From Quadrisphaera sp. DSM 44207 (GTDB taxonomy: Bacteria > Actinomycetota > Actinomycetes > Actinomycetales > Quadrisphaeraceae), in contig NZ_FNKA01000001.1 in assembly GCF_900101335.1 (NCBI RefSeq), positions 1,054,001 to 1,118,000 of the forward strand: a stretch of 64,000 nt of DNA. Reading direction: 5' to 3'. How positions within the stretch are numbered: the first letter of the stretch is position 1; each line of letters starts with the position of its first letter. A program made the position numbers and the translations under genes. Shown piece after piece: positions 1 through 64,000 of this stretch. The notes below the pieces were generated by a model, which worked only from the letters and a program-made list of their open reading frames with translations, was not told the DNA's origin and did not search any database.

Positions 1-15
1 GGCAGGAGGTGCGAC

Positions 16-744
16 ATGAGCGAGCACGAGCAGGACGACGACGCCACCGGCGATGACCGCCCGGCCTCCGGTGAGTTCGGCGCCGAGTACTGGGAGGAGC
101 GGTACCGCCGCGGCGAGCCCACGAGCACGCACGGCCCGAGCCCGTCGCTGGTCGCGGAGGCCGGCCCGCTCGCGCCGGGGCTGGCCCTGGACGCGGGCTG
201 CGGACGCGGCGCCGACGCGGTCTGGCTCGCCTCCCGCGGCTGGCGCGTCACCGCCGTCGACGTCTCCGCCGCCGCGCTGGCGCACGCGCAGGACGCCGCC
301 CGCGCCGCCGGGCAGGACGTCGCGGACCGGATCGAGCGGGTCCGTGCCGACCTGACCGCCTGGAGCCCCGGCGAGCGCCGGTTCGACCTCGTCACCTCCT
401 CCTACGTCCACGTGCCCGGGCCCGCGGAGGACCTGTTCGCCCGGCTCGCGTCCTGGGTCGCGCCCGGGGGCACGCTGCTCGTCGTCGGCCACGACGGCGG
501 ACCGGGCACCGGAGCCGGCGACCACGGGCACGGCAGTCACGGGCACGGTGGTCACGGGCACGCGCACCCGCCCGGCGCGCGGATCCGGGCGGAGCAGGTC
601 ACGGCCGGTCTGCCCGAGGACGAGTGGGAGGTCCTCGTCGCGGAGCCCAGGACGCACGTGGTCCAGCGACCCGACGGCGCAGGCGCCGTTCCGCTCGACG
701 ACGTCGTCGTCCGCGCGCGGCGGATCGGCCCACCGCGGCGCTGA
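16..744 (+). CDS. Class I SAM-dependent methyltransferase with a His-rich insert
   Basis: A 242-residue protein with a Rossmann methyltransferase fold. The SAM-binding motif LDAGCGRG lies at residues 58-65, an acidic residue ends strand 2 (VTAVDVSAAAL), and the GGTLLVVGHD motif is near residue 151. The arrangement resembles the TehB/thiopurine methyltransferase group, so the substrate may be a metalloid or small thiol, but this is inference. Unusually, residues 170-184 contain seven histidines alternating with glycine, a possible metal-binding loop between the last strands of the fold. An AGGAGGT ribosome site at 4-10 supports the ATG at 16. The gene appears to be monocistronic, and the next gene is a separate regulator. 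It is a confident methyltransferase of unknown substrate. Confidence 0.8.
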   Translation: MSEHEQDDDATGDDRPASGEFGAEYWEERYRRGEPTSTHGPSPSLVAEAGPLAPGLALDAGCGRGADAVWLASRGWRVTAVDVSAAALAHAQDAARAAGQDVADRIERVRADLTAWSPGERRFDLVTSSYVHVPGPAEDLFARLASWVAPGGTLLVVGHDGGPGTGAGDHGHGSHGHGGHGHAHPPGARIRAEQVTAGLPEDEWEVLVAEPRTHVVQRPDGAGAVPLDDVVVRARRIGPPRR

Positions 745-763
745 CCGCGAGCCTGCCGGTCGC

Positions 764-790
764 TGTTCGGTACAGTGAACACATGGTTCA
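764..790 (+). promoter_or_regulatory. Candidate operator of overlapping GTTC/GAAC half-sites
   Basis: Three half-sites overlap here. TGTTC (764-768) and GAACA (777-781) form one inverted pair. TGAAC (776-780) and GTTCA (786-790) form a second, perfect pair with a 5-nt spacer. A TACAGT hexamer (771-776) resembling a -10 box lies inside. The block is upstream of the XRE-cupin regulator gene and is a plausible autoregulatory operator, but the gene starts 180 nt downstream, so the link is inferred. Confidence 0.5.
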
Positions 791-970
791 TCGCCGACGT
801 CAGGTGCCTGCCGAGCCGCTCGCTGGTCCCGCGGCGTGTCGACGCCGGCGAGCCCGTGGTCGCTGAGGCGGCCGACGGCCCGGGCGCCTGGCAGCTGCGG
901 GTCGAGCAGGAGGTGAGCGTCGAGAGGGACGCTTCCGCGTCGCCTGCACCGCCGGGCACCGGCCGCTCTC

Positions 971-1636
971 GTGAGTGACCGGACCGATCCTCCTCGGGTG
1001 GCGGACGGTGAGGCTGGACGGCGCGCACGCCGCACCGGCCCGGCGTCCAGCGCCGCCTCGACGGCGGTGGGCGCTCAGATCCGGCGCCGGCGCGAGCAGC
1101 GCGGGATGAGCGCGGCCGAGCTGGCCCGGCGCGCTGGGATCAGCAAAGCCACCCTCTCCGGGCTGGAGGCCGGGAGCGGCAATCCCACGATCGACACCCT
1201 GGACGCGATCGCGGTCGCGCTGAGCATCCCGCTGACCGACCTGCTGGCCCGGCCCACCAGCGCCGGACCGGTGCTCGTCCCAGCCACCCCGCCGAACACC
1301 GACGGGCCGACCCGGGAGCTGCTGCGCCGGATCAGCAGCGGGCACAGCCTGGAGCTGTGGCGCCTGCGCATGCCAGCCCGCACCCATCTGCACGGGGTGC
1401 CGCACGCTCCGGGCACCGTCGAGCACCTGCTGGTCGCCGCCGGCCACCTGAGCGCCGGGCCGAGCGGGGCCCTGCGCGCCCTGGGTCCTGGTGACCTGCT
1501 CGCCTTCGCCGGCGACAGCGCGCACGAGTACCGCACCGGCGAGGTGGACGTCGACGTCACCGTGGTGATCACCGCTCCGGTCCTCGACCGACCCGCACCC
1601 CCCACCGCCCTGACCGCTCACCCCTCCCGTCCCTGA
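971..1636 (+). CDS. XRE-family transcriptional regulator with C-terminal cupin domain
   Basis: A 221-residue regulator. An HTH_3/XRE domain covers about residues 35-92 (IRRRREQRGMSAAELARRAG, then SGLEAGSGNPTIDTLDAIA). A C-terminal cupin-like beta-barrel covers about residues 110-205. Such proteins sense a small ligand, often an amino acid or amine, and control an adjacent transporter. The LysE-type exporter gene begins 10 nt after the stop codon, so the two probably form an operon in which this protein controls export. The GTG at 971 is used; another GTG at about 1001 would drop a disordered N-terminus. The GTTC/GAAC block at 764-790 is the likely operator. Confidence 0.82.
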   Translation: MSDRTDPPRVADGEAGRRARRTGPASSAASTAVGAQIRRRREQRGMSAAELARRAGISKATLSGLEAGSGNPTIDTLDAIAVALSIPLTDLLARPTSAGPVLVPATPPNTDGPTRELLRRISSGHSLELWRLRMPARTHLHGVPHAPGTVEHLLVAAGHLSAGPSGALRALGPGDLLAFAGDSAHEYRTGEVDVDVTVVITAPVLDRPAPPTALTAHPSRP

Positions 1637-1646
1637 GGAGCCCGCG

Positions 1647-2303
1647 ATGTCCCTGGCCGCCGCCGCACCCCTGCTCGCAGCGTGGATCCTCGCGGTGGTC
1701 AGCCCGGGCCCGGACTTCCTGGTGGTGCTGCGCACCGCCTCGACCCGCTCCCGCGCCGCCGGCCTGCTCGCCGGGCTCGGCGTGGTCACCGGCATCGCGT
1801 GCTGGGCGGTCGCGGCCCTGGTCGGCATCAGCGCCCTGCTGGAGCGCCACGAGGACCTGTACACCGCCCTGCGTCTGCTGGGGGCCGTGGTCCTGATCGG
1901 ATTCGGCGTGACCACCCTGGCCGGCGCCTGGCGCGGTCCCACCGGCACCCCCGGGGAGGCAGGCGCCGGTGCTGCCGGCTCGCCCGGCGAAGGCTCGGTG
2001 GTGGATCGGCGCAGCGGGCTGGACGCCTGGCGCATCGGGCTGGTGACCAACCTGGCCAACCCCAAGGCCCTGGTCTTCTTCGGCGCCCTGTTCGCCAGCC
2101 TGCTGCCGGTCGGCACCAGCCCCGGGCGACGAGCCGTGATCCTGGTCGCCATGCTCACCATCGCCTCGACCTGGTTCTCCGCCGTCGCGCTGGCCGCCAG
2201 CACCCCACCCGCCGTGCGCGCCTACCAGCGGGCGCGCCGGGGCATCGACGCCGTCACCGGCGGCCTCTTCACCGCCTTCGGCGCCGCCCTCGTCCCGCGC
2301 TGA
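1647..2303 (+). CDS. LysE/RhtB-family amino-acid exporter
   Basis: A 218-residue integral membrane protein of the LysE superfamily. It carries the N-terminal family signature SPGPDFLVVLRTA at residues 18-30, hydrophobic helices between residues 1 and 95, a polar Gly/Ala-rich loop near residues 105-125, then NLANPKALVFFGALFA and a final helix pair. Family members export basic or neutral amino acids or their analogues; the substrate cannot be read from sequence. AGGAG just before the ATG supports the start. It is coupled to the upstream XRE-cupin regulator. A remnant of a second LysE gene lies at 13199-13376. Confidence 0.85.
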   Translation: MSLAAAAPLLAAWILAVVSPGPDFLVVLRTASTRSRAAGLLAGLGVVTGIACWAVAALVGISALLERHEDLYTALRLLGAVVLIGFGVTTLAGAWRGPTGTPGEAGAGAAGSPGEGSVVDRRSGLDAWRIGLVTNLANPKALVFFGALFASLLPVGTSPGRRAVILVAMLTIASTWFSAVALAASTPPAVRAYQRARRGIDAVTGGLFTAFGAALVPR

Positions 2304-2467
2304 GCACCCGTCAGACCCGGCGGGAGGTCGACGCTCGCCGCGCTCCGAACCGCTCTCGCCGGGCCGCGATCGACCAGCCCGTCGACGGTGCCCAGCGGCT
2401 GATGGACCGCTCCTCGGTGCCCGGGTGATCCGGCAGGGCCGGTCGATGGCCTGAGGGCGGGCCCACG

Positions 2468-2491
2468 GCACCCGCCCCAGGACGCGGGTGC
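2468..2491. terminator. GC-rich hairpin between convergent genes
   Basis: GCACCCGC (2468-2475) and GCGGGTGC (2484-2491) form a perfect 8-bp stem with an 8-nt loop. It lies between the rightward LysE gene and the leftward methyltransferase stop at 2495, and could serve both. There is no U tract, which is usual in high-GC actinobacteria. The rest of 2304-2494 shows no convincing gene. Confidence 0.5.
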
Positions 2492-2494
2492 GCG

Positions 2495-3382
2495 TCAGGC
2501 GGGGCGGCGCGCGACGGCGAGCAGCCCGGTGCCGGGCGCCGCCGGCTGCGCGAGCACGTCCGCGACGCTCCAGGCGCCGTCCGGGGGCACCGCGGCCGCG
2601 GGCCGGTCGCGGGTGATCCGGTGCACCGCGCGCACGGCCAGCGGCTCCAGGCCACCGACGAGGCGGCTGGCGGCCGTCCAGGCCCGGTTGCCCACGGGCT
2701 GCAGCACCGCGCCGAGGCGGGTGAGCCGGAAGGCCGGCCCGTCGATCCGCAGCACCCGCACCGGCCACCCGCCCGTGCCCGCGACCACCACGCGCAGCAG
2801 CGCCGCGGCGTCCAGGGGCCCGACGTGCGGGGCGTAGCCCGACCAGCCGCCGAGGTAGCCGGACTCGTCGGGGGTGGAGAGCACGAGCGCGCCGCCGGGG
2901 CGCACCCGCTCGGCGAGGGCGGCGACGAACCCCTGCTGCTCGGCCGGGCGCAGGTGCTCGACGACCTCCATCGCGGCCACGACGGCGGCGGCGGGAGCGG
3001 CCGCCAGGTCGGCCCGGACGACGACGTCGGGGAAGGCGGCCGCCGCCAGGGCCGCGTGCTGCTCATCGGGATCGACCAGGGTCAGCGGGCGGCCGAGGCG
3101 CTCGCGCAGCAGCCCGGAGAAGGACCCGGTGCCGGCGCCGACGTCGACGACGGGCCCCGGCGCCTCGACGTCGCCCGTGGCCGCCGCGGCGACGAGGTAG
3201 TTGACGCAGTGGCGCAGCAGCGAGGTGCGGTTGCGGTGCAGGCCCGGGTCGCCGCCGTGGGTGTTCGCCGCCGCGGTGCCGGAGCGGACGCGGTCGAGGG
3301 CGTCCATGGCCGCCTCCACGCTCCGCACGGCGTCCGCGACACGGGAGGGGCCGCAGGAGCCGGCCTGGTGCAGCGCGCTCAT
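2495..3382 (-). CDS. Class I SAM-dependent methyltransferase
   Basis: A 295-residue methyltransferase. The SAM motif VVDVGAGTGSFSG is near residues 79-91, motif II LTLVDPDE follows, and MEVVEHLRPAEQQGF is near residue 137 with RPGGALVLSTPDE after it. This is the methyltransferase 11/UbiG-like arrangement. The C-terminal third is less conserved and may bind the acceptor. It is the last gene of the leftward operon, 19 nt after the CDP-glycerol transferase, so a surface-glycan or lipid-linked acceptor is possible. That substrate is inference. Confidence 0.75.
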   Translation of the reverse strand: MSALHQAGSCGPSRVADAVRSVEAAMDALDRVRSGTAAANTHGGDPGLHRNRTSLLRHCVNYLVAAAATGDVEAPGPVVDVGAGTGSFSGLLRERLGRPLTLVDPDEQHAALAAAAFPDVVVRADLAAAPAAAVVAAMEVVEHLRPAEQQGFVAALAERVRPGGALVLSTPDESGYLGGWSGYAPHVGPLDAAALLRVVVAGTGGWPVRVLRIDGPAFRLTRLGAVLQPVGNRAWTAASRLVGGLEPLAVRAVHRITRDRPAAAVPPDGAWSVADVLAQPAAPGTGLLAVARRPA

Positions 3383-3401
3383 GGGCGGGCAGTCTGCCCG
3401 C

Positions 3402-4469
3402 TCACCGCGGCCACACCGCCGCCAGCACCCGCTCGCTGGCCCGGCCGTCGTCCAGGTGGCAGTACCGGTCGACGAAGCGGGCGTAGCGGTCCGCGTGCGC
3501 GGCGGCCACCGCGGGCAGGTCGAGCAGCGCCGCCGCCAGCTCCTCCTGGGTGGGCACGAGCGGCCCGGGCGCCTCGGCCTGCAGGTCGAGGTAGAAGCCG
3601 CGCAGGCAGTCGCGGTAGTGCTCCAGGTCGTAGGTGAACAGCACCACCGGCTTGCCGGTGACCGCGAAGTCGAACACCGCCGAGGAGTAGTCGGTGACGA
3701 GGACGTCGGCGGCCAGGTACAGGGCGGAGATGTCCGGGTGCGCGGAGACGTCCCGCACGGTCGTCGACTCGGCGGGCCGGCGCTGGTGGTGCATGTAGTG
3801 GTGCAGGCGCAGCAGCAGCACGTGCCCGTCGCCGAGGCGGTCCGCGAGCGCGGGGACGTCCAGGCCGAGGGGGACGTCGTCGTCCCCGGTCGCCTCGTCG
3901 TCGCGCCACGTCGGGGCGTACAGGACGGCGGTGGTGCCGTCGGGGACGCCGAGCTCGGCGCGCACCCGGGCCCGCCGGGCGTCGCGGTCGGGTGCGTTGA
4001 GGACGTCGTTGCGGGGGTAGCCGGTCTCCAGCACGTCCCCGTCGTAGCGGAAGGCCGCGCGCAGCAGCCGGGTCGCCTCCGCGCTGGGGGAGACGAGGTG
4101 GTCCCAGCGGGCGATGTCCTCGTCGAGGGTCGCCAGGACCGCCGCCTCGGGCAGGTGCGCGGCGTCGCGGTGGATGCGCTTGAGCGGGGTGCCGTGCCAG
4201 GTCTGCAGGTAGGTGGTGCCGGGGGCCTTGCGCCACTCGTCGAGCTGGATGTGGGTGTTGGAGACGAGCACGTCCGCGGACTCCAGCGCCGCCACGGCCT
4301 CGTCGCTGCCGATGCGCACCGTGCGCACCCCGTCGGGGAAGGCCCCGCCCCAGCGGGGGTCGGCCAGCCACACGTGCTCGGCGCGGTCCCCGCGCGCCAG
4401 CAGCGCCTCGCACAGGGCGAGGGGGCTGTCCGAGCACCGGCCGTTGAAGCTGTTCCAGACGATCCTCAC
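3402..4469 (-). CDS. CDP-glycerol glycerophosphotransferase family protein (TagB/TagF-like)
   Basis: A 355-residue enzyme of the Glyphos_transf family, which polymerises or primes glycerol-phosphate chains from CDP-glycerol on the inner face of the membrane. Family features are visible: LQTWHGTPLKRIHRD near residue 85, SPSAEATRLLRAAF, GYPRNDVLN, VLYAPTWRDDE, and LVTDYSSAVFDFAVTGKPVVLFTYD near the C-terminus. The GTG start overlaps the stop of the upstream glucosidase gene (GTGA), implying translational coupling. At 355 residues it is close to the catalytic domain alone. Its role in a teichoic-acid-like polymer or capsule is inferred. Confidence 0.82.
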   Translation of the reverse strand: MRIVWNSFNGRCSDSPLALCEALLARGDRAEHVWLADPRWGGAFPDGVRTVRIGSDEAVAALESADVLVSNTHIQLDEWRKAPGTTYLQTWHGTPLKRIHRDAAHLPEAAVLATLDEDIARWDHLVSPSAEATRLLRAAFRYDGDVLETGYPRNDVLNAPDRDARRARVRAELGVPDGTTAVLYAPTWRDDEATGDDDVPLGLDVPALADRLGDGHVLLLRLHHYMHHQRRPAESTTVRDVSAHPDISALYLAADVLVTDYSSAVFDFAVTGKPVVLFTYDLEHYRDCLRGFYLDLQAEAPGPLVPTQEELAAALLDLPAVAAAHADRYARFVDRYCHLDDGRASERVLAAVWPR

Positions 4470-6091
4470 CCTGCGTCCTCCTCCTGGGCGCCGTCGGTCG
4501 GCGCCCACCACACCGCGGTGTCCGCCGGCAGCACCGACGCCACCCCGGGCCGGGAGGCGACGAGGACGCGCGCACCGGGCGGCAGCGCGACGTCGTCGGG
4601 GCCGAAGGCCACCCAGACCCGGGTGCTCCCGCGCCGGAACGCCAGCACCCCGGCCGGGGCGTCCTCCCACTGCAGCGGCTCGGGCCCCGTCATCAGCTCG
4701 CGGCGCAGGGCGAGCACGCGCCGGTACAGGTTCAGCGTGGAGTCCGGGTCGTGCTCCTGCGCCTCGACGGTCAGCGGCCCCCACCCGGCCGGCTGCGGCA
4801 GCCACGGCGGCGCGGAGCCCGGGGGCGAGAAGCCGTAGGGCGGGGCGTCCCCGGACCACGGCAGCGGCACCCGCGACCCGTCGCGTCCGGGGTCGGTGCC
4901 GCCGGAGCGCGCGTGGATGGGGTCCACCCGCCGGTGCGAGGGGATGTCCTCGACCTCCTCCAGCCCCAGCTCCTCGCCCTGGTAGAGGTAGAGGACGCCG
5001 GGCAGCGCCGCCACGAGCACCGCGGCGGCGCGGGCGCGGGCCCGGCCGAGCGCCAGGTCCGGTGCCTGCGTGGGCCAGCGGGCCCGCTCGGACTCGTTCG
5101 AGCCCTTCTCCTCCGGCTGGGAGCGGGCGTAGCGGGTGACCTGGCGCACGACGTCGTGGTTGGTGAGCACCCAGGAGCTCGGCGCCCCGGACACCTCCGC
5201 GGCGGCCAGGCTGCGCTCGACGACGCGCCGCCACGGGCCCTCGCGCCAGGCCGCGTGCAGCGGCTCGAACTCGAAGGCCGCGTGCAGCTCGTCGGGTCGC
5301 AGGTACAGCGGCAGCCGCTCCGGGCGGGCCACCCACGCCTCGGCGACGAAGACGCGCGGCGGGTCGTAGGAGTCGGCGACCGCGCGCCACTCGCGGTAGA
5401 CCTCGTGCACCTCGTCCTGGTCCCAGGCCGGGTGCTCCTCGGCGCGGCGGTCCGCCCCGTGCGCGTCGGGCAGCCCCGGCGCCTTGACCAGGCCGTGGGC
5501 GACGTCGATGCGGAAGCCGTCGACGCCGCGGTCGAACCAGAACCGCAGGACGTCGACGAGCTCCGCGCGCACGGCCGGGCTGGACCAGTCCAGGTCCGGC
5601 TGCTCGGGGGCGAACAGGTGCAGGTACCACTCCCCCGGCGTGCCGTCGTCCGCGCTCGTGCGGGTCCACGCCGGGCCGCGGAAGCAGCTCTCCCAGTCGT
5701 TCGGCGGCAGCTGCCCGCGCTCGCCGCGCCCGGGCCGGAACAGGTAGCGGGCCCGGGCGTCGGCGTCCCCGGCCAGCGCGGCCCGGAACCACGCGTGGTC
5801 GGCGGAGGTGTGGTTGGGCACCAGGTCCAGCAGCACCCTCATCCCCAGGGCGTGCGCCTGCTCGACGAGCGCCTCGGCCTCGGCGAGGGTGCCCAGGGCC
5901 GGGTCGACGTCGCGGTAGTCCGCCACGTCGTACCCGGCGTCCACCCAGGGCGAGGGGTACCAGGGGTTGACCCACACCGCGTCGACGCCGAGGGCGGCGA
6001 GGAACGGCAGGCGCGAGCGCAGGCCCGCGACGTCCCCCACCCCGTCGCCGTCGGCGTCGGCGAAGCTGCGCAGGAAGACCTGGTAGACCAC
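4466..6091 (-). CDS. GH13 alpha-glucosidase / oligo-1,6-glucosidase
   Basis: A 541-residue glycoside hydrolase of family 13. It has conserved region I DLVPNHTS (89-96), the nucleophile Asp196 in DGFRIDVAH, the acid/base Glu251 in VFVAEAWV, and the third carboxylate Asp313 in LTNHDVV. The family hydrolyses alpha-glucosidic bonds in short oligosaccharides, probably in the cytoplasm since no signal peptide is seen. It follows a sugar ABC importer. The first in-frame GTG is at 6091, yet the family-typical PWWRTAVVYQ lies just upstream, so a CTG codon at 6109 may be the true start. Confidence 0.87.
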   Translation of the reverse strand: MVYQVFLRSFADADGDGVGDVAGLRSRLPFLAALGVDAVWVNPWYPSPWVDAGYDVADYRDVDPALGTLAEAEALVEQAHALGMRVLLDLVPNHTSADHAWFRAALAGDADARARYLFRPGRGERGQLPPNDWESCFRGPAWTRTSADDGTPGEWYLHLFAPEQPDLDWSSPAVRAELVDVLRFWFDRGVDGFRIDVAHGLVKAPGLPDAHGADRRAEEHPAWDQDEVHEVYREWRAVADSYDPPRVFVAEAWVARPERLPLYLRPDELHAAFEFEPLHAAWREGPWRRVVERSLAAAEVSGAPSSWVLTNHDVVRQVTRYARSQPEEKGSNESERARWPTQAPDLALGRARARAAAVLVAALPGVLYLYQGEELGLEEVEDIPSHRRVDPIHARSGGTDPGRDGSRVPLPWSGDAPPYGFSPPGSAPPWLPQPAGWGPLTVEAQEHDPDSTLNLYRRVLALRRELMTGPEPLQWEDAPAGVLAFRRGSTRVWVAFGPDDVALPPGARVLVASRPGVASVLPADTAVWWAPTDGAQEEDAG

Positions 6092-6149
6092 CGCGGTGCG
6101 CCACCAGGGCAGCGCACCCCCGGCTGCGGGCCCGGGCTCGCGCCCGTGC

Positions 6150-7136
6150 TCAGCAGTCGGTGCGGTAGACGTACTGCTGCACCTCCTCCGAGGCCTGGTT
6201 CTCCGGCGTGGCGAAGACGAACGGCACGGTCTGCTCGCGCTCGACCTCCTCGCCGTCCGCCAGCGCCACGGCGGTCTCCACGCCCAGGGCGCCCTCGCCG
6301 TAGGGGTACTGCACGACGATGCCGTCGACGTTCCCGTCCTCCAGGGCCTGCAGGATCGGCTCGGAGGTGTCGTAGCCGACGACCTTCACCTCGCCGGTGC
6401 GCCCCGCCTCGCGCACGCCCGTGATGGCGCCCTCGGTGTTGTTGGTGCTCATCGTGTAGATGCCGACGAGGTTCGGGTTGGACGAGGCGGCCGAGGACGC
6501 GATGGACGCCGCCCGCGCGGTCTGGTTCTCCGCGTACTGCTCCCCCAGGTAGGTGATGCCCGGGTACTCGGCCAGCTTCTCGCGGAAGCCGCGCTCGCGG
6601 GCCTCGCCGATGGGGTTGCCGGGGGACTGGTTGATCGCCAGGACCTCCCCCTGCTCGCCGACCATCTGCGCCAGCTGCTCGGCGGCCAGCGCCCCGCCGG
6701 CCTCGTTGTCGGACTGGATGTTCGAGCTGGCGATGCTCTTGTCCTCCAGGTCGCCGTCGATGGTGATGACGTCGACGCCGGCCTCCTTGGCCTGCAGCAG
6801 CGGCACCTGCATCGCGGTGGCGTCCGTGACGGAGATCATCAGCGCGTCGGGGGCGTCGGAGACCACGGCGTTGACGATCGAGGTCTGCTCGGCGACGTCG
6901 AACTCCGAGGAGCCCTGGACGGCGAACTCCACGCCCAGCTCCTCGGCCTTGTCGCGGGCTCCGCACCCGACCGTGTTGTAGAAGGGGTTGCCGGTCAGTC
7001 CCGGCACGTAGACGACGGACAGCGCCTCCTCGCCCGAGCCCGCGGCCTCCTCCTCCCCGCCCCCGCAGGAGGCGAGGAGGAGGGCGGAGGCGGACAGGGC
7101 GAGGGCCAGGCGGGCGCGGGAAGCGGGAGGACGCAC
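6150..7136 (-). CDS. Sugar ABC transporter substrate-binding lipoprotein (RbsB-like)
   Basis: A 328-residue periplasmic-binding-protein-fold lipoprotein. A signal sequence ends in the lipobox LLASC with Cys24 as the lipidation site. A Peripla_BP_4-type domain follows: VPGLTGNPFYNTVGCGARD, then VSDAPDALMISVTDATAMQVPL, then IGEARERGFREKLAEYPG. Proteins of this group bind ribose, xylose, inositol or similar sugars for import. The GTG start has GAAGGAG about 8 nt upstream. The permease gene ends 71 nt upstream and the ATPase is further up, so this completes the importer. The neighbouring GH13 enzyme suggests a glucoside-linked diet. Confidence 0.88.
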   Translation of the reverse strand: MRPPASRARLALALSASALLLASCGGGEEEAAGSGEEALSVVYVPGLTGNPFYNTVGCGARDKAEELGVEFAVQGSSEFDVAEQTSIVNAVVSDAPDALMISVTDATAMQVPLLQAKEAGVDVITIDGDLEDKSIASSNIQSDNEAGGALAAEQLAQMVGEQGEVLAINQSPGNPIGEARERGFREKLAEYPGITYLGEQYAENQTARAASIASSAASSNPNLVGIYTMSTNNTEGAITGVREAGRTGEVKVVGYDTSEPILQALEDGNVDGIVVQYPYGEGALGVETAVALADGEEVEREQTVPFVFATPENQASEEVQQYVYRTDC

Positions 7137-7206
7137 GGGAGGAGCTCCTTCGGGAGTCGGGAGGGCGCGGGGTCGGGAGCGCGGGGTGAGCGGGGTGCGG
7201 CGGCGC

Positions 7207-8253
7207 TCAGACCCGCTCGCGGCGGCGGCGCTTGAGCTGGTCGAGGTAGACGGCGACGACGAGGACGACGCCGATGGCGACCTCCTGCCAGAACGGCTGC
7301 ACGTTCATCTGCACGAAGCCGTTGTTGAGCACCGCCGGGATCGCCATGCCGATGGTGGTGCCCAGGACGGTGCCGATGCCGCCGAACAGGCTCGTGCCGC
7401 CGAGGACGACGCCGGTGATCACCTCGAGGCCGTCGGTGGTGTGCCCGGAGACGGTCGTGGTGGCGAAGCGGGTCAGGGAGAGCATCCCGGCCAGCCCGGC
7501 GAGCGCGCCGTTGACGGTGTAGAGGACGAAGGTGTGCCGGTCGACGTCGATGCCGGAGCGGCGGGCGGACTCCGCGTTGGAGCCGATGAGCTGGGTGTGG
7601 CGGCCGAAGCGGGTCTGGGAGAGCACCACGCCGCCGACCACCGCCACCACGGCCGCCACCCACACCAGCCAGCTGACGCCGAGCGGGCGGTCGGCGGAGA
7701 CGGCGATGAGCGCCCGCGGCACGGTGCGCACGTCGGTGCCGTCGCTGATGAGCAGCGCGGCGCCGAGGGCGGCGCCCATGGACCCCAGCGTGGTGATCAG
7801 GGCCGGCACGCGCAGCCGGGCGATCACCCAGCCGTTGACCGCCCCCCAGGCCGTGCCGGCGGCCAGCGCGACGAGCAGGCCGAGCACGACCGTGCCGGCG
7901 CCCTGCCCGCCGGTGGCCTCCATGACCTTGGCCGCGCACACGCCGGAGAAGACCAGCACGGACCCGATGGAGATGTCGAAGCCCGCCGCGACCAGCACGA
8001 ACGTCATGCCGACCGCCATCACGAGCAGCACGGCCATGTCCATGAGGATGTTGCGCCCGGTGTTCAGCGTCGGGAACGAGTCCGGCTGCGCGAAGGAGAA
8101 GACGAGCACCAGCACGAGCAGGACGCCGGCCATGTAGGCCGCCGAGGAGCCCAGCGCCCGCCGCCACGGCGGCAGGCTCGCCGACGACGGGGCCGCCGGG
8201 GGCGGCGGCTCGGCCGTGCCGGTGGCGGTGCGAGAGGAGTCGACGGCGCTCAC
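7207..8253 (-). CDS. Sugar ABC transporter permease (RbsC/BPD_transp_2 family)
   Basis: A 348-residue permease with about nine to ten transmembrane segments. It carries family motifs such as GFDISIGSVLVFSGV, the conserved WGAVNGWVIARLRVPALITTLG segment, and GGTSLFGGIGTVLGT near the C-terminus. It is the membrane channel of the importer encoded here. The GTG at 8253 overlaps the ATPase stop (GTGA), giving translational coupling. The first 30 residues are Ser/Pro/Ala-rich and cytoplasmic. The C-terminus is strongly basic (LKRRRRERV). Confidence 0.88.
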   Translation of the reverse strand: MSAVDSSRTATGTAEPPPPAAPSSASLPPWRRALGSSAAYMAGVLLVLVLVFSFAQPDSFPTLNTGRNILMDMAVLLVMAVGMTFVLVAAGFDISIGSVLVFSGVCAAKVMEATGGQGAGTVVLGLLVALAAGTAWGAVNGWVIARLRVPALITTLGSMGAALGAALLISDGTDVRTVPRALIAVSADRPLGVSWLVWVAAVVAVVGGVVLSQTRFGRHTQLIGSNAESARRSGIDVDRHTFVLYTVNGALAGLAGMLSLTRFATTTVSGHTTDGLEVITGVVLGGTSLFGGIGTVLGTTIGMAIPAVLNNGFVQMNVQPFWQEVAIGVVLVVAVYLDQLKRRRRERV

Positions 8254-9092
8254 CGGGCCACCTCCGCGGACGAGCTGGGAACCGAGCCGGCGACCGAGCC
8301 GGGAACCGGACCGGCGACCGGGGTGGGAGCGGGGCGGCCGGCCTGCGCGTCCAGCGCCCCGGTCATCGCGCCGACGAGCTGCTCGACGGTGGCGCCGCGG
8401 GCGGGCAGGTCCGCGACCCGCCGCCCCAGGCGCAGCACCTGCACGCGGTCGGCCACCTGGAGCACCTCCGGCATGTTGTGGCTGATGAGGACCACGGCGA
8501 CGCCGGTGCCGGCGACGCGGCGCACGAGGTCGAGCACCCGGCCGGTCTGCCGGACGCCCAGGGCCGCGGTCGGCTCGTCCATGATGACGACCCGGCGGGC
8601 CCACATCACCGCGCGGCAGATCGCCACGCTCTGGCGCTGCCCGCCGGAGAGCGCGCCGACCGGGGCGTCGAGGTCCTTCACGTCCGTGCCCATGGAGGTG
8701 AACGCCTCGGCCGCGCGGGCGCGCATCGTGCGCTTGTCCAGCAGCCCGAGGCGGCCGAGCAGGCCCGGGCGCAGCAGCTCGCGGCCGGCGAAGGCGTTCT
8801 CGGCCGGGCCGAGCTCGGGCGCGAGCGCGAGGTCCTGGTAGACGGTCTCGATCCCCAGCTCCCGCGCGTGGGTCGGGGAGGTCATCCGCACCGGCTCGCC
8901 GTCCAGGAGCACCTCGCCGGCGTCGCGCTGCAGGGCGCCGGACAGGATCTTGATCAGGGTGGACTTGCCGGCGCCGTTGTCGCCGATGAGGGCGGTGACC
9001 TCGCCGGCGTGCGCGACGAAGTCGACCTCGCGCAGCACCTGCACGTGCCCGAAGGACTTCACCACGCCCCGGGCCTCGAGCACGGCGCTCAC
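8250..9092 (-). CDS. Sugar ABC transporter ATP-binding protein
   Basis: A 280-residue ABC ATPase. It has Walker A GDNGAGKST, the signature LSGGQRQ, Walker B VVIMDEPTAAL and the switch His in LISHN. Only one nucleotide-binding domain is present, whereas RbsA-type proteins have two, so the complex probably uses a homodimer. The C-terminal 35 residues are a Pro/Gly/Ser tail encoded by short tandem repeats. The GTG at 9092 (MSAVLEARGV) fits family alignments; an in-frame GTG at 9122 would add ten residues. It is the first gene of the leftward operon; 9093-9287 holds no gene and must contain its promoter. Confidence 0.87.
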   Translation of the reverse strand: MSAVLEARGVVKSFGHVQVLREVDFVAHAGEVTALIGDNGAGKSTLIKILSGALQRDAGEVLLDGEPVRMTSPTHARELGIETVYQDLALAPELGPAENAFAGRELLRPGLLGRLGLLDKRTMRARAAEAFTSMGTDVKDLDAPVGALSGGQRQSVAICRAVMWARRVVIMDEPTAALGVRQTGRVLDLVRRVAGTGVAVVLISHNMPEVLQVADRVQVLRLGRRVADLPARGATVEQLVGAMTGALDAQAGRPAPTPVAGPVPGSVAGSVPSSSAEVAR

Positions 9093-9287
9093 GCCGGCAC
9101 CGCCCGGGGCAGGAGGGAGCACGGCGGTGTCATGGGGCCTCCAGCGCGCAGCGTTCGGGACGACGTCGGACCACCGCTGGCGAGAAGCGACCCAGAGGAG
9201 GAGCCAGACGCTAACCGGCGGGCGGCGCGGCGCGCATCCGGAGGGTGCGCTGCAGGAGGTGGCAGGAGGTGGCAGGAGCGCGGAGGA

Positions 9288-9935
9288 TCAGCCCGGCGGG
9301 GAGTAGGTCCAGTGCCAGGGCTCGCGCGGCACGTCCTCGGCGAACCCGAACTCGCCGCCGTGCTCGCGCATCCACGCCAGCGCCGTCGCGTCCAGGTCGA
9401 GGTCGAGGCTGCGGCCCCAGCCGTGGTCGCTCGTGCCGGGCTCGGCCGCCAGGCCGCCCTGGGAGTACAGGCCCTTGCGGCGGGCGAGGTCGACCTGCTG
9501 CTCGTAGGAGCGGTAGGAGTCCGTGACGCCGATCTGCACGCCGTCGCGCGCCGCGGCCGCGGCGAGGCTCGAGAAGGCGTCGGCGGCCGGCGCCCACAGC
9601 CGGTGGTCCCCGCGGCCGATCGGCGCGAGCGCCGGCTCGGGCACGCGCCCGTTGCCGTAGCCGGCCAGGGCCACGGGCACGCCGTCGGCGGTCATGGCCG
9701 TCGAGGTGCGGCTCGCGCGCTCCAGGCGCAGCGCCGCCAGCTGGTCCTCGGCGCCCAGGGCGACGGCTGCGGTGCTGCCGGCAGGGGCAGCAGGGGGCGC
9801 CGTCGCCGCCAGCGCACCGTCCAGCGCGCCGGCGAAGGCCGGCGCGCCCGTCGCGCTCGAGGAGGTCAGGGAGGCGATCCGGCCCTGGATCTCCGCGATC
9901 CGCGCCGTCACCCCGGCTAGGCCGTCCACGCGCAC
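9288..9935 (-). CDS. M15-family D,D-/L,D-carboxypeptidase, probably flagellum-associated
   Basis: A 215-residue peptidase. The C-terminal VanY/M15 domain has zinc ligands in SDHGWGRSLDLD (His171, Asp178) and EPWHW (Glu205, His208). It would cleave peptidoglycan stem peptides. No classical signal peptide is seen. The N-terminal 45 residues (GLAGVTARIAEIQGRIASL, then FAGALDGAL) resemble the N-terminus of the flagellar lytic transglycosylase at 36244-36897. The gene has a good FliA-type promoter at 9957-9985. I infer that the peptidase opens the cell wall for flagellar assembly and may be exported by the flagellar apparatus. The enzyme family is certain; the flagellar role is inference. Confidence 0.8.
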   Translation of the reverse strand: MRVDGLAGVTARIAEIQGRIASLTSSSATGAPAFAGALDGALAATAPPAAPAGSTAAVALGAEDQLAALRLERASRTSTAMTADGVPVALAGYGNGRVPEPALAPIGRGDHRLWAPAADAFSSLAAAAARDGVQIGVTDSYRSYEQQVDLARRKGLYSQGGLAAEPGTSDHGWGRSLDLDLDATALAWMREHGGEFGFAEDVPREPWHWTYSPPG

Positions 9936-9956
9936 CGCCGCTGCCTCACCCGCACT

Positions 9957-9985
9957 GCATCGGCCGCGGCGCGCGCGGGCTTGAG
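9957..9985 (-). promoter_or_regulatory. FliA-type promoter of the M15 peptidase
   Basis: On the minus strand CTCAAG (9980-9985), a 16-nt spacer, then CCGATGC (9957-9963). The spacing and both boxes match the other promoters of this type in the window. The start codon lies 22 nt beyond the -10 box. Confidence 0.65.
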
Positions 9986-10114
9986 ACCACGCCGCCCCGC
10001 TGCCGCCGCCGGGGGTGTGCAGGACGCTCCTCGCGCGGGTAGGGGCACCGGCGTCGGCGGTTCCCGCGAGCGGCAGCGCGCCGCTCCCCGCCCGGCGCCC
10101 GGAGGCCGACCCCC

Positions 10115-10525
10115 ATGAGCACGACCACCGCCCGGATGCTGCAGGCCCACCCCAAGGACCTCGGCGGCGTCGACCAGGAGAAGCTGCGCGCCTGCATCGA
10201 CGCCTGCTTCGAGTGCGCCCAGGTCTGCACCGCGTGCGCCGACGCCTGCCTGAGCGAGGACATGGTCGCGGAGCTGACGACGTGCATCCGCACCGACCTC
10301 GACTGCGCCGACGTCTGCGTCACCACCGGCCGCGTGCTCTCGCGGCACACCGGCTACGACGCGAACCTCACCCGCGCCGTGCTGCAGGCCTGCGCCGCCG
10401 CGTGCAGGGCCTGCGGGGACGACTGCGCCGAGCACGCCGAGATGCACGAGCACTGCCGCGTGTGCGCCGAGGCGTGCCGCCGCTGCGAGCAGGCCTGCCG
10501 CGACCTGATCGCCAGCCTCGGCTGA
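10115..10525 (+). CDS. Four-helix-bundle copper-binding protein (DUF326/Csp-like)
   Basis: A 136-residue protein with 18 cysteines, mostly spaced C-x2-C or C-x3-C on predicted helices (ACIDACFECAQVCTACADAC near residues 29-48). This is the pattern of DUF326 and Csp copper-storage proteins, where Cys residues line the core of a four-helix bundle and bind many Cu(I) ions. No signal peptide or Tat motif is visible, so it is probably cytosolic. GGAGG 9 nt before the ATG supports the start. It stands alone with no copper chaperone or exporter nearby. Confidence 0.85.
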   Translation: MSTTTARMLQAHPKDLGGVDQEKLRACIDACFECAQVCTACADACLSEDMVAELTTCIRTDLDCADVCVTTGRVLSRHTGYDANLTRAVLQACAAACRACGDDCAEHAEMHEHCRVCAEACRRCEQACRDLIASLG

Positions 10526-10553
10526 GCCACCGCTGCGCCGGCGGGCGCGGACG

Positions 10554-10694
10554 TCAGGCCCGGGCGTCGGCGGGCGGGGCGCCGGCCGCGGCGGCCGCCG
10601 CCAGGGCGGACAGGGCGGTCAGGTCGGTCAGGGCCGCGGCGGCGAGCGCGCTGCGGCCCTCGCGCGGCAGCGGGCGGGTTCCGGGGGTCTCCAC
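10554..10694 (-). CDS. Possible small Ala-rich protein
   Basis: A 46-codon frame from a GTG at 10694 to a TGA at 10554. Third codon positions are almost all G or C, as in the genuine genes here. It begins ETPGTRPLPREGRSALAAAA and has a Leu/Thr-containing hydrophobic middle. No clear ribosome site precedes it and I recognise no family. It could be a chance open frame in high-GC DNA. Confidence 0.25.
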   Translation of the reverse strand: METPGTRPLPREGRSALAAAALTDLTALSALAAAAAAGAPPADARA

Positions 10695-10744
10695 GGCGGC
10701 CAGGGTAGGGACGCCGTCCCCTCGCCGTGCGCCTTTCGTCGATG

Positions 10745-10768
10745 ACGCGCGGCGAGCGGACCGCGCGT
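10745..10768 (-). terminator. Hairpin after the GH3 gene
   Basis: ACGCGCGG (10745-10752) and CCGCGCGT (10761-10768) form a perfect 8-bp stem with an 8-nt loop, one base beyond the GH3 stop codon. Position and symmetry fit an intrinsic-like terminator without a U tract. Confidence 0.5.
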
Positions 10769-10769
10769 G

Positions 10770-13088
<2,319 letters not shown>

Positions 13089-13154
13089 AGCACTCCTCCA
13101 GAGGTGGGCGGCCGGCCGCCGTCGGCGACCGGGGCCCGTCGCGCCGCCGTCCGG

Positions 13155-13200
13155 ACGAGCGTGACCGGCAGGACCCGGACTCGCAACCTCCTGGTCCGTC
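13155..13200 (-). repeat. Degenerate duplicate of the tRNA-Arg 3' half
   Basis: Aligned by eye with 14421-14466, 37 of 46 bases match with no gaps. The block covers the 3' acceptor strand, T arm and part of the anticodon arm of tRNA-Arg(ACG), plus 5 nt of flank beyond the mature 3' end. It has the same orientation as the intact tRNA and lies about 1.2 kb from it on the 3' side. That is the geometry of an attachment-site duplication left by an element integrated at the tRNA. Confidence 0.55.
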
Positions 13201-13376
13201 AGCGGGTCAGGGCCAGGCGGGCGCTGAAGCCGAGGAAGACCGCGGCGCACACCCCGTCCAGGCTCCGCGAGACGCGGGGACGGCGCAGCCAGGTGCCGGC
13301 GCGGTGCGCCAGGAGCGCGACCGCACCGAGGAGGACCAGCCCCTCGACGGAATGTCGAGGCAGCTTCGAGGCTCAT
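13199..13376 (-). pseudogene. Remnant of a LysE-family exporter gene
   Basis: A good ribosome site (GGAGGAG) and ATG at 13376 open a frame beginning MSLEAASTF, like LysE N-termini. A different frame then encodes a typical LysE C-terminus (VEGLVLLGAVALLAHRAGTW, later RPRVSRSLDGV and ARLALTR) ending in TGA at 13199. About 150 codons of the middle are missing and the two ends are out of frame. The gene has therefore suffered a large internal deletion. It abuts the tRNA-Arg duplicate. Confidence 0.6.
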
Positions 13377-13415
13377 CCGCTGCTCCTCCACCCCGACCGG
13401 TGGGCAGCTGCCGGG

Positions 13416-14111
13416 TCACGGCTCCGGCAGCAGGAAGCCGCCGGTGGCGAACCACCACGCGGCGTCGAGGACCAGCACGGCGCCGATCAGGAGCAGCGCC
13501 GCGGTCCCGACGCGGCGCAGGCCCGGCTGGGCGCGCGCCCACCAGGTCCGGAACCGCTCGACGGCCCGCTGGTGCCCACCGCGCGCGACGGCCACGAGGA
13601 GCAGCACCAGAGGTGCCTGGCTGACCACGGCCCACAGCAGGTGCGCGAGCACCACCGCCACCACGTCCTGTCCTCGTCCGGCCAGCACGGTCAGGGCGAG
13701 GAAGGTGGGGTCGAGGACCGCGCTGAGCGCGAACACGGCACCGACGCCGAGCAGGCGCGCAGCGCCCGTGGCGGTGCGGCGCGGCCTCGGCGTGCGCGCG
13801 CCGCGGCGCACCAGGCGCACCATCCCCCACGCGAGCACGAGCGCGCCCACGACGAGCTCGAGCACCGCGCCGCCGCGACCGCTCGGCACGAGCACCGACC
13901 AGTCGACCTCGGCCACGGTGCTGCCGACGGTGAGGGACAGCACCGCGCCGAGGACGGCGGTCCCGACCAGCACCACCGCGCCGTAGCCCAGCACCACGCG
14001 GTCGCGGGCACCGGCGGCCAGGGCGGCGACGGCGATCAGCGCGCCGGCGGGATCGACGCCGGCCACGCCCAGGCCGAGCGCGGTCGCCAGGAGGCTGCCC
14101 ACGCCGACCAA
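13416..14111 (-). CDS. GAP-family (Sap/LysE-superfamily) membrane protein
   Basis: A 231-residue protein with about six hydrophobic helices. It begins VGSLLATALGLGVAGVDPAG, and has a basic loop near residues 100-117 (RLVRRGARTPRPRRTATG), then ALSAVLDPTFLALTVLAG and a C-terminal helix ending AAWWFATGGFLL. The pattern fits the GAP/Sap family of actinobacterial membrane proteins, distantly related to LysE and linked in mycobacteria to lipid or glycopeptidolipid export. TTG at 14111 is the longest start; GTG at 14102 is an alternative. It lies inside the tRNA-flanked segment. Confidence 0.6.
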   Translation of the reverse strand: MVGVGSLLATALGLGVAGVDPAGALIAVAALAAGARDRVVLGYGAVVLVGTAVLGAVLSLTVGSTVAEVDWSVLVPSGRGGAVLELVVGALVLAWGMVRLVRRGARTPRPRRTATGAARLLGVGAVFALSAVLDPTFLALTVLAGRGQDVVAVVLAHLLWAVVSQAPLVLLLVAVARGGHQRAVERFRTWWARAQPGLRRVGTAALLLIGAVLVLDAAWWFATGGFLLPEP

Positions 14112-14366
14112 CCTAGAGGGGGCGCGCAGAGCCGACCCGGCTCGTCAGCTCCTGGACCCGCAGCAGCGGGCGGAGTCGCCGCCGTCGGTGACCACCACGC
14201 GGCCCTGCTCGTCGACGAGGGACCTCGTGCCGCACCGAGCGGGACCACCCGGTGACCTCCGGCGGTCAGCGCGCCGAGCTCCACGGCAGCGCGTCGACGC
14301 CTGTGACACATCTGTGGCACGTCGGCCTCCGAGGGGCCGCAGCCGGTCGCTGGCAGCTCTCACGCC
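14112..14366. other. Gene-poor segment with degraded coding traces
   Basis: No intact gene is visible. On the minus strand a stretch encodes LVDEQGRVVVTDGGDSAR in one frame, preceded by ELGALTAGGHRVVPLG in another, as if a small gene had been frameshifted. A short imperfect direct pair (TGTGACAC, TGTGGCAC) lies at about 14298-14318. The segment belongs to the scarred tRNA-Arg neighbourhood. Confidence 0.35.
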
Positions 14367-14405
14367 GAAGACCCCCGCCAGCACGTCTGCTGGTCAGGGG
14401 CCTTC
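14367..14405 (-). terminator. Terminator of tRNA-Arg
   Basis: Reading on the minus strand, GAAGGCCCC and GGGGTCTTC pair (one G-T wobble), enclosing a second 6-bp hairpin CCAGCA/TGCTGG. It begins 20 nt after the tRNA 3' end. The nested stems make a strong structure. Confidence 0.75.
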
Positions 14406-14425
14406 GTCGTCGCTGTCTCGACGAG

Positions 14426-14498
14426 CGCGCCCGGCAGGACTCGAACCTGCAACCTTCTGATCCGTAGTCAGATGCTCTATCCGTTGAGCTACGGGCGC
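14426..14498 (-). tRNA. tRNA-Arg (anticodon ACG)
   Basis: A 73-nt cloverleaf. The acceptor GCGCCCG (14492-14498) pairs with CGGGCGC (14427-14433). The anticodon stem is TCTGA/TCAGA with loop CTACGGA, giving anticodon ACG, which reads CGN Arg codons through inosine. The T arm contains GGTTCGAGTCC. CCA is not encoded. Its 3' half is duplicated at 13155-13200. Confidence 0.95.
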
Positions 14499-14522
14499 TC
14501 GGCGCGATCGCCGGGGAGCACA

Positions 14523-15188
14523 CTACCGGACGTCGGCGCCGCGAGCGGACCCGGCTGCGGCCCCCGCGAGCGGTGGCAGATGCTCGGCCAGCTCCCCCAC
14601 CGTCACGTGCGGCAGGCGGTGCCGGGAGGCGAAGGCCCGCAGCTGCGGCCCTCGCATCATCGAGCCGTCCTCGGCGACGAGCTCGGCGAGGACACCGACC
14701 GGCCGGCGTCCGGCCGCCAGCGCGAGGTCGACGGTCGCCTCGGTGTGGCCGCGGCGCACCCGCAGGCCGCCCTCGCGGTAGCGCAGGGGGAAGACGTGCC
14801 CGGGCCGGACGAGGTCGGCGGCGGTGGTGTCCGGGTCGGCCAGGGTGCGGATCGTCAGGGCCCGCTCGGCGGCCGAGACGCCCGTGGTGATCCCCGCGGC
14901 GGCGTCGACGGACACCGCGAACGCCGTGCGCAGGCTCTCGGCGTTCTGCTCGACCATCTGCGGCAGCGCCAGGCGGTCGAGGTCCGCCCCGGTCATCGGG
15001 ACGCAGACGATCCCGGTGGTCCACCGCACGACGAAGGCCACCTGCTCGGGCGTGACCGTCTCGGCGGCGCAGACGAGGTCGCCCTCGTCCTCGCGGTCCT
15101 CGTCGTCCTGCACGAGCACCAGCTCCCCGCGGGCGAAGGCGGCCACGGCCTCCGCCGCGCGACGGGCGCTGTCGGGTGCTGCGGGCAT
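14523..15188 (-). CDS. ribB: 3,4-dihydroxy-2-butanone 4-phosphate synthase
   Basis: A 221-residue enzyme that converts ribulose 5-phosphate to the four-carbon unit of riboflavin plus formate. The metal-binding acidic motif DDEDREDEGDL is at residues 28-38. TGIVCVPM, RPGHVFPLRYREGGL and GHTEATVDLALAAG follow, matching the whole RibB fold. The GTP cyclohydrolase II (RibA) domain to which actinobacterial RibB is often fused is absent; the protein ends about 20 residues after the RibB core. No other rib genes or FMN riboswitch are visible. It sits alone between two tRNA genes. Confidence 0.92.
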   Translation of the reverse strand: MPAAPDSARRAAEAVAAFARGELVLVQDDEDREDEGDLVCAAETVTPEQVAFVVRWTTGIVCVPMTGADLDRLALPQMVEQNAESLRTAFAVSVDAAAGITTGVSAAERALTIRTLADPDTTAADLVRPGHVFPLRYREGGLRVRRGHTEATVDLALAAGRRPVGVLAELVAEDGSMMRGPQLRAFASRHRLPHVTVGELAEHLPPLAGAAAGSARGADVR

Positions 15189-15256
15189 CGCGGCGACCTC
15201 TCGGCTGGGGCGGCTCGGGCGGCTGGGCGGGGACGACCGGCGATGCTATCCAGGCA

Positions 15257-15300
15257 CGCGCACGGGCCCGGTCGGGCGAGGCCGACCGGGCCCGTGCGCG
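15257..15300 (-). terminator. Terminator of tRNA-Ser
   Basis: A perfect 19-bp inverted repeat (15257-15275 with 15282-15300) with a 6-nt GCGAGG loop starts 7 nt after the tRNA-Ser 3' end. It is almost entirely G+C with no U tract. Confidence 0.8.
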
Positions 15301-15307
15301 CTCGGCG

Positions 15308-15398
15308 CGGAGGCGGCGGGATTTGAACCCGCGATGGGGTTGTAGCCCCAAACCCGCTTAGCAGGCGGGCGCCATAGACCGGACTAGGCGACGCCTCC
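15308..15398 (-). tRNA. tRNA-Ser (anticodon GCT)
   Basis: A 91-nt class II tRNA. The acceptor GGAGGCG (15392-15398) pairs with CGCCTCC (15309-15315). The anticodon stem is CCCGC/GCGGG with loop CTGCTAA, giving anticodon GCT for AGC/AGU. A long variable arm (GGGGCTACAACCCC) follows, as expected for serine, and the T arm is GGTTCAAATCC. Confidence 0.95.
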
Positions 15399-15414
15399 CC
15401 TGCGCTCCGTCGGG

Positions 15415-15431
15415 CCTGGCAGGACCGTGCC
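15415..15431 (+). repeat. 17-bp direct repeat, copy 1 (copy 2 at 17226-17242)
   Basis: CCTGGCAGGACCGTGCC occurs exactly at 15415-15431 and 17226-17242, upstream and downstream of the LCP gene. Each copy contains a GGCA/TGCC inverted pair. It could be a shared regulatory element for the LCP gene and the DUF6480 gene that follow the two copies. Confidence 0.6.
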
Positions 15432-15588
15432 ATCGAGAGCGCAGCTCCGAGGATATCGCGCCACCTGGCCCGAGTGTGCGCTACCGGGTCCGCAGGAGTG
15501 GTGCAATGGTCATCCCGGCACGACTCCCGGCGCGACGCCCAGCACCAGGCCCGCACCGACCACCAGCACGAGGCAGGAGGACGCCCTG

Positions 15589-17190
15589 ATGGCCGCTGAG
15601 CCGGCGACCTACCGGAGCCGTCGCGACGCCCGCTCCGGCGGGCGCGTCGACGTGCGCTCCGAGGACGCCGGTGCGGGCGGCCCGGCGGGGGCTCCCGGCG
15701 GCGCCTCGCGCGGGCACCACGCGAGCGGGCGGGGCGACTTCTTCGGGCGGCTGATGGGCATGACCGTGCTCGGGGCGCTGGTTCCGGGCGCGGGGCTGGT
15801 GGCGGCCGGACGCCGCCGCACCGGCTGGGCCCTGATCGCCCTGGACGTCGTCGTGGTCGCCGCCGCCGCGGCCCTGCTCGCCAGCGGCCGCGCGCTCGAC
15901 CTGGGCCTGCGCCTGGCCACGAGCCCGACCGCGATGACGGTCCTCGCCGCGGTCGCGGCAGGGGTGGGGCTGCTGTGGTGCCTGGTCATCCTCGTCAGCC
16001 ACCTGGCGCTGCGCCGGGAGCGGCTGACGTGGAGCCAGAACCTCCTCGCCGCCGTGCTGGTCGTCGCCCTCGTGGGCGTGGTGGGCGTGCCGTCCGCGAC
16101 CGCCGTGCGCTACTCGCTGACGCAGCGCTCGCTGCTGACGAACATCTTCGACGAGTCCGGCGGCCGCGAGGGGCTGGCCGCCCCGACCGCCGGCTCCGAC
16201 CCGTGGGCCGGCGTGCCGCGCATCAACGTGCTCCTGCTCGGCGGGGACTCCGGGGAGGACCGCGAGGGCACCCGCCCCGACACGATCATCGTGGCGAGCA
16301 TCGACACGGCGACGGGCGACAGCGTGCTGCTGAACCTGCCGCGCCAGCTCGAGGAGGTCCCGTTCCCCGCCGGCTCCCCGGCCGCGAGCGCGTGGCCGCA
16401 GGCCTGCGAGGAGAACGGCGAGGGCGGCTGCATGCTCAACGCCACCTGGCTGTTCGGCGAGCAGCGCCCGGAGCTGTTCCCCGGCGCCCCCGACCCGGGC
16501 CTGGCCGCCACCCGCGCGGCGGTCTCGGCGGTGCTCGACCTGCAGATCGACTACGTGGCCGTCGTGGACATGAAGGGGTTCGAGGACCTCGTCAACGCCA
16601 TGGGCGGCATCGTGCTCGACGTCCCGCGCGACATCCCGATCGGCGGCGGCACGAACCTCGCCACCGGCCGCAAGTACCCGATCACCGGGTACATCGAGGC
16701 GGGCCAGGACCGCCGCCTCAACGGCTACGAGGCCCTGTGGTTCGCCCGCTCGCGCGAGGGGTCGAGCAACGACGAGCGCATGGACCGCCAGCGCTGCGTC
16801 ATCAGCGCCGCTGTCCACCAGTTCGACGTCGTCCAGCTCGCCCGCGCCTTCCCCGCCCTGGCCGCCTCCGCCGAGCGCAACGTCGAGACCGACATCAGCG
16901 CCAGCGAGCTGAACGCCTTCGTCGAGCTGGGCCTGAAGGTCAAGGACGCCTCGCTGCGGTCCCTGTCCTTCACCAGCGCCAACATCGACACCGGCGACCC
17001 GGACTACGACCGCATCCACCAGCTCGTCGACGAGGCCCTCGCCCCGCCGCCGCCGCCCGCTCCGAGCGCGGCGCCGTCCCCCGGCGCCTCCCCCAGCGCC
17101 TCGAGCGCCCCGGTGCCCGCGGACGGCGCGACGCCGGCCCCGGTGGACCCGAACCAGGCGGTGGAGACCTCCCAGGTCTGCGGCGGCTGA
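15589..17190 (+). CDS. LCP-family (LytR-CpsA-Psr) cell-wall glycopolymer ligase
   Basis: A 533-residue membrane protein. The N-terminal 50 residues are polar, followed by four hydrophobic segments near residues 55-73, 78-98, 115-138 and 150-172. An extracellular LCP domain runs from about 211 to 395 (RINVLLLGGDSGEDREGTRP, NLPRQLEEVPFP, and later RSREGSSNDERMDRQR). These enzymes transfer undecaprenyl-linked glycopolymers to peptidoglycan. LCP proteins commonly have one membrane helix, so the four here are unusual. The C-terminus is Pro/Ser/Ala-rich. AGGAGG (15575-15580) selects the ATG at 15589. Confidence 0.87.
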   Translation: MAAEPATYRSRRDARSGGRVDVRSEDAGAGGPAGAPGGASRGHHASGRGDFFGRLMGMTVLGALVPGAGLVAAGRRRTGWALIALDVVVVAAAAALLASGRALDLGLRLATSPTAMTVLAAVAAGVGLLWCLVILVSHLALRRERLTWSQNLLAAVLVVALVGVVGVPSATAVRYSLTQRSLLTNIFDESGGREGLAAPTAGSDPWAGVPRINVLLLGGDSGEDREGTRPDTIIVASIDTATGDSVLLNLPRQLEEVPFPAGSPAASAWPQACEENGEGGCMLNATWLFGEQRPELFPGAPDPGLAATRAAVSAVLDLQIDYVAVVDMKGFEDLVNAMGGIVLDVPRDIPIGGGTNLATGRKYPITGYIEAGQDRRLNGYEALWFARSREGSSNDERMDRQRCVISAAVHQFDVVQLARAFPALAASAERNVETDISASELNAFVELGLKVKDASLRSLSFTSANIDTGDPDYDRIHQLVDEALAPPPPPAPSAAPSPGASPSASSAPVPADGATPAPVDPNQAVETSQVCGG

Positions 17191-17262
17191 TCGACGACCG
17201 GTCGGCGGCTGGTCAGCGGCGTTCCCCTGGCAGGACCGTGCCGGGCGGCTCACAGTGGTGGC

Positions 17263-17508
17263 ATGAGCCGTGAGAGCAACGACCCCCAGGCCCACGTGCC
17301 GCAGAACGCCGACCCGGCCAACACCCCGGGCCTGGAGCCGGGCGGTGGCGTCGCGCCCGGGGACACCCCGCCGGCAGCCGGCTCGACGAGCGGGCTCTCG
17401 GCGCCGGAGCCGAAGGTGCCGAGCCTGCGCACCAACGCGATCATCGGGATCATGATCGCCGCGCTGTTCGCGGCCGGGATCCTGGCCTTCTTCGTCGCCC
17501 GCCTCTGA
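17263..17508 (+). CDS. DUF6480 small membrane protein
   Basis: An 81-residue protein. The N-terminus has the DUF6480 signature (NTPGLEPGGGVAPGDTPPA at about 20-38). A single C-terminal transmembrane helix (IIGIMIAALFAAGILAFFVA) anchors it. The family is common in actinobacteria and has no established function. The ATG at 17263 lies close behind a CACAGT hexamer and the second copy of the 17-bp repeat, so a leaderless start is possible. It ends 7 nt before the YbdK-type ligase gene. Confidence 0.8.
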   Translation: MSRESNDPQAHVPQNADPANTPGLEPGGGVAPGDTPPAAGSTSGLSAPEPKVPSLRTNAIIGIMIAALFAAGILAFFVARL

Positions 17509-17515
17509 GCCGCCG

Positions 17516-18640
17516 GTGCCCGTCCCCTTCACCCCCTCGCCCCGGCCCACGCTGGGCGTGGAGTGGGAGATGGCGCTGGTGGACCGCCGCACCGGCGACC
17601 TGTGCAGCAGCGCGGGCGAGGTGCTGCGCGCCGTCCACGAGGGCGGGTGCGACGAGGCCCGCGTGACCAAGGAGCTGCTGCGCAACACCGTCGAGGTCGT
17701 CACCGGGGTGTGCGAGACCGTCGCCGAGGCGGTGGAGGACCTGCGGGCCACGCGCGAGCTGGTGCGCAGGGCCGCGGAGCCGCTCGGCATCGAGCTGGTC
17801 AGCTCCGGCACGCACCCGTTCGCCCAGTGGAGCGCCCAGCAGGTCACCGAGGGCCCGCGCTACGCCGAGCTCATCGAGCGCACGCAGTGGTGGGGCCGGC
17901 AGATGCTGATCTGGGGCGTGCACGTGCACGTGGGCGTCTCCTCGGTGCACAAGGTGCTGCCGATCCTCAACTCCCTGCTCAACACCTTCCCGCACCTGCA
18001 GGCCCTCTCGGCGTCCTCGCCGTACTGGGCGGGCACCGACACCGGGTACGCCAGCAACCGGGCGCTGATGTTCCAGCAGCTGCCCACGGCCGGGCTGCCG
18101 TTCCAGTTCGACACCTGGGCTCAGCTGGAGTCCTACGTCGACGACATGCTCGTCACGGGCGTCGTCGACTCGTTCAAGGACATCCGCTGGGACGTCCGCC
18201 CCTCCCCCGCCAACGGCACCATCGAGGTGCGCGTGTGCGACGGCATCCCGACGCTGCGGGAGCTGACGGCCCTGACGGCGCTCGTGCAGTGCCTCGTCGT
18301 CGACCTCGACGCCCGCCTGGAGGCCGGCGAGCAGCTGCCGACCATGCCGCCGTGGCACGTGCAGGAGAACAAGTGGCGCTCGGCGCGCTACGGCCTGGAC
18401 GCCGAGGTCATCCTCGACGCCGCGGGCCGCGAGCGCCTCGTCACGGACGACCTGGCGGACCTGCTCGAGCGCCTCGCGCCCACGGCCGCGCGCCTGGGGT
18501 GCTCGAAGGAGCTGGCGAGCGTGGCGGAGATCCCGCGCCGGGGGGCCAGCTACCAGCGCCAGCGCGCCGTCGCGGCGGCGCACGGCGGTGACCTGCGGGC
18601 GGTGGTGGACAGCCTGGTCGCGGAGATGCGCGAGGGCTGA
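17516..18640 (+). CDS. Carboxylate-amine ligase, YbdK family (glutamate-cysteine ligase type 2)
   Basis: A 374-residue ATP-dependent ligase of the GCS2 family. It starts at the N-terminal core TLGVEWEMALVD and has GTHPFAQW, the strand WGVHVHVGVSS, and RPSPANGTIEVRVCDGIPTLREL, all shared with YbdK. Family members join glutamate to cysteine or another amine and have weak gamma-glutamylcysteine activity. The true substrate here is unknown. GTG at 17516 starts just upstream of the conserved core. It is probably co-transcribed with the DUF6480 gene and converges on csrA. Confidence 0.87.
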   Translation: MPVPFTPSPRPTLGVEWEMALVDRRTGDLCSSAGEVLRAVHEGGCDEARVTKELLRNTVEVVTGVCETVAEAVEDLRATRELVRRAAEPLGIELVSSGTHPFAQWSAQQVTEGPRYAELIERTQWWGRQMLIWGVHVHVGVSSVHKVLPILNSLLNTFPHLQALSASSPYWAGTDTGYASNRALMFQQLPTAGLPFQFDTWAQLESYVDDMLVTGVVDSFKDIRWDVRPSPANGTIEVRVCDGIPTLRELTALTALVQCLVVDLDARLEAGEQLPTMPPWHVQENKWRSARYGLDAEVILDAAGRERLVTDDLADLLERLAPTAARLGCSKELASVAEIPRRGASYQRQRAVAAAHGGDLRAVVDSLVAEMREG

Positions 18641-18654
18641 GGACGGCCCGGCGC

Positions 18655-18719
18655 GGGCGGTCGTTCCGGGCGGTCGTTCCGGGCGGTCGTTCCGGGCGGT
18701 CGTTCCGGGCGGCGGTTCC
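18655..18719. repeat. 13-bp tandem repeat between convergent genes
   Basis: Five tandem copies of GGGCGGTCGTTCC, the first four identical and the last with two changes. They fill the gap between the ligase stop (18640) and the csrA stop (18729). No hairpin is obvious. Confidence 0.9.
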
Positions 18720-18728
18720 GGTGCCGGC

Positions 18729-19004
18729 TCAGGCGGACGGCGTCCGGCGGCCGGGGCGCGCGGACGCGCCCCGGCCGGCGAGGCCCTGCCGCAGGGCGTC
18801 GAGGGCCGCGGGCGTCGCCGGGGCGGCCGCCGCGGCGAGGTTGGCCTCGCGCACGGCGCGGAAGACCTCCTCGCGGTGGACCTGCACCTCGCGGGGGGCG
18901 TCGATGCCGACCCGCACGACGTCGCCGCGGACCTCGACGATCGTGACCACCACGTCGGACCCGATCACGACGCTCTCTCCGGCACGGCGCGTCAGGACCA
19001 GCAT
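18729..19004 (-). CDS. csrA: Carbon storage regulator CsrA
   Basis: A 91-residue RNA-binding regulator. The CsrA core fills residues 1-60 (MLVLTRRAGESVVIGSDVVV, then VRVGIDAPREVQVHREEVF). A 30-residue Ala/Arg-rich tail is longer than usual. In flagellated Gram-positives CsrA blocks flagellin translation and is titrated by FliW, which is encoded at 55774-56187. The gene is separated from the flagellar operon by a terminator. On the minus strand TATCGT (19011-19016) lies 6 nt before the ATG, and the GGAGGG abuts the ATG with no spacing, so the mRNA is probably leaderless. Confidence 0.95.
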   Translation of the reverse strand: MLVLTRRAGESVVIGSDVVVTIVEVRGDVVRVGIDAPREVQVHREEVFRAVREANLAAAAAPATPAALDALRQGLAGRGASARPGRRTPSA

Positions 19005-19060
19005 CCCTCCACGATACGGGCCCGCAGGTCGCCGCGGGCCGAGTGGACGCAGGACGTCCC

Positions 19061-19091
19061 GAGGGGCCCGCCGCGCCGCGGCGGGCCCCTC
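19061..19091 (-). terminator. Terminator at the end of the flagellar operon
   Basis: A perfect 14-bp inverted repeat (19061-19074 with 19078-19091) with a 3-nt loop lies 40 nt beyond the PilZ gene stop. It separates the long leftward flagellar transcript from csrA. Confidence 0.75.
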
Positions 19092-19130
19092 ACGAGCAGG
19101 AGCAGGCGGTGCTGCGGCGCAGCCCCGCGC

Positions 19131-19768
19131 TCACGCCCGGCGACGGTAGCGGCGCTCCCACGCGAAGACGTGGCCGCGGATCTCGTCGGCGCCCGGCACC
19201 GGCTGGTGGAACTGGACGGCGAGCTCGGCGGCCAGGCCCCGCTCGGTGGCGCGCAGCACGGTGCCGGTGAGGGCGAAGTCGCCCTGGCGCTCGCCGCCGA
19301 CGACGACGTCCGCGACGACGGCGCTGCCGACGCCGCCGCCCCAGCCCGTCACGAGGGCGAGCATGCCGCCCTCGGACAGGTCCAGCACGTCGCCCTGCGC
19401 GGTGCCCTCGAAGGGCACCAGCCAGGTCAGGGTCGTGCGCGCCACCACGGCGGGGGCGCGCACGAAGGAGCGGCGCTGGTGGACGACGACGTCGCCCACG
19501 GGCTGCACCCACCACACGGGCACGGCGCCGAGGACGCGCTGGCGCAGCAGCACCTGGACCACGAGCGCGCCGCCCGCGGTCGGCCAGACGAGGTCGAAGG
19601 CCTCACCGGGCGCGGCGGGCTCGCCGCCCCCGGGAAAACCGGGCGCGGCGACGGCGAGCCAGCCCTCGTGCAGAGCCTCGACCCGGCTGGGTCGGGTGCG
19701 GCCGGCGGCGTCGACGACGCTGACGGCGTCGTGCAGGTGCGGCAGGTGCGGGCGGGCCGCGGAGGCGC

Positions 19769-19772
<4 letters not shown>
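19131..19772 (-). CDS. PilZ-domain (YcgR-like) c-di-GMP-binding protein
   Basis: A 213-residue protein with an N-terminal barrel resembling the YcgR/PilZN domain (about 10-95). A C-terminal PilZ domain carries the c-di-GMP motifs RRSFVR (100-105) and DLSEGG (131-136), close to the R-x3-R and D/N-x-S-x2-G consensus. In other bacteria YcgR binds the motor when c-di-GMP is high and slows swimming. The GTG overlaps the stop of the FlhF-like gene (GTGA). It is the last gene of the leftward flagellar operon, so a motor-brake role is likely. Confidence 0.82.
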
Positions 19773-21512
<1,740 letters not shown>

Positions 21513-21535
<23 letters not shown>

Positions 21536-23558
21536 CGCTCACCACCCCCACGGTCTCGATCATCAGGCCGGGCCCGGAGACCTCGGCGTAGGACAGCGCG
21601 GTCACCCGCGGCACCGCCATCGCCACCAGGCGGCGCAGCGGGGCGCGCAGCGCCGGGGCGCACACGAGCACCGGAGCCCACCCGAGCTCCTCGGCGGCCG
21701 CCAGGCGGCGTCCGACCTCGTCCACGAGTCGCTCGACCCTGGAAGGATCCATGCCGACCTGCGTGCCGGCGTCCGTGACACGCAGGGACTCCACGAGCTG
21801 GTGCTCCAGGAGGGGGTCGAGGGTCAGCACGCGCAGCACGCCGTCCTGCACGTGCGCGGCCGCGACCGCCGGCCCCAGCGCGGTGCGGGCGGCCTCGACG
21901 AGGGCGTCGACGTCCGCGCCGCCCTTGGCGCGCAGGGACAGGCCCTCGTAGATGCGCGCGAGGTCGCGGATCGCCACGCCCTCCTCGAGCAGGGCCTGCA
22001 GGACCCGCTGCACCTCCCCCAGGGAGAGCAGGTTGGGCACGAGCTCCTCGACCACGGCGGGGTCGGACTGCTTGAGGGCGTCGGTGAGGGTGCGCACGTC
22101 CTCGCGGGAGAGCAGTCGCGCGGCGTTGGTGCGCACGATCTCGGCCAGGTGCGTGATGAGCACGGACGCGCGGTCGACGACGGTGGCGCCGGTCATCTCC
22201 GCCTGGTGGCGCATCTCGGCGGGGATCCACTTGCCCGACAGCCCGAACACCGGCTCGGTGGTCACCTGCCCGGGCAGGCCGTCGAGCGCGTCGCCGAGGG
22301 CGAGCACCTTGCCGGACGGCGCCTGGCCGGCGCCGACCTGGACCCCGGAGATCCGCACGGCGTAGGTGGACAGCGGCAGGTCGATGGAGTCGCGGGTGCG
22401 CACCGGCGGGACGACGACCCCCAGCTCGAGGGCCACCTTGCGGCGCAGGGATCGCACCCGGTCGAGCAGGTCGCCGCCGGAGGAGGCGTCGACGAGGTCG
22501 ACGAGGTCGGGCGCCAGGACGATCTCGAGGGGGTCCACGCGCATCTGCTGCATCAGCGCCTCGGGCGTCTCGGGCAGCGCGGTGAGGGCGCTGGGGGCCT
22601 CCTCGGCGGCGGCCTCGTCGGCCTCGGCGGGCAGGCGCTGCGCGAGCAGGATCATCGCGGCGCCGATGAGCACGAACGGCAGCTTGGGCAGGCCGGGGAT
22701 GAGCGCGATGGCGATCGCGCCGGCGCCGGCGATGCGCAGGGCCGGCTGCGAGCGCAGCAGCTGGGAGGCGGCGTCGCTGCCGAGGTCGCCCTGCGTGGTG
22801 GCGCGGGTGACGATGAGGCCGGTCGCCACGGACATCAGCAGCGCGGGCACCTGGGTGACGAGGCCGTCGCCGATGGTGAGCAGGCTGTAGGTGGCCAGCG
22901 CCTCCCCGGGGGCCATGCCGCGCTGGGCCACGCCGATCACGAACCCGCCGACGAGGTTGATCAGCGTGATGATGATGCCGGCGATGGCGTCGCCCTTGAC
23001 GAACTTCGAGCCGCCGTCCATCGCGCCGTAGAAGTCGGCCTCGGCGGTGACCTCGGCGCGGCGGGTGCGCGCGACGTCCTCGTCGATGAGGCCGGCGTTG
23101 AGGTCGGCGTCGATCGCCATCTGCTTGCCGGGCATCGCGTCGAGGGTGAAGCGGGCGCCGACCTCGGCGACGCGGCCGGCGCCGTTGGTGATGACGACGA
23201 ACTGGATCACCACGAGGATCAGGAAGATCACGAGGCCGATGACGAGGGAGCCGTCGACGACGAAGTGCCCGAAGGCGTCGATGACCTTGCCGGCGTAGCC
23301 GTCGGCGAGCACCAGGCGCGTGGAGGCGACGTTGAGGCCGAGGCGGAAGAGGGTCGCCACGAGCAGCAGCGACGGGAAGATGGAGAAGTCCAGCGGCCGC
23401 TTGACGTACATGCTGGTCATGAGGATCAGCAGCGCGCCGCTGATGTTCACGGCGATCAGCAGATCCAGCAGCAGCGCCGGCAGCGGGATGACGAGCAGCA
23501 GCACGGTGCCGACCACGCCGACCGGCATGGCGAGCTGGCTCCAGCGACGAGGGCCCAA
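21513..23558 (-). CDS. flhA: Flagellar export gate protein FlhA
   Basis: A 681-residue inner-membrane component of the flagellar type III export gate. The N-terminal half has about eight transmembrane helices. The FHIPEP signature region RFTLDAMPGKQMAIDADLNA begins near residue 136. The cytoplasmic C-terminal domain, which docks chaperone-substrate complexes and FliJ, spans about 345-681 after a Glu/Ala-rich linker. A FliA-type promoter at 23635-23663 precedes it, and a 151-nt gap separates it from the upstream hypothetical gene. Confidence 0.97.
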
Positions 23559-23634
23559 CGTCCGTCCTGTTCCGGGGTCTCCCCCGTTGGTCGCGGCCCG
23601 TCCCTGGCCGTGCGGCGCCGTCCTGGCACGGGTG

Positions 23635-23663
23635 TCATCGGCCGCGGCGGCCGCGACCTTGAG
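23635..23663 (-). promoter_or_regulatory. FliA-type promoter of flhA
   Basis: Minus strand CTCAAG (23658-23663), 16-nt spacer, CCGATGA (23635-23641). Transcription would start near 23628, giving a leader of about 70 nt before flhA. Confidence 0.6.
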
Positions 23664-23709
23664 CCGGGGCCCCGGGGGCCGGCCGGGGGCGGCTCCCGGG
23701 GAGGGCCTC

Positions 23710-24144
23710 TCAGACGACGCGGTCCACGCGCGCGACCGCCGGGCGCGGGGAGGTCTGGGCGGCGACGTCGCGCGCGTGCCGCCGTCCCTCGAGGTAGGTG
23801 ATGATCCCGGCCAGGTGCGCGGGCTCGATGGGGTGCGGCGCGCGCTGGTGGCGCTCGTAGAGCGTCTGCGCCTGGTCGACGCCGAGGTCGCTCACCAGGC
23901 GGCCGAGGTAGCGCTCCGTGGCCAGGACCGCCGCGACCGCGCTCGCGTCGCCCGCGCCCGAGGCGGCCTCGACCACGCGCACGTCGTCCGGGGTCAGGTG
24001 GCCGACCAGCTCGCGGCGGGTGAGCCCGACCCGGGCCGCGGCGTGCTCGATCGCGCCGGGGCGGCCGGCGGGCGCGGCGAGCGGGACGTCGCGGGCGCTG
24101 CCGCTGCCGCTCGCGGGGACGGCGGGAACGGGTCCGATGGACAT
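23710..24144 (-). CDS. Hypothetical protein between flhB and flhA
   Basis: A 144-residue protein of unknown function. It has no membrane segment or signal peptide. A disordered N-terminus (30 residues rich in Pro, Ser, Gly) precedes a mostly helical, charged domain with VGLTRRELVGHLTPDDVRVV, RYLGRLVSDLGVDQAQTLYE and AHLAGIITYLEGRRHARDVA. A strong ribosome site (GGAAGGAGATCCCC before the ATG) shows it is translated. Its place between flhB and flhA suggests a flagellar export or assembly role, but I do not recognise the family. Confidence 0.7.
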   Translation of the reverse strand: MSIGPVPAVPASGSGSARDVPLAAPAGRPGAIEHAAARVGLTRRELVGHLTPDDVRVVEAASGAGDASAVAAVLATERYLGRLVSDLGVDQAQTLYERHQRAPHPIEPAHLAGIITYLEGRRHARDVAAQTSPRPAVARVDRVV

Positions 24145-24167
24145 GGGGATCTCCTTCCTCCCCCGGC

Positions 24168-24196
24168 ACATCGGCCGCCGCGGCGCCGCGCTGGAC
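24168..24196 (-). promoter_or_regulatory. Weak FliA-type promoter candidate
   Basis: Minus strand GTCCAG (24191-24196), 16-nt spacer, CCGATGT (24168-24174), ahead of the hypothetical gene at 23710-24144. The -10 box is good, but the -35 box matches only four of six positions. Confidence 0.3.
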
Positions 24197-24261
24197 GCCC
24201 GTGGACCCTCTCGGGCGCTCCTGGACGCCCGGGTCGCCCGACCGGCCCAGCGACCCCCTCG

Positions 24262-24369
24262 ACCGCACCTGGGCGCACAACAGCGCCCGCGGCCCGCCTG
24301 AAACCGCAACTGGGCGCACAACAGCGCCTACGGCGTGCCTGGAACCGCACCTGGGCGCACAACAGCAGC
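24262..24369. repeat. 41-bp tandem repeat, family A
   Basis: Three copies begin at 24262, 24303 and 24344, an exact 41-bp period. The conserved core is ACCGCACCTGGGCGCACAAC followed by AGCGCC (third copy AGCAGCG). It fills the gap between flhB and the hypothetical gene. A related inverted pair occurs at 43560-43624. Confidence 0.9.
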
Positions 24370-24392
24370 GCGGAGAGGGGGCGGCGCGAAGG

Positions 24393-25490
24393 TCAGGCCG
24401 GCAGGGCGCTGCCGGACGGCGCGCGGTGCACGCCGGCGGCCGAGCCGCGCCGGCGCAGCGCCATCACGAACGCCAGCACGCGGGCGACCGCGGCGTACAG
24501 GTGCGGCGGGATCTCCTGGTCCAGCTCGCACGCGGCGTGCAGGGCGCGCGCCAGCGGGACGTCGGCCACCATCGGCACGCGGTGCTCGGTGGCCCTCTCG
24601 CGGATGCGGGCGGCCACGTGCCCGGCGCCCTTGGCCACCACGCGCGGGGCCCCGCGGTCCTTGTCGTAGCGCAGCGCCACGGCGACGTGCGTGGGGTTGA
24701 CGAGCACGACGTCGGCCTTCTGCACCTCGGCCATCATGCGGTTGCGGCTCATCGCCATCTGCTTGGAGCGGATCGCGCCCTTCAGCTGCGGGTCGCCCTC
24801 GGACTGCTTGTGCTCGTCCTGGACCTCCTTGCGCGTCATCCGCAGCTGCTTGGTGATCCGGCGGCGGGTGACGGCGTAGTCGGCAGCGGCGAGCACCAGG
24901 CCCACCGCCACGGCCGTGCGCAGCATGGACGCCGTGCCGCCCGAGACCGCCTCCAGGGTGCTCGACAGCGGCATCGACCCGGCGGTCAGCAGCAGCGGCG
25001 CGAGCTCCCGGATCGTCAGCTGCAGCACGAACGCGACCGCGACCGTCTTCAGCAGCGCCTTGGCGCCCTGCCACCACGCGGCCGGCCCGAACAGGCGCTT
25101 GAGGCCCTTGAGCAGGTGCAGGTTCTTCGCGCTGGGCTTGGCGGCCTTGGTGGCGACGTGGATGCCGCCCTGCCCGGCGGACGCGGCGATCGCCACGACG
25201 ACCGTGACGGCCAGCAGCGGCCCCAGCACGGGCAGCAGCGCCCCGGCGCCCTGCCCGAGGGCGGCGAGCACCATCGCGGGCTCGGGGTCGCGGGCGACGT
25301 CGGCGACCCCGGCGAGCATGCGCTCGGTGCGCTCGCGGCCCTCGGCGATCACCACCGGGAGCACCGCCGCGGCCGCGCCGAGCCCGAGCCAGGCGCCGAG
25401 GTCGGGCGAGCGCGCGACCTGGCCCTGCTGGCGGGCCTCCTTCAGCTTCTTGGCGGTGGGCTTCTCGGTCTTGTCCTCGCCCCCGCTCAC
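24393..25490 (-). CDS. flhB: Flagellar export switch protein FlhB
   Basis: A 365-residue membrane protein that switches export from rod/hook to filament substrates. Four transmembrane segments lie between about residues 30 and 210. The cytoplasmic domain holds the self-cleavage motif NPTH at 265-268, cleaved between Asn and Pro. The N-terminus (EDKTEKPTAKKLKEARQQGQ) is typical. The GTG at 25490 overlaps the fliR stop. The C-terminus extends about 15 residues past the usual end. Confidence 0.97.
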   Translation of the reverse strand: MSGGEDKTEKPTAKKLKEARQQGQVARSPDLGAWLGLGAAAAVLPVVIAEGRERTERMLAGVADVARDPEPAMVLAALGQGAGALLPVLGPLLAVTVVVAIAASAGQGGIHVATKAAKPSAKNLHLLKGLKRLFGPAAWWQGAKALLKTVAVAFVLQLTIRELAPLLLTAGSMPLSSTLEAVSGGTASMLRTAVAVGLVLAAADYAVTRRRITKQLRMTRKEVQDEHKQSEGDPQLKGAIRSKQMAMSRNRMMAEVQKADVVLVNPTHVAVALRYDKDRGAPRVVAKGAGHVAARIRERATEHRVPMVADVPLARALHAACELDQEIPPHLYAAVARVLAFVMALRRRGSAAGVHRAPSGSALPA

Positions 25491-26287
25491 GACCCGCTCC
25501 CGCCCCGCGCGATCGTCGTGGTGGTCCGGACGGCGTCCTGCGCCAGGGAGTCGACGAGGGAGGGCAGGACGGCGACGGCGAGGACGGCGACGCTGAGGGT
25601 GATGAAGATCTTCAGCGGGAAGCCGAGGGAGAACGCGTTCAGCGCCGGCGCCACGCGCGTGAGCAGCCCCAGGCCGACGTCGGTGAGGAAGAGGACGGCG
25701 ATGAGCGGGCCGGCGATCTGCAGCGCGGCGAGGAACAGCTGCGCGGCGCCGTCCGTGACGACGCGGGCGACGACGTCCAGCGACAGGCCCTCGTCGACGC
25801 CGAGGACGTCGAAGCTGCGGTGCAGCCCGTGCAGGACCACCAGGTGCCCGTCGCTGGCGAACAGCAGCACGATCGCCGTGAAGTGGTAGAAGCGCCCGAA
25901 GATCGACGAGCCGCTCTGCGTCTGCGGGTCGAAGGCCTGCGCGAGCTGGAAGCCGCCGAAGAGGTCGATCAGGTCGCCGGCGGCCTGCACGGCGGCGAAG
26001 ACGAGGTAGCAGGCGAAGCCGAGGGCGCCCCCGATCAGCACCTGCTGCGCGGCGGCGACGACGAGCGCGCCCGCCTGCAGGGTGGCCGGCGGCAGGTCGA
26101 GCCCGGGCGCGACGGCCAGGCCGAGGGCGAGGGCGAGCAGCGCCTTGACGCGCGCGGGGATCGCGCGGTGCGCGAAGGGCGGCGCGAGGACCAGCCAGGT
26201 GGTGATGCGCAGCACCGCGAGCAGCGTGGCGACGACGGTCTCCAGGGGCACCCCGAACGACAGGGGCGCCGGCGCGGGCAGGCTCAC
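25487..26287 (-). CDS. fliR: Flagellar export gate protein FliR
   Basis: A 266-residue integral membrane protein of the export gate, which assembles with FliP and FliQ. About six hydrophobic helices are visible. Family features include RITTWLVLAPPFAHRAIPARVK, GDLIDLFGGFQLAQAFDPQT, and PALNAFSLGFPLKIFITL near the C-terminus. The ATG is 6 nt after the fliQ stop and the stop overlaps flhB. Confidence 0.96.
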   Translation of the reverse strand: MSLPAPAPLSFGVPLETVVATLLAVLRITTWLVLAPPFAHRAIPARVKALLALALGLAVAPGLDLPPATLQAGALVVAAAQQVLIGGALGFACYLVFAAVQAAGDLIDLFGGFQLAQAFDPQTQSGSSIFGRFYHFTAIVLLFASDGHLVVLHGLHRSFDVLGVDEGLSLDVVARVVTDGAAQLFLAALQIAGPLIAVLFLTDVGLGLLTRVAPALNAFSLGFPLKIFITLSVAVLAVAVLPSLVDSLAQDAVRTTTTIARGGSGS

Positions 26288-26293
26288 GGCGGC

Positions 26294-26569
26294 TCAGCCG
26301 GCGGCGAGCAGGTCGGGGATGCGGCCGAAGAGCGCGGTGGTGAAGGAGACCCACTCGTGCAGCATCCAGTTGCCCGTCACCAGCAGCGCCACGCCGACCG
26401 CGAGGGCCTTGGGCACGAAGCTGAGCGTGACCTCCTGGATCTGCGTGACCGACTGCAGCAGCGAGATCGCGAAGCCGACCACGAGGGCGGTCACCAGCAC
26501 GGGGGCGGACAGCTTGGCGGCCACGAGCAGCGCCTGCAGGCCGATGTCGAGGACGGCGGCGTCGCTCAC
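26294..26569 (-). CDS. fliQ: Flagellar export gate protein FliQ
   Basis: A 91-residue protein with two transmembrane helices, standard FliQ length. The conserved VGFAISLLQSVTQIQEVTLS lies at about residues 32-51. Its GTG start overlaps the fliP stop (GTGA), so the two are translationally coupled. Confidence 0.96.
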   Translation of the reverse strand: MSDAAVLDIGLQALLVAAKLSAPVLVTALVVGFAISLLQSVTQIQEVTLSFVPKALAVGVALLVTGNWMLHEWVSFTTALFGRIPDLLAAG

Positions 26570-27462
26570 GAGCCGTAGCTCCCCACGAGGGCGGTGATGA
26601 TCAGGCCCCAGCCGTTGACGAGCACGAACAGGAGGAGCTTGAAGGGCAGGGCGACGGTCACCGGCGGCAGCATCATCATGCCCATCGCCATCAGCGCCGC
26701 GGAGACGACGACGTCGATGACGAGGAACGGCACGAAGATGACGAAGCCGATGATGAACGCGGCGCGCAGCTCGGAGAGGACGAAGGCCGGCACGAGGGTC
26801 AGCAGCGGCACGTCCTCGCGGCTGGCCGGGTTGGGCCGGTCGGCGGCGCGGGATATCAGCGCCAGGTCCTCCCCGCGGGTCTGGCCGAGCATGAACTCGC
26901 GCACCGGCTGCACGCCCACCTCGAACGCCTGGCCCGAGGTCATCGCCCCGGCCAGGTAGGGCTGCACGGCGCCCTCGTTGACCTCCGAGATCACCGGGGC
27001 CATGACGAAGAGGGTGAGGAAGAGGGCCAGGCCGGCGAGCACCTGGTTCGGCGGCATCGAGGTCAGGCCGAGCGCGTTGCGGGTGATGCTCAGCACCACG
27101 ATGATCTTGGTGAACGCGGTCGTCATGAGCAGCAGCGCGGGGGCCACCGCGAGCAGCGTGACGGCGATGATGAGGGTCACCGCCGAGCTCGGCGTCCCGT
27201 CGACGCCGTTGACGTCGACGCTGACCGCCGGGGCGGAGGCGTCGGGCGCCGCCGGGGGCACCGGGGCGGTCGGCCCCGGCGCGGTGCCGGTGGTGAGCAT
27301 GGCCGCCGGCAGGGCCGCCGCCGGCAGGGCCGCCGCGGCGGCGGGCGCCGCGGGAGCGCCGGCGAGCAGCGCGCCGAGGGCGAGCACGAGGGCCGCGAGG
27401 GCAGGGGCGGCCGCCGCCGCGGCGCCGGGACGGCGCCGGGGCGGGGAGGCGGAGGGGGTCAT
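26566..27462 (-). CDS. fliP: Flagellar export gate protein FliP
   Basis: A 298-residue export-gate protein with a cleavable N-terminal signal, an Ala/Pro-rich periplasmic stretch (about 45-90), then the FliP membrane core. Core motifs include TTAFTKIIVVLSITRNALGL, PPNQVLAGLALFLTLFVMAP and MGMMMLPPVTVALPFKLLLF. The ATG at 27462 overlaps the fliO stop (ATGA). Its N-terminal extension is longer and more Ala-rich than in enteric FliP. Confidence 0.96.
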   Translation of the reverse strand: MTPSASPPRRRPGAAAAAAPALAALVLALGALLAGAPAAPAAAAALPAAALPAAMLTTGTAPGPTAPVPPAAPDASAPAVSVDVNGVDGTPSSAVTLIIAVTLLAVAPALLLMTTAFTKIIVVLSITRNALGLTSMPPNQVLAGLALFLTLFVMAPVISEVNEGAVQPYLAGAMTSGQAFEVGVQPVREFMLGQTRGEDLALISRAADRPNPASREDVPLLTLVPAFVLSELRAAFIIGFVIFVPFLVIDVVVSAALMAMGMMMLPPVTVALPFKLLLFVLVNGWGLIITALVGSYGS

Positions 27463-27905
27463 CCTCGGGTGGTCCTCTCCCGCAGGGCCTCCAGGGCCCG
27501 GCTCCAGGTCTGCGGCGAGAGCGCCGAGCCCTGCAGCGGCGAGCGGGGCGCGGGCGCGGCGGTGCGCACGGCGGCGGTGGTGGCGGCGGTCAGGTCCACC
27601 TCGGTGCGCTGCTCGGGCGCCGCGGCGGGCTCGAGCACGGCGGACAGGTCGGTCTCGGCCAGCAGGCGCACGGACTGCTCGGTGACGCCGAGCACGAGCG
27701 CGCGGTCCCCGACCCGGACGACGGCCACGCCGGCGCTGCGCCCGAGGGACTGGCGCCCGACCACCGCGAAGCGACTGGCGGGAGCGACGCGGCCGGCGCC
27801 GGTGCGGCGGGCGCCGCGGGCGAGCAGCCACACCAGGCCGAGCACGGCGGCGAGGGAGACCGCCACGCGCAGCAGGAGGTCCGCGACGTCGAGACCGGTG
27901 CCCAC
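27459..27905 (-). CDS. fliO: Flagellar protein FliO
   Basis: A 148-residue protein with one N-terminal transmembrane helix (about residues 8-28) and a small cytoplasmic domain with the FliO pattern VVGRQSLGRSAGVAVVRVGDRALVLGVTEQ (about 48-77, given in part). FliO stabilises the FliP ring during export-gate assembly. Its identity rests on this pattern and on the fliN-fliO-fliP order. The C-terminal half is low complexity. Confidence 0.85.
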   Translation of the reverse strand: MGTGLDVADLLLRVAVSLAAVLGLVWLLARGARRTGAGRVAPASRFAVVGRQSLGRSAGVAVVRVGDRALVLGVTEQSVRLLAETDLSAVLEPAAAPEQRTEVDLTAATTAAVRTAAPAPRSPLQGSALSPQTWSRALEALRERTTRG

Positions 27906-27911
27906 GGCGGG

Positions 27912-28685
27912 TCAGCCCTCCCCGCCGGGCTCGACGATCTCGGTGATGCGGATGCCGTAGTCCTCGTCCACGACGACGACCTCGCCGCGGGCGAGCAGGC
28001 GGCCGTTGACCATCAGGTCGGCGGGCGCGCCGGCGGCGCGGTCGAGCTCGACGACCGAGCCGGGGGTGAGCCCGAGCAGCTCGCGCACCGACAGGCGGGC
28101 GCGGCCGAGCTCGACGGTCAGCGTCATCTCCACGTCGCGCAGCAGGTGCAGGCCGGAGCCGGCGCCGAGCGGGCGGGCGGGCGCCCCGGCCGGCGCGGCG
28201 GCCCGCACGGGGCTGCCGTCGGCGGCGCGCAGGCGCAGGCCGACCCAGGCGGCGACCTCCCCGTCGGCGACGAGCGGCACCAGGTGCAGCTCGGGCACGG
28301 TGAGCAGCTCGGCGACGGTGCTCGTGCGCGCCGGGGACAGGACGGCGACGCCCAGGGCGGCGACGGCCGCCTCCAGGGCGGGGGCGACGGCGGCCTCGAC
28401 GGGCAGCGGCCCGCCCTGGGCGCCGGCCAGGGCGGCCTCGAGCGCCGGGTCGACGACGACCGCGACGGCGCCGGAGACGTCGCCGGTGAACTCGGCGAGG
28501 ACGACGGTGGCCGCGGACTCCGGCGGCAGCGGCGTCTGCGTCGGGCCCGGCACGAGGGGCGACGGAGAGGGCAGCAGGGCCGCGGCCGCGGAGGCGGCGG
28601 CGACGAGGAGGTCGGTCGGGGCCGCCCCGGCGGCGTCGGTGGCGGTCGCGGCGGCGGTCGTGGCGGCGTTCACGGCAGCGGTCAT
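27912..28685 (-). CDS. fliN: Flagellar switch protein FliN/FliY
   Basis: A 257-residue C-ring protein. The C-terminal 80 residues are a FliN/SpoA domain (LRDVEMTLTVELGRARLSVR, GSVVELDRAAGAPADLMVNG, VVVDEDYGIRITEIV). Residues 55-165 resemble the CheC-like domain of FliY but lack the E-x2-N phosphatase motif. The length is therefore FliY-like rather than FliN-like (about 130). It would form the C-ring with FliM and FliG. The ATG overlaps the fliM stop. No CheY-docking peptide is visible at the N-terminus. Confidence 0.92.
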   Translation of the reverse strand: MTAAVNAATTAAATATDAAGAAPTDLLVAAASAAAALLPSPSPLVPGPTQTPLPPESAATVVLAEFTGDVSGAVAVVVDPALEAALAGAQGGPLPVEAAVAPALEAAVAALGVAVLSPARTSTVAELLTVPELHLVPLVADGEVAAWVGLRLRAADGSPVRAAAPAGAPARPLGAGSGLHLLRDVEMTLTVELGRARLSVRELLGLTPGSVVELDRAAGAPADLMVNGRLLARGEVVVVDEDYGIRITEIVEPGGEG

Positions 28686-29620
28686 CGGGACTTCTCCTCC
28701 TCGGGGCTGACCACCAGGCAGGCCAGGCGGTGTCCGCTCGTGCCGGCGACGGCGCGGGCGAGGACGACGTCAGCCGTGACGACGTCCAGGGGTCGGGTGG
28801 TGGGGTGCGGCAGGCGCAGGACGTCGCCGACGGAGAGGGCGAGCACCTCGGCGGGGCGGGTGGTCATCGCGGCGAAGCGGGCGGAGACCTCCACGGGCAG
28901 CTCCGGCACGGCGCGGGAGAGGACGTCGGCGGCCTGGCGCTCCTTGCGCAGCTGCTCGACCGAGCGCGCGCGGTCCCCCGCGTCGCGCAGGCGGGCGAGC
29001 AGCTGCCCGGTCGGCAGCATGATCGTCGCCTCCACCGCCTCGGCGTCCTCGCCGAGGGCGATGCCGAGGGTGGCGATGACGACGACGTCGGCGGCCGCGG
29101 CGGCCTGCAGGAACTGGGGGTTGTAGTCGATGCCCGTCACGGCGGGCTCGAGCGGCAGCACGCCGGCGAGGGCGTAGGCCATGTCGGCGAGGCTGCGGGT
29201 GACGAGGTCGCGCAGCAGGCGGAACTCGATCTCGGTCAGCTCGCGCTCGGGGTGCGCGCCGCCGCCGCGGCCGCCCAGCATGAAGTCGACGCAGTCCAGG
29301 GCGGTGCCGGTGTCCAGCTGCACCAGCCCGGGCCCGGAGCCCTCGGCGGGGGTGAACGTGACCAGCACGGAGTGGCCCGGCAGGGAGCGCACGTACTCGT
29401 CGTACGTGCGGGAGGTCACGCCCGAGAGGGTGACCTGGCACGGGGTGCGCAGCCGGGTCAGCAGCAGCGTGGACCACTGGCGCGCGAAGGTCTCGAAGGC
29501 GACCTCCAGGGCGCGCGTGTGCTCGCGCGCCAGCGCGGTGGGGCGCCGGAAGTCGTAGGGCGTGACGACACCGCGGCGGCGCTTGCGCGGCGCCGGCGGG
29601 GCGGAGGTCTGGACGGTCAC
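28682..29620 (-). CDS. fliM: Flagellar motor switch protein FliM
   Basis: A 312-residue C-ring protein. The N-terminus leads into PYDFRRPTALAREHTRALEV, then the CheC-like middle domain and a C-terminal SpoA domain. The short N-terminal peptide with the LSQ-E-IDALL motif that binds CheY-P in many bacteria is absent, and no such motif lies upstream in frame. The GTG at 29620 is 7 nt from a FliA-type -10 box, so the mRNA is probably leaderless. A strong hairpin separates it from fliL, which makes fliM the head of a new transcript. Confidence 0.95.
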   Translation of the reverse strand: MTVQTSAPPAPRKRRRGVVTPYDFRRPTALAREHTRALEVAFETFARQWSTLLLTRLRTPCQVTLSGVTSRTYDEYVRSLPGHSVLVTFTPAEGSGPGLVQLDTGTALDCVDFMLGGRGGGAHPERELTEIEFRLLRDLVTRSLADMAYALAGVLPLEPAVTGIDYNPQFLQAAAAADVVVIATLGIALGEDAEAVEATIMLPTGQLLARLRDAGDRARSVEQLRKERQAADVLSRAVPELPVEVSARFAAMTTRPAEVLALSVGDVLRLPHPTTRPLDVVTADVVLARAVAGTSGHRLACLVVSPEEEKSR

Positions 29621-29627
29621 GAGGAGG

Positions 29628-29656
29628 CCATCGGCACGACGGCCCTGCGGGTTGAG
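29628..29656 (-). promoter_or_regulatory. FliA-type promoter of fliM
   Basis: Minus strand CTCAAC (29651-29656), 16-nt spacer, CCGATGG (29628-29634). The GTG of fliM is 7 nt from the -10 box. The palindrome CCGATCGG (29657-29664) abuts the -35 box. Confidence 0.7.
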
Positions 29657-29716
29657 CCGATCGGGTGGCCCGGGCGTGTCGCGCCCGGCGCCGCGCCCCT
29701 CACCCCCCTCCCCGCG

Positions 29717-29808
29717 GTGATCTTGCACGTCCGGCGCGAGGTGCGTCCTCGCCTCCCGCGTGATCTTGCACGTCCGGTCGCGACGTCCGACCGGACGTGC
29801 AAGATCAC
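29717..29808. repeat. Family B repeat, three copies
   Basis: GTGATCTTGCACGTCCGG occurs directly at 29717-29734 and 29760-29777, and inverted at 29791-29808. Diverged copies lie at 61616-61725. It fills the gap between fliL and fliM. Confidence 0.9.
29760..29808 (-). terminator. Strong hairpin between fliL and fliM
   Basis: A perfect 21-bp stem (29760-29780 with 29788-29808) with a 7-nt CGACGTC loop, formed by two family B copies. It lies 30 nt after the fliL stop and before the fliM promoter, so it probably ends the flbD-motA-motB-fliL transcript. Confidence 0.65.
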
Positions 29809-29838
29809 CACGGGGGAGGCGGAGAGGGAGGGGGGCGG

Positions 29839-30345
29839 CTACTGCGTCACGTACTCCGTGAGGTACACGTCGATGACCTCGTGGTGGTACGCCTCCTCGA
29901 GGGTGTGGCCCAGCTCGGTCTTGAGCTCCTCGCGGTGCACCGGGTCCGCCAGCTCCTCGACGCTGCGGCCGCTGAAGAGCGTGATCGCGCTGTCGAGCGC
30001 CTTGCTGCCGTCGATCGGGGCGTGGGCGCCCGCGCCCTCGACCAGCTGCAGGGCGAGCCCGAGCTTGAGGTAGTGCCCGTCGGCGAGGTTGATGCTCACC
30101 GGCTCCAGGGCCAGCACCTCCCCCGGCACGGGCTCCGGCTCGGCCTCGGCCTCGGCCGGCGCGGGCTTGAGGAAGAACCACGCCGCACCGGCCGCGACGA
30201 GCACCGCCGCGACGACGAGCAGCAGCTTCTTCTTCCCGCCCTTCTTCGCACCGGCGTCGTCCCCGGCGTCGTCCTTGCCGCCGCCGCTCCCGGCGCCGCC
30301 GGGGCGCTTGGCCCCGCCGCTCGACATCACGCGCTGCTCAGCCAT
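29839..30345 (-). CDS. fliL: Flagellar basal-body protein FliL
   Basis: A 168-residue inner-membrane protein that supports stator function. The first 38 residues are basic and Gly-rich, followed by one transmembrane helix (KLLLVVAAVLVAAGAAWFFL) and a FliL domain with VSINLADGHYLKLGLALQLV. The C-terminus (VIDVYLTEYVTQ) is typical. GGAGGA 5 nt before the ATG at 30345 decides the start, although an in-frame TTG lies four codons upstream. It overlaps the end of motB. Confidence 0.93.
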   Translation of the reverse strand: MAEQRVMSSGGAKRPGGAGSGGGKDDAGDDAGAKKGGKKKLLLVVAAVLVAAGAAWFFLKPAPAEAEAEPEPVPGEVLALEPVSINLADGHYLKLGLALQLVEGAGAHAPIDGSKALDSAITLFSGRSVEELADPVHREELKTELGHTLEEAYHHEVIDVYLTEYVTQ

Positions 30346-31240
30346 GGGTTCCTCCAAGTGCCTCTCCGGCGAACGCCGGGACGAGAGCCCGCACGTCGGC
30401 GGGCTGGTCGGACAGCACGACCACGTCCACCCGGCGGTTGCCCTCGATGGCGCGCGGGTCGGCGGGGTCGTACAGGGGGTGGGTCTGGCCCAGGCCCACG
30501 GCCTCCAGGCGCTCGCCCACGACGCCGCCGGGGGACTCCAGGCGCCGCAGGACGGCGGTGGCCCGGGCCGCGGACAGCTCCCAGTTGGTGGGGTAGGCGG
30601 CGCTCGGGGTGAGCGCCAGGTGGTTGGCGTGGCCCTCGACCGCGACGTCCTCGGGCAGGCCGGCGAGGACGGGCGCGACGGCGTCCACGACGCGCAGGCC
30701 CGTCGGCTGGATGGCGGCGCTGGCGTCGGCGAAGAAGATCTCGTCGGCGACGACCGTGACCACCAGGCCGCGCTCGGTGATGGTCAGCGACGCGCGGTCG
30801 CTGAGGCTCTGCGCGGCGAGCGCCTCCTCCAGCTGCTCGCGGATCTCCACGAGCCTCGACGCCTCGGCGCGCGCGGCGATCTCCGCGCTCTCCGGCGCGC
30901 CGGAGCCGGCGCCGGACGCCTGCTCCGGCGCCGCGCCGACCTCGATGCCGGAGGCCGAGCGGACGATCTCCACCGGGTTCGGCTCGCCCGAGGAGGCCTC
31001 GATGACCGAGTCGCCCCCGGCGACGGGCAGCGCCGCGTTGCCGAAGCCGACGGCCAGGCTGGCCTTGAGGGCCTCGTACTTGGCCTGGTCCACGTTGCTC
31101 ATCGCGAACAGCACGAGGAACAGCGCCATCAGCACGGTCATCATGTCCCCGTAGCTGACGGCCCAGCGCTCGTGGTTCTCGTGCTCCTCCTCGTGGCCGC
31201 CGCGCCTGGCGCGGCCCTTCGAGCCCTTCCCTCCGGACAT
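30338..31240 (-). CDS. motB: Flagellar stator protein MotB
   Basis: A 300-residue stator subunit. The N-terminal helix starts RWAVSYGDMMTVLMALFLVL and contains the proton-binding Asp of the S-Y-x-D motif. A plug and linker of about 100 residues follow, then a C-terminal OmpA-like peptidoglycan-binding domain (VEGHANHL, NWELSAARATAVLRRLE, GNRRVDVVVLSD). The motA stop and motB ATG share one base (TGATG). Confidence 0.96.
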   Translation of the reverse strand: MSGGKGSKGRARRGGHEEEHENHERWAVSYGDMMTVLMALFLVLFAMSNVDQAKYEALKASLAVGFGNAALPVAGGDSVIEASSGEPNPVEIVRSASGIEVGAAPEQASGAGSGAPESAEIAARAEASRLVEIREQLEEALAAQSLSDRASLTITERGLVVTVVADEIFFADASAAIQPTGLRVVDAVAPVLAGLPEDVAVEGHANHLALTPSAAYPTNWELSAARATAVLRRLESPGGVVGERLEAVGLGQTHPLYDPADPRAIEGNRRVDVVVLSDQPADVRALVPAFAGEALGGTHG

Positions 31241-32010
31241 CAGGCGGCCGCCCCGGCCTTGGCCTTCTCCTCGGGCACGAGGCTGCGCAGGCGCTGGGCG
31301 ACCAGGCGCGGGTTCGCGCCGGCCTGCACGGCCATGAGGCCCTCGACGACCAGCTCCATCTGCGCGCACTCGGTCTCGGACAGGCGCTTGAGCCGGTTCG
31401 CGATCGGCAGGCAGATGATGTTCGCGGCCAGGAGGCCCCACAGGGTCGCCACGAACGCGGCGGCGATCATGTGGCCCAGCTTGTCCGGCTCGGAGAGGTT
31501 CTCCAGCACGTGCACGAGGCTGACGACGGTGCCGATGATGCCGACCGTCGGCGCGAAGCCGCCGGCGTCGTTGAAGAACTTGGCGCCGACCTTGTCGGTG
31601 CCCTTCTTCACCTCGATCTTGGCCAGCAGCATCTCCCGCAGGTCCTCGGGGTCCGTGCCGTCGATGGCGGCCTGCAGGCCGTCGCGCAGGAACTGGTCCT
31701 CGACGTCCTTGGCGGCGTCCTCCAGGGCCAGCAGGCCCTCGCGGCGGGCGCGCTCGGCCAGGGACACGACCACGTCGATGGTCGCGCCCGGCTTCACGGC
31801 CTTGCCGGTGAACGCCTTGATCAGGGCCTGGACCACGGCGCCCATGTCCGCCATGCGGCTGCCGGCGAGCGCTGCGCCCAGGGTGCCGACGATGACGAGC
31901 ACCATCGGCGCGGGCAGGATCACCGACATCGGGCTCGAGCCCTCGAGGATGATCGCGAGCAGGATGCCGCCGAGGGCGAGGCCGATCCCGATGATCGTCG
32001 CCGGGTCCAT
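31240..32010 (-). CDS. motA: Flagellar stator protein MotA
   Basis: A 256-residue stator subunit with four transmembrane helices. Helices 3 and 4 contain GGFAPTVGIIGTVVSLVHVL and MIAAAFVATLWGLLAANIIC, with the conserved proline residues that couple ion flow. The cytoplasmic loop carries charged residues that act on FliG. The ATG follows the flbD stop directly. Confidence 0.97.
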   Translation of the reverse strand: MDPATIIGIGLALGGILLAIILEGSSPMSVILPAPMVLVIVGTLGAALAGSRMADMGAVVQALIKAFTGKAVKPGATIDVVVSLAERARREGLLALEDAAKDVEDQFLRDGLQAAIDGTDPEDLREMLLAKIEVKKGTDKVGAKFFNDAGGFAPTVGIIGTVVSLVHVLENLSEPDKLGHMIAAAFVATLWGLLAANIICLPIANRLKRLSETECAQMELVVEGLMAVQAGANPRLVAQRLRSLVPEEKAKAGAAA

Positions 32011-32343
32011 TCAGCTCCTCCGGGAGGCGCGCAGGGGGACGGCGACGGCGAGGTGCGGCCGCTCGGCGTCGGGGCTGGGTCGGCCGGCGTCCTCGGCGTC
32101 GCCGGCGTCCGCGACCTCGCCGGCGGCCTGGGCGCTGGGGGCGACCTCGAGGCGGTGCGCGGTGGCGATGACGGCGGCGCGGAACTCGCGCACGAGGCGC
32201 ACGACCTCCTCGACCGGCTCGGTGACGACGTACTTGGTGCCGTCGATGAGCGTGAGGATGGTGTCCGGCGTGCTCTCGACCCGCTCGAGCAGGTCGGGGT
32301 TCACCGCGAACGGCGGGCCGTTCAGGCGCGTCACGATGATCAC
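32011..32343 (-). CDS. flbD: Flagellar FlbD family protein
   Basis: A 110-residue protein. Residues 1-60 match the FlbD/SwrD family (IIVTRLNGPPFAVNPDLLER, LIDGTKYVVTEPVEEVVRLV). In Bacillus, SwrD increases motor torque and sits close to the stator genes. Here it is directly upstream of motA, which fits. The C-terminal 45 residues are variable and acidic. The GTG at 32343 has AAGGA upstream. Confidence 0.9.
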   Translation of the reverse strand: MIIVTRLNGPPFAVNPDLLERVESTPDTILTLIDGTKYVVTEPVEEVVRLVREFRAAVIATAHRLEVAPSAQAAGEVADAGDAEDAGRPSPDAERPHLAVAVPLRASRRS

Positions 32344-32398
32344 GATGTCCGTCCTTGGGGGTGCTGCGGGAACCGTCCGTGGTCCCTGTCGAGAGTGC

Positions 32399-32426
32399 TC
32401 ATCGGCAGTGCGCCGAGGGTGTTGAG
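32399..32426 (-). promoter_or_regulatory. FliA-type promoter of flbD-motA-motB-fliL
   Basis: Minus strand CTCAAC (32421-32426), 15-nt spacer, CCGATGA (32399-32405). Transcription would start near 32392, about 50 nt before the flbD GTG. Confidence 0.7.
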
Positions 32427-32505
32427 CAGGCCGGGGGACGTTGGAGCCTCGCACCCCCCGAACGGGGTACTGCCGGCGGCGCGGTGCCCAGCGGTGGTGG
32501 GCACC

Positions 32506-32575
32506 GGGCGGCCCCGTGCCCGTGCAGCGAGCACGGGGCGGCCCCGTGCCCATGGGAACGAGCACGGGGCCGCCC
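32506..32575. repeat. Family D palindromic repeat, two units
   Basis: CCCCGTGC (32512-32519, 32542-32549) alternates with GCACGGGG (32531-32538, 32562-32569). The two units read GGGCGGCCCCGTGCCC, then about 9 variable bases, then CGAGCACG. The second forms a 13-bp stem. A third occurrence is at 56589-56628. It lies between flgE and the flbD promoter. Confidence 0.85.
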
Positions 32576-32584
32576 CGCGGGTGC

Positions 32585-32606
32585 GTGCGCCCGGGTCCGG
32601 GCGCAC
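32585..32606 (-). terminator. Terminator of flgE
   Basis: GTGCGCCCGG (32585-32594) and CCGGGCGCAC (32597-32606) form a 10-bp stem 3 nt after the flgE stop. The 2-nt loop means the top pairs probably open. Confidence 0.6.
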
Positions 32607-32609
32607 GGG

Positions 32610-33851
32610 TCAGCGCTTGAGGTTCACCAGCTCCTGCAGCAGCTCGTCGGAGGTGGTGATGACGCGCGAGCTCGACTGGAAGCCGCGCTGCGCGACGATG
32701 AGGTTCGTGAACTCGGCCGACAGGTCGACGTTCGACATCTCCAGCGCGCCGCCGGACAGCGTGCCGCGCCCGCCCGTGCCGGCCGTGCCGACCTCCGGGT
32801 TGCCGGAGTTCGCCGTCGTCCGGTAGGTGGAGCCGCCGGCCTTCTCCAGGCCCGTCGGATTCGCGAACACCGACATGGCCACGCGGCCGATGTCCTGCTT
32901 GAGGCCGTTGCTGAAGGTGCCGTTCAGGGTGCCGTCGGGGTTGAGCGTGAAGGAGGTCAGCGTCCCGGAGGCGTACCCGTTCTGCTCGGTGGCCTTGACG
33001 GTGCTGGTCCCGTCGCCGGCGTACCCCGTCACGCCGTCGAGGTCGACGGTGACGGTGCGGGTGCCCACGACCACGCTGATCGCGCTGGTCGGGTCGAGCT
33101 GGCCGGTCGCGGTGAAGCGGACGGTGCCGTTGACGTCGGGGTAGGCGGGTGCGGGGGGCGTGGTGGCCGGCTCGGCCGCCTGCCAGCTGCCGTCGGCCTG
33201 CTTGGTCAGCACCACCTGGACGGCGACCTCCGTGCCGAGGTCGTCGAAGACGGTGATCTTCAGGGGGGCGAGGGGGCCCGCGGGGGCGTCGGAGGCGAGG
33301 TTGCCGGCGAAGGTGATGCCGCGCTCGACGTTCGGCGCCGTGCCGACGTCCTGCGTGGCGCGCGGCTGCATCAGGGTGCCGACCGGCAGCTGGATGTCCC
33401 CGATGGGGCCGTTGGCGTCGACGACCCCGTTGGTGCCCATCCAGCCCTGCAGCACGGCGCCGTCCGTCGTCACGAGCTTGCCCGTGGCGTCGAAGTTGAA
33501 GGCGCCCGCGCGGGTGTACAGCTGCTCGCCGCCGTCCTGGACGACGAAGAAGCCGTCGCCGGAGATCATCAGGTCGGTGCTGCGGCCGGTGACCTGCGCG
33601 GCGCCCTGCGTGAAGCTGGTGGTGATGCCCGCCACGCGCACGCCGAGGCCGACCTGCGCGGGGTTGGTGCCGCCCTGGTCGCCCTGGGGGGCGCTGGCGG
33701 CCTGCACGAGCTGGCTGAGGGTGTCCTGGAACTGCGTGGACGACGACTTGAAGCCCGTCGTGTTGACGTTGGCGATGTTGTTGCCGGTGACGTCCATCAT
33801 CGTCTGGTGCGAGCGCAGGCCTGAGATGCCGGAGTAGAGGGAGCGCAGCAT
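32610..33851 (-). CDS. flgE: Flagellar hook protein FlgE
   Basis: A 413-residue axial protein. The N-terminus has the rod/hook signature (MLRSLYSGISGLRSHQTMMD, NNIANVNTTGFK) and the C-terminus the matching helix (LSAEFTNLIVAQRGFQSSSR). Middle domains (about 90-340) form the hook surface. It is exported by the flagellar system without a cleaved signal. It lies 87 nt after flgD, probably in one transcript. Confidence 0.96.
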   Translation of the reverse strand: MLRSLYSGISGLRSHQTMMDVTGNNIANVNTTGFKSSSTQFQDTLSQLVQAASAPQGDQGGTNPAQVGLGVRVAGITTSFTQGAAQVTGRSTDLMISGDGFFVVQDGGEQLYTRAGAFNFDATGKLVTTDGAVLQGWMGTNGVVDANGPIGDIQLPVGTLMQPRATQDVGTAPNVERGITFAGNLASDAPAGPLAPLKITVFDDLGTEVAVQVVLTKQADGSWQAAEPATTPPAPAYPDVNGTVRFTATGQLDPTSAISVVVGTRTVTVDLDGVTGYAGDGTSTVKATEQNGYASGTLTSFTLNPDGTLNGTFSNGLKQDIGRVAMSVFANPTGLEKAGGSTYRTTANSGNPEVGTAGTGGRGTLSGGALEMSNVDLSAEFTNLIVAQRGFQSSSRVITTSDELLQELVNLKR

Positions 33852-33938
33852 GCGGGGTCCTCCTGGGTGCGGGGGCGGGGGCGGTCGTGGGCCGGGGCGC
33901 GCCGCGCGCGCCGGGCGGGGTGCGCCGGGCGGCGCGCG

Positions 33939-34385
33939 TCAGCCGGGGCGGACCTCCGAGACGGCGTCCAGGGCGACGTCCTTCCCACCGACGCGCACCA
34001 CCGGCACGGAGCCGGCGAAGGACGCGCCCTCGACGAGCCCGGTGCGGGTCACGGCGGCGGTGCCCTCGCCCTCGGTCCAGCTCACCTGGCGCCCGAGGAG
34101 GGAGGAGGCGGACAGGCGCATCTGCAGCCCGAACGCCTCGCGGCTCGTCGTCGTCATCTCGGTGAGCTTCTCGACGGTGGTCAGCTGCGCCGTCTGCGCC
34201 ATGAACTGGCTGGAGTCCATGGGCGAGGACGGGTCCTGGTAGCGCATCTGCGTCACGAGGAGCTGGAGGAAGGCGTCCTTGCCGAGCGTGGTCCTGTCCT
34301 CGGCGGCGGCCTTGGCCGAGACCATGCTCTCGGCGACGACGGTCGTGCCGGCCGGCGCGCTCTGGCCCGTGGTGATGGACGTCAT
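33939..34385 (-). CDS. flgD: Hook-cap protein FlgD
   Basis: A 148-residue scaffold for hook assembly. The FlgD core GKDAFLQLLVTQMRYQDPSS lies at about residues 35-54, followed by the cap domain (FMAQTAQLTTVEKLTEMT and LLGRQVSWTEG). It is shorter than enteric FlgD (about 230), a length often seen in Gram-positives. The ATG at 34385 has GAAGGA upstream; longer in-frame starts lack a ribosome site. Confidence 0.94.
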   Translation of the reverse strand: MTSITTGQSAPAGTTVVAESMVSAKAAAEDRTTLGKDAFLQLLVTQMRYQDPSSPMDSSQFMAQTAQLTTVEKLTEMTTTSREAFGLQMRLSASSLLGRQVSWTEGEGTAAVTRTGLVEGASFAGSVPVVRVGGKDVALDAVSEVRPG

Positions 34386-34392
34386 GGAGGTT

Positions 34393-34421
34393 CCTTCGGT
34401 CGCGGTGCTGCTCTGCTTGAG
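34393..34421 (-). promoter_or_regulatory. Candidate FliA-type promoter of flgD-flgE
   Basis: Minus strand CTCAAG (34416-34421), 16-nt spacer, CCGAAGG (34393-34399). The -10 box differs from CCGAT by one base and overlaps the ribosome-site region, so this is a weaker candidate. CCGATCGG lies upstream at 34461-34468. Confidence 0.4.
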
Positions 34422-34504
34422 CGGTCCTCGGCCCGTTCGGCTCAAGAGCGGGTCGGTGCCCCGATCGGGCGGTCGGGCGGTCGGACGGTCAGACGGTCGG
34501 GCGG

Positions 34505-36247
34505 TCAGACGCGGACGTCGAGGAGGCCGCCGCCCGCGGCGGTGCCGGCCGGGCGGGCCTCCTCCGGCAGGCGCACGGGAGCGCGGCCCGGAGCGCGGCC
34601 GGCGCCGCCGCGCCCGTCGCCGCCCGGGCCGCCGGACGACGCGCCGGCACCGGACCAGGGACCGGTGCCGGTGCTGCCGCCGCCGCTGCCGCCGCCGCTG
34701 CCGCCGCCGGTGCCGGTGCCGCTGCCCAGGTCCAGGGAGGCCTGCAGGCCGGTGGCGGCCAGGTCGCGGCGCAGGTCGGGCAGCGCCTGGCGCAGCGCGT
34801 CGCGCGCCGCCTCGGTGCCGCCGACGAGCTCGATGCGCACGGCGTCGGGGCGGATCTCGGCGACCACGCGCACGTGCCCGATGGCCTCCGGCTGCACCGA
34901 GAGCGTGAGCCGGTGCACCCCGGCGCCCAGGTGGGGCACCTCGGCCAGCCGCGGCACCAGCTGCGAGGGCAGGGTCGGGGCCGCGGCCGGCGCCGCAGGC
35001 GCGGCCGGGGGTGTCGCCGGGGGTGCGGTCGCGACGGGCGCCGGCGCGAGGGGCGCCGCGAGCGGGGGGACGCCGGTCGCGGCGGCGCTCGAGGGCGTGG
35101 CGGACGCCGGGGCGGTCGGGGCGGTCGAGGTCGCTGAGGTGGCCGAGGTCGTCGAGGTCGCGGCGGACGGGGCCGTCGGGCTGGTGCTCGCGCCCTGGTC
35201 GGAGGACGCCGTCGCGCCGTCGGGACCGACCGCGGCAGAGGGCTCGACGGGCGAGCCAGCCGGGACCGTCGGTGCGGCCGCCGGGACCGCCGTGGCGGTG
35301 GTGGCGCCGTCCGGGAGCGCGGTGCCGGGCGCCGCGGCGGACCCGGCGGCGCCCGTTCCCGGGTCCGCGGTGCCGGGGGCCGAGGTGGGGGCACCGGGGA
35401 CACCGGGGACGGCGGTGACGGCGAGGGCCGCGGCCACGGCACCGGGGGCAGCGAGGGCGGTCGCGGAGCCGTTCGCCGCAGGGATCGCCGCAGCGGCAGC
35501 GCCTGCTGCCGGCGCAGCGGCCGAGCCCTGGCCGCCGAGTCGGACGAAGGCGGGCGCACCGAGCACCAGTGCACCCGCGTTCGTCCGACTCGGCGCAGCA
35601 GCGACGACGGACGGGACGCCGGACGCGGCGGCCGGGGCGGTGACGTCCTGCGGCTCGCCGCTCGCCGCGGCGGCCGACCGGTCGAGGGCGGGAGCCGCCG
35701 CGAGGGCAGCGACCTCGGCCGCGGCGGCCCGCAGCGCCGGCTCACCGGGCACGGCCGGAACGGCCTCCGCACCGGCGTCGCGCCCGGCGTCCTGCCCGAT
35801 GTCGGAACCGGCGTCGCGCTCCGCCTCCTGCCCGGCGTCCCGCCCGGCGTCCTGACGGCCGTCCTGCCCGGCGTCCCCGGAGGCCGGTGCGCCCTCCGCC
35901 GCGTCCCGCCCGGCGTCCTGCGGGTCGGCCGGCCCGGCGTCCCGGGCCGCCGGCGCCGCGTCCGCGGGCTCGGCCGGCCTGTCAGCACGAGGGCGACCCG
36001 GGGCGCGCTCGCGTGCTGGCACCCCGGTGCGCTCCGCGGCGGCGTCAGGACGACGGCGCTCCCCGGCGCGCCCGCGTGCCGACGCCTCGGGGCGCTCGCC
36101 GGCCGGGCGCTCGGCGTCCGCGAGCTGGCCGGCGAGCAGCTCGGCGAACCCGCCCGCGTCGCCGCGCTCGCCGGTGCGGCCGCCGCCGGCGCGCGGGCCG
36201 GGCCCGGCGACCGGCGAGGGCGGGCCGGAGGTGCTCATCGACGTCAT
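34505..36247 (-). CDS. fliK: Flagellar hook-length control protein FliK
   Basis: A 580-residue protein, mostly low-complexity Ala/Pro/Ser/Gly. The N-terminal half has repeated Asp-Ala-Gly-Arg/Gln units (about residues 100-165). The C-terminal Flg_hook domain (about 440-530) is recognisable: LGAGVHRLTLSVQPEAIGHV, then RPDAVRIELVGGTEAARDAL. FliK is exported, measures hook length and triggers the FlhB switch. The ATG overlaps the stop of the lytic transglycosylase gene (ATGA). Position and C-terminus support the call. Confidence 0.87.
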   Translation of the reverse strand: MTSMSTSGPPSPVAGPGPRAGGGRTGERGDAGGFAELLAGQLADAERPAGERPEASARGRAGERRRPDAAAERTGVPARERAPGRPRADRPAEPADAAPAARDAGPADPQDAGRDAAEGAPASGDAGQDGRQDAGRDAGQEAERDAGSDIGQDAGRDAGAEAVPAVPGEPALRAAAAEVAALAAAPALDRSAAAASGEPQDVTAPAAASGVPSVVAAAPSRTNAGALVLGAPAFVRLGGQGSAAAPAAGAAAAAIPAANGSATALAAPGAVAAALAVTAVPGVPGAPTSAPGTADPGTGAAGSAAAPGTALPDGATTATAVPAAAPTVPAGSPVEPSAAVGPDGATASSDQGASTSPTAPSAATSTTSATSATSTAPTAPASATPSSAAATGVPPLAAPLAPAPVATAPPATPPAAPAAPAAAPTLPSQLVPRLAEVPHLGAGVHRLTLSVQPEAIGHVRVVAEIRPDAVRIELVGGTEAARDALRQALPDLRRDLAATGLQASLDLGSGTGTGGGSGGGSGGGSTGTGPWSGAGASSGGPGGDGRGGAGRAPGRAPVRLPEEARPAGTAAGGGLLDVRV

Positions 36248-36897
36248 GCGGTGCTCCTGCTCATCAGGTCGGTGACCTTGCGGACGTAGGCCTGGGTCTC
36301 GGCGTAGGGGGGCACGCCGTCGTGGCGGCGCACGGCCCCGGGGCCGGCGTTGTACGCGGCGAGGGCCAGCGGCACGGACCCGAAGGAGTCCAGGTGGCGG
36401 GCCAGCAGGCGTGCGGCGCCGTCGACGGCCTGCGCCGGCACCATCGGGTCCACCCCCAGCTCGGACGCCGTGCCGGGCATGATCTGCATCAGCCCCTGGG
36501 CGCCGGCGGGGCTGACGGCGTCGGCGCGGCCGCCCGACTCCACCTGCGCGACCGCGCCCAGCAGGCCGGCCGGCAGGTGGTAGCGCTCGGTGGCCGCGGC
36601 GAACAGCGACGCGTACGGCGAGGCGCCGTCGACCCCCGAGGCGCCCGACGCGCCCGCGGTGCGCAGCGCGGCCGGGCGCGCCCAGGACGCCGTCCCGCTC
36701 GCTGCGGCGGCGCCGCTCGCCGGCTCCTCGGCAGCCTGCGCGAGCACCTGCTCGAACGCGGCCCCGCTGGAGGCGGTCAGCGCGGAGGCGCCGACGGCCG
36801 CGCGCGCCGGGGCCGTGCCGCCGAGCGCGGCCAGGCGAGCCTGCAGCGCCTGGACCCGGGCCTGGACGTCGCCGAGGCCCTCGGGAACGGCGATCAC
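36244..36897 (-). CDS. Flagellar lytic transglycosylase (GH23 SLT domain)
   Basis: A 217-residue peptidoglycan lyase. The C-terminal SLT domain has AQVESGGRADAVSPAGAQGL (catalytic Glu in VESGG), MQIMPGTASELG and ALAAYNAGPGAV. The N-terminus (GLGDVQARVQALQARLAAL, FEQVLAQAA) lacks a Sec signal and resembles that of the M15 peptidase at 9288-9935. No FlgJ is present in the window, so this enzyme probably opens the wall for the rod. The GTG overlaps the fliJ stop (GTGA). Confidence 0.9.
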   Translation of the reverse strand: MIAVPEGLGDVQARVQALQARLAALGGTAPARAAVGASALTASSGAAFEQVLAQAAEEPASGAAAASGTASWARPAALRTAGASGASGVDGASPYASLFAAATERYHLPAGLLGAVAQVESGGRADAVSPAGAQGLMQIMPGTASELGVDPMVPAQAVDGAARLLARHLDSFGSVPLALAAYNAGPGAVRRHDGVPPYAETQAYVRKVTDLMSRSTA

Positions 36898-37388
36898 CGC
36901 GGTCCCTCCGGCGGGCGCCGCGAGGCTGAGCGGGAGGCCGAGCCGGAGGTCGAGCGCGCGGCCGAGCGCGAGGCGGAGCGGAAGGCGGCGCGGGTGGCGT
37001 GCTCGTCGAGCGCGAGCTGCTCGGCGCGCTGGGCCTCGGCGGCGGCCTGCGCCGCGGCCCGCTCCGCGAGCCGCTCGACCGGCGTCACGCGGGCTCGGGC
37101 GGCGGCCCACTCGGCGCGGGCGGCGGCGGCCTCCTGCTGGCGCGCGGCGGCCACGCCCCGGCTCTCCGTGAGCAGGCTGGTCAGCGCTGTGCGCGCGGCG
37201 ACAGCCGCGCGCCAGGTGGCCTCGTCGGCCGCGGCCGGCGGCGCGCACGAGCCGAGCGCGGTGACCCGCTCGACGACGAGGGCCTCGGCCGCGCGCGCCT
37301 GCGCGGCGGCGGCGCTGGCGCGCCCCGCGGCGACGTCCTCCTGCAGGCGGCGCACGCGCAGCAGCGCCGCGAGCCTGAACCGGCTCAC
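36894..37388 (-). CDS. fliJ: Flagellar protein FliJ
   Basis: A 164-residue, almost entirely helical, Ala/Arg/Glu-rich protein, as expected for the FliJ coiled coil that links the FliI ATPase to FlhA. It begins MSRFRLAALLRVRRLQEDVA, the usual FliJ opening. The C-terminal 35 residues are Ser/Arg-rich, which is unusual. A GGAGGAGGAGGC ribosome site precedes the GTG, and the GTG overlaps the stop of a mini-cistron. Confidence 0.85.
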   Translation of the reverse strand: MSRFRLAALLRVRRLQEDVAAGRASAAAAQARAAEALVVERVTALGSCAPPAAADEATWRAAVAARTALTSLLTESRGVAAARQQEAAAARAEWAAARARVTPVERLAERAAAQAAAEAQRAEQLALDEHATRAAFRSASRSAARSTSGSASRSASRRPPEGPR

Positions 37389-37456
37389 GCCTCCTCCTCC
37401 GTCGTCGCCGTGAGCGCCGCCCTGCGCTCGACGGTTCGCTCGCTCCGCTCGCTCAC
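37385..37456 (-). CDS. Mini-cistron B (23 codons) between fliI and fliJ
   Basis: GTG at 37456 to TGA at 37385. It has its own GGAGGAGGAGGC site and starts MSERSERTVERRAAL. Its stop overlaps the fliJ GTG (GTGA) and its start overlaps the stop of mini-cistron A. It is a near copy of A with three extra codons (SER). It may be a coupling device rather than a functional peptide. Confidence 0.4.
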   Translation of the reverse strand: MSERSERTVERRAALTATTEEEA

Positions 37457-37515
37457 GCCTCCTCCTCCGTCGTCGCCGGAAGCGCCGCCCTGCGCTCGAC
37501 GGTCCGCTCGCTCAC
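37453..37515 (-). CDS. Mini-cistron A (20 codons) between fliI and fliJ
   Basis: GTG at 37515, overlapping the fliI stop, to TGA at 37453, overlapping the GTG of mini-cistron B. The product would start MSERTVERRAALPATT. The ribosome site is weak and lies inside fliI. Translation would depend on coupling to fliI. Confidence 0.35.
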   Translation of the reverse strand: MSERTVERRAALPATTEEEA

Positions 37516-38897
37516 GCGACGCTCCCGGCGACGGGGCTGGCCGCGGCGATGGCGCGCAGCCGCGCCCAGGCGGTGGCCGGGGCGACGACGTCCTCGACGT
37601 CCTGGCGCAGGAAGGCGTCGATCGCGGGCCCGGCGGCGAGCGCGGCGTCCACGACGGGGTTGGAGCCGCGCGCGTAGGCGCCGACGTCGACGAGGTCCTG
37701 CGCGTCGCGGCGCGCGGCGAGCAGGCGGCGCACGTGCGCGGCGTCGGCGCGCTGCTCGCGCGTGGTCACGCGGGAGGCGACGCGCGAGACGGAGCCGAGG
37801 ACGTCGATGCTCGGGAAGTGCCCGGCGGTGGCGAGCCGGCGGTCGAGCACGACGTGCCCGTCGAGGATCGAGCGCGCCGCGTCGGCGATCGGCTCGTCGT
37901 GGTCGTCGCCGTCGACGAGCACGGTGTAGATGCCGGTGATCGACCCGGTCGGGCCCGTGCCGGCGCGCTCGAGCAGCCGGGGCAGCAGCGCGAAGACGGA
38001 CGGCGGGTACCCGCGCGTGGCGGGCGGCTCCCCCACCGACAGGCCGATCTCCCGCTGCGCCGTCGCGAAGCGGGTCAGGGAGTCCATCATCAGGACGGCG
38101 TCGCGCCCGGCGTCGCGGAACGCCTCGGCGATGGTGGTGGCGACCATCGCCGCGCGCAGGCGCACCAGCGGCGGCTCGTCGGAGGTGGCGACCACGACGA
38201 CGGAGCGGGCCAGGCCCTCGGGCCCGAGGTCGTCCTCGAGGAACTCGCGCACCTCGCGGCCGCGCTCGCCGATCAGGGCGATCACGGAGACGTCGGCGCT
38301 GGTGCCGCGCGCGATCATCGACAGCAGCGTCGACTTGCCGACGCCGGAGCCGGCGAAGAGGCCGAAGCGCTGGCCGCGGCCGGCGGGCACGAGGGTGTCC
38401 AGGGCGCGCACGCCGAGGCCGAGCGGGACGGCGACGCGCTGGCGCTCCAGGGCGTTCGGCGGGGCGGCGTCCACGGGGCGCCAGCCGTCGGGCACCAGGG
38501 GCCCCCTGCCGTCGAGCGGGCGGCCGAGGCCGTCGAGCACGCGCCCCAGCAGGCCCGCGCCCACCGGCGCGCGCAGCGAGCGGCCGAGGGCGAGCACGCG
38601 CTGGCCGGCGCGCAGGCCGGTGGCGCGCCCGAGCGGCATGCAGTGCACGGAACCCCGGCTCACGGCGACGACCTCGGCGTCCGTCGCGGCGCCGCCGCCG
38701 GTGTCACCGGCGCCGCCAGCGGCGGGCCCGGCGGCGTCGTCGACGACGCGCAGCAGGTCCCCCACCGCCGCGGGCAGGCCGGCGACCTCCACCGACAGGC
38801 CCAGCACGGAGCTGACGGTGCCGCTGACCTCGGGCGCCGCGGCGGCCGCGGCGCGGGCGAGGACGGCGTCGAGGGCCGCGCCGGTCGCGGGGCTCAC
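37512..38897 (-). CDS. fliI: Flagellum-specific ATPase FliI
   Basis: A 461-residue ATPase of the F1-beta-like family that energises substrate unfolding for export. The N-terminal beta-barrel spans about 20-115. Walker A GSGVGKST is at 183-190, then ALIGERGREVREFLEDDLGP, MMDSLTRFATAQREIGLSVG and the C-terminal helical domain. The GTG overlaps the fliH stop. A Gly/Ala-rich loop (about 55-72) is inserted in the N-terminal domain. Confidence 0.97.
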   Translation of the reverse strand: MSPATGAALDAVLARAAAAAAPEVSGTVSSVLGLSVEVAGLPAAVGDLLRVVDDAAGPAAGGAGDTGGGAATDAEVVAVSRGSVHCMPLGRATGLRAGQRVLALGRSLRAPVGAGLLGRVLDGLGRPLDGRGPLVPDGWRPVDAAPPNALERQRVAVPLGLGVRALDTLVPAGRGQRFGLFAGSGVGKSTLLSMIARGTSADVSVIALIGERGREVREFLEDDLGPEGLARSVVVVATSDEPPLVRLRAAMVATTIAEAFRDAGRDAVLMMDSLTRFATAQREIGLSVGEPPATRGYPPSVFALLPRLLERAGTGPTGSITGIYTVLVDGDDHDEPIADAARSILDGHVVLDRRLATAGHFPSIDVLGSVSRVASRVTTREQRADAAHVRRLLAARRDAQDLVDVGAYARGSNPVVDAALAAGPAIDAFLRQDVEDVVAPATAWARLRAIAAASPVAGSVA

Positions 38898-39649
38898 GCG
38901 CGGGCCTCCGTGCGGGCCTCCGCGCGCAGGGCGCCGCGCAGGCGGGCCAGGGCCGTGGCGACGCGGGCGTCGACGCGACCGCCGGGGAACTCGCACACGG
39001 CGTCCCCGGGGGCCAGGGCGGCGTCGGGGAGCAGCTCCACGGTGCGTCCGCGCACCAGCGCCGCGACGTCCCCGAGCTCGTCGAGGTCCTCGGGCGCCAG
39101 GCGCACACGCACCTCCTCGTGCTCGGGCGCGGCGGCCAGCGCCCGGCGCAGGGCGTCGCGGCCGCGGCCGGCGGCGTCGGCGAGCTCGCGGCCGACGACG
39201 ACCTCGGCCAGGTCGGCGGCGGCGCGGGCGAGGACGTCGGCCGACTCCTGCACGCCGGGCGCGGTGCGCGCGCGCATCGCGGCCGCGGCGGTCTCCAGCG
39301 CGGCGAGCGCGCGCTCGACGCGCTCGGTCAGGGCGGCGCGCGCCGCGGCGGCCTCCGCCTGCAGCCGGGCCCGCTCCTCGCGCTCGCGCACGGCCGCGGC
39401 CGCGCGGCCCTCGCCCCAGCCGGCCGCGTACCCGACGGCGCGGGCGGCGGCGCGCTCGGCCTCCGCCCCGGCTGACGGCGCGGCGGCGGGCACGGGCACG
39501 AACGCGGCGGGGGCCGCGGCGGGGTCCGCGGCCGGGCGCGCGGCGCGGCCAGCGACGGGCGCGAGCACGACGGGTTGCACCACGGGCTGGGCGACGGGCT
39601 GGACGACGGGGCGCTCGGCGAGCGCCGCGGCGTCAGGCGACGTACTCAT
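38894..39649 (-). CDS. fliH: Flagellar assembly protein FliH
   Basis: A 251-residue peripheral stalk protein that regulates FliI. The first 60 residues are Pro/Val/Ala-rich. A long coiled coil (about 62-130) includes the Gly/Ala spacing AVGYAAGWGEGRAAAAVRE, and the C-terminal domain has VRVRLAPEDLDEL and FPGGRVDARVATALARLR. It overlaps the fliG end by 17 nt. The call rests on layout and gene order. Confidence 0.87.
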   Translation of the reverse strand: MSTSPDAAALAERPVVQPVAQPVVQPVVLAPVAGRAARPAADPAAAPAAFVPVPAAAPSAGAEAERAAARAVGYAAGWGEGRAAAAVREREERARLQAEAAAARAALTERVERALAALETAAAAMRARTAPGVQESADVLARAAADLAEVVVGRELADAAGRGRDALRRALAAAPEHEEVRVRLAPEDLDELGDVAALVRGRTVELLPDAALAPGDAVCEFPGGRVDARVATALARLRGALRAEARTEARA

Positions 39650-40667
39650 CGTCGGAGTCCCGGCGGATGGTGATCTGGCCGGTCTCCTCCAGCTTGCGGA
39701 TGGCGGTCACGACGACGGCGCGGGCCTCCTCGACCTGCGACATGCGCACCTGGCCGAGCAGCTCGATCTCCTCGAGGAGGTTCTCGCGGGCGCGCTCGGA
39801 GACGTTGCCGAGGATCTTGTCGCGCACCTCGGTGCGCACGCCCTTGAGCGCCAGGGCCAGGTCGGCGGCCTGCACCTCGCGCAGCACCAGCTGCAGCGCG
39901 CGGTCCTCGAGCCCGAGGATGTCCTCGAAGGTGAACATCTGGCTGCGCACCAGCTCGGCGAGGGCGGCGTCGCGCTTGGCGAGCTCCTCCAGCAGGTGCT
40001 TCTCCGTGCCGGGGTCGGCCCGGTTGATGATCTCCACGAGGGGCTGGACGCCCCCGACGACGGAGACGGCCTGCGGCGTCAGCACCGTCGAGGCCTTGCG
40101 CGAGATGGTCTCGGCCACCACGGAGATCACGTCCGGGCTGGTGCGCTCCATGGTGGCGATGCGGTGCGCGACCTCCGCCTGCAGGTCCGAGGGCAGGCCC
40201 GCCAGCGCCCCGGAGGCCTGCTCCGGGCGCAGGTGCGCCAGCACGAGCGCGACGGTCTGCGGGTGCTCGCCGTTGACGAAGGAGACGATCTGGCGGGCGT
40301 CGGCCTCCTGGAGGAAGTCGAACGGCTGCCCCTGCTGGGAGGAGGCGACCCGGTCGAGCATGCTCGAGGCCTTCTCCCGACCCAGGGAGGACTCCAGCAG
40401 CGCGCGGGCGAAGCCCATGCCGCCGGAGCCGGCCGGCCCGGAGCCGGTCAGCTGCCCGTAGAACTCCAGCAGGACGGCGTCCGCGAGCTCGGGCTTGAGC
40501 TCCCCGAGCTTGACGATCTCGGAGGTCAGCTCCTCGATCTCGTGCTCCTCCATCGCCGCGAGCACCTTGGCGGAGCGCTCGCGGCCCATCTGGATGAGCA
40601 TGACGGCGGCCTTCTGCGGGCCCGTGAGCGCGGCGGCGCTGGCGGGCGTCGGGGTGGCGGTCGGCAT
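39633..40667 (-). CDS. fliG: Flagellar motor switch protein FliG
   Basis: A 344-residue C-ring rotor protein. The N-terminal domain binds FliF, and the middle domain has the EHPQT motif (134-138) that contacts FliM. The C-terminal torque domain carries the charged helix around VRDKILGNVSERARENLLEE, which meets the MotA loop. GAGGAGG precedes the ATG. Confidence 0.97.
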   Translation of the reverse strand: MPTATPTPASAAALTGPQKAAVMLIQMGRERSAKVLAAMEEHEIEELTSEIVKLGELKPELADAVLLEFYGQLTGSGPAGSGGMGFARALLESSLGREKASSMLDRVASSQQGQPFDFLQEADARQIVSFVNGEHPQTVALVLAHLRPEQASGALAGLPSDLQAEVAHRIATMERTSPDVISVVAETISRKASTVLTPQAVSVVGGVQPLVEIINRADPGTEKHLLEELAKRDAALAELVRSQMFTFEDILGLEDRALQLVLREVQAADLALALKGVRTEVRDKILGNVSERARENLLEEIELLGQVRMSQVEEARAVVVTAIRKLEETGQITIRRDSDDEYVA

Positions 40668-40677
40668 CAGAGCCTCC

Positions 40678-42273
40678 TCACTTCTTCTCCGCGAGCCAGC
40701 CGCGCAGCAGGTCGGCCACCTCGGCCGGCTGCTGGTCGACGAGCTCGGCGAACTCTTCGCGCCGCAGCGCGATGTCGTCCGGGCCGGCGGGGGTGAGCAT
40801 GGGCGCGCGCGGGCCCTCGATCGCCTCGGGCGCGGGGGCGGGGTCGTAGAGGACGTCGAGCTCGCCGAGGTCGATCACCTCGCGCTTGCGCTTCTTGGCC
40901 GCGCGGCGGGCCAGGAGCAGGACGACCGCGAGCACGATGAGCAGCAGCAGGCCGCCCGCGCCGTAGGCGATGAGGCGCTGGGTGCGCTCGGCCGCCTCGG
41001 CGGCCGCGGCGGCGGCCAGGTCGGCGGCCGCCTGGTCGGCGGCGGTGGTGTCGAAGGGCGCCTGGGTGACGGAGACGACGTCCCCGCGGGCGGCGTCCAC
41101 GCCTGCCGCGGCGTTGACCATGTCGGTCAGCTGCGCGATGCCGGTGCCGGCGGCCGCCTGCGCGTCCACGACGACGGCCACGGACTGGCGCCGCACCGAG
41201 CCGGGGGCGGCGGTGGTCTGCTCGGTGACCTTGTTGACCGCGTTGTTGCGGGTGACGGACTCCTTGGTGTACCCGCTGCCACCCTCGGCGTCGACCTCGG
41301 CGAGCTCGGTGGCGTCCATCCCGAGGACGCCGTTGTCGCCGAGCGCGCCGCCGACGCCCGCGCCGTCGCCGACGTAGGACTCGGTGGTGCTGCTCTCCGA
41401 CAGCGGCGGGACGCCGTCCTCGGAGGTGAAGGTCTCGGTCGTGCGCTGGGTCTGGTCGTAGTCCAGGTCGGCGGTCACGGTGGCGACCGCCTTGCCCGGG
41501 CCGAGCACCTTCTCGAGCATCGCCTGCACGGCGGCCTCGGTGCGCTTCTCGTACTCGGTGGTCTGCTGGTCGCGCACGCCGCCGCCGACGCCGGCGGCGG
41601 ACTCCCCGGCCGCGGACAGCAGCGCGCCGTCCGCCCCGACGACCGTGACGCCGTCCGGCTCCATGCCGTCGACGCTGGAGGCGACCAGGTGCACGATCGA
41701 CTGCACCTGGTCCACGGACAGGTCGCGGCCGCCGGCGGTGTCGACGAGCACGGAGGCGGTGGGCGCGGCGGCCTCGTCGAGGAAGACGCTCTCCTCGGGG
41801 ATGGCCAGGTGCACCACGGCCGTGCGCACGCCGTCGATCGACTGCACGGTGGTGGCCAGCTCGCCCTCCAGGGCGCGCTGGTAGGTCACCTGCTGCTGGA
41901 ACTGCGAGGCGGTCACGCCCTGCTCGTCCAGGAGGGCGTAGCCGGTGTCGGACGCCGCGGGCAGCCCGGCCGCCGACGCCTTCAGGCGCTGGTCGTTGAC
42001 CTCCTCGCGCGGCACCAGGATCGTGCTGCCGCCGTCCTCGAGCTCGTACAGGACGCCCTCGGCGTCCAGCTGCTCGGTGATCGCGGCGGCGTCCTCGCCC
42101 GCGAGGTTGTGGAACAGCGGGGCGTAGGTGGGCGCGGTGGCCCAGCGGGTGAAGGCCACGCCGCCGAGCACGAGCAGGGCGACGCCGAGGACGGCGATCA
42201 CGCGCTGCGCCGGGGTGAAGGCGCTCAGGCCCCTGCCCGCCTCCTGGAGGCGACCTCTGATCGCGCGCTGCAT
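40678..42273 (-). CDS. fliF: Flagellar MS-ring protein FliF
   Basis: A 531-residue inner-membrane ring protein. An N-terminal transmembrane helix (about 26-46) and a C-terminal helix (RLIAYGAGGLLLLIVLAVVL) flank the ring-building domains (YAPLFHNLAGEDAAAITEQL, VPREEVNDQRLKASAAGLP, RALEGELATTVQSIDGVRTA). The cytoplasmic tail ends DLLRGWLAEKK, which would bind FliG. The ATG shares a base with the fliE stop. Confidence 0.97.
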   Translation of the reverse strand: MQRAIRGRLQEAGRGLSAFTPAQRVIAVLGVALLVLGGVAFTRWATAPTYAPLFHNLAGEDAAAITEQLDAEGVLYELEDGGSTILVPREEVNDQRLKASAAGLPAASDTGYALLDEQGVTASQFQQQVTYQRALEGELATTVQSIDGVRTAVVHLAIPEESVFLDEAAAPTASVLVDTAGGRDLSVDQVQSIVHLVASSVDGMEPDGVTVVGADGALLSAAGESAAGVGGGVRDQQTTEYEKRTEAAVQAMLEKVLGPGKAVATVTADLDYDQTQRTTETFTSEDGVPPLSESSTTESYVGDGAGVGGALGDNGVLGMDATELAEVDAEGGSGYTKESVTRNNAVNKVTEQTTAAPGSVRRQSVAVVVDAQAAAGTGIAQLTDMVNAAAGVDAARGDVVSVTQAPFDTTAADQAAADLAAAAAAEAAERTQRLIAYGAGGLLLLIVLAVVLLLARRAAKKRKREVIDLGELDVLYDPAPAPEAIEGPRAPMLTPAGPDDIALRREEFAELVDQQPAEVADLLRGWLAEKK

Positions 42274-42629
42274 CAGACCTGCATCCTCATGATCTCGGAG
42301 AAGGCGTCGAGGGCCTTGTTGCGGACGGCGACGGTCACCTCGGTGGCGACCTTCGCCTGGGTGGCGGCGATGGTGTAGTCGTGGACGTCGGTCAGGTCAC
42401 CGGTGGCCGCGGCCACCGCGAGGCGAGCGGACTCGCTCTGCAGCGCCTGGACCTGGTCCAGGCTGGTGGCCAGGGTGGCAGCGAAGCCGCCCGATCCGGC
42501 CGGCGACACGCTGCCGGCCGCCGAGGTTCCCGCGACCCCGGCGACGGGCGAGGCCGCGCCGAGCGCCTGGGCGGCCCCCGCGCCCCCGACGGCGCCGACG
42601 GCGCCGAGGGCCTCGATCGGCGGGCTCAC
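42273..42629 (-). CDS. fliE: Flagellar basal-body protein FliE
   Basis: A 118-residue rod/MS-ring junction protein. The N-terminal 40 residues are Gly/Ala-rich. The C-terminal half has the FliE helices ([58 protein letters not shown]). The GTG overlaps the flgC stop (GTGA). Confidence 0.94.
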
Positions 42630-43045
42630 GCGCCGCGGCCGATCTGCAGGGCGGCCTCGTAGGAGCCGCGGGCGCGGTCGACGACGGCGGCGTTGGCCTG
42701 GTAGGCGCGCTGGGAGATGATCAGCTGGCCCATCTGGCTGGCCAGGTCGATGTCCGGGTAGCGGACGTAGCCCTCCTCGTCGGCGAGGGGGTTGGTCGGC
42801 TCGTACACCAGGCGACCCTCGGCGCTGCCGAACGCGACGCCGGCGATGCGCACGCCGCCGGTGTCGCCGGAGTAGTCGCTGCCGTACTCCTCCGCCTCCG
42901 CCACGACGTAGCGCTGGCGGAACGCCTCACCGTCGGTGCGGGTGGCGGTGTTCATGTTCGCGAGGTTGTCGCTGACCGCGTCCATCCACTTGCGGGCCAC
43001 GGTCATGCCGGACCCGGCGACGCCGATCGCTCCGAAGATCGCCAT
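42626..43045 (-). CDS. flgC: Flagellar rod protein FlgC
   Basis: A 139-residue proximal-rod protein of standard length. The N-terminus ([30 protein letters not shown]) and C-terminus ([20 protein letters not shown]) carry the axial-protein helices. The flgB stop and flgC ATG share a base (TGATG). Confidence 0.96.
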
Positions 43046-43386
43046 CAGCTCGTCCTCAGCGCCGTGGTGATGGACGTCAGCTTGCCGTCCATCGCCTGCG
43101 TCATCAGCTGGTAGCGCAGCTGCGTGTCGATGTTGCTCAGCGTCTCGGCGTCCAGGTTGACGTTGTTGCCGTCCTCGCGCGTCGGCGCGACGGAGCGCGA
43201 GAGCGTCGCGGCGGCGGAGCCGCTGCCGGAGGAGACGGCCGAGCGCAGGGCGTCCTCGAAGTCCACCCGGGCGGCCAGGTAGTGCGGCGTGTTGATGTTC
43301 GCGATGTTGTCGGCGGTCGCGCGCTGGCGGGCGGCGAGGCCGTCCAGGGCGCTGCGCAGCGCGACGGCACTGACGGAGTCGAACAC
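43045..43386 (-). CDS. flgB: Flagellar rod protein FlgB
   Basis: A 113-residue proximal-rod protein. It has the axial motif ADNIANINTPHYLAARVDFE and a C-terminal NIDTQLRYQLMTQAMDGKLT. GGAGG precedes the GTG at 43386. It heads the flgB-flgC-fliE-fliF-fliG-fliH-fliI-fliJ operon, driven by a FliA-type promoter. Confidence 0.95.
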   Translation of the reverse strand: MFDSVSAVALRSALDGLAARQRATADNIANINTPHYLAARVDFEDALRSAVSSGSGSAAATLSRSVAPTREDGNNVNLDAETLSNIDTQLRYQLMTQAMDGKLTSITTALRTS

Positions 43387-43477
43387 GGCGGGGCCTCCAC
43401 GAGATGGGGTGCGTCTTCGTGCGGGGCGGCCGTGTCCGTGGCCTGTCGTGCGGTGAGCGGTCCATCGCTCACGAGGG

Positions 43478-43505
43478 GTATCGGCGCGCCGGCCGTTTCC
43501 TTGAG
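43478..43505 (-). promoter_or_regulatory. FliA-type promoter of the flgB operon
   Basis: Minus strand CTCAAG (43500-43505), 15-nt spacer, CCGATAC (43478-43484). The leader would be about 85 nt. CCGATCGG lies upstream at 43518-43525. Confidence 0.7.
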
Positions 43506-43559
43506 CCCGCGGTCCACCCGATCGGCGGTGCTCCGCCCGGGCGGGTCCCCCGCGCGTCC

Positions 43560-43653
43560 GCGCTGTTGTGCGCCCAAGAGCGGTCCGGGCAGCCCCTGAA
43601 GCGCAATCGGGCGCACAACAGCGCGGGAGGAGCGCGGGAGGAGCGCGGGAGGA
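43560..43653. repeat. Family A inverted pair plus 11-bp tandem repeats
   Basis: GCGCTGTTGTGCGCCC (43560-43575) is inverted perfectly at 43609-43624. The right arm with its left flank (CCCTGAAGCGCAATCGG) is a diverged copy of the 41-bp family A unit at 24262-24369. Three copies of GCGCGGGAGGA follow (43621-43653). Together with the flgB promoter they fill the 300-nt gap between the flgB start and the next gene. Confidence 0.85.
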
Positions 43654-43686
43654 GGGGAGCGCGCCGCAGCGGTCAGGCGCGGTCGG

Positions 43687-44028
43687 CTAGACGGCGGTGT
43701 CGATGTAGACCGGCGAGGCGGCGGGGCGCTGCGCGGCCGAGGCGGTCACGCGGCGGTGCTGGCGGTTGCCGCTCATCGCGGCGGTCAGCCCCAGGGCCAC
43801 CTGGTGGTGGCGGGCGAGGATCGCGCGGGCGCGGTCGGCCTCGCCGACCGGCAGCGGGCCCAGCCCCGTCGGGGGCCGCCAGGGCGCCGGCGGGTCGAGG
43901 GCGGCGTCCCCGCTGGCGTGCAGGCGGGCCAGCATCGCCTCGGTCTCGTCGAGGTCGAGCTCCGCGGCCGTCAGGGCGTCGTGCCAGGACCTCGCCCAGC
44001 CGCCGTCGTCGCCCGGCCGCGGGCTCAC
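43687..44028 (-). CDS. Hypothetical protein in the FliT position
   Basis: A 113-residue protein with a helical N-terminal half (RSWHDALTAAELDLDETEAM, then LARLHAS), a Pro-rich turn, and a second helix (EADRARAILARHHQVALGLT). The C-terminus is Ser/Ala/Arg-rich. It has no signal or membrane segment. Its GTG overlaps the fliS stop, the place where other bacteria encode the FliT chaperone. A FliD or FliS partner role is possible; no family was recognised. Confidence 0.6.
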   Translation of the reverse strand: MSPRPGDDGGWARSWHDALTAAELDLDETEAMLARLHASGDAALDPPAPWRPPTGLGPLPVGEADRARAILARHHQVALGLTAAMSGNRQHRRVTASAAQRPAASPVYIDTAV

Positions 44029-44441
44029 GCCAGCACCTGGACGCCGTCGCGCGCGGGGCCCGGGGTGCCGCCGCCGGAGACCACCTCGCGCCACGCGTCG
44101 CGCAGCGGCTCGACGAGGGCGCGGCAGGCCGCGGTGCGGTCGGCGTCACGGGTGACGTTGGCCTGCACGAGCTCGGTGCCCAGCCATGCGTAGAGGGACG
44201 CCAGGCCGGGGCCGCCGTCCCAGGCGTCGACGTCGAGGGCGTCGGACAGGGCGGTGACGATGTCCTGGGCGTGCTGGAGCTGGGCGTTGGCCGCGGCGAG
44301 GTCGACGCCGCGCTGGGCGTGCTCGGCTCGCTGGAGGTCGAGGACCAGGCGGTCGTAGAGCATGACCAGCAGGGCCTGCGGCGTCGCCGTGGTCATGGCG
44401 GTCGCGGCGAAGCGTGCGCGCTGGGCGGCGATGGCGGACAT
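44025..44441 (-). CDS. fliS: Flagellin export chaperone FliS
   Basis: A 138-residue four-helix chaperone that holds flagellin monomers before export. It has TATPQALLVMLYDRLVLDLQ, the FliS core, followed by NAQLQHAQDIVTALSDALD and LYAWLGTELVQANVTRDADR. GAGGAG lies upstream of the ATG. It is 32 nt downstream of fliD, the usual order. Confidence 0.93.
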   Translation of the reverse strand: MSAIAAQRARFAATAMTTATPQALLVMLYDRLVLDLQRAEHAQRGVDLAAANAQLQHAQDIVTALSDALDVDAWDGGPGLASLYAWLGTELVQANVTRDADRTAACRALVEPLRDAWREVVSGGGTPGPARDGVQVLA

Positions 44442-44473
44442 CGGTGCTCCTCGGTCGGACCGCTCGTGCGGCG

Positions 44474-45778
44474 TCAGGACGAGTACGTCGGGAGGCCGGC
44501 GAGCGCTCCGGCGAGCCAGCTGGACTGGGACTGGTTCTTCTGCAAGGCCACCTCCAGGGCGGCGTAGGTGCGCTCGAGGGAGGCGCGGCGCAGCTCCAGG
44601 CGGGTGTCCCACGCCTCGATCCGGGTCGTGAGGTCGCGGGCGGTGGACTGGCCGCTCGTGACGGCCAGCGAGATCGTCCCGGTGGTGCTGTCGCTCGCGC
44701 GCCTCGCCACGCCGGCCAGCGCGGAGCTGAACGCGGTGGTCAGGGCCTTCGCCCTGTCCGGCTCCTTCGCGGCGTACGCGCTGAAGGCCGCCTCGTCGAA
44801 GGTCACGGTGCCCTGGCGAGTGAGCTCGATGCCGACGTCCTTCAGCGTGGCGCCCGGCACGGCCGTGGAGACCGCGCTCACCAGCTGCTGCTGGAGCCCC
44901 CGCAGCAGGCTGTTGCCGGCGAGGAGGCCGGGGTCGTCGACCGAGGAGCGGGTCTGGTCGGCGATCTCGCTGAGCACCACGCCGAGGGAGGCGACCATGC
45001 CGCCGACCCGCTTGGCGACGGCCGCGGTGTCCGGGGCGGCCGTGACGGTGACGGGCGCGTCCTCGACCTTGCTGATGGTCACCGAGACGCCGGCCATGAG
45101 GTCGGGGAAGGTGTTGGTGGCGCTCCTGACGAAGGTGCCGGCGCCGAGGTCGAGGGCGGCGTCGCGCGGCGGCGTCAGCTGCGCCGCCAGCGCGGGCGGC
45201 TGGGCGCCGCCGAAGGAGAAGTCGCCCTGCTCGCCGCTCGTCGCGGAGGTGACGAGGAGTCGCTGCGCACCGCTCGCGTCCTGGATGGTCGTCGCGACGA
45301 CGCCCGCGCCGGCGGCGTTGATGGCCTTGGCGAGGTCGGCCGGCGCGCCGCTGGTGGCGACGACGTCGACGGGCGTGGCGCCGGGCTTCGCGCTCGTGAT
45401 GGTGAACCGCTGCTCGCCCTGCGGGGCGTCGGCGGCGAGGACGGGGGCCGTGGTGTAGCTCGCCTTCGAGGCGGTCTGCACGACGGTGAAGGTCAGGGAG
45501 CCGGAGCCCGTGGCGTTCGAGGTCGAGACGGCGACGGAGCTGGAGCTCGACGTCGCGCCCACCTTCGTCCACGCCTGCGGGTCCGCGAGAGCGGCCGCGC
45601 CGGTCAGCAGCGAGGCGGCGCGGGCGTTGAGGCCCTGGAGGGCGGAGACGACCTCGTTCTGCTGCGTCAGCTTCTGCTTCAGCAGCGTCTGGGAGTTGCG
45701 CTCGACGCTGATCAGCTGGTTGATGATCGTCTCGGTGTCGAGACCGCTGGCGATCCCCCCGATGGACATGCCCGCCAT
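44474..45778 (-). CDS. fliD: Filament cap protein FliD
   Basis: A 434-residue cap protein. The N-terminus has the FliD signature SIGGIASGLDTETIINQLIS, and the C-terminal coiled coil contains DLTTRIEAWDTRLELRRASL and TYAALEVALQKNQSQSSWL. Middle domains are Thr/Ala/Val-rich. GAGGAGG five nucleotides before the ATG at 45778 decides the start. It follows fliC after a strong terminator; I see no convincing promoter of its own. Confidence 0.94.
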   Translation of the reverse strand: MAGMSIGGIASGLDTETIINQLISVERNSQTLLKQKLTQQNEVVSALQGLNARAASLLTGAAALADPQAWTKVGATSSSSSVAVSTSNATGSGSLTFTVVQTASKASYTTAPVLAADAPQGEQRFTITSAKPGATPVDVVATSGAPADLAKAINAAGAGVVATTIQDASGAQRLLVTSATSGEQGDFSFGGAQPPALAAQLTPPRDAALDLGAGTFVRSATNTFPDLMAGVSVTISKVEDAPVTVTAAPDTAAVAKRVGGMVASLGVVLSEIADQTRSSVDDPGLLAGNSLLRGLQQQLVSAVSTAVPGATLKDVGIELTRQGTVTFDEAAFSAYAAKEPDRAKALTTAFSSALAGVARRASDSTTGTISLAVTSGQSTARDLTTRIEAWDTRLELRRASLERTYAALEVALQKNQSQSSWLAGALAGLPTYSS

Positions 45779-45843
45779 CCGAGCCTCCTCGTGATCGGTG
45801 CCGGTCGGCAAGTGCGAGAAGCCCCCGCGAGGAGGGCGCGGAA

Positions 45844-45879
45844 CCGCCCGGCGGGGGAGGGGGCTCCCCCGCCGGGCGG
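45844..45879 (-). terminator. Terminator of fliC
   Basis: A perfect 16-bp stem (45844-45859 with 45864-45879) with a GGGG loop begins 6 nt after the fliC stop. It would limit read-through from the strongly expressed flagellin gene. Confidence 0.85.
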
Positions 45880-45885
45880 GTCGGA

Positions 45886-46740
45886 TCAGCGCAGGAGGGA
45901 CAGCACGCCCTGCGGGATCTGGTTGGCCTGGGCCAGCATCGAGGTGCCGGCCTGGGACAGGATCTGCGCGCGGGTGAACTTGGACATCTCAGCAGCCATG
46001 TCCGTGTCGCGGATCCGGCTCTCCGACGCGGAGAGGTTCTCCACCGCGACGTTGAGGTTCTTGATGGTGTGCTCGAAGCGGTTCTGCTTCGCACCCAGGT
46101 CGGCCCGCACCGTCGAGACCGTCTTGATGGCGGCGTCGATCGCGGTGATCGCCTGGTCGGCGCCGCTCGGGGCGGTGCCGGCCGCGGCGGTCGTGACGTC
46201 CACGGTGTTCACCCCGAGGCCGACGGCGCCCAGGCCGGTGCCGGCGGTCCCGTTGTTGACGGTGACGGTGATGACCTCACCGACGTTGGCGCCCACCTGG
46301 AACTTGCCGGCGTAGCTGCCGTCGAGCAGCTTGGTGCCGTTGTACTGGGTGGTGTCGGCGATCCGGGTCAGCTCGCTCTTGAGCTCGCCGATCTCGGACT
46401 GGATGTTCTTCTTGGCGTCCGTGTTGAGGCCGCCGTCGTTCGCCGCCTGCACGGACAGGGTGCGCATGCGCTGCAGGATCGCGTGGGACTCGGTCAGCGC
46501 GCCCTCGGCGGTCTGGACGACGGAGACGCCGTCCTGAGCGTTGCGGGAGGCCTGCTTGAGCCCGCCGACCTGCGCGCGCAGGCCCTCGGAGATGGCCAGA
46601 CCAGCCGCGTCGTCCGCAGCGCGGTTGATCCGGAAGCCGCTGGACAGCTTCTCCAGGGACTTGGAGAGGTCGCCCTGCGTGACCGAGAGGTTCCGGTACG
46701 CGTTGAACGCGGCGATGTTCTGGTTGATCGACAGAGCCAT
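45886..46740 (-). CDS. fliC: Flagellin
   Basis: A 284-residue compact flagellin. The N-terminal D0/D1 helices (SINQNIAAFNAYRNLSVTQG, LSSGFRINRAADDAAGLAIS) and C-terminal D1/D0 helices (NLSASESRIRDTDMAAEMSK) are well conserved. The variable centre (about 140-200) is short, so outer D2/D3 domains are minimal. Ser and Thr in the centre are potential glycosylation sites. GGAGGA precedes the ATG. A FliA-type promoter drives it, and CsrA/FliW probably control translation. Confidence 0.98.
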   Translation of the reverse strand: MALSINQNIAAFNAYRNLSVTQGDLSKSLEKLSSGFRINRAADDAAGLAISEGLRAQVGGLKQASRNAQDGVSVVQTAEGALTESHAILQRMRTLSVQAANDGGLNTDAKKNIQSEIGELKSELTRIADTTQYNGTKLLDGSYAGKFQVGANVGEVITVTVNNGTAGTGLGAVGLGVNTVDVTTAAAGTAPSGADQAITAIDAAIKTVSTVRADLGAKQNRFEHTIKNLNVAVENLSASESRIRDTDMAAEMSKFTRAQILSQAGTSMLAQANQIPQGVLSLLR

Positions 46741-46797
46741 GGTCGTTCCTCCGTGAGGTGGGTGGTGCTGATGCCCGTCCGTGGGCCATCACGAGGT

Positions 46798-46825
46798 CCA
46801 TCGGTGCCTGCCGCCAGGGCTTGAG
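46798..46825 (-). promoter_or_regulatory. FliA-type promoter of fliC
   Basis: Minus strand CTCAAG (46820-46825), 15-nt spacer, CCGATGG (46798-46804). The leader would be about 50 nt. The upstream palindrome CCGATCGG is at 46847-46854. Confidence 0.75.
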
Positions 46826-46859
46826 GGTTTTCCGCCGCGGGTTCGGCCGATCGGGGCGC

Positions 46860-46888
46860 CTCAAGCCCGGCGCTGCTCCGTCCGAGGT
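46860..46888 (+). promoter_or_regulatory. Candidate FliA-type promoter of the glycosyltransferase gene
   Basis: Plus strand CTCAAG (46860-46865), 16-nt spacer, CCGAGGT (46882-46888), back to back with the fliC promoter. The -10 box has one change from CCGAT. Confidence 0.45.
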
Positions 46889-46924
46889 ACAGGGAGCCCG
46901 TTCCGCGCTCCTGTGAGGACCCCC

Positions 46925-48823
46925 ATGGCCCAGAGCACCGTCGTCGTGACGGACACGTCCAGCCCCCGCGCCCTCCAGCAGACGCTCGGGTTCGTCGTCC
47001 GCACGGTGCCGGGCACCACGGAGGTGGTCGTCGTCTCCCCGCGCTCGCTGAAGCTGGACGGCGCGCTCGCGCGCCGCGTGCGAAGGGTGCGCGTGCGCGG
47101 GCGCAGCGAGGTCCAGGACGCGGCGCTGGCCGAGGTCCGCACCGACCGGCTCACCGCCGTGCTGGGCGCGGGCTGCCACCTCTCCCCCACCTGGTGGGCC
47201 GACGCGGAGGACGCCGCGCACGGCCGCCCCACCGCCGTGACGGACCTCGGCGAGGGCGCCGCCCGCGTGCTCGTCCACCCCGTGGGCGTCATCCCGACCG
47301 CACGCCGCCCGGTCCCCGTCTCCGCGTCCCTCATCGTCAAGGACGAGGAGGAGGTGATCGGCGAGTGCCTGGCGGCGCTCGCGCGGTTCGTGGACGAGGT
47401 CGTCGTCTACGACACCGGCAGCACCGACGCCACGGTCGCGCTGGCGCGGGCCGCGGGCGCGCGGGTGGTCGAGGGGCACTGGGACGACGACTTCGGCGCC
47501 GCCCGCAACCGCTCCCTGGCCCACTGCACCCACGACTGGGTGCTGTGCGTCGACGCCGACGAGGTCGTCACGGGGGACCCGGCGGCGCTGCGCGCCCTGC
47601 TCGCCCGCACCAGCGCGAACGTCGTCAGGGCCGTCGTGGTCTCCACCGCCCACAGGGGCACCGCGGTCGGCGCGGAGACCGTCTCCAGCCGGGTGTACCG
47701 GCGCTCGGAGGTGATGTGGTCGGGGTCGCTGCACGAGCAGCTGGTCGCCCGGCCCGGGCACCGCCTCGTCCTCGCTCCCGAGCAGGCGCCCGTCCGCCTC
47801 CTGCACTCCGGGTACCAGGTCACGACCATGCACGAGCGCGGCAAGGCGGAGCGCAACCTGAGGATCGCCCGTGCCGCCGCGGAGGCGCTGGCACCGGGGG
47901 ACCCCCGCGCGGCGGACGTGTGGGGCGACTGCGGGCGGTCCCTGGTGCAGGCCGGGATGCTCGACGAGGCCGTCGACGCCTTCGAGAACGTGCTCCAGCT
48001 CGGCGCGGGGCCCCACACCTCGGTCATCGCCGGCAGGTCCGCCGTCCTCACCCTCCTGCAGCTGCAGCGGTACGACGACGCGGAGCGGTGGATCGCCGCC
48101 CTGGAGGGGGCGGAGTCCTCGGGAGCCCTCGCCCTGTGGCGCGCCCGCGTCGCCCTCGGCCGCGGCGACCTGCCCGGCGCCCGCAGCGCCCTGCGCGACG
48201 CCGTGAGCGGGACGGACCCGTGGGGGGTGCGCTTCGACCCGGCGACGGCGACCACGACCGCGGTCCTCATCGACGTCGAGGCCGGTGACCACGAGGCGGC
48301 CGAGCGCACGCTGCGCCACCAGATCGCCACGGCACCCGACCACGTCCACCTCCGCCTGCTGGTGCAGCACGCGAGCGAGACGGGCCGGCCCCTGGCGGGC
48401 TACCTGGCCGGCTGCCCGGCGTCCCTGGTCGAGCGCTCCCTGCGGGAGGCCGTCCTCATGGACGGCGACACCGCGGACCGCTGGCTGACCGCCCTGCACG
48501 AGACCCGCCCCGCGGACCTCGGCCCGATCGTCGCCGGCTGCGTCGTGGCCGCACGGCACACGCTCGAGGCGCGCCTGCGGTGGAGCGTCGTCGCGCGCGA
48601 GGCCGGCATCACCGACCCCTGCCCGCTGCGCCTGCACGCCACGGACGAGCAGGCGCCCCCCGCCTCGCGCTGCCTCGCCTGGGCCGTCCTCGCCGACGCC
48701 TGCGGGGAGGAGGACGCACGGGCCGAGTGGCTCGCCCTGCTGCCCGCCGTCCCCGACGACGAGCTCCCGCTCCTGGGTGCGCTCCTGGAGGAGCTGGCAC
48801 CGGGGCTGCTCGTCGCGACCTGA
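46925..48823 (+). CDS. Family 2 glycosyltransferase with helical-repeat C-terminus, probable flagellin glycosyltransferase
   Basis: A 632-residue protein. Residues about 125-300 are a GT2 domain: ASLIVKDEEEVIGECLAALA, DEVVVYDTGSTDATVALARA, and the DxD-like VDADEVVTGDP. A small N-terminal domain precedes it. The C-terminal 330 residues are TPR-like helical repeats (VQAGMLDEAVDAFENVLQLG). Such GT2-TPR enzymes modify proteins or lipid-linked sugars. It is divergent from fliC and followed by three nucleotide-sugar genes, so it probably glycosylates flagellin (inference). GAGGA precedes the ATG. Confidence 0.78.
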   Translation: MAQSTVVVTDTSSPRALQQTLGFVVRTVPGTTEVVVVSPRSLKLDGALARRVRRVRVRGRSEVQDAALAEVRTDRLTAVLGAGCHLSPTWWADAEDAAHGRPTAVTDLGEGAARVLVHPVGVIPTARRPVPVSASLIVKDEEEVIGECLAALARFVDEVVVYDTGSTDATVALARAAGARVVEGHWDDDFGAARNRSLAHCTHDWVLCVDADEVVTGDPAALRALLARTSANVVRAVVVSTAHRGTAVGAETVSSRVYRRSEVMWSGSLHEQLVARPGHRLVLAPEQAPVRLLHSGYQVTTMHERGKAERNLRIARAAAEALAPGDPRAADVWGDCGRSLVQAGMLDEAVDAFENVLQLGAGPHTSVIAGRSAVLTLLQLQRYDDAERWIAALEGAESSGALALWRARVALGRGDLPGARSALRDAVSGTDPWGVRFDPATATTTAVLIDVEAGDHEAAERTLRHQIATAPDHVHLRLLVQHASETGRPLAGYLAGCPASLVERSLREAVLMDGDTADRWLTALHETRPADLGPIVAGCVVAARHTLEARLRWSVVAREAGITDPCPLRLHATDEQAPPASRCLAWAVLADACGEEDARAEWLALLPAVPDDELPLLGALLEELAPGLLVAT

Positions 48824-48829
48824 GAGCCC

Positions 48830-48835
48830 TAGCGT
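48830..48835 (+). promoter_or_regulatory. -10 box for a leaderless acetyltransferase mRNA
   Basis: TAGCGT lies exactly 7 nt before the ATG at 48843, the spacing of leaderless actinobacterial genes. The next gene shows the same arrangement. Confidence 0.45.
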
Positions 48836-48842
48836 GGCCGGG

Positions 48843-49445
48843 ATGACCAGCAGCGCCCGCATCGCCGCGACGGCGGACGTCGACGACCGCGCCACCATCG
48901 GCGACGGGGCCGTCGTCTGGCACCTCGCCCAGGTCCGCGAGGACGCCGTCGTCGGCCCCGAGTGCACCATCGGCCGCGGCGCCTACATCGGTGCGGGGGT
49001 CCGCCTCGGCGCTCGGGTGAAGGTGCAGAACCTGGCCCAGGTGTACGAGCCGGCCGTCGTCGAGGACGGCGTCTTCGTCGGTCCGGCCGCGGTGCTCACC
49101 AACGACGTCCGCCCTCGCGCGATCACCCCGGGCGGAGCGCTGAAGGGCGCCGCGGACTGGGACCCGGTGGGTGTCGCCGTCCGCACCGGGGCCTCGATCG
49201 GCGCCCGGGCGGTGTGCGTGGCACCGGTCACCGTGGGGCGCTGGGCCATGGTGGCCGCGGGTGCCGTGGTGACCCGCGACGTCCCCGACCACGCGCTCGT
49301 GGTCGGGGTGCCCGCACGCCAGGTCGGGTGGGTGGGCCGCTCCGGGTCCTCCCTCGCCGCCGACGGCGAGCACTGGGTGTGCCCGCGCACCGGGGAGCGG
49401 TACGAGCTCGGCGAAAACGGCCTGCGGCCGCTCGCCGCTGGCTAG
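48843..49445 (+). CDS. Left-handed beta-helix N-acetyltransferase (WbpD/WlbB-like)
   Basis: A 200-residue hexapeptide-repeat acyltransferase. Repeats run from about residue 15 to 150 (DRATIGDGAVVWHLAQVRED, CTIGRGAYIGAGVRLG, VQNLAQVYEPAVVEDGVFVG) and end in the trimer motif VPARQVGWVGRSG. A short C-terminal region has CPRTGERYEL. Closest in pattern to WbpD/WlbB, which acetylates the 3-amino group of UDP-2-acetamido-3-amino sugars. The neighbouring aminotransferase and dehydrogenase complete that route. Confidence 0.82.
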   Translation: MTSSARIAATADVDDRATIGDGAVVWHLAQVREDAVVGPECTIGRGAYIGAGVRLGARVKVQNLAQVYEPAVVEDGVFVGPAAVLTNDVRPRAITPGGALKGAADWDPVGVAVRTGASIGARAVCVAPVTVGRWAMVAAGAVVTRDVPDHALVVGVPARQVGWVGRSGSSLAADGEHWVCPRTGERYELGENGLRPLAAG

Positions 49446-49448
49446 CGT
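49443..49448 (+). promoter_or_regulatory. -10 box for a leaderless aminotransferase mRNA
   Basis: TAGCGT overlaps the acetyltransferase stop codon and lies 7 nt before the GTG at 49456, identical in layout to the site at 48830. Confidence 0.45.
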
Positions 49449-49455
49449 GTCCGGG

Positions 49456-50553
49456 GTGCAGCGCCCCCTGACCGTGGCCGCGCCGCAGGTCGGCCCGGAG
49501 GAGGAGCGGGCCGTCCTGCGGGTCCTCCGCAGCGGGTCCCTCGCCCAGGGTCCCGAGGTCGCCGCCTTCGAGGAGGACTTCTCCCGGGCGCTCGTCCCGG
49601 GCCGGACCTGCGTCGCGGTCAGCTCCGGCACCGCCGGCCTGCACCTCGGGCTGCTCGCCGCCGGCGTGGGCCCGGGCGACGAGGTCGTCGTCCCGTCCTT
49701 CTCCTTCGCCGCGACGGCGAACGCCGTCGCCCTGACCGGCGCGACGCCCGTCTTCGCCGACATCGACCCGTCCACCTCCTGCCTGGACCCGGCCGCGGTG
49801 GACGCCGTGATCACGACGCGCACCGCGGCGATCATGCCCGTGCACCTGTACGGCCACCCGGCGGACATGACGGCGCTGTGCGCGCTGGCCGCCCGGCGCG
49901 GCCTCGCGCTGTTCGAGGACGCGGCGCAGGCCCACGGAGCGGCGTGGCAGGAGCGCCCGGTCGGCACCTTCGGCCGGATCGCGGTGTTCAGCCTCTACCC
50001 CACGAAGAACATGACCTCCGGCGAGGGCGGCGTGGTCTGCGTCGAGGACGCCGACCTGGCGCGCGCCGTCCGGCTGCTGCGCAACCAGGGCATGGAGCGC
50101 CAGTACGCCAACGAGGTCGTCGGCTTCAACGCGCGGATGACGGACCTGCACGCGGCCCTGGGACGGGTGCAGCTGCGCCGCCTGCCGGGCTTCACCGCAG
50201 CGCGCAGGTCGGTGGCGCGCGCCCTCACCGAACGGCTCGCCGGCACCTGCGGCCTGACCACCCCGGCGGTGCACCCGTCGGCGGAGCCGGTGTGGCACCA
50301 GTACACCGTCCGCGTGGCGGAGGACCGCGACGGCGTGGCCCGAGCGCTGCGCGAGGAGCACGGCATCGGCACGGGCGTGTACTACCCGACCCCGATCCAC
50401 CGCCTGCCGGCCTACGACCTGGAGCTGGACCTGCCGCAGACGCTGCGGGCCTCCCGGGAGGTCCTCTCCCTCCCCGTGCACCCGGGGATCAGCGCGGGGG
50501 ACGCCGACCGGATCGCGGACGCCCTGGTGAGCGTGCTGGGGGCGGGGCGGTGA
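49456..50553 (+). CDS. DegT/DnrJ/EryC1/StrS sugar aminotransferase (WbpE/WlbC-like)
   Basis: A 365-residue PLP enzyme. The lysine that binds PLP lies in FSLYPTKNMTSGEGG. Other family motifs are SSGTAGLHLGLLAAGVGPGD, VPSFSFAATANAVALTGATP and EDAAQAHGAAW. It would aminate the 3-keto intermediate of a UDP-GlcNAc-derived sugar. GTG at 49456 is preferred because it sits 7 nt after TAGCGT; an in-frame GTG at 49447 is an alternative. The stop overlaps the oxidoreductase GTG. Confidence 0.88.
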   Translation: MQRPLTVAAPQVGPEEERAVLRVLRSGSLAQGPEVAAFEEDFSRALVPGRTCVAVSSGTAGLHLGLLAAGVGPGDEVVVPSFSFAATANAVALTGATPVFADIDPSTSCLDPAAVDAVITTRTAAIMPVHLYGHPADMTALCALAARRGLALFEDAAQAHGAAWQERPVGTFGRIAVFSLYPTKNMTSGEGGVVCVEDADLARAVRLLRNQGMERQYANEVVGFNARMTDLHAALGRVQLRRLPGFTAARRSVARALTERLAGTCGLTTPAVHPSAEPVWHQYTVRVAEDRDGVARALREEHGIGTGVYYPTPIHRLPAYDLELDLPQTLRASREVLSLPVHPGISAGDADRIADALVSVLGAGR

Positions 50554-51632
50554 GCGCGCTGCGGGCCGGCGTCGTCGGGCTGGGCTCCATCGGCCGCCAC
50601 CACGTGCGGGTGCTGCGCTCGCTGCCCGGCGTCGAGCTGGTCGCCGTCGCCGACGCCGGCGGCGACCCCTCCGGCGTCGCCCAGGGCCTGCCGGTGCTGC
50701 CCGACGTCGACGCCCTGTGCGCGACCGGCGTCGACCTCGCGGTGGTCGCCGTCCCCACGGCGCACCACGAGCCCGTGGCGCTCGCGCTCGCGCGCGCCGG
50801 CGTGCACGCGCTGGTGGAGAAGCCCCTGGCCCCGGACGTCGAGAGCGCCCAGCGCATCGCCCGGGCCTTCAGCGCCCGCGGCCTCGTCGGCGCGGTGGGA
50901 CACCTGGAGCGCTACAACCCCGCGCTCCTGGCGCTGCGCGCCCGGCTCGACGACGGCCACCTCGGCGCCCTGCACCAGATCTCCACCCGCCGGCAGGGCC
51001 CCTTCCCGGGACGGATCTCGGACGTCGGGGTGGTGATGGACCTGGCGACCCACGACATCGACCTGACCGGCTGGGTGGCGGGGAGCGCCTTCCGCAGCGT
51101 CTCCGCCCGCACGGCGCACCGCAGCGGCCGCGAGCACGAGGACGTGGTCCTGGCCGTGGGGGACCTCGCGGACGGGACGATCACGAGCCACGTCGTCGAC
51201 TGGCTCTCGCCGGTCAAGGAGCGCACGACGTACGTGCTCGGCGAGCGCGGGGCGCTCCTCGCGAACACCCTGACCGGCGACCTGACCTTCCACGCCAACG
51301 GGTCCGTCGAAGCCACGTGGGACGCCGTCGCCACGTTCCGCGGGGTCAGCGAGGGGGACGTCGTCCGCTTCGCGATCCCCAAGCCGGAGCCCCTGGTCAG
51401 CGAGCTGTCCGCGTTCTGCGCGGCGGTGGCCGGACGCCCGGGCGCCCACGGGGTCGTGACCATGGACGAGGGGGTGAGGACGGTCCGCGTCGCCGCGGCC
51501 GTGCTGGAGGCGGCGGCCACCGGGCAGAGCGTGCGGCTGCCCCCGACCGAGGACCTCGCGCGAGCGCGGGGTCCGGTCCCGGGGCCGTGGCCGCTGCGTC
51601 CGCGCCGCTCGCCGTCGCTGCCCCGCGGGTGA
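50550..51632 (+). CDS. Gfo/Idh/MocA-family sugar-nucleotide dehydrogenase (WlbA/WbpB-like)
   Basis: A 360-residue NAD(P)-dependent oxidoreductase. The N-terminal Rossmann motif is GVVGLGSIGRHHVRVLRSLP, followed by the EKPLAPDVESAQRIA signature and GHLERYNPALLALR. The C-terminal domain has DLATHDIDLTGWV. In the Wlb/Wbp route it oxidises the 3-hydroxyl of the UDP-sugar before transamination. The GTG overlaps the aminotransferase stop. The C-terminal 25 residues are Pro/Arg-rich and not part of the fold. Confidence 0.87.
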   Translation: MSALRAGVVGLGSIGRHHVRVLRSLPGVELVAVADAGGDPSGVAQGLPVLPDVDALCATGVDLAVVAVPTAHHEPVALALARAGVHALVEKPLAPDVESAQRIARAFSARGLVGAVGHLERYNPALLALRARLDDGHLGALHQISTRRQGPFPGRISDVGVVMDLATHDIDLTGWVAGSAFRSVSARTAHRSGREHEDVVLAVGDLADGTITSHVVDWLSPVKERTTYVLGERGALLANTLTGDLTFHANGSVEATWDAVATFRGVSEGDVVRFAIPKPEPLVSELSAFCAAVAGRPGAHGVVTMDEGVRTVRVAAAVLEAAATGQSVRLPPTEDLARARGPVPGPWPLRPRRSPSLPRG

Positions 51633-51669
51633 GCGGCCGCGGCGCCGCGGACGGGACGCCGGGTGCACG

Positions 51670-51702
51670 ACAGCCCTCCCGCTGCAGCAGCGGGAGGGCT
51701 GT
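51670..51702. terminator. Bidirectional terminator
   Basis: A perfect 15-bp stem (51670-51684 with 51688-51702) with a 3-nt loop lies between the rightward sugar operon and the leftward sigma-factor gene. It is symmetrical and could stop both. Confidence 0.8.
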
Positions 51703-51737
51703 CGTTCCCGGACGGCAGGGACCGCCTGCCGCCCGGG

Positions 51738-52742
51738 TCAGGCCGTGACGGCCTGGGGGAAGCGCCGTCGCTGGGCGGCGCTGGTCTGCGGGGCAGCGGG
51801 TGCGGTGGCAGCGGGTGCGGTGGCAGCCGGCGTGGCAGCCGGCGTGGCAGCCGGCGCGGCGGCCGGAGCCTCGGCCGCCGGGCGCGCCGCGGCCTGTGCG
51901 GCCACGGCCGCGTAGTAGGCCTGACGGCGCCGGGCGACCGCGCCGTCCGGGCGCTCGGGCCGCGCGAGCAGCTCGGGGGCCAGGGAGGCGTTCATGCCGT
52001 CGCGCAGCAGCCCCAGCGCCTCGGCGCGCAGCTGGCTGACGCGCGACTCGGTCACGCCCAGCTCGGCGGCGATCTCGGTGGCCGGCCGGTCGTGCAGGAA
52101 CAGGCCCTCGACGACGGCGCGCAGCCGCTCGGGCAGCGTGGTCACCGCCGCGTGCAGGTAGCGCACCTGCTCCTTCTGCAGCAGCTGCTCCTCCGGGCCG
52201 GGCCCGTTCTGCGGCAGGACGTCGGACAGCGTGCCGTCGTGGGCGTCGAGGCTGAGCAGGCTGCGCTCGGACTCCGCGCGCACCGCGTCGACGTCCCCGG
52301 GCGAGCAGCCCATCGCCGCCGCCAGCTCGTCGCGGGTCGGGCGCCGCCCGAGGCGGGTGGTCAGCGCCTCCTCGGCGCCCGCGAGGGCCCGGGCGCGGGT
52401 GCGGGTGCCGCGCGGCGCCCAGTCCATGGCGCGCAGCTCGTCCAGCAGGGCCCCGCGCACGCGCAGCGACGCGTAGCGCGCGAACGGCACGTTCGTCGCC
52501 TCGTCGTAGCTGGTGGCGGCCGCCGCGAGCGCCGCGAGGCCGGCGGAGACCAGCTCGTCGCGCTGCACGTGGCCGGGCAGGCGGGCCATCGTCTCGCTCA
52601 CCTGGTAGCCGACGATCGGCAGGTGGGTGCGGACGAGGTCCTCCACGCCGGCGCGGTCGCGCGCGGGGCGGGGGAGGGACGTCGGGGCGGACGTCGAGGC
52701 GGACGTCGAGGCGGACGTCGGGGCGGGCGTCGCGGTGGGCAC
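51738..52742 (-). CDS. fliA: Flagellar-type sigma factor (FliA/WhiG family)
   Basis: A 334-residue sigma-70 factor of the FliA/WhiG group. Region 2 includes GYQVSETMARLPGHVQRDEL and FARYASLRVRGALLDELRAM, region 3 LGRRPTRDELAAAMG, region 4 LPERLRAVVEGLFLHDRPAT with a helix-turn-helix ELGVTESRVSQLR. Both ends carry low-complexity tails (Ser/Thr/Pro N-terminus; Ala/Pro/Thr C-terminus of about 55 residues). The GTG at 52742 is 7 nt from a FliA-type -10 box, implying a leaderless, self-activated transcript. No FlgM anti-sigma gene is visible. Confidence 0.92.
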   Translation of the reverse strand: MPTATPAPTSASTSASTSAPTSLPRPARDRAGVEDLVRTHLPIVGYQVSETMARLPGHVQRDELVSAGLAALAAAATSYDEATNVPFARYASLRVRGALLDELRAMDWAPRGTRTRARALAGAEEALTTRLGRRPTRDELAAAMGCSPGDVDAVRAESERSLLSLDAHDGTLSDVLPQNGPGPEEQLLQKEQVRYLHAAVTTLPERLRAVVEGLFLHDRPATEIAAELGVTESRVSQLRAEALGLLRDGMNASLAPELLARPERPDGAVARRRQAYYAAVAAQAAARPAAEAPAAAPAATPAATPAATAPAATAPAAPQTSAAQRRRFPQAVTA

Positions 52743-52749
52743 GCAGGAG

Positions 52750-52778
52750 GTGTCGGCGCGGGGGCCGCCGTCCTTGAG
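52750..52778 (-). promoter_or_regulatory. FliA-type promoter of the sigma-factor gene
   Basis: Minus strand CTCAAG (52773-52778), 16-nt spacer, CCGACAC (52750-52756). The GTG start is 7 nt beyond, as at fliM. It suggests autoregulation. Confidence 0.55.
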
Positions 52779-52851
52779 CCGGACGAGCGGCGCGCGCTCG
52801 CCCGGACGCGCGGTTCCCGGCCGCCCGACGCCGGACGGCGCCGCGGAACCG

Positions 52852-52879
52852 CTCAACCGGAGCACCCGCGTGCCGATGG
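52852..52879 (+). promoter_or_regulatory. FliA-type promoter of flgN-flgK-flgL-fliW
   Basis: Plus strand CTCAAC (52852-52857), 15-nt spacer, CCGATGG (52873-52879). It is divergent from the sigma-gene promoter, with about 73 bp between the -35 boxes. Confidence 0.7.
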
Positions 52880-52933
52880 AGACCCCGAGGACGACTGCGT
52901 CCGAGGTGTGCACGACGGAGCGAGGGGGTGGGC

Positions 52934-53413
52934 ATGGGGGTCGCCGAGGTCTCCAACGTGCTCTGGCGCGAGCGCGAGCAGCTGGAGCTGCTGCTGTTCA
53001 AGCTGGACGAGGAGCAGATGGTGCTGGCCAGCGGCCGCACGCGGTGGCTGGCCCACGCCACCCGCGAGGTCGAGGTCGTCCTCGCCCAGCTGCGCGAGAG
53101 CGAGCTGCTGCGCGCCGTCGAGGTCGACGCCTGCGCCGGCGCCCTCGGCCTGCCGCCCGGCCCCAGCCTGCAGGCGCTGGCCGAGGCCTCCCCCGAGCCG
53201 TGGCGCGAGCTGCTGCTCTCCCACCGCGACGCCCTCGTGGAGCTGACCCACGAGATCTCCGCCGTCGCCGACGCCAACCGCGACGTCCTGGCCGTGGCGC
53301 AGCGCGCCACGCACGAGACGCTGCTCAGCCTGGGCGGCGGCGTGCAGACCTACGCCCCCGGCGGCCGGACGACGTCCGCCGCCCCCGCCCGCCTCGTCGA
53401 CCGAGCCCTCTGA
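52934..53413 (+). CDS. flgN: Flagellar export chaperone FlgN
   Basis: A 159-residue helical protein beginning VAEVSNVLWREREQLELLLF, the FlgN pattern, with LASGRTRWLAHATREVEVVL and a C-terminal VADANRDVLAVAQRATHETL. FlgN escorts the hook-filament junction proteins FlgK and FlgL, whose genes follow directly. ATG at 52934 is preferred; a GTG six bases upstream is possible. The last 25 residues are disordered. Confidence 0.88.
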   Translation: MGVAEVSNVLWREREQLELLLFKLDEEQMVLASGRTRWLAHATREVEVVLAQLRESELLRAVEVDACAGALGLPPGPSLQALAEASPEPWRELLLSHRDALVELTHEISAVADANRDVLAVAQRATHETLLSLGGGVQTYAPGGRTTSAAPARLVDRAL

Positions 53414-53425
53414 GGACCCCGAGCC

Positions 53426-54847
53426 ATGAGCAGCTTCGGCAGCATCTCCACCGCCCTGACGGCCCTGCAGGCGCACCGCCGCGCCCTGGACGTCACGGGC
53501 AACAACATCGCCAACGCCAACACCGCCGGCTACACCCGCCAGCGCGCCGAGCTGACCTCCCGGGTCGCGCCCGGCGTGCAGTCCCTGCACGCGGCGTCCC
53601 GGCTGACCGGCAACGGCGTCGAGGTCACCGGCACCTCCCGCCTCGGCGACGCCTTCCTGGACGCGCGGGTGCGCAGCCAGACGTCGCTGTCCGCGGAGCT
53701 GACCGGCCGCGCGCAGACGCTCGCGGCCGTCGAGGACCTGATGGCCGAGCCCGGCGAGCAGGGGCTGGGCGCGCAGCTGCAGAAGATGTGGGCCGCGTGG
53801 TCGGACGTCGCCGCCCACCCCGAGCAGGACTCCGCGCGCCGCGTCGTCCTGCAGACCTCCCAGGCCGTCGTCGACCGGATCCGCTCCGGGCACGCGGCGG
53901 TGGCCTCGCTGTGGGGCCAGCAGCGCGACCAGGCCGGTGCGACGGTCACCGAGGTCAACGAGACGGCAGCCTCGGTCGCGGACCTGAACGAGCAGGTCCG
54001 CGCGGCCGTGACCAACGGCGGCTCCGCGAACGAGCTGATGGACCAGCGCGACCAGCTGGTCACCCGCCTCGTCGAGCTGACGGGCGCCTCCGTGCTGGCG
54101 GGCCGGGACGGCGTCGTCGACGTCTACCTCGGCGGCTCGGCGCTGGTGCGCGGGACGACGGCGGACGCCGTCGTCCTGACCGCGCCGACCCAGATGAGCG
54201 GCGTCGACGCCTCCGCCACCCCGCCGGCGGTCGCCGGCTTCGCGTGGGCGAGCGGTGGCGCGGCCACGGTCAGCGGCGGCTCCCTGAAGGCGAGCGTCGA
54301 CGCCCTCAACACCGTGCTGCCCGGCGCGGCGGGCGAGTACGACCGGGTCGCGCGGGCGCTGGCCGGCCGGGTGAACGCGGTGCACGAGCAGGGCCGGGGC
54401 CCGAACGACCCCGACGCGCCGGCCCTGCGCCCGTTCCTCTCGCCCTCGCCGAGCACCGCGGTGACCGCCGAGAACCTGCGGCTGGCCGTGACGTCGCCGG
54501 GCGAGCTCGCCGCGGCCGTGCCCGGCCAGGGCGCCCAGGACGGCAAGAACGCCGCCGCCATCGCCCGGGTCGGCGTCGCGCTCGACGGGCCGGACGCCGT
54601 CTGGCGCGCCAGCGTCGTCGCCACCGGCGTGGACGTGCAGGCCGCGCAGCGGCGGGCCGACGTCGCGCAGCAGTCCATGGCGGCCGCGGTCGGCGACCAG
54701 GTCTCCGCCGCCGGGGTCTCCCTCGACGAGGAGACGGCCAACCTGCTCGTCATCCAGCGCGCCTACGAGGGCGCCGCGCGGGTGCTCACCGCCGTCGACC
54801 AGGCGCTGGACACCCTGATCAACCGCACCGGTCTCGTCGGGAGGTAG
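53426..54847 (+). CDS. flgK: Hook-filament junction protein FlgK
   Basis: A 473-residue axial protein. The N-terminus has SFGSISTALTALQAHRRALD and NNIANANTAGYTRQRAEL. The C-terminus has EETANLLVIQRAYEGAARVL, the conserved terminal helix. The middle shows the FlgK features TEVNETAASVADLNEQVRAA and ELMDQRDQLVTRLVELTG. It starts 13 nt after flgN. Confidence 0.96.
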   Translation: MSSFGSISTALTALQAHRRALDVTGNNIANANTAGYTRQRAELTSRVAPGVQSLHAASRLTGNGVEVTGTSRLGDAFLDARVRSQTSLSAELTGRAQTLAAVEDLMAEPGEQGLGAQLQKMWAAWSDVAAHPEQDSARRVVLQTSQAVVDRIRSGHAAVASLWGQQRDQAGATVTEVNETAASVADLNEQVRAAVTNGGSANELMDQRDQLVTRLVELTGASVLAGRDGVVDVYLGGSALVRGTTADAVVLTAPTQMSGVDASATPPAVAGFAWASGGAATVSGGSLKASVDALNTVLPGAAGEYDRVARALAGRVNAVHEQGRGPNDPDAPALRPFLSPSPSTAVTAENLRLAVTSPGELAAAVPGQGAQDGKNAAAIARVGVALDGPDAVWRASVVATGVDVQAAQRRADVAQQSMAAAVGDQVSAAGVSLDEETANLLVIQRAYEGAARVLTAVDQALDTLINRTGLVGR

Positions 54848-54853
54848 TGAGCC

Positions 54854-55777
54854 GTGACCCGCATCACGCACCGCACGGTCCAGGACAGCACCATGGCCAA
54901 CCTGCAGCGCAACCTCGCGGCGATGAGCGGCCTGCAGGAGCAGCTGTCCACGGGCAAGAAGATCAACCGGGCGTCCGACGACCCCACCGGCGCCGTCAGC
55001 GTGCTGCAGGTGCGCTCGGACCTGCGGACCTCGGAGCAGTACTCCCGCGCCGCGGACGACGGCGTCGGGTGGCTGGGCACGATCGACGGCGCCCTGCAGA
55101 ACACCTCCTCCCGGCTGCAGCGCGCCCAGGAGCTGACGCTGCGGGCCCTGAACTCCGGCGCCATGGGCGAGAGCAGCCGCACGGCGATCGCCGCGGAGGT
55201 GCGCGGCATCAAGGACGACCTGCTGGGACAGGCGAACACCAAGTACCTCGGCCGGTCGGTCTTCGCCGGCACCAGCGGTGACGCCCGCGCCTTCGCCACG
55301 GCACCGCCGTACGCGTACGCCGACACCGGCGCAGGCAGCGACGCGCCCGTGGGCACCGGCGGCACCGTCGAGCGCCGCGTCGCCGCCGAGGCCGTCGTGC
55401 AGGTCGACTCCGACGGGCGGGCCGTCTTCGGCCAGGGGGACGGCTCGGTCTTCACGCTCCTGGACGACATCGCCGACGCCGTCGTGCAGAAGCCGGGCAG
55501 CCTGCCGCTGGCGGACCTGCTCGGGAAGCTGCAGGGGCGCATGACCGCCGTCACGGACGAGGTGTCGAGCGTCGGGGCTCGCTATGGTCGGGTGCAGGGC
55601 GCCAAGCAGGCGGCGGACGACGCCGTGCTGAAGCTGCAGACGTCCCTGGCCGACGTGGAGTCGATCGACCTGCCCAAGACCATCGTCAACCTGCAGATGC
55701 AGGAGGTCGCCTACAAGGCGGCCCTCGGCGCCACCGCGAAGGTGCTGCAGCCCAGCCTCCTGGACTTCATCCGATGA
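54854..55777 (+). CDS. flgL: Hook-filament junction protein FlgL
   Basis: A 307-residue flagellin-like protein. The N-terminus has TVQDSTMANLQRNLAAMSGL and STGKKINRASDDPTGAVSVL. A GQANTKYLGRSVFAGT segment follows, and the C-terminal helix ends QMQEVAYKAALGATAKVLQ. GTG at 54854 fits family N-termini. Its stop overlaps the fliW ATG. Confidence 0.95.
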   Translation: MTRITHRTVQDSTMANLQRNLAAMSGLQEQLSTGKKINRASDDPTGAVSVLQVRSDLRTSEQYSRAADDGVGWLGTIDGALQNTSSRLQRAQELTLRALNSGAMGESSRTAIAAEVRGIKDDLLGQANTKYLGRSVFAGTSGDARAFATAPPYAYADTGAGSDAPVGTGGTVERRVAAEAVVQVDSDGRAVFGQGDGSVFTLLDDIADAVVQKPGSLPLADLLGKLQGRMTAVTDEVSSVGARYGRVQGAKQAADDAVLKLQTSLADVESIDLPKTIVNLQMQEVAYKAALGATAKVLQPSLLDFIR

Positions 55778-56187
55778 GCACTCCTGCCGCCCCCGCCCCC
55801 GCCGCCGACCTGCCCGAGCTGAGCTTCGTGCTGCCGCTGCCGGGCTTCGAGCACCTGACCCGCTTCGCGCTCGTCCAGCTCGAGGAGGACAGCCCGCTGT
55901 TCTCCCTGCAGAGCCTCGAGGACGGCACCGTGAGCCTGCTCGTGCTCGCGCCCGGTGCCGTCTTCCCCGACTACTCCCCCGAGCTCGACGTGCCCAGCCA
56001 GGACGCGCTCGAGCTCACCCGCGCCGAGGACGCGCTGCTGCTCGTCGTCGTCCGCAGCGGGCGCTCGCTCGCGGACAGCACCGCGAACCTGCTCGCCCCG
56101 ATCGTCGTCAACACCAGCAACCGCCGGGCCGGCCAGGTCGTGCTGACCGGCAGCGACCACCCGCTGCAGGCGCCGCTGGCCGCCTGA
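55774..56187 (+). CDS. fliW: Flagellar assembly factor FliW
   Basis: A 137-residue protein. It has the FliW pattern LPLPGFEHLTRFALVQLEED, PLFSLQSLED, and NLLAPIVVNTSNRRAGQVVL. FliW binds flagellin and sequesters CsrA, linking flagellin secretion to its translation. csrA lies at the far end of the island (18729-19004) rather than beside fliW as in Bacillus. The ATG overlaps the flgL stop (ATGA). Confidence 0.95.
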   Translation: MSTPAAPAPAADLPELSFVLPLPGFEHLTRFALVQLEEDSPLFSLQSLEDGTVSLLVLAPGAVFPDYSPELDVPSQDALELTRAEDALLLVVVRSGRSLADSTANLLAPIVVNTSNRRAGQVVLTGSDHPLQAPLAA

Positions 56188-56199
56188 GACCCGCGCTCC

Positions 56200-56234
56200 G
56201 CAGGCCCCGTCCACCCCTGGTGGGCGGGGCCTGC
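56200..56234 (+). terminator. Terminator of the flgN-fliW operon
   Basis: A 16-bp stem (56200-56215 with 56219-56234, one G-T pair) with a 3-nt loop starts 12 nt after the fliW stop. Confidence 0.8.
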
Positions 56235-56291
56235 GCCGTGCCGGGCCGCCGTGCCGGGCCGCCGGGCCGGGCCGGGCCGGGCCGTTGCGCG

Positions 56292-56390
56292 TACCCACGA
56301 GGAGCCGCGACACCTACCACGGGCCGCCCAGCGCGCCGTCCGGCGTCCTGGCGGACGGCTCTGCGTGGGTGTCGCGGCTCCTCGTGGGTA
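56292..56390. repeat. Family C long inverted repeat
   Basis: A perfect 23-bp inverted repeat: arms at 56292-56314 and 56368-56390, beginning TACCCACGAGGAGCCGCGAC, with a 53-nt GC-rich loop. The arms are flanked outside by GTTGCGC. It lies in the 570-nt gap between fliW and the CheX-like gene, which contains no convincing gene. Confidence 0.85.
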
Positions 56391-56588
56391 TCGCGTTGCG
56401 CCTCGGACGCCGCTGGATCGGGCCTCCGGAGGGCCCCCGGCTCGGCGTCCCAGGCGCAACGCGGCACGGCAGCAGCAGAGCGTCGACCGACGACCCCGAC
56501 CGGCCGGCGGCGCGCACGACCGCACCCCCCGCACCGGTCCGAGGGCGCCCGTGGGCGGGATCACGCCCACGGACGACGGGCACTGGGT

Positions 56589-56628
56589 GGCCCCGTGCCC
56601 GTAGGACGAGCACGGGGGCGCCCCGTGC
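56589..56628. repeat. Family D palindromic repeat, third occurrence
   Basis: CCCCGTGC (56591-56598), GCACGGGG (56610-56617) and CCCCGTGC (56621-56628), with CCCGTAGGACGAG between the first two. It matches the units at 32506-32575. Confidence 0.8.
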
Positions 56629-56651
56629 TCATCAGGACCGGCGCGAGGACG

Positions 56652-56696
56652 CCGCACGCACAGCCACCGCACGCACAGCCACCGCACGCACAGCGA
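56652..56696. repeat. 15-bp tandem repeat
   Basis: Three tandem copies of CCGCACGCACAGCCA, the last with one change, immediately before the terminator of the chemotaxis operon. Confidence 0.9.
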
Positions 56697-56698
56697 AC

Positions 56699-56730
56699 GG
56701 CCCGCCTGCTCGCGATCGAGCAGGCGGGCC
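56699..56730 (-). terminator. Terminator of the chemotaxis operon
   Basis: A perfect 14-bp stem (56699-56712 with 56717-56730) with a CGAT loop lies 28 nt after the stop of the CheX-like gene. Confidence 0.8.
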
Positions 56731-56757
56731 GCTGGGGCGCTCCGAGGGAGCGGGGGC

Positions 56758-57237
56758 TCAGGTCAGGCAGATGGACAGCTGCCCCTCGCCGTACCCCTTG
56801 ACCGCGACGGTCCAGTCCGCGCGGCCGCCGAGGGCGGCCAGGTGGCCGGCCACGTCCGCGGGCAGCGCCTCCTCCGGCGCGGAGGTCGAGTACAGGCGCA
56901 GGTGCGGCGCGTCCCCGACGTTGAACAGCGCGGCCATCACGTTGAGCACCTCGCAGGCGTTGTCGCGCAGGTTGGGGAACAGCTCCCCGTCCTCGACGGC
57001 GGCCGCGGCGCCGCCGGGGGGCACGAGGCCGATGGCCGCACCGACGTAGGCGGCCAGCGGCAGGTCCATCGCGGCGATGGCGCGCATGCGCAGGTCGTCG
57101 CTCACGTAGACGCCGACGAGCGCGGGACCGGCGGTGATGCGCCTGCCGTCGCTGAAGGCGCAGTCCTTGCCCAGCAGGCCCTCGACCAGGTCGCGGACGT
57201 CCTTGGCGGGGGGCAGCTCGGTCACAGCAGTGGTCAC
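56758..57237 (-). CDS. Divergent CheX/CheC-like protein
   Basis: A 159-residue protein. Its layout resembles CheX/CheC: a central helix with CEVLNVMAALFN contains the E-x2-N pattern used for CheY-P dephosphorylation, preceded by MDLPLAAYVGAAIGLVP and followed by a GDAPHLRLYSTS strand. Other parts do not match CheX closely. It is the last gene of the che operon, 22 nt after cheY. Phosphatase activity is inferred from the motif and position. Confidence 0.55.
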   Translation of the reverse strand: MTTAVTELPPAKDVRDLVEGLLGKDCAFSDGRRITAGPALVGVYVSDDLRMRAIAAMDLPLAAYVGAAIGLVPPGGAAAAVEDGELFPNLRDNACEVLNVMAALFNVGDAPHLRLYSTSAPEEALPADVAGHLAALGGRADWTVAVKGYGEGQLSICLT

Positions 57238-57259
57238 GGTCAGCTCCTGGAGGGTGCGG

Positions 57260-57622
57260 TCAGCCGATGACGGGCGCGAGCGCCGCGTCGAAGGCCTCGG
57301 GGGTGAAGGGCTTGGCGATGAGGAACAGCGCGCCGGCCGCGGCGGCGGTCGAGCGCATCTCGTCGCTGCCCTCGGAGGTGACGAACCCGAACGGGACGTC
57401 GGAGCCGGAGGAGCGCAGCGCGCGCAGGCACTCGATGCCGGTCATCTCGGGCATGTTCCAGTCCGAGAGCACCAGGTCGGGCGCCTCGGAGCCGACCAGC
57501 TCCAGCGCCTCGCGGCCGTTCTCGGCCTCGACGACGTCGTGGCCGTCGTAGCCGGCCTGGCGCAGCGTGCGGATGACGATCTGCCGCATGACGCGGCTGT
57601 CGTCGGCGACGAGGATCTTCAC
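57260..57622 (-). CDS. cheY: CheY-type response regulator
   Basis: A 120-residue single-domain receiver. It has the acidic pair in ILVADDSRVMRQI, the phospho-acceptor Asp in LVLSDWNMPEMTG, Thr/Ser in GFVTSEGSD and Lys in LIAKPFTPEAF. It would carry the signal from CheA to the motor. The GTG overlaps the cheX stop. It differs enough from the second receiver (58125-58508) that the two may act on different targets. Confidence 0.9.
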   Translation of the reverse strand: MKILVADDSRVMRQIVIRTLRQAGYDGHDVVEAENGREALELVGSEAPDLVLSDWNMPEMTGIECLRALRSSGSDVPFGFVTSEGSDEMRSTAAAAGALFLIAKPFTPEAFDAALAPVIG

Positions 57623-58128
57623 AGCGACACCCCACTCTTCTTCGCGTCGTGCGGCTCCGCCCCGGTGGCGGGGTCCTGCACGTGGTCGATCACAGCGATG
57701 GACACCGGCTGGCCGCGCCACAGGGCGTCGACGCGGCAGACCGGTGCTCCGGCGGGCGGCACGGGGCCGACCTCCGGCAGGCTCAGGACGGACGGGCCGG
57801 GCAGCGTGCCCTTGATGCCCCCGCCGACGACGTTCGCCAGCTCCCCGAGGCCGTCCTCGACGTCCTCGGCCTCGACGACGGGCGGCAGCGGGGTGTGGCG
57901 CAGCAGCAGGCAGCGGGTGAGCTCCTCGGCGGTGCCGGCGCCCACGGTCAGCACGACGGTGCCGGACCAGGGGCCGGTGATGCCCACCCAGGCGCTGAGC
58001 GTCCGCTCCGGCAGGGGCACGCCGATCATCGCGAGCACCTCGTCCTCCCCGAGCAGGGCCTGCCACACCTCGTCGGTGATGGCGAGGACGACCTCGGGGT
58101 CGACGACGTCGTGGACCGGCGTGCTCAT
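57619..58128 (-). CDS. cheX: CheX-family CheY-P phosphatase
   Basis: A 169-residue protein with the CheX fold. The catalytic motif lies in EDGLGELANVVGGGIKGTLP (E-x2-N). A GPWSGTVVLTVGAGTAEELT strand-helix unit precedes it. CheX removes phosphate from CheY-P and resets signalling. It is placed between two cheY genes with ATGA and GTGA overlaps, so all three are probably made in step. Confidence 0.88.
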   Translation of the reverse strand: MSTPVHDVVDPEVVLAITDEVWQALLGEDEVLAMIGVPLPERTLSAWVGITGPWSGTVVLTVGAGTAEELTRCLLLRHTPLPPVVEAEDVEDGLGELANVVGGGIKGTLPGPSVLSLPEVGPVPPAGAPVCRVDALWRGQPVSIAVIDHVQDPATGAEPHDAKKSGVSL

Positions 58129-58508
58129 GCGGGCTCTCCAGCGGGAAGCAGGCCGAGCAGCGAGAGCTTCGTCTCGAGGGCGTCGGCGGTGAACGGCTTG
58201 ATGAGGTACTCGTGCGCGCCGGCGGCCAGGGCCCGCACGATCTGGCCGTGCTCGGACTCGGTGGTGACCATCATCAGCGTCACCGAGCGCCACGCCGGGT
58301 TGGCGCGCACGGCCGAGACGAACTGCAGGCCGTCCATCACGGGCATGTTCCAGTCGACCGTCGCGAGGTCGGGCACGAACCCGCCGCCCAGGACGTCGAG
58401 GGCCTCGCGGCCGTCCCCGGCCTGGGCGACCTCGTAGCCGAGGCCCCCCAGGATCCCTCCGACGATGCGACGCATCGCGCGCGAGTCGTCGATCACCAGT
58501 GCACGCAC
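58125..58508 (-). CDS. cheY: CheY-type response regulator (second copy)
   Basis: A 127-residue receiver domain. It has ALVIDDSRAMRRIVGGILGG, the acceptor Asp in LATVDWNMPVMDGLQFV, Thr in MMVTTESEHGQ and Lys in YLIKPFTADALE. Its C-terminus is slightly longer than that of the other CheY. The start is one base after the cheR stop. Which of the two binds the switch is not clear from sequence. Confidence 0.9.
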   Translation of the reverse strand: MRALVIDDSRAMRRIVGGILGGLGYEVAQAGDGREALDVLGGGFVPDLATVDWNMPVMDGLQFVSAVRANPAWRSVTLMMVTTESEHGQIVRALAAGAHEYLIKPFTADALETKLSLLGLLPAGEPA

Positions 58509-58509
58509 G

Positions 58510-59334
58510 TCAGGCCCCCTTCAGCGGGCGGTAGGCGGAGCTGCGGCCGAGGACGACCCGCTCCCAGCTGTCGTCGACCCCGAGGGTCGTCTCGGCGGCT
58601 CCGAGGAAGAGCCAGCCGTCCGGTCGCATCACCTTGGCGACGCGCCGCAGGATCGCCTGCTTGGTGGGCAGGTCGAAGTAGATGAGCACGTTGCGCAGGT
58701 AGACCACGTCGAACGGCCCGAGGACCGCCAGCGGGGCCGCGAGGTTCGCCTGCGAGGCGGTGACCATCCGCCGGAGCGCGGGAGCGATCTCCCACTCGCT
58801 GCCGGCCCGGGTGAAGTGGCGCACGAGCATCGGGGCGGGCAGCCCGCGGTTGACCTCCAGCTGGCTGAAGCGGCCCGCCCGCGTGCGCTCGACCATCTGG
58901 CTCGACAGGTCGGTCGCGGTGATCTGCACGCGGGTGGCGGCGCTCGGCAGCGCGTCCTGCAGGAGCATCGCGATGGTGTAGGGCTCCTGGCCGGAGGAGC
59001 AGGCCGCGGACCAGATCCGCAGCCGCTCCGCGGGCCCGCGCGCGGCGACCAGGCTCGGCAGCACGGTGGAGGTCAGCGCCGTGAACGGGTCGCCGTCGCG
59101 GAACCAGGACGTCTCGTTGGTGGTCAGCGCCTCGACGATGCGCCGCATGGCGGCCGGGTCGGGGCGCGAGCGCACCTTCTCGACGAGCTCGGGGACGCCG
59201 GACAGGCCCATCTTCTGGGCCACCGGCAGCAGGCGGGCCTCGACGAGGTACTCCTTGCCGGGCTGGAGCACGATCGCGCTCTCGCGGTGCACCAGCTGGC
59301 GCACCCAGTCGAAGGTGGCGGCGTTCAGAGGCAT
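58510..59334 (-). CDS. cheR: Chemotaxis protein methyltransferase CheR
   Basis: A 274-residue SAM-dependent enzyme that methylates glutamates of chemoreceptors. An N-terminal helical domain precedes ETSWFRDGDPFTALTSTVLP, the motif IWSAACSSGQEPYTIAMLLQ and VYLRNVLIYFDLPTKQAILR. Its ATG shares a base with the cheB stop. No chemoreceptor gene is in the window. Confidence 0.95.
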   Translation of the reverse strand: MPLNAATFDWVRQLVHRESAIVLQPGKEYLVEARLLPVAQKMGLSGVPELVEKVRSRPDPAAMRRIVEALTTNETSWFRDGDPFTALTSTVLPSLVAARGPAERLRIWSAACSSGQEPYTIAMLLQDALPSAATRVQITATDLSSQMVERTRAGRFSQLEVNRGLPAPMLVRHFTRAGSEWEIAPALRRMVTASQANLAAPLAVLGPFDVVYLRNVLIYFDLPTKQAILRRVAKVMRPDGWLFLGAAETTLGVDDSWERVVLGRSSAYRPLKGA

Positions 59335-60461
59335 CAGGCACCCACTCGCAGGCTCGGGACGGGCAGGTGGCGCTGGACGGCGGTGGCGACCTCGCCCAGG
59401 GGCAGCACCTCGTCGGCGAAGCCGGCCTGGGTGACGGCGCCGGGCATGCCCCACACGACGGAGGTGGCCTGGTCCTGCGCGAGGACCCGCCCGCCGGCGG
59501 CGCGCACCTGGCCGGCGCCGATGCGCCCGTCCGCGCCCATGCCGGTCAGGACGACGGCCAGGACGGCGCCGGCGTACGCCTGCACGACGGAGCGGAAGAG
59601 CACGTCGACGGCGGGCCGGCAGAAGTTCTCGGGCGCGCCCTGGTCGAGCGCGGTGCGCAGCACGCCGCCCGAGGAGCGCACGGTCAGGTGGTGGTCGCCG
59701 GGCGCGAGGTGCACGGTGCCGGGCTCCAGCGGGACGCCGGCCACGGCCTCCACGACGTCGAGCGCGCACAGGCGGTCCAGCCGCTGCGCGAACTGGCGCG
59801 TGAAGACGGGCGGCATGTGCTGGACGATGACCACCGGCACGGGCAGCGAGGCGGGCAGCGCGGGCAGCACCCTCGCCAGCGCCTCCGGGCCGCCGGTGGA
59901 CGAGCCGATCGCCAGGACGGCGGGCTTCTTGCGCACCGCGGGCGCCGGGACGCTCGGGATGCGCACGGACGCGGTCCCGAGCCCGGCACCGAGCCCGGCA
60001 CCGAGCCCGGTGCCGGCACCCGCGCCGGCGCGGGCCGCCGGGAGGCCGACGGGCCGGCCGGTCAGGGCCTTGATCTTCGGGACGAGCTGCTCGCGCACGC
60101 TGTCCATCGACTGCGCGACGCTGCCGACGTTGGCGGGCTTGGTCACGTAGTCGTCGGCGCCGGCCGACAGGGCGTCCAGCGTCGCGGACGCGCCCCGCTC
60201 GGTCAGGGTGCTGAACATGACCACCGGCGCCCGCACGCCCTTGGCGCGCAGCGCGCGCACGGCCGCGATGCCGTCCATCTCCGGCATCTCGATGTCCATG
60301 GTGATCAGCTCGGGCTTGAGCTGGTCGACCTTGGCGAGCGCGACCTTGCCGTTGACCGCCGTGCCCACGACCTCGATGCCGGGGTCCTCGGACAGGACGT
60401 CGGTCACGATGCGCCGAACGACGACGGAGTCGTCCACCACCATCACCCTGATCGGGTCCAC
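59334..60461 (-). CDS. cheB: Chemotaxis response regulator methylesterase CheB
   Basis: A 375-residue enzyme with an N-terminal receiver (MVVDDSVVVRRIVTDVLSED, acceptor in ITMDIEMPEMDG) and a C-terminal esterase with the Ser-His-Asp elements AIGSSTGGPEA, VQHMPPVFTRQF and TGMGADG. A Gly/Ala/Leu linker from a 12-bp DNA repeat (about residues 145-165) joins them. It demethylates receptors and opposes CheR. A FliA-type promoter lies upstream. Confidence 0.96.
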   Translation of the reverse strand: MDPIRVMVVDDSVVVRRIVTDVLSEDPGIEVVGTAVNGKVALAKVDQLKPELITMDIEMPEMDGIAAVRALRAKGVRAPVVMFSTLTERGASATLDALSAGADDYVTKPANVGSVAQSMDSVREQLVPKIKALTGRPVGLPAARAGAGAGTGLGAGLGAGLGTASVRIPSVPAPAVRKKPAVLAIGSSTGGPEALARVLPALPASLPVPVVIVQHMPPVFTRQFAQRLDRLCALDVVEAVAGVPLEPGTVHLAPGDHHLTVRSSGGVLRTALDQGAPENFCRPAVDVLFRSVVQAYAGAVLAVVLTGMGADGRIGAGQVRAAGGRVLAQDQATSVVWGMPGAVTQAGFADEVLPLGEVATAVQRHLPVPSLRVGA

Positions 60462-60509
60462 TCGTCCCCCTACCGCTGCCGTGTCGCCGGCCGGTGGGCC
60501 GTCACGGGT

Positions 60510-60538
60510 CTATCGGCAGCGGGGGGAGCCGGGTTGAG
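60510..60538 (-). promoter_or_regulatory. FliA-type promoter of the cheB operon
   Basis: Minus strand CTCAAC (60533-60538), 16-nt spacer, CCGATAG (60510-60516). This -10 box is the closest to the enteric GCCGATAA. The leader is about 45 nt. Confidence 0.75.
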
Positions 60539-60605
60539 CGACGTCCTCGCGCTCGCGGCGGGCGGTGCGGTGGGCGGTGGGGTGGGCGGTGGGGTGGGCG
60601 GTGCG

Positions 60606-61532
60606 TCAGCCGGGCAGCAGCAGGTCCTGCCCCGTCACGAGCGCCCACGGGCGGGTGAGGACGGCGGCCGAGGACGCGTCGAGCAGGTCCGCCAGCACGA
60701 CGCCCTGCACGCAGCCGGCGAGCGCGTTCCACACCCCCTGGGCGCCGTCGGCGGCGTCGAAGCCCGCGTCGTCGAAGGCCGGGACGGCGAGCAGCTGGGC
60801 GGCGGCGGCCGCGCGCACCCGCCCGGACACGTGCGCGGCCCACGAGGCGTCGTGCATGGCCGCGGCCCACGGGCGCCGCTCGGCGCGCACGGCGTCCACG
60901 GCGGCGCGCCAGCGCCGGCGGCCCTCGGCCCCGGTGTCGCGCACGGCGGCGAGCAGGGCCCGCAGCGCCGGCGCCTGGGGGCCGAGGTCGTGCTCGGGCG
61001 GCACGCCCGCGGCGGCGGCGCGGTGCCAGGGGGCCGCGAGCGTGCGGCGCAGGTCCGCCGGCAGCGCCCCGGCGGCGAAGGCGGCGACCGCGGCGTCGGC
61101 CAGGACGTCGACGGCGAGGTCCCGCACGTCCGCGTCGACGTCCGGGACGTCGACGACGTCGGTGCGCACCAGGCGCTCCACGGCGGCGGCGTCCCCGATC
61201 GTGCTGCGCTCCAGCGCGCTGGCGAGGGCCGCCAGCCGCCCGTCGAGGCGCCCGGCGGAGGGCTGCGCGGCGGAGGGCTGCGCGGCGCCGCCGACGGCGC
61301 TGAGGCGGGGGACGCCGGCGGCCGCGAGCTCGCGGGCGCGCCGTCCCCGCCCGGCCAGGCCGGCGCGCTCGGCCGGCGCCAGGGCGCGGCGGGGGTGGGC
61401 GGCGGCGAGGCGGTGCAGGTCCGCGGCCGCGGCCCCCAGACCGGTGAGCAGGACCTCGGCGACCTGGCGCCCGGCGGGCAGGCGCACCAGGTCGAAGCCG
61501 ATCGTGGCGGCGCTGACGAGGGTGTAGGGCAC
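60606..61532 (-). CDS. Hypothetical Ala-rich protein within the chemotaxis block
   Basis: A 308-residue protein of unknown function. It is mostly helical and rich in Ala, Arg and Leu, with no signal peptide or membrane segment. Visible stretches include SAATIGFDLVRLPAGRQVAE, WRAAVDAVRAERRPWAAAMH and a C-terminal WALVTGQDLLLPG. A GGAGG ribosome site precedes the GTG. It lies between cheW and the cheB promoter, so it may belong to the cheA-cheW transcript, although a long inverted repeat intervenes. It matches no chemotaxis family I know. Confidence 0.65.
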   Translation of the reverse strand: MPYTLVSAATIGFDLVRLPAGRQVAEVLLTGLGAAAADLHRLAAAHPRRALAPAERAGLAGRGRRARELAAAGVPRLSAVGGAAQPSAAQPSAGRLDGRLAALASALERSTIGDAAAVERLVRTDVVDVPDVDADVRDLAVDVLADAAVAAFAAGALPADLRRTLAAPWHRAAAAGVPPEHDLGPQAPALRALLAAVRDTGAEGRRRWRAAVDAVRAERRPWAAAMHDASWAAHVSGRVRAAAAAQLLAVPAFDDAGFDAADGAQGVWNALAGCVQGVVLADLLDASSAAVLTRPWALVTGQDLLLPG

Positions 61533-61615
61533 GGGCGCCTCCAGGTCGACGGGCTCGCCATGCTGCCCGCCGCACCCGCCGTCCCGCTACTGAGCGTCAC
61601 CCAGATGACGCAGAA

Positions 61616-61694
61616 CCCCCTCCGCCCCGCGTAATCTTGCACCTCCGGTCACGGGCAGCGACCGGACGCGCAAGACCACGCGGGGCGGAGGGGG
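61616..61694. repeat. Long inverted repeat with diverged family B cores
   Basis: The outer arms CCCCCTCCGCCCCGCG (61616-61631) and CGCGGGGCGGAGGGGG (61679-61694) pair perfectly. The inner arms (AATCTTGCACCTCCGGTC and GACCGGACGCGCAAGACC) are imperfect copies of the family B core. A third partial copy, inverted GATCCTGCACGCTCGG, lies near 61703-61718. It may terminate the cheA-cheW transcript. Confidence 0.75.
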
Positions 61695-61733
61695 TGTGGT
61701 GACCGAGCGTGCAGGATCACCGCGGGGTGGGGA

Positions 61734-62195
61734 TCAGGCGTTGACCGCCTTGTAGACGTCGAGGGCGAGCAGCAGCCGCCCGTCGAGCTTGTACGCGCCG
61801 CGGATCAGCTCGCGCGCCGCGCCGTCCATGGTGTCCGGCGGCGCCTCGAAGTCGCGGACGTCGACGTCGACCACGTCTGCGATGCCGTCGACGAGCAGGC
61901 TGACAGCCTCCCCGTGCAGGCGGACGACGATGACGATGGCGTCGTTGCCCTCCGGGCGCGGGGGTAGCGCGAGCCGCTCGCGCAGCTCGACCGCCGTGAC
62001 GACCTGGCCGCGCAGGTTGATCAGGCCGGCGACGGCGGTGGGCGCCAGCGGCACCCGGGTCAGCCCCTGGAAGCGCAGCACCTCCTGCACGTGCTCGACC
62101 TCGACGCCGTACAGGTCGCCGTCCAGCCAGAACGTGGCCAGCTGCGAGGTCCGGGACGCCGCCGCGGCGGCCCTCCCCAGGGTCGGTGCGCTCAT
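61734..62195 (-). CDS. cheW: Chemotaxis coupling protein CheW
   Basis: A 153-residue adaptor linking receptors to CheA. It has LATFWLDGDLYGVEVEHVQE, the conserved AGLINLRGQVVTAVELRERL and SLLVDGIADVVDVD. An 18-residue Ala/Ser N-terminus precedes the core. The ATG is one base after the cheA stop. Confidence 0.96.
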   Translation of the reverse strand: MSAPTLGRAAAAASRTSQLATFWLDGDLYGVEVEHVQEVLRFQGLTRVPLAPTAVAGLINLRGQVVTAVELRERLALPPRPEGNDAIVIVVRLHGEAVSLLVDGIADVVDVDVRDFEAPPDTMDGAARELIRGAYKLDGRLLLALDVYKAVNA

Positions 62196-62196
62196 C

Positions 62197-64000
62197 TCAG
62201 ACCTCCAGCAGGTCGGACGGGACGCCGTCGAGCGGGTCGGCCCCGGCGACGGACGTGTAGAAGGCGGGGTCGGCGGCCAGGATCGCCGCGCGGACGTCGA
62301 GCAGCTCGGTCACGCGGTCGCCGAAGACGGCGGAGCCCACGAGGCCGATGTCGTCGATGTCGCTGCGCACGGCGGCCTCGCCCTCGACGATGTCGAGGAT
62401 CTCCTCGACGACGATCGCGACGGAGCGGCCGTGGTCGGAGTAGACGACGACCTCCAGCTCCTCGTGCTCGGCGTCGCCGTAGGCGCCCAGGTGCCGGTCG
62501 AGGCGCACGATCGGCAGGATCGCGCCGCGGTACTGCACCACCTCGCGCGAGCCGACGGTCTCCACCTGGGCGGTCTTCACCTGCTCCAGGCGCGTGACCG
62601 TCTCCAGCGGGATCGCCACGCGGCGCCCGCCGCCGATCGAGGCCAGCAGCATCCGCTGCTCGCTGGCCGCGGTGGCGGCCGCGGCGGCGGAGCTGCTCTC
62701 CTGCCGCTCGCCGGCCTCGCCGCGCAGCGCGCGCCGGGCCAGGGCCTGGACGTCGAGGATCAGCGCCACGGTGCCGTCGCCGAGGATCGTGGCGCCGGAG
62801 TACAGCCCGACGGCCTTCAGCTGGTTGCCCACCGCCTTGACGACGATCTCCTCGGTGTTGATGACGCGGTCGACGATGAGCCCGAAGCGGCGCCCCTCCG
62901 AGCGCAGGACGGCGATCACGACGTGGCCGTCGTGCCGGTCGGAGGTCAGGTTCAGCACGTCGGCGAGGGTGACCAGCGGCAGCAGCTCCCCGCGCAGGCG
63001 GTACACCGGTGCGCCGCCGACGTCCTCGACGCTCGCGGCGGCCTTCTCGGCGTCCAGGGAGACGAGCTCCTGCAGGCTGACCTGCGGGATCGCGTACCGG
63101 TCGCCGGCGCACTCGACGGTCAGCGCCGGGACGATCGCCAGGGTCAGCGGGATCCGCAGGCGGCAGGTGGTGCCGCTGCCCGCGGTCGACTCGACCTCGA
63201 TGGTGCCGCCGATGGCCTCGATGTTCGTCTTGACGACGTCCATGCCGACGCCGCGCCCGGAGACGTTGGTGACCGCCGCGGCGGTCGAGAAGCCCGGCAG
63301 GAAGATCATCTGCAGGACCTCCTGGGGCGCCATGCGCGCCAGGGCCTCGGCCGTGACGAGGCCGCGCTCGACGGCCTTCGCGCCGACCCGGGCGGGGTCG
63401 ATGCCGCCGCCGTCGTCGCAGACCTCGACGAGCACCTGGCCGCTCTCGTGGCGGGCGCGCAGGGTCAGGACGCCCTCGGCGGCCTTGCCGGCGGCCACGC
63501 GCACGTCGGGGGCCTCGATGCCGTGGTCGACGGCGTTGCGCACCAGGTGCGTCAGCGGGTCCTTGACCGCCTCGAGCAGGGTGCGGTCGAGCTCGGTGTC
63601 GCGGCCGACCATCTCCAGGCGCACCTGGCGGCCGCACTGGGCGCCGAGGTCGCGCACGACGCGGGGCAGCTTGGACCACAGCGTGTCGATGGGCTGCATG
63701 CGCGTCTTCATGACGCCCTCCTGCAGCTCACCCGCGATGAGGTTGAGCCGCTGGGAGGCGCGCAGGAGCTCCATGTCGGCGCCGTCGGCGACCTTCTGCA
63801 CGATCTGGTTGCGGGTGAGCACGAGCTCGCCCGTCAGGCGCATGAGGGTGTCCAGGACGTCGACGTCCACGCGGATCGAGGAGTCCGCGGCGGTGCGCCG
63901 CGACGTGGGCAGCTCGCCGTCGGCGGCCGCGGGCCGGTTCGCCGCGGGCGCCGCCGGAGCCGGTGCCGGAGCGGGAGCCGGGGCTGGAGCGGAGGCGGGT
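62197..64000 (-). CDS. cheA: Chemotaxis histidine kinase CheA, C-terminal part
   Basis: The gene runs off the right edge; the visible part starts in a Pro/Ala linker. A dimerisation helix pair (VDVLDTLMRLTGELVLTRNQ) is followed by the ATPase with N box HLVRNAVDHGIE, G1 CDDGGGIDPARVG, G2 SGRGVGMDVV and G3 GSGTTCRLRIPL. Two CheW-like domains follow, about 130 residues each, joined by a Ser/Ala linker, instead of the usual one. The HPt domain with the phosphorylated His must lie beyond 64000. The reading frame is open to the edge. Confidence 0.94.
   Translation of the reverse strand, partial: PASAPAPAPAPAPAPAAPAANRPAAADGELPTSRRTAADSSIRVDVDVLDTLMRLTGELVLTRNQIVQKVADGADMELLRASQRLNLIAGELQEGVMKTRMQPIDTLWSKLPRVVRDLGAQCGRQVRLEMVGRDTELDRTLLEAVKDPLTHLVRNAVDHGIEAPDVRVAAGKAAEGVLTLRARHESGQVLVEVCDDGGGIDPARVGAKAVERGLVTAEALARMAPQEVLQMIFLPGFSTAAAVTNVSGRGVGMDVVKTNIEAIGGTIEVESTAGSGTTCRLRIPLTLAIVPALTVECAGDRYAIPQVSLQELVSLDAEKAAASVEDVGGAPVYRLRGELLPLVTLADVLNLTSDRHDGHVVIAVLRSEGRRFGLIVDRVINTEEIVVKAVGNQLKAVGLYSGATILGDGTVALILDVQALARRALRGEAGERQESSSAAAAATAASEQRMLLASIGGGRRVAIPLETVTRLEQVKTAQVETVGSREVVQYRGAILPIVRLDRHLGAYGDAEHEELEVVVYSDHGRSVAIVVEEILDIVEGEAAVRSDIDDIGLVGSAVFGDRVTELLDVRAAILAADPAFYTSVAGADPLDGVPSDLLEV

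Follow-up and report, generated by a model that had tools for sequence, protein, structure and literature searches.

FlgJ of the beta- and gammaproteobacteria consists of a rod-cap domain and a GH73 muramidase and is made without a Sec signal. The export of flagellar wall hydrolases with an N-terminal flagellar domain is known already from this protein. FlgJ serves the passage of the rod (PMC4752226, PMC8517470). The later actinobacterial classes have lost FlgF, FlgG, and FlgJ according to a 2023 study of actinobacterial flagella, which leaves the assembly of the simple rod in a thick wall unresolved and in whose main text NlpC, transglycosylases, hydrolases, and peptidases go unmentioned (PMC10746217).

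The peptidase described here resembles FlgJ in the joining of a wall hydrolase to an N-terminal flagellar domain. It differs in the enzyme, an M15 peptidase, and in the N-terminal part, a two-helix module of 45 residues in contrast to the rod-cap domain of FlgJ; the FlgJ architecture is absent, with Pfam giving VanY only. The C40-SLT and SLT enzymes of actinobacterial flagellar clusters share the module, the genomes, and the presumed target with the peptidase, but they cut glycan strands through an SLT domain, with or without NlpC/P60, and are typically encoded within the flagellar cluster. The LdcB/VanY carboxypeptidases of the M15B group are exported by Sec or anchored, unlike the peptidase, and to our knowledge none of them carries the module. 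Fold and zinc/catalytic residues are the same in these enzymes (4mph, 4ox3, 5hnm). CwlQ, an SLT enzyme of Bacillus subtilis, is comparable as a motility-linked wall enzyme under a flagellar sigma factor; it is SigD regulated and is reported to be needed for swarming, not for flagellar assembly (PMC10653849, its reference 87). Neither a flagellar M15 peptidase nor a tag common to many hydrolase folds was found in the open literature, with subscription journals outside the search.

Gene, product, and catalytic domain

The flagellum-associated peptidase is a VanY-type M15B enzyme of 215 amino acids, encoded at positions 9288 to 9935 on the reverse strand of the window, i.e., the whole 64,000-nucleotide stretch of Quadrisphaera sp. 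DSM 44207 DNA that was analyzed. The reading frame opens with GTG; a second GTG at 9929 may be the true start, since the N termini of homologues read MDGI.. and VGIE... The catalytic domain comprises residues 111 to 213 (9297 to 9605, reverse strand), to which Pfam assigns VanY (PF02557; E value of 2.1e-12). H171, D178, E205, and H208 are invariant in a family alignment of 39 sequences, and the zinc ligands and catalytic glutamate that mark M15B enzymes (SxHxxGxxxD and ExWH) are present. The AlphaFold2 model shows two helices at residues 4 to 24 and 31 to 45, followed by a loose linker and by an M15 domain that is modeled with confidence (mean pLDDT of 85.8), with LdcB/VanY structures as the top Foldseek matches (E value of 4e-9). 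Pfam and Foldseek results both place the enzyme in the M15B family.

The bond that is cut, including any D,D- or L,D-carboxypeptidase activity, is only inferred. The VanY/LdcB relatives are carboxypeptidases, and a VanY-type carboxypeptidase alone would not break cross-links, which counts against the wall-cutting role. An endopeptidase would fit better with the SLT and C40 partners, a role that has not been shown.

The flanks of the gene are unrelated, with a sugar ABC transporter at 6.1 to 9.1 kb and a glycoside hydrolase at 10.8 to 13.1 kb. The flagellar island with which the peptidase is linked in function (csrA, flhF-like, flhA, flhB, fliR ... fliC; 18729 to 46740, reverse strand) has its csrA end at 18.7 to 19.0 kb, and the initial annotation was right in placing the peptidase about 9 kb outside it. 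It was also right about the missing Sec signal: no Sec-like hydrophobic stretch is seen in the hydrophobicity of the window peptidase, as required of an early (rod/hook-class) type III substrate. A hydrophobic segment above the cutoff occurs in 1 of 73 peptidase homologues, compared to 35 of 51 other VanY proteins.

A shared N-terminal module

The N-terminal module covers residues 1 to 45 (9801 to 9935, reverse strand) with the two predicted helices described above. The same module is found in flagellar hydrolases of other folds, among them the flagellar SLT lytic transglycosylase of the window (36244 to 36897, reverse strand; Pfam SLT, E value of 6e-24), whose gene sits between a fliJ-like gene and fliK. 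The peptidase also shows the helix pattern of the module, [I/V]xx[I/V]xxRIxxIQxx[I/L]xx[L/V], at its extreme N terminus. The N termini of the two window enzymes (GLAGVTARIAEIQGRIASL for the peptidase and GLGDVQARVQALQARLAAL for the transglycosylase) are identical at 9 of 19 positions, exactly as first counted by eye. When the two N-terminal families are compared profile against profile, hhalign gives a probability of 96.9% and an E value of 2e-10.

In a blind test, a profile built only from transglycosylase N termini was searched over 59 genomes, i.e., the relatives including the window's own genome. Transglycosylases rank first. Next come the G006 peptidase (1.7e-7) and the window peptidase (3.2e-7), the latter in second place within its own genome after the transglycosylase itself. 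The peptidases of G003 and G057 are matched more weakly. Other matches, from about 5e-4 up, are coiled-coil-like segments within long open frames of flagellated genomes, probably chemotaxis-receptor coiled coils as judged by pattern, without annotation of each match. With a noise floor of about 5e-4, the two flagellar-hydrolase matches of the window genome are more than 1,000-fold stronger. An ordinary coiled coil was considered as an account of the module and is rejected on this margin; chance similarity is excluded by the profile-profile comparison, the blind profile, and the linker shuffles described below. The sharing of the module is well supported.

Among the 59 relatives, close peptidase homologues occur in 10 (the window genome counted), all with the module. 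A scan of genome contigs yields 80 peptidase loci from Cellulomonas, Georgenia, Sanguibacter, Oerskovia, Demequina, Actinotalea, Kineococcus, Actinoplanes and its relatives, Dactylosporangium, Catenuloplanes, Virgisporangium, and some Acidimicrobiia. With N termini read by eye, the module is present in 78 of these 80 homologues, and residues R12, I16, and F34 are invariant in the 39-row alignment. Loss of the likeness in homologues, which had been named beforehand as a refutation, did not occur.

The two exceptions, L154 and L173, nest inside the peptidase family by their catalytic domains and have a classical Sec signal and a coiled coil at the place of the module. No flagellar genes were detected in their genomes, which are metagenome-assembled. 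These loci represent a natural domain swap, with a Sec signal in exchange for the module where flagella are absent. Neither this swap nor the F-x-x-x-L motif discussed below formed part of the initial annotation.

Some genomes contain two module-bearing M15 paralogues (L069/L070 in G057, L104/L118, and L108/L120). In Georgenia satyanarayanai, a short open reading frame, L223, encodes nothing but the module (MDGILAITQRIASIEATLDSLAPP...) and may represent a remnant or a gene with a frameshift.

Candidate gate recognition motif and inferred export

The second helix of the module contains the motif FAGAL at residues 34 to 38 (9822 to 9836, reverse strand), a candidate FlhB gate recognition motif on the grounds of F34 invariance and linker statistics. 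The linkers of 73 automatically parsed homologues were tested against shuffled linkers: F-x-x-x-Φ (with Φ as a hydrophobic residue) is present in 72 of 73, compared to a mean of 11.8 and a maximum of 20 in the shuffles. The +4 position is hydrophobic in 87% of these linkers and the +8 position in 74%; outside the motif, the linkers are rich in Ala, Ser, and Thr. The general form of the gate recognition motif is F-x-x-x-hydrophobic, as reportedly described by Evans et al. in 2013, and the peptidase has it behind the helix, as the module demands. Several flagellar proteins of the window show the same form at similar places, namely, FliK (FAELL, 34), FlgD (FLQLL, 39), FlgE (FQDTL, 41), FlgB (FEDAL, 43), and FliE (FAATL, 49), as does the transglycosylase with FEQVL at residues 48 to 52; at a comparable place in the window's FlgC, no F-x-x-x-L was found. 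The gate recognition motif of Salmonella FlgD comprises residues 36 to 40 and needs a distance of at least 19 residues behind the hydrophobic N-terminal signal, with 30 for good export (PMC8983047). F34 to L38 of the peptidase lie at the right distance for such recognition, without any binding data. The identity of the gate motif is not shown, since a short F-x-x-x-L fits any amphipathic helix with hydrophobic residues at +4 and +8, and docking at FlhB remains an inferred, candidate function.

The peptidase is probably a flagellar wall cutter whose module routes it to type III export as early cargo, with the export itself being inferred. Here, the FliA-type sigma factor would turn on the flagellar genes and with them the production of the peptidase. 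The two-helix module, attached to several unrelated wall hydrolases, would then bring the enzyme to the type III gate as rod/hook-class cargo, where F-x-x-x-L in the second helix may dock at FlhB in the manner of the FlgD motif. The first helix, amphipathic and rich in small residues, would act as the N-terminal hydrophobic signal and perhaps keep the enzyme at the growing rod. Once past the membrane, the enzyme would use its M15 domain to trim or cleave peptide stems, with glycan strands or other peptide bonds being cut by a partner SLT/C40 enzyme. The resulting opening of the wall would let the rod and hook pass in lineages reported to be without FlgJ. As for the shared N-terminal export signal initially proposed for the two hydrolases, the sharing holds and extends to further catalytic folds; flagellar export is still an inference from sequence.

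The module may instead be a docking or coiled-coil tag that tethers the hydrolases to a cytosolic or basal-body flagellar protein or lets them form an oligomeric cap at the rod, with exit by another route. This is unlikely but agrees with the first 24 residues being an amphipathic helix, with the resemblance of the weaker profile matches to chemotaxis-receptor coiled coils, and with the separation of the two helices from the enzyme domain in the model. A tether does not account for the Sec signal that replaces the module wherever the latter is absent, or for F-x-x-x-L being conserved as strongly as the helix. Wall enzymes must also exit the cytosol, yet no other secretion signal is seen.

FliA-type promoters and gene neighborhoods

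The FliA/sigma28-type promoter of the peptidase gene, claimed in the initial annotation, is confirmed by pattern search as CTCA-N17-GCCGAT at 9959 to 9985 (reverse strand); the range of that annotation, which ran to 9985, is the open reading frame together with this promoter. CTCA-N15..17-GCCGAT occurs at seven sites in the window, compared to 0.32 expected. The other six, found by the same search, precede flhA (start at 23528; site at 23637 to 23663), fliM (29620; 29630 to 29656), an flbD-like gene (32343; 32401 to 32426), flgB (43386; 43480 to 43505), and cheB (60461; 60512 to 60538), all on the reverse strand, and the flgN-like/flgK pair (52934/53426; 52852 to 52877) on the forward strand. 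These gene names are presumed, having been assigned by recognition. The peptidase gene is the only one in the window with a FliA-type site outside the flagellar and chemotaxis clusters. CTCA-N15..17-GCCGA, known from actinobacterial FliA work, is taken here to be the FliA consensus, an assumption supported by the location of all seven window sites ahead of motility genes, the peptidase gene included. By this consensus the gene belongs to the FliA (sigma28) regulon, with its transcription being inferred. FliA-type sites lie upstream of 47 of 73 peptidase homologues, compared to a mean of 1.2 and a maximum of 5 in shuffles, and FliA-like sites lie upstream of only 4 of 51 other VanY genes. The FliA-type sigma factor of the window seems to control early genes too, as suggested by the six other sites ahead of flagellar and chemotaxis genes, including flgB and flhA.

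Neither in the window nor in most relatives is the peptidase gene linked to the flagellar island. It does lie inside the flagellar block, downstream of flgE, in four Cellulomonas loci (L121, L138, L157, and L176), followed by motA in the three loci that reach far enough. In Demequina and Actinotalea, it adjoins cheX, cheY, cheR, cheB, and receptor genes.

Promoter and neighborhoods also bear on the possibility that the peptidase is late (filament-class) or effector cargo acting outside the cell, in zoospore release from sporangia or against other bacteria. In enterics, promoters of the FliA type mostly belong to late genes, and many of the carriers form sporangia and have motile spores. The promoter type argues little for this explanation in the window, where it also precedes the early genes flgB and flhA, and many carriers, such as Cellulomonas, Georgenia, and Demequina, are without sporangia. 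With the Cellulomonas homologues located within the rod/hook operon, late cargo is regarded as very improbable.

Co-occurrence with flagella

The 10 carriers among the 59 relatives all possess flhA, which is present in 31 of the 59 overall (P = 9e-4). In the wider set, flhA is found in 47 of 50 carrier genomes, compared to 52 of 395 genomes of the class. Flagellar genes are present in the 48 carrier genomes with the module, and none were detected in the 2 without it. The carrier Isoptericola variabilis has no flhA yet contains flagellar rod/hook genes, and flhA is therefore probably missing from the draft. The class-wide sample is without power for the M15 peptidase since the window genome is its only carrier, and the Actinoplanes family and the carrier genomes were used instead. 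Among the genomes of the Actinoplanes family, 18 of 27 with flhA and 0 of 74 without it encode the peptidase (P of ∼1e-13). Its absence from the other 9 of the 27 indicates that some actinobacterial flagella do without it. All P values are indicative only because close relatives are counted repeatedly, without phylogenetic independence. The initial view of the peptidase as a flagellar wall enzyme is supported by its tracking of flagellated genomes, and the finding that would have contradicted it, an occurrence only in nonflagellated relatives, did not arise.

The dedication of the peptidase to the flagellum is well supported. A general wall peptidase, with a coincidental likeness to the flagellar enzyme and a flagellar link due to lineage, would suit the wide distribution of VanY-type enzymes in all genomes examined and the unlinked gene in the window but is largely refuted by the module, the promoter, and the distribution of 18 of 27 versus 0 of 74 within one family, by the operon position in Cellulomonas and Demequina, and by the differing features of the other VanY proteins (35 of 51 with strongly hydrophobic segments and 4 of 51 with FliA-like sites).

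Other enzymes under the module

A combined module profile, searched over the 395 genomes of the class, finds matches in 28, of which 24 are flhA positive and 4 are flhA negative (P = 4e-20). The matches in the flhA-positive genomes are all wall hydrolases or hydrolase-like, comprising C40-SLT fusions, the SLT and M15 enzymes of the window, and, in genomes of family f35, proteins with a DHPxGKAADF...HFDHVHIS domain; those in the four flhA-negative genomes are unrelated coiled coils. Catalytic architectures joined to the module number at least five (M15B, C40-SLT, SLT alone, a second zinc-peptidase-like domain, and a muramidase-like domain), and the evidence leans, without great assurance, toward a portable type III export tag dedicated to wall hydrolases, in the place of FlgJ in lineages that lost it. 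Interchangeable hydrolases under one tag would provide a testable answer to rod assembly without FlgJ. The module further offers a sequence handle for flagellar export cargo whose genes lie away from flagellar clusters. As a small, modular tag, it would also allow export-gate recognition to be studied in harmless soil bacteria. A strict swap of the C40 domain for M15 was considered and is excluded, with some genomes having both and some having one. In the enzymes of most relatives, an NlpC/P60 domain stands between the module and SLT; the SLT enzyme of the window is without it.

The DHPxGKAADF...HFDHVHIS domain of the f35 genomes is joined to the module in L251, L253, L257, L264, L266, and L267, all from flagellated genomes. 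One example was scanned and gave no Pfam or NCBIfam match; the lead from a PDB sequence search is 9flh, a LysM-domain protein. In L215 and L234, from the peptidase-carrying genomes of Cellulomonas carbonis and Actinotalea soli, the module is fused to a muramidase-like domain that neither Pfam nor NCBIfam matches and for which the PDB sequence leads are 8b2h and 8b2e.

Follow-up and report, generated by a model that had tools for sequence, protein, structure and literature searches.

Predicted leaderless messages for a flagellar-cluster sigma factor and fliM under sigma28-class promoters in Quadrisphaera and relatives

Two genes of Quadrisphaera sp. DSM 44207, encoding a FliA/WhiG-like sigma factor and the flagellar motor switch protein FliM, very probably give rise to leaderless mRNAs, transcription beginning directly at the start codon. 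Both lie in the 64,000-nucleotide stretch analysed here (the window; C1:1054001-1118000 of a 3.2-Mb genome). They would be transcribed from sigma28-class promoters (FliA/WhiG type) and translated from the 5' end of the message, without a Shine-Dalgarno (SD) site, in a gene-specific arrangement that appears to be retained across most sampled families of the order. The sequences themselves show the promoter boxes, a constant spacing between box and start codon among relatives, and how the leadered flgN differs. We infer the 5' ends, and with them leaderless translation, by taking the fifth base (A) of GCCGA as the -11 base, which would place +1 on the start codon. In a study on Actinoplanes missouriensis, a message starting 1 nt before its codon is likewise termed leaderless (PMC11064477).

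The coordinates (Table 1) bear out a first-pass annotation in which a GTG was placed exactly 7 nt from a FliA-type -10 box in both genes. The ribosome-binding site reported there as missing is indeed not apparent, since no SD-like 4-mer precedes the sigma or the fliM start. The sigma gene belongs to the flagellar cluster and is transcribed divergently from flgN-flgK. Its best-scoring NCBIfam family is TIGR02479, at 164.4 bits and below the cut-off of 189.6; in Pfam, Sigma70 regions 3 and 4 exceed their cut-offs and region 2 (23.6) falls just under its cut-off of 24. By sigma protein, near named loci are those of Quadrisphaera sp. INWT6 and 'Streptomyces' sp. NP160. The protein carries a C-terminal extension past region 4, in which RRRQAYYAAVAAQ (51894-51932, minus strand) is recognisable in many of 14 aligned relatives. 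Its N terminus (52677-52718, minus strand) contains a short in-frame repeat of GACGTCCGCCTC units, encoding TSAS, a form not seen in the aligned relatives.

Table 1. Positions of promoters, genes and upstream elements within the window.
Feature	Position	Strand	Details
FliA/WhiG-like sigma factor gene	51738..52742	-	334 aa, GTG start 52742-52740
Sigma promoter and start	52740..52778	-	CTCAAG 52778-52773, 15 nt, GCCGACAC 52757-52750, 7 nt, GTG 52742-52740
fliM, flagellar motor switch	28682..29620	-	312 aa, GTG start; PF02154 111.6 bits, PF01052 46.5 bits, both above cut-off
fliM promoter and start	29618..29656	-	CTCAAC 29656-29651, 15 nt, GCCGATGG 29635-29628, 7 nt, GTG 29620-29618
flgN (then flgK) divergent promoter	52852..52930	+	CTCAAC-N14-GCCGATGG 52852-52879, 48-nt leader, GTG 52928; leadered comparison; FlgN, FlgK by Pfam
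fliC (flagellin) promoter	46738..46825	-	CTCAAG-N14-ACCGATGG 46825-46798, 57-nt leader with GGAGG, ATG 46740; flagellin by Pfam
flgB-like rod gene promoter	43384..43505	-	CTCAAG-N14-GCCGATAC 43505-43478, 91-nt leader, GTG 43386; Flg_bb_rod by Pfam
flgD promoter and start	34383..34421	-	CTCAAG-N15-ACCGAAGG-7 nt-ATG; FlgD by Pfam
Element CACCCGATCGG	29657..29667	-	adjoins fliM -35
Element CACCCGATCGG	43515-43525	+	adjoins flgB promoter

Across the genome, the pattern CTCAAN15-17GCCGA has 37 matches, against 9 for a reversed control pattern. By judgement, 28 of these were kept as promoters and nine, which lie inside genes or have no gene behind them, were left out (L009, L014, L021-L025, L142 and L145). 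Genes behind the motif sites encode, by Pfam, FlgN, FlbD, FHIPEP (flhA), CheB, a rod protein, a chemoreceptor, GGDEF and EAL proteins, a T2SSE ATPase (PilT-like) and a protein with an N-terminal methylation motif. Six of the 28 kept sites have a long frame beginning 7-8 nt downstream of the box, namely sigma, fliM, both GGDEF loci (L003 and L027), L031 (EAL) and L002 (chemoreceptor). At the remaining 22, the start judged likeliest lies at least 21 nt from the box, L008 having in addition an in-frame ATG at 1 nt. A search for a pattern with the start 7 nt after the box, allowing up to two mismatches, returned 383 genome and 168 control matches and was unusable, there being too many coding coincidences; the sigma and fliM sites are absent among the matches listed for it, though exact matches were expected.

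Outside the window, a candidate start follows a sigma28-class box at 7 nt in L003, L027 and L031, which encode two GGDEF proteins and one EAL protein. The leaderless arrangement may extend to these c-di-GMP enzymes, with other starts possible: later in-frame GTGs of L031 are preceded by GGAGG, AGGAG stands before the GTG of L027, and L003 has a later start of equal score. Within the window, flgD is perhaps another leaderless gene, though its box region can act as an SD sequence as well (AAGGA); the same arrangement, with the box 7 nt before the ATG, recurs in genome G057. Two further loci outside the window, L008 and L147, encode proteins of ~200 residues that are alike by eye, have sigma28-class promoters and matched no Pfam family; their designation as TasA-like was withdrawn for want of Pfam support.

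Comparison with relatives strongly supports the prediction that the sigma and fliM messages are leaderless. A promoter matrix made from 26 of the genome's own promoters, excluding those of sigma and fliM, was used to scan the ~300 nt preceding the conserved domain; the relatives in the resulting counts are not independent samples. Sigma genes were reached through FlgK, 30 FlgK loci yielding 24 sigma matches with the genome's own included, and in 20 of the 24 the first in-frame start lies exactly 7 nt after the best box (null 0.9%). The arrangement fits in seven of nine families, failing in f9 (two genomes), in f13 (one) and in one of three genomes of f15. The four genes that fail are L154, L156, L157 and L173, the last of which fits by eye with a CGAAAG -35. 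For fliM, the start lies 6-8 nt after the box in 28 of 30 genomes, own included (null 2.3%): 18 at 7 nt, six at 6 and four at 8, with one further gene at 4 (which has a GTG at 7 too) and one without any; three of the matrix matches (L052-L054) score weakly. By contrast, none of 27 starts of the control gene flgN, divergent from sigma in the same intergenic regions, falls at 6-8 nt. SD-like 4-mers, overlapping the box, precede five of 22 sigma and six of 29 fliM starts. The 26-gene sigma set behind the SD, start-codon and upstream-element counts includes L065 and L066, which were added once seen to fit and are excluded from the 20/24 above (22/26 with them) and the 19/20 below.

Farther afield the picture changes. 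Among the 17 closest of 80 named sigma loci, five have the start at 7 nt (three of them from genomes already counted), one at 6 and one, with a weak score, at 8. Ten do not fit (two at 17 nt, eight with none), among them loci of Actinokineospora, Mobiluncus, Actinoplanes, Cryobacterium and Microbacterium. Over all 80, many of which are distant sigma relatives, five lie at 7 nt. As most named sigma loci misfit, the arrangement is not general in actinobacteria.

The promoters could be real and the start codons nonetheless misassigned, with the GTG serving as initiator sequence only and translation beginning further downstream; we consider this very unlikely. GTG triplets near +1 do occur at leadered promoters, and at 4-7 nt after the box they were found at the leadered or wrong-frame sites L011, L012, L016 and L019 and at the dropped site L022. 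However, ATG takes the place of GTG in two sigma and two fliM genes (all others having GTG), with the frame retained, and the triplet is therefore kept as a start codon. Downstream, the next four tabulated in-frame starts of the sigma gene lack an SD-like match and the fifth has GAGG; the next three in-frame starts of fliM all lack one. In a literature survey covering titles and abstract beginnings, mainly of open-access papers, neither sigma nor fliM genes were described as leaderless.

The promoters fall into two sub-types. Spacers were compared in 17 fetched clusters and the window, using a score that favours no spacer; for sigma, ten of 16 genomes were used (three were ambiguous and three under threshold). 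Spacers of N15 or N16 were found for sigma in all ten scored, for fliM in 14 of 18 and for flgB in 11 of 15, and spacers of N14 or N13 for flgN in 15 of 15, fliC in 15 of 17 and flbD in 15 of 16. The ratio of spacers of at most 14 nt to those of at least 15 nt is thus 4:24 for sigma and fliM against 45:3 for flgN, fliC and flbD (Fisher p ~1e-12, overstated because the genomes are related). At the fifth position of the -35, A occurs in 25 of 28 sigma and fliM promoters compared with 12 of 48 of the others, under a score that itself favours A. The sixth box base also separates the two leaderless candidates from each other, T being present in one of 20 sigma and 21 of 29 fliM promoters (Fisher 1.9e-6); with spacer-neutral scoring, T stands at this position in two of ten sigma boxes. 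In the genome's own sigma box, GCCGACAC, the sixth base is C.

Some of the relatives have elements related to CACCCGATCGG ahead of sigma, fliM and flgB. The form CACCCGnn[CA][GA]G is found no more than 63 nt ahead of the -35 in nine of 24 sigma (L065 and L066 included) and nine of 27 fliM promoters, compared with <1% in shuffles; the genome's own sigma promoter has no element of this or the CACCCGATCGG type. Half-sites CACCCG/CGGGTG were counted at sigma (8/12), fliM (8/18) and flgB (9/16), with 1.1-1.4 expected each. Because they are about as frequent at flgN (6/15), fliC (8/15) and flbD (9/17), against the same expectation, the half-site is not specific to one promoter class. A 22-bp repeat is present at fliM in four of 18 and at flgB in one of 16. 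The upstream element is similar to one half of the TcrA box, GCA(A/C)CCG, which has an 11-bp repeat (PMC12691653).

Which sigma factor reads these promoters, whether the FliA-like one of the window, WhiG or both, bears on regulation. A WhiG is encoded at C3:642317 (NF004935 417.8 bits, cut-off 343; TIGR02479 277.7 bits; 378.9 bits against PDB chain 6pfj_A), and each of the 18 genomes examined, this one among them, has a WhiG-class sigma (TIGR02479 at least 243 bits). The two sigmas have the core RGA..DELRAMDW.PR in common. Since a sigma of the same promoter class occurs in all 18, a FliA-type box does not reveal its sigma, and for the same reason none of these genomes shows what the window sigma does on its own. 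No sigma28-class promoter scoring over 6.0 was found upstream of whiG. The first-pass proposal that the sigma gene and fliM are directly controlled by the flagellar sigma, with positive autoregulation, may hold; the presence of a WhiG-class sigma in all of these genomes, together with the different sub-type of the sigma and fliM promoters relative to flgN, fliC and flbD, weighs against taking it as given.

The absence of FlgM, first noted for the window, extends to the genome, where the best PF04316 score is 14.1 bits against a cut-off of 25. None of 59 genomes, own included, exceeds that cut-off, compared with three of 14 control genomes; fliM is present in 30 of the 59. A phylogenomic study states that actinobacterial classes without FlgFG lack FlgM (PMC10746217). 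How the loop is restrained had been left open, and to this can now be added a candidate, an RsiG homologue encoded outside the window, whose action on the flagellar system is a prediction. The 183-aa protein at C4:28848 scores 58.1 bits with PF22802 (RsiG-like; cut-off 27). Its match to PDB chain 6pfj_T, listed as AmfC protein, has E 4.6e-11, and those to chains listed as RsiG have E 0.001-0.0015; we take 6pfj_T to be RsiG bound to WhiG. The RsiG motif follows E(X)3S(X)2R(X)3Q(X)3D, twice in twin-motif forms. Judged by this formula, the first copy, ETDLSYTRRLLQGRLD, fits, whereas a second, ERRVSGLRRRVQDVEA, agrees by eye at four of its five positions. Searched as a DNA pattern, the motif has three matches in the genome, one of them in this 183-aa protein, and one in the control.

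In Streptomyces, RsiG holds WhiG with c-di-GMP, and in Rubrobacter predicted WhiG promoters precede pilus and DGC/PDE genes (both PMC8325347); a phosphodiesterase that antagonises RsiG on WhiG is reported (PMC13232838). The Quadrisphaera homologue might bind WhiG, the window sigma or neither of them, and it may stand in for the missing FlgM brake. That a second-messenger gate further upstream replaces FlgM is a tentative suggestion, to which we give clearly less than an even chance. The titles and abstract beginnings surveyed, mainly of open-access papers, contain no report of RsiG control of flagella.

Two accounts of the regulation can be weighed against each other. Under simple positive autoregulation, the window sigma alone would read its own promoter and that of fliM, its off-consensus box limiting the loop. 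The retention of a sigma28-class promoter at the sigma gene in relatives, and the position of that gene beside flgN-flgK, agree well with this reading and bring it near to an even chance; the WhiG-class sigma in every genome tested and the off-consensus own box in 19 of 20 sigma genes keep it from being more.

As a bold alternative we propose an RsiG-gated cascade from WhiG to the flagellar sigma, which we regard as a serious contender with somewhat less than an even chance. WhiG, held by RsiG at high c-di-GMP, would start an early class (the sigma gene, fliM, pilus and c-di-GMP genes), and the window sigma would then drive a late class (flgN, fliC and flbD), so that the sigma would not, or not mainly, be autoregulated; early and late are here assumed by analogy with other bacteria. 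The spacer contrast between sigma plus fliM and the late set speaks for such a division, but that the two sigmas prefer different spacers is an assumption, their shared core speaking against it, and N14 spacers occur in flgB of four of 15 scored genomes (own included) and in fliM of four of 18. The lack of T at box position 6 in 19 of 20 sigma boxes is also consistent with a cascade, as is, less uniformly, its lack in eight of 29 fliM boxes. The genome encodes both a WhiG orthologue and an RsiG homologue, the search for the latter having covered this genome, and the cascade is predicted from sequence. Also in favour, the genome's own N15 promoters stand before GGDEF, EAL, T2SSE/PilT-like and prepilin-like genes, in parallel with the predicted WhiG targets of Rubrobacter (PMC8325347).

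Like mycobacterial leaderless genes (PMC4633059, PMC7148126), the sigma gene and fliM are predicted to give messages that open with ATG or GTG, and they lack a Shine-Dalgarno site and have normal -10 spacing. Unlike them, they belong with sigma28-type promoters of flagellar and c-di-GMP genes, and their 5' ends are predicted from sequence. The genome resembles RsiG-WhiG systems in encoding WhiG and an RsiG homologue and in having sigma28-class promoters at pilus-like and GGDEF/EAL genes; it differs in possessing a flagellar cluster that includes a FliA-like sigma of its own, to which the tie of RsiG-WhiG is a proposal. Several FliA/WhiG-family sigmas are also described for Actinoplanes missouriensis (PMC11064477, PMC12691653). 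By contrast, Actinoplanes is reported to lack RsiG, and the single Actinoplanes sigma locus tested (L073) is without the 7-nt arrangement.

In the FliA-FlgM loop of E. coli and Salmonella, the flagellar sigma uses GCCGAT-type boxes, as here; by contrast, Quadrisphaera has no FlgM by Pfam and the sigma mRNA is predicted to be leaderless. The analysis carries a warning that in such genomes a FliA-type box is by itself no proof of flagellar-sigma control. It also offers an example that can be counted: genes for a sigma factor and a motor protein that look leaderless under promoters of the sigma28 class across many families of one order. The restraint of the flagellar sigma in FlgM-less actinobacteria thereby becomes a concrete question about RsiG, WhiG and two promoter sub-types.
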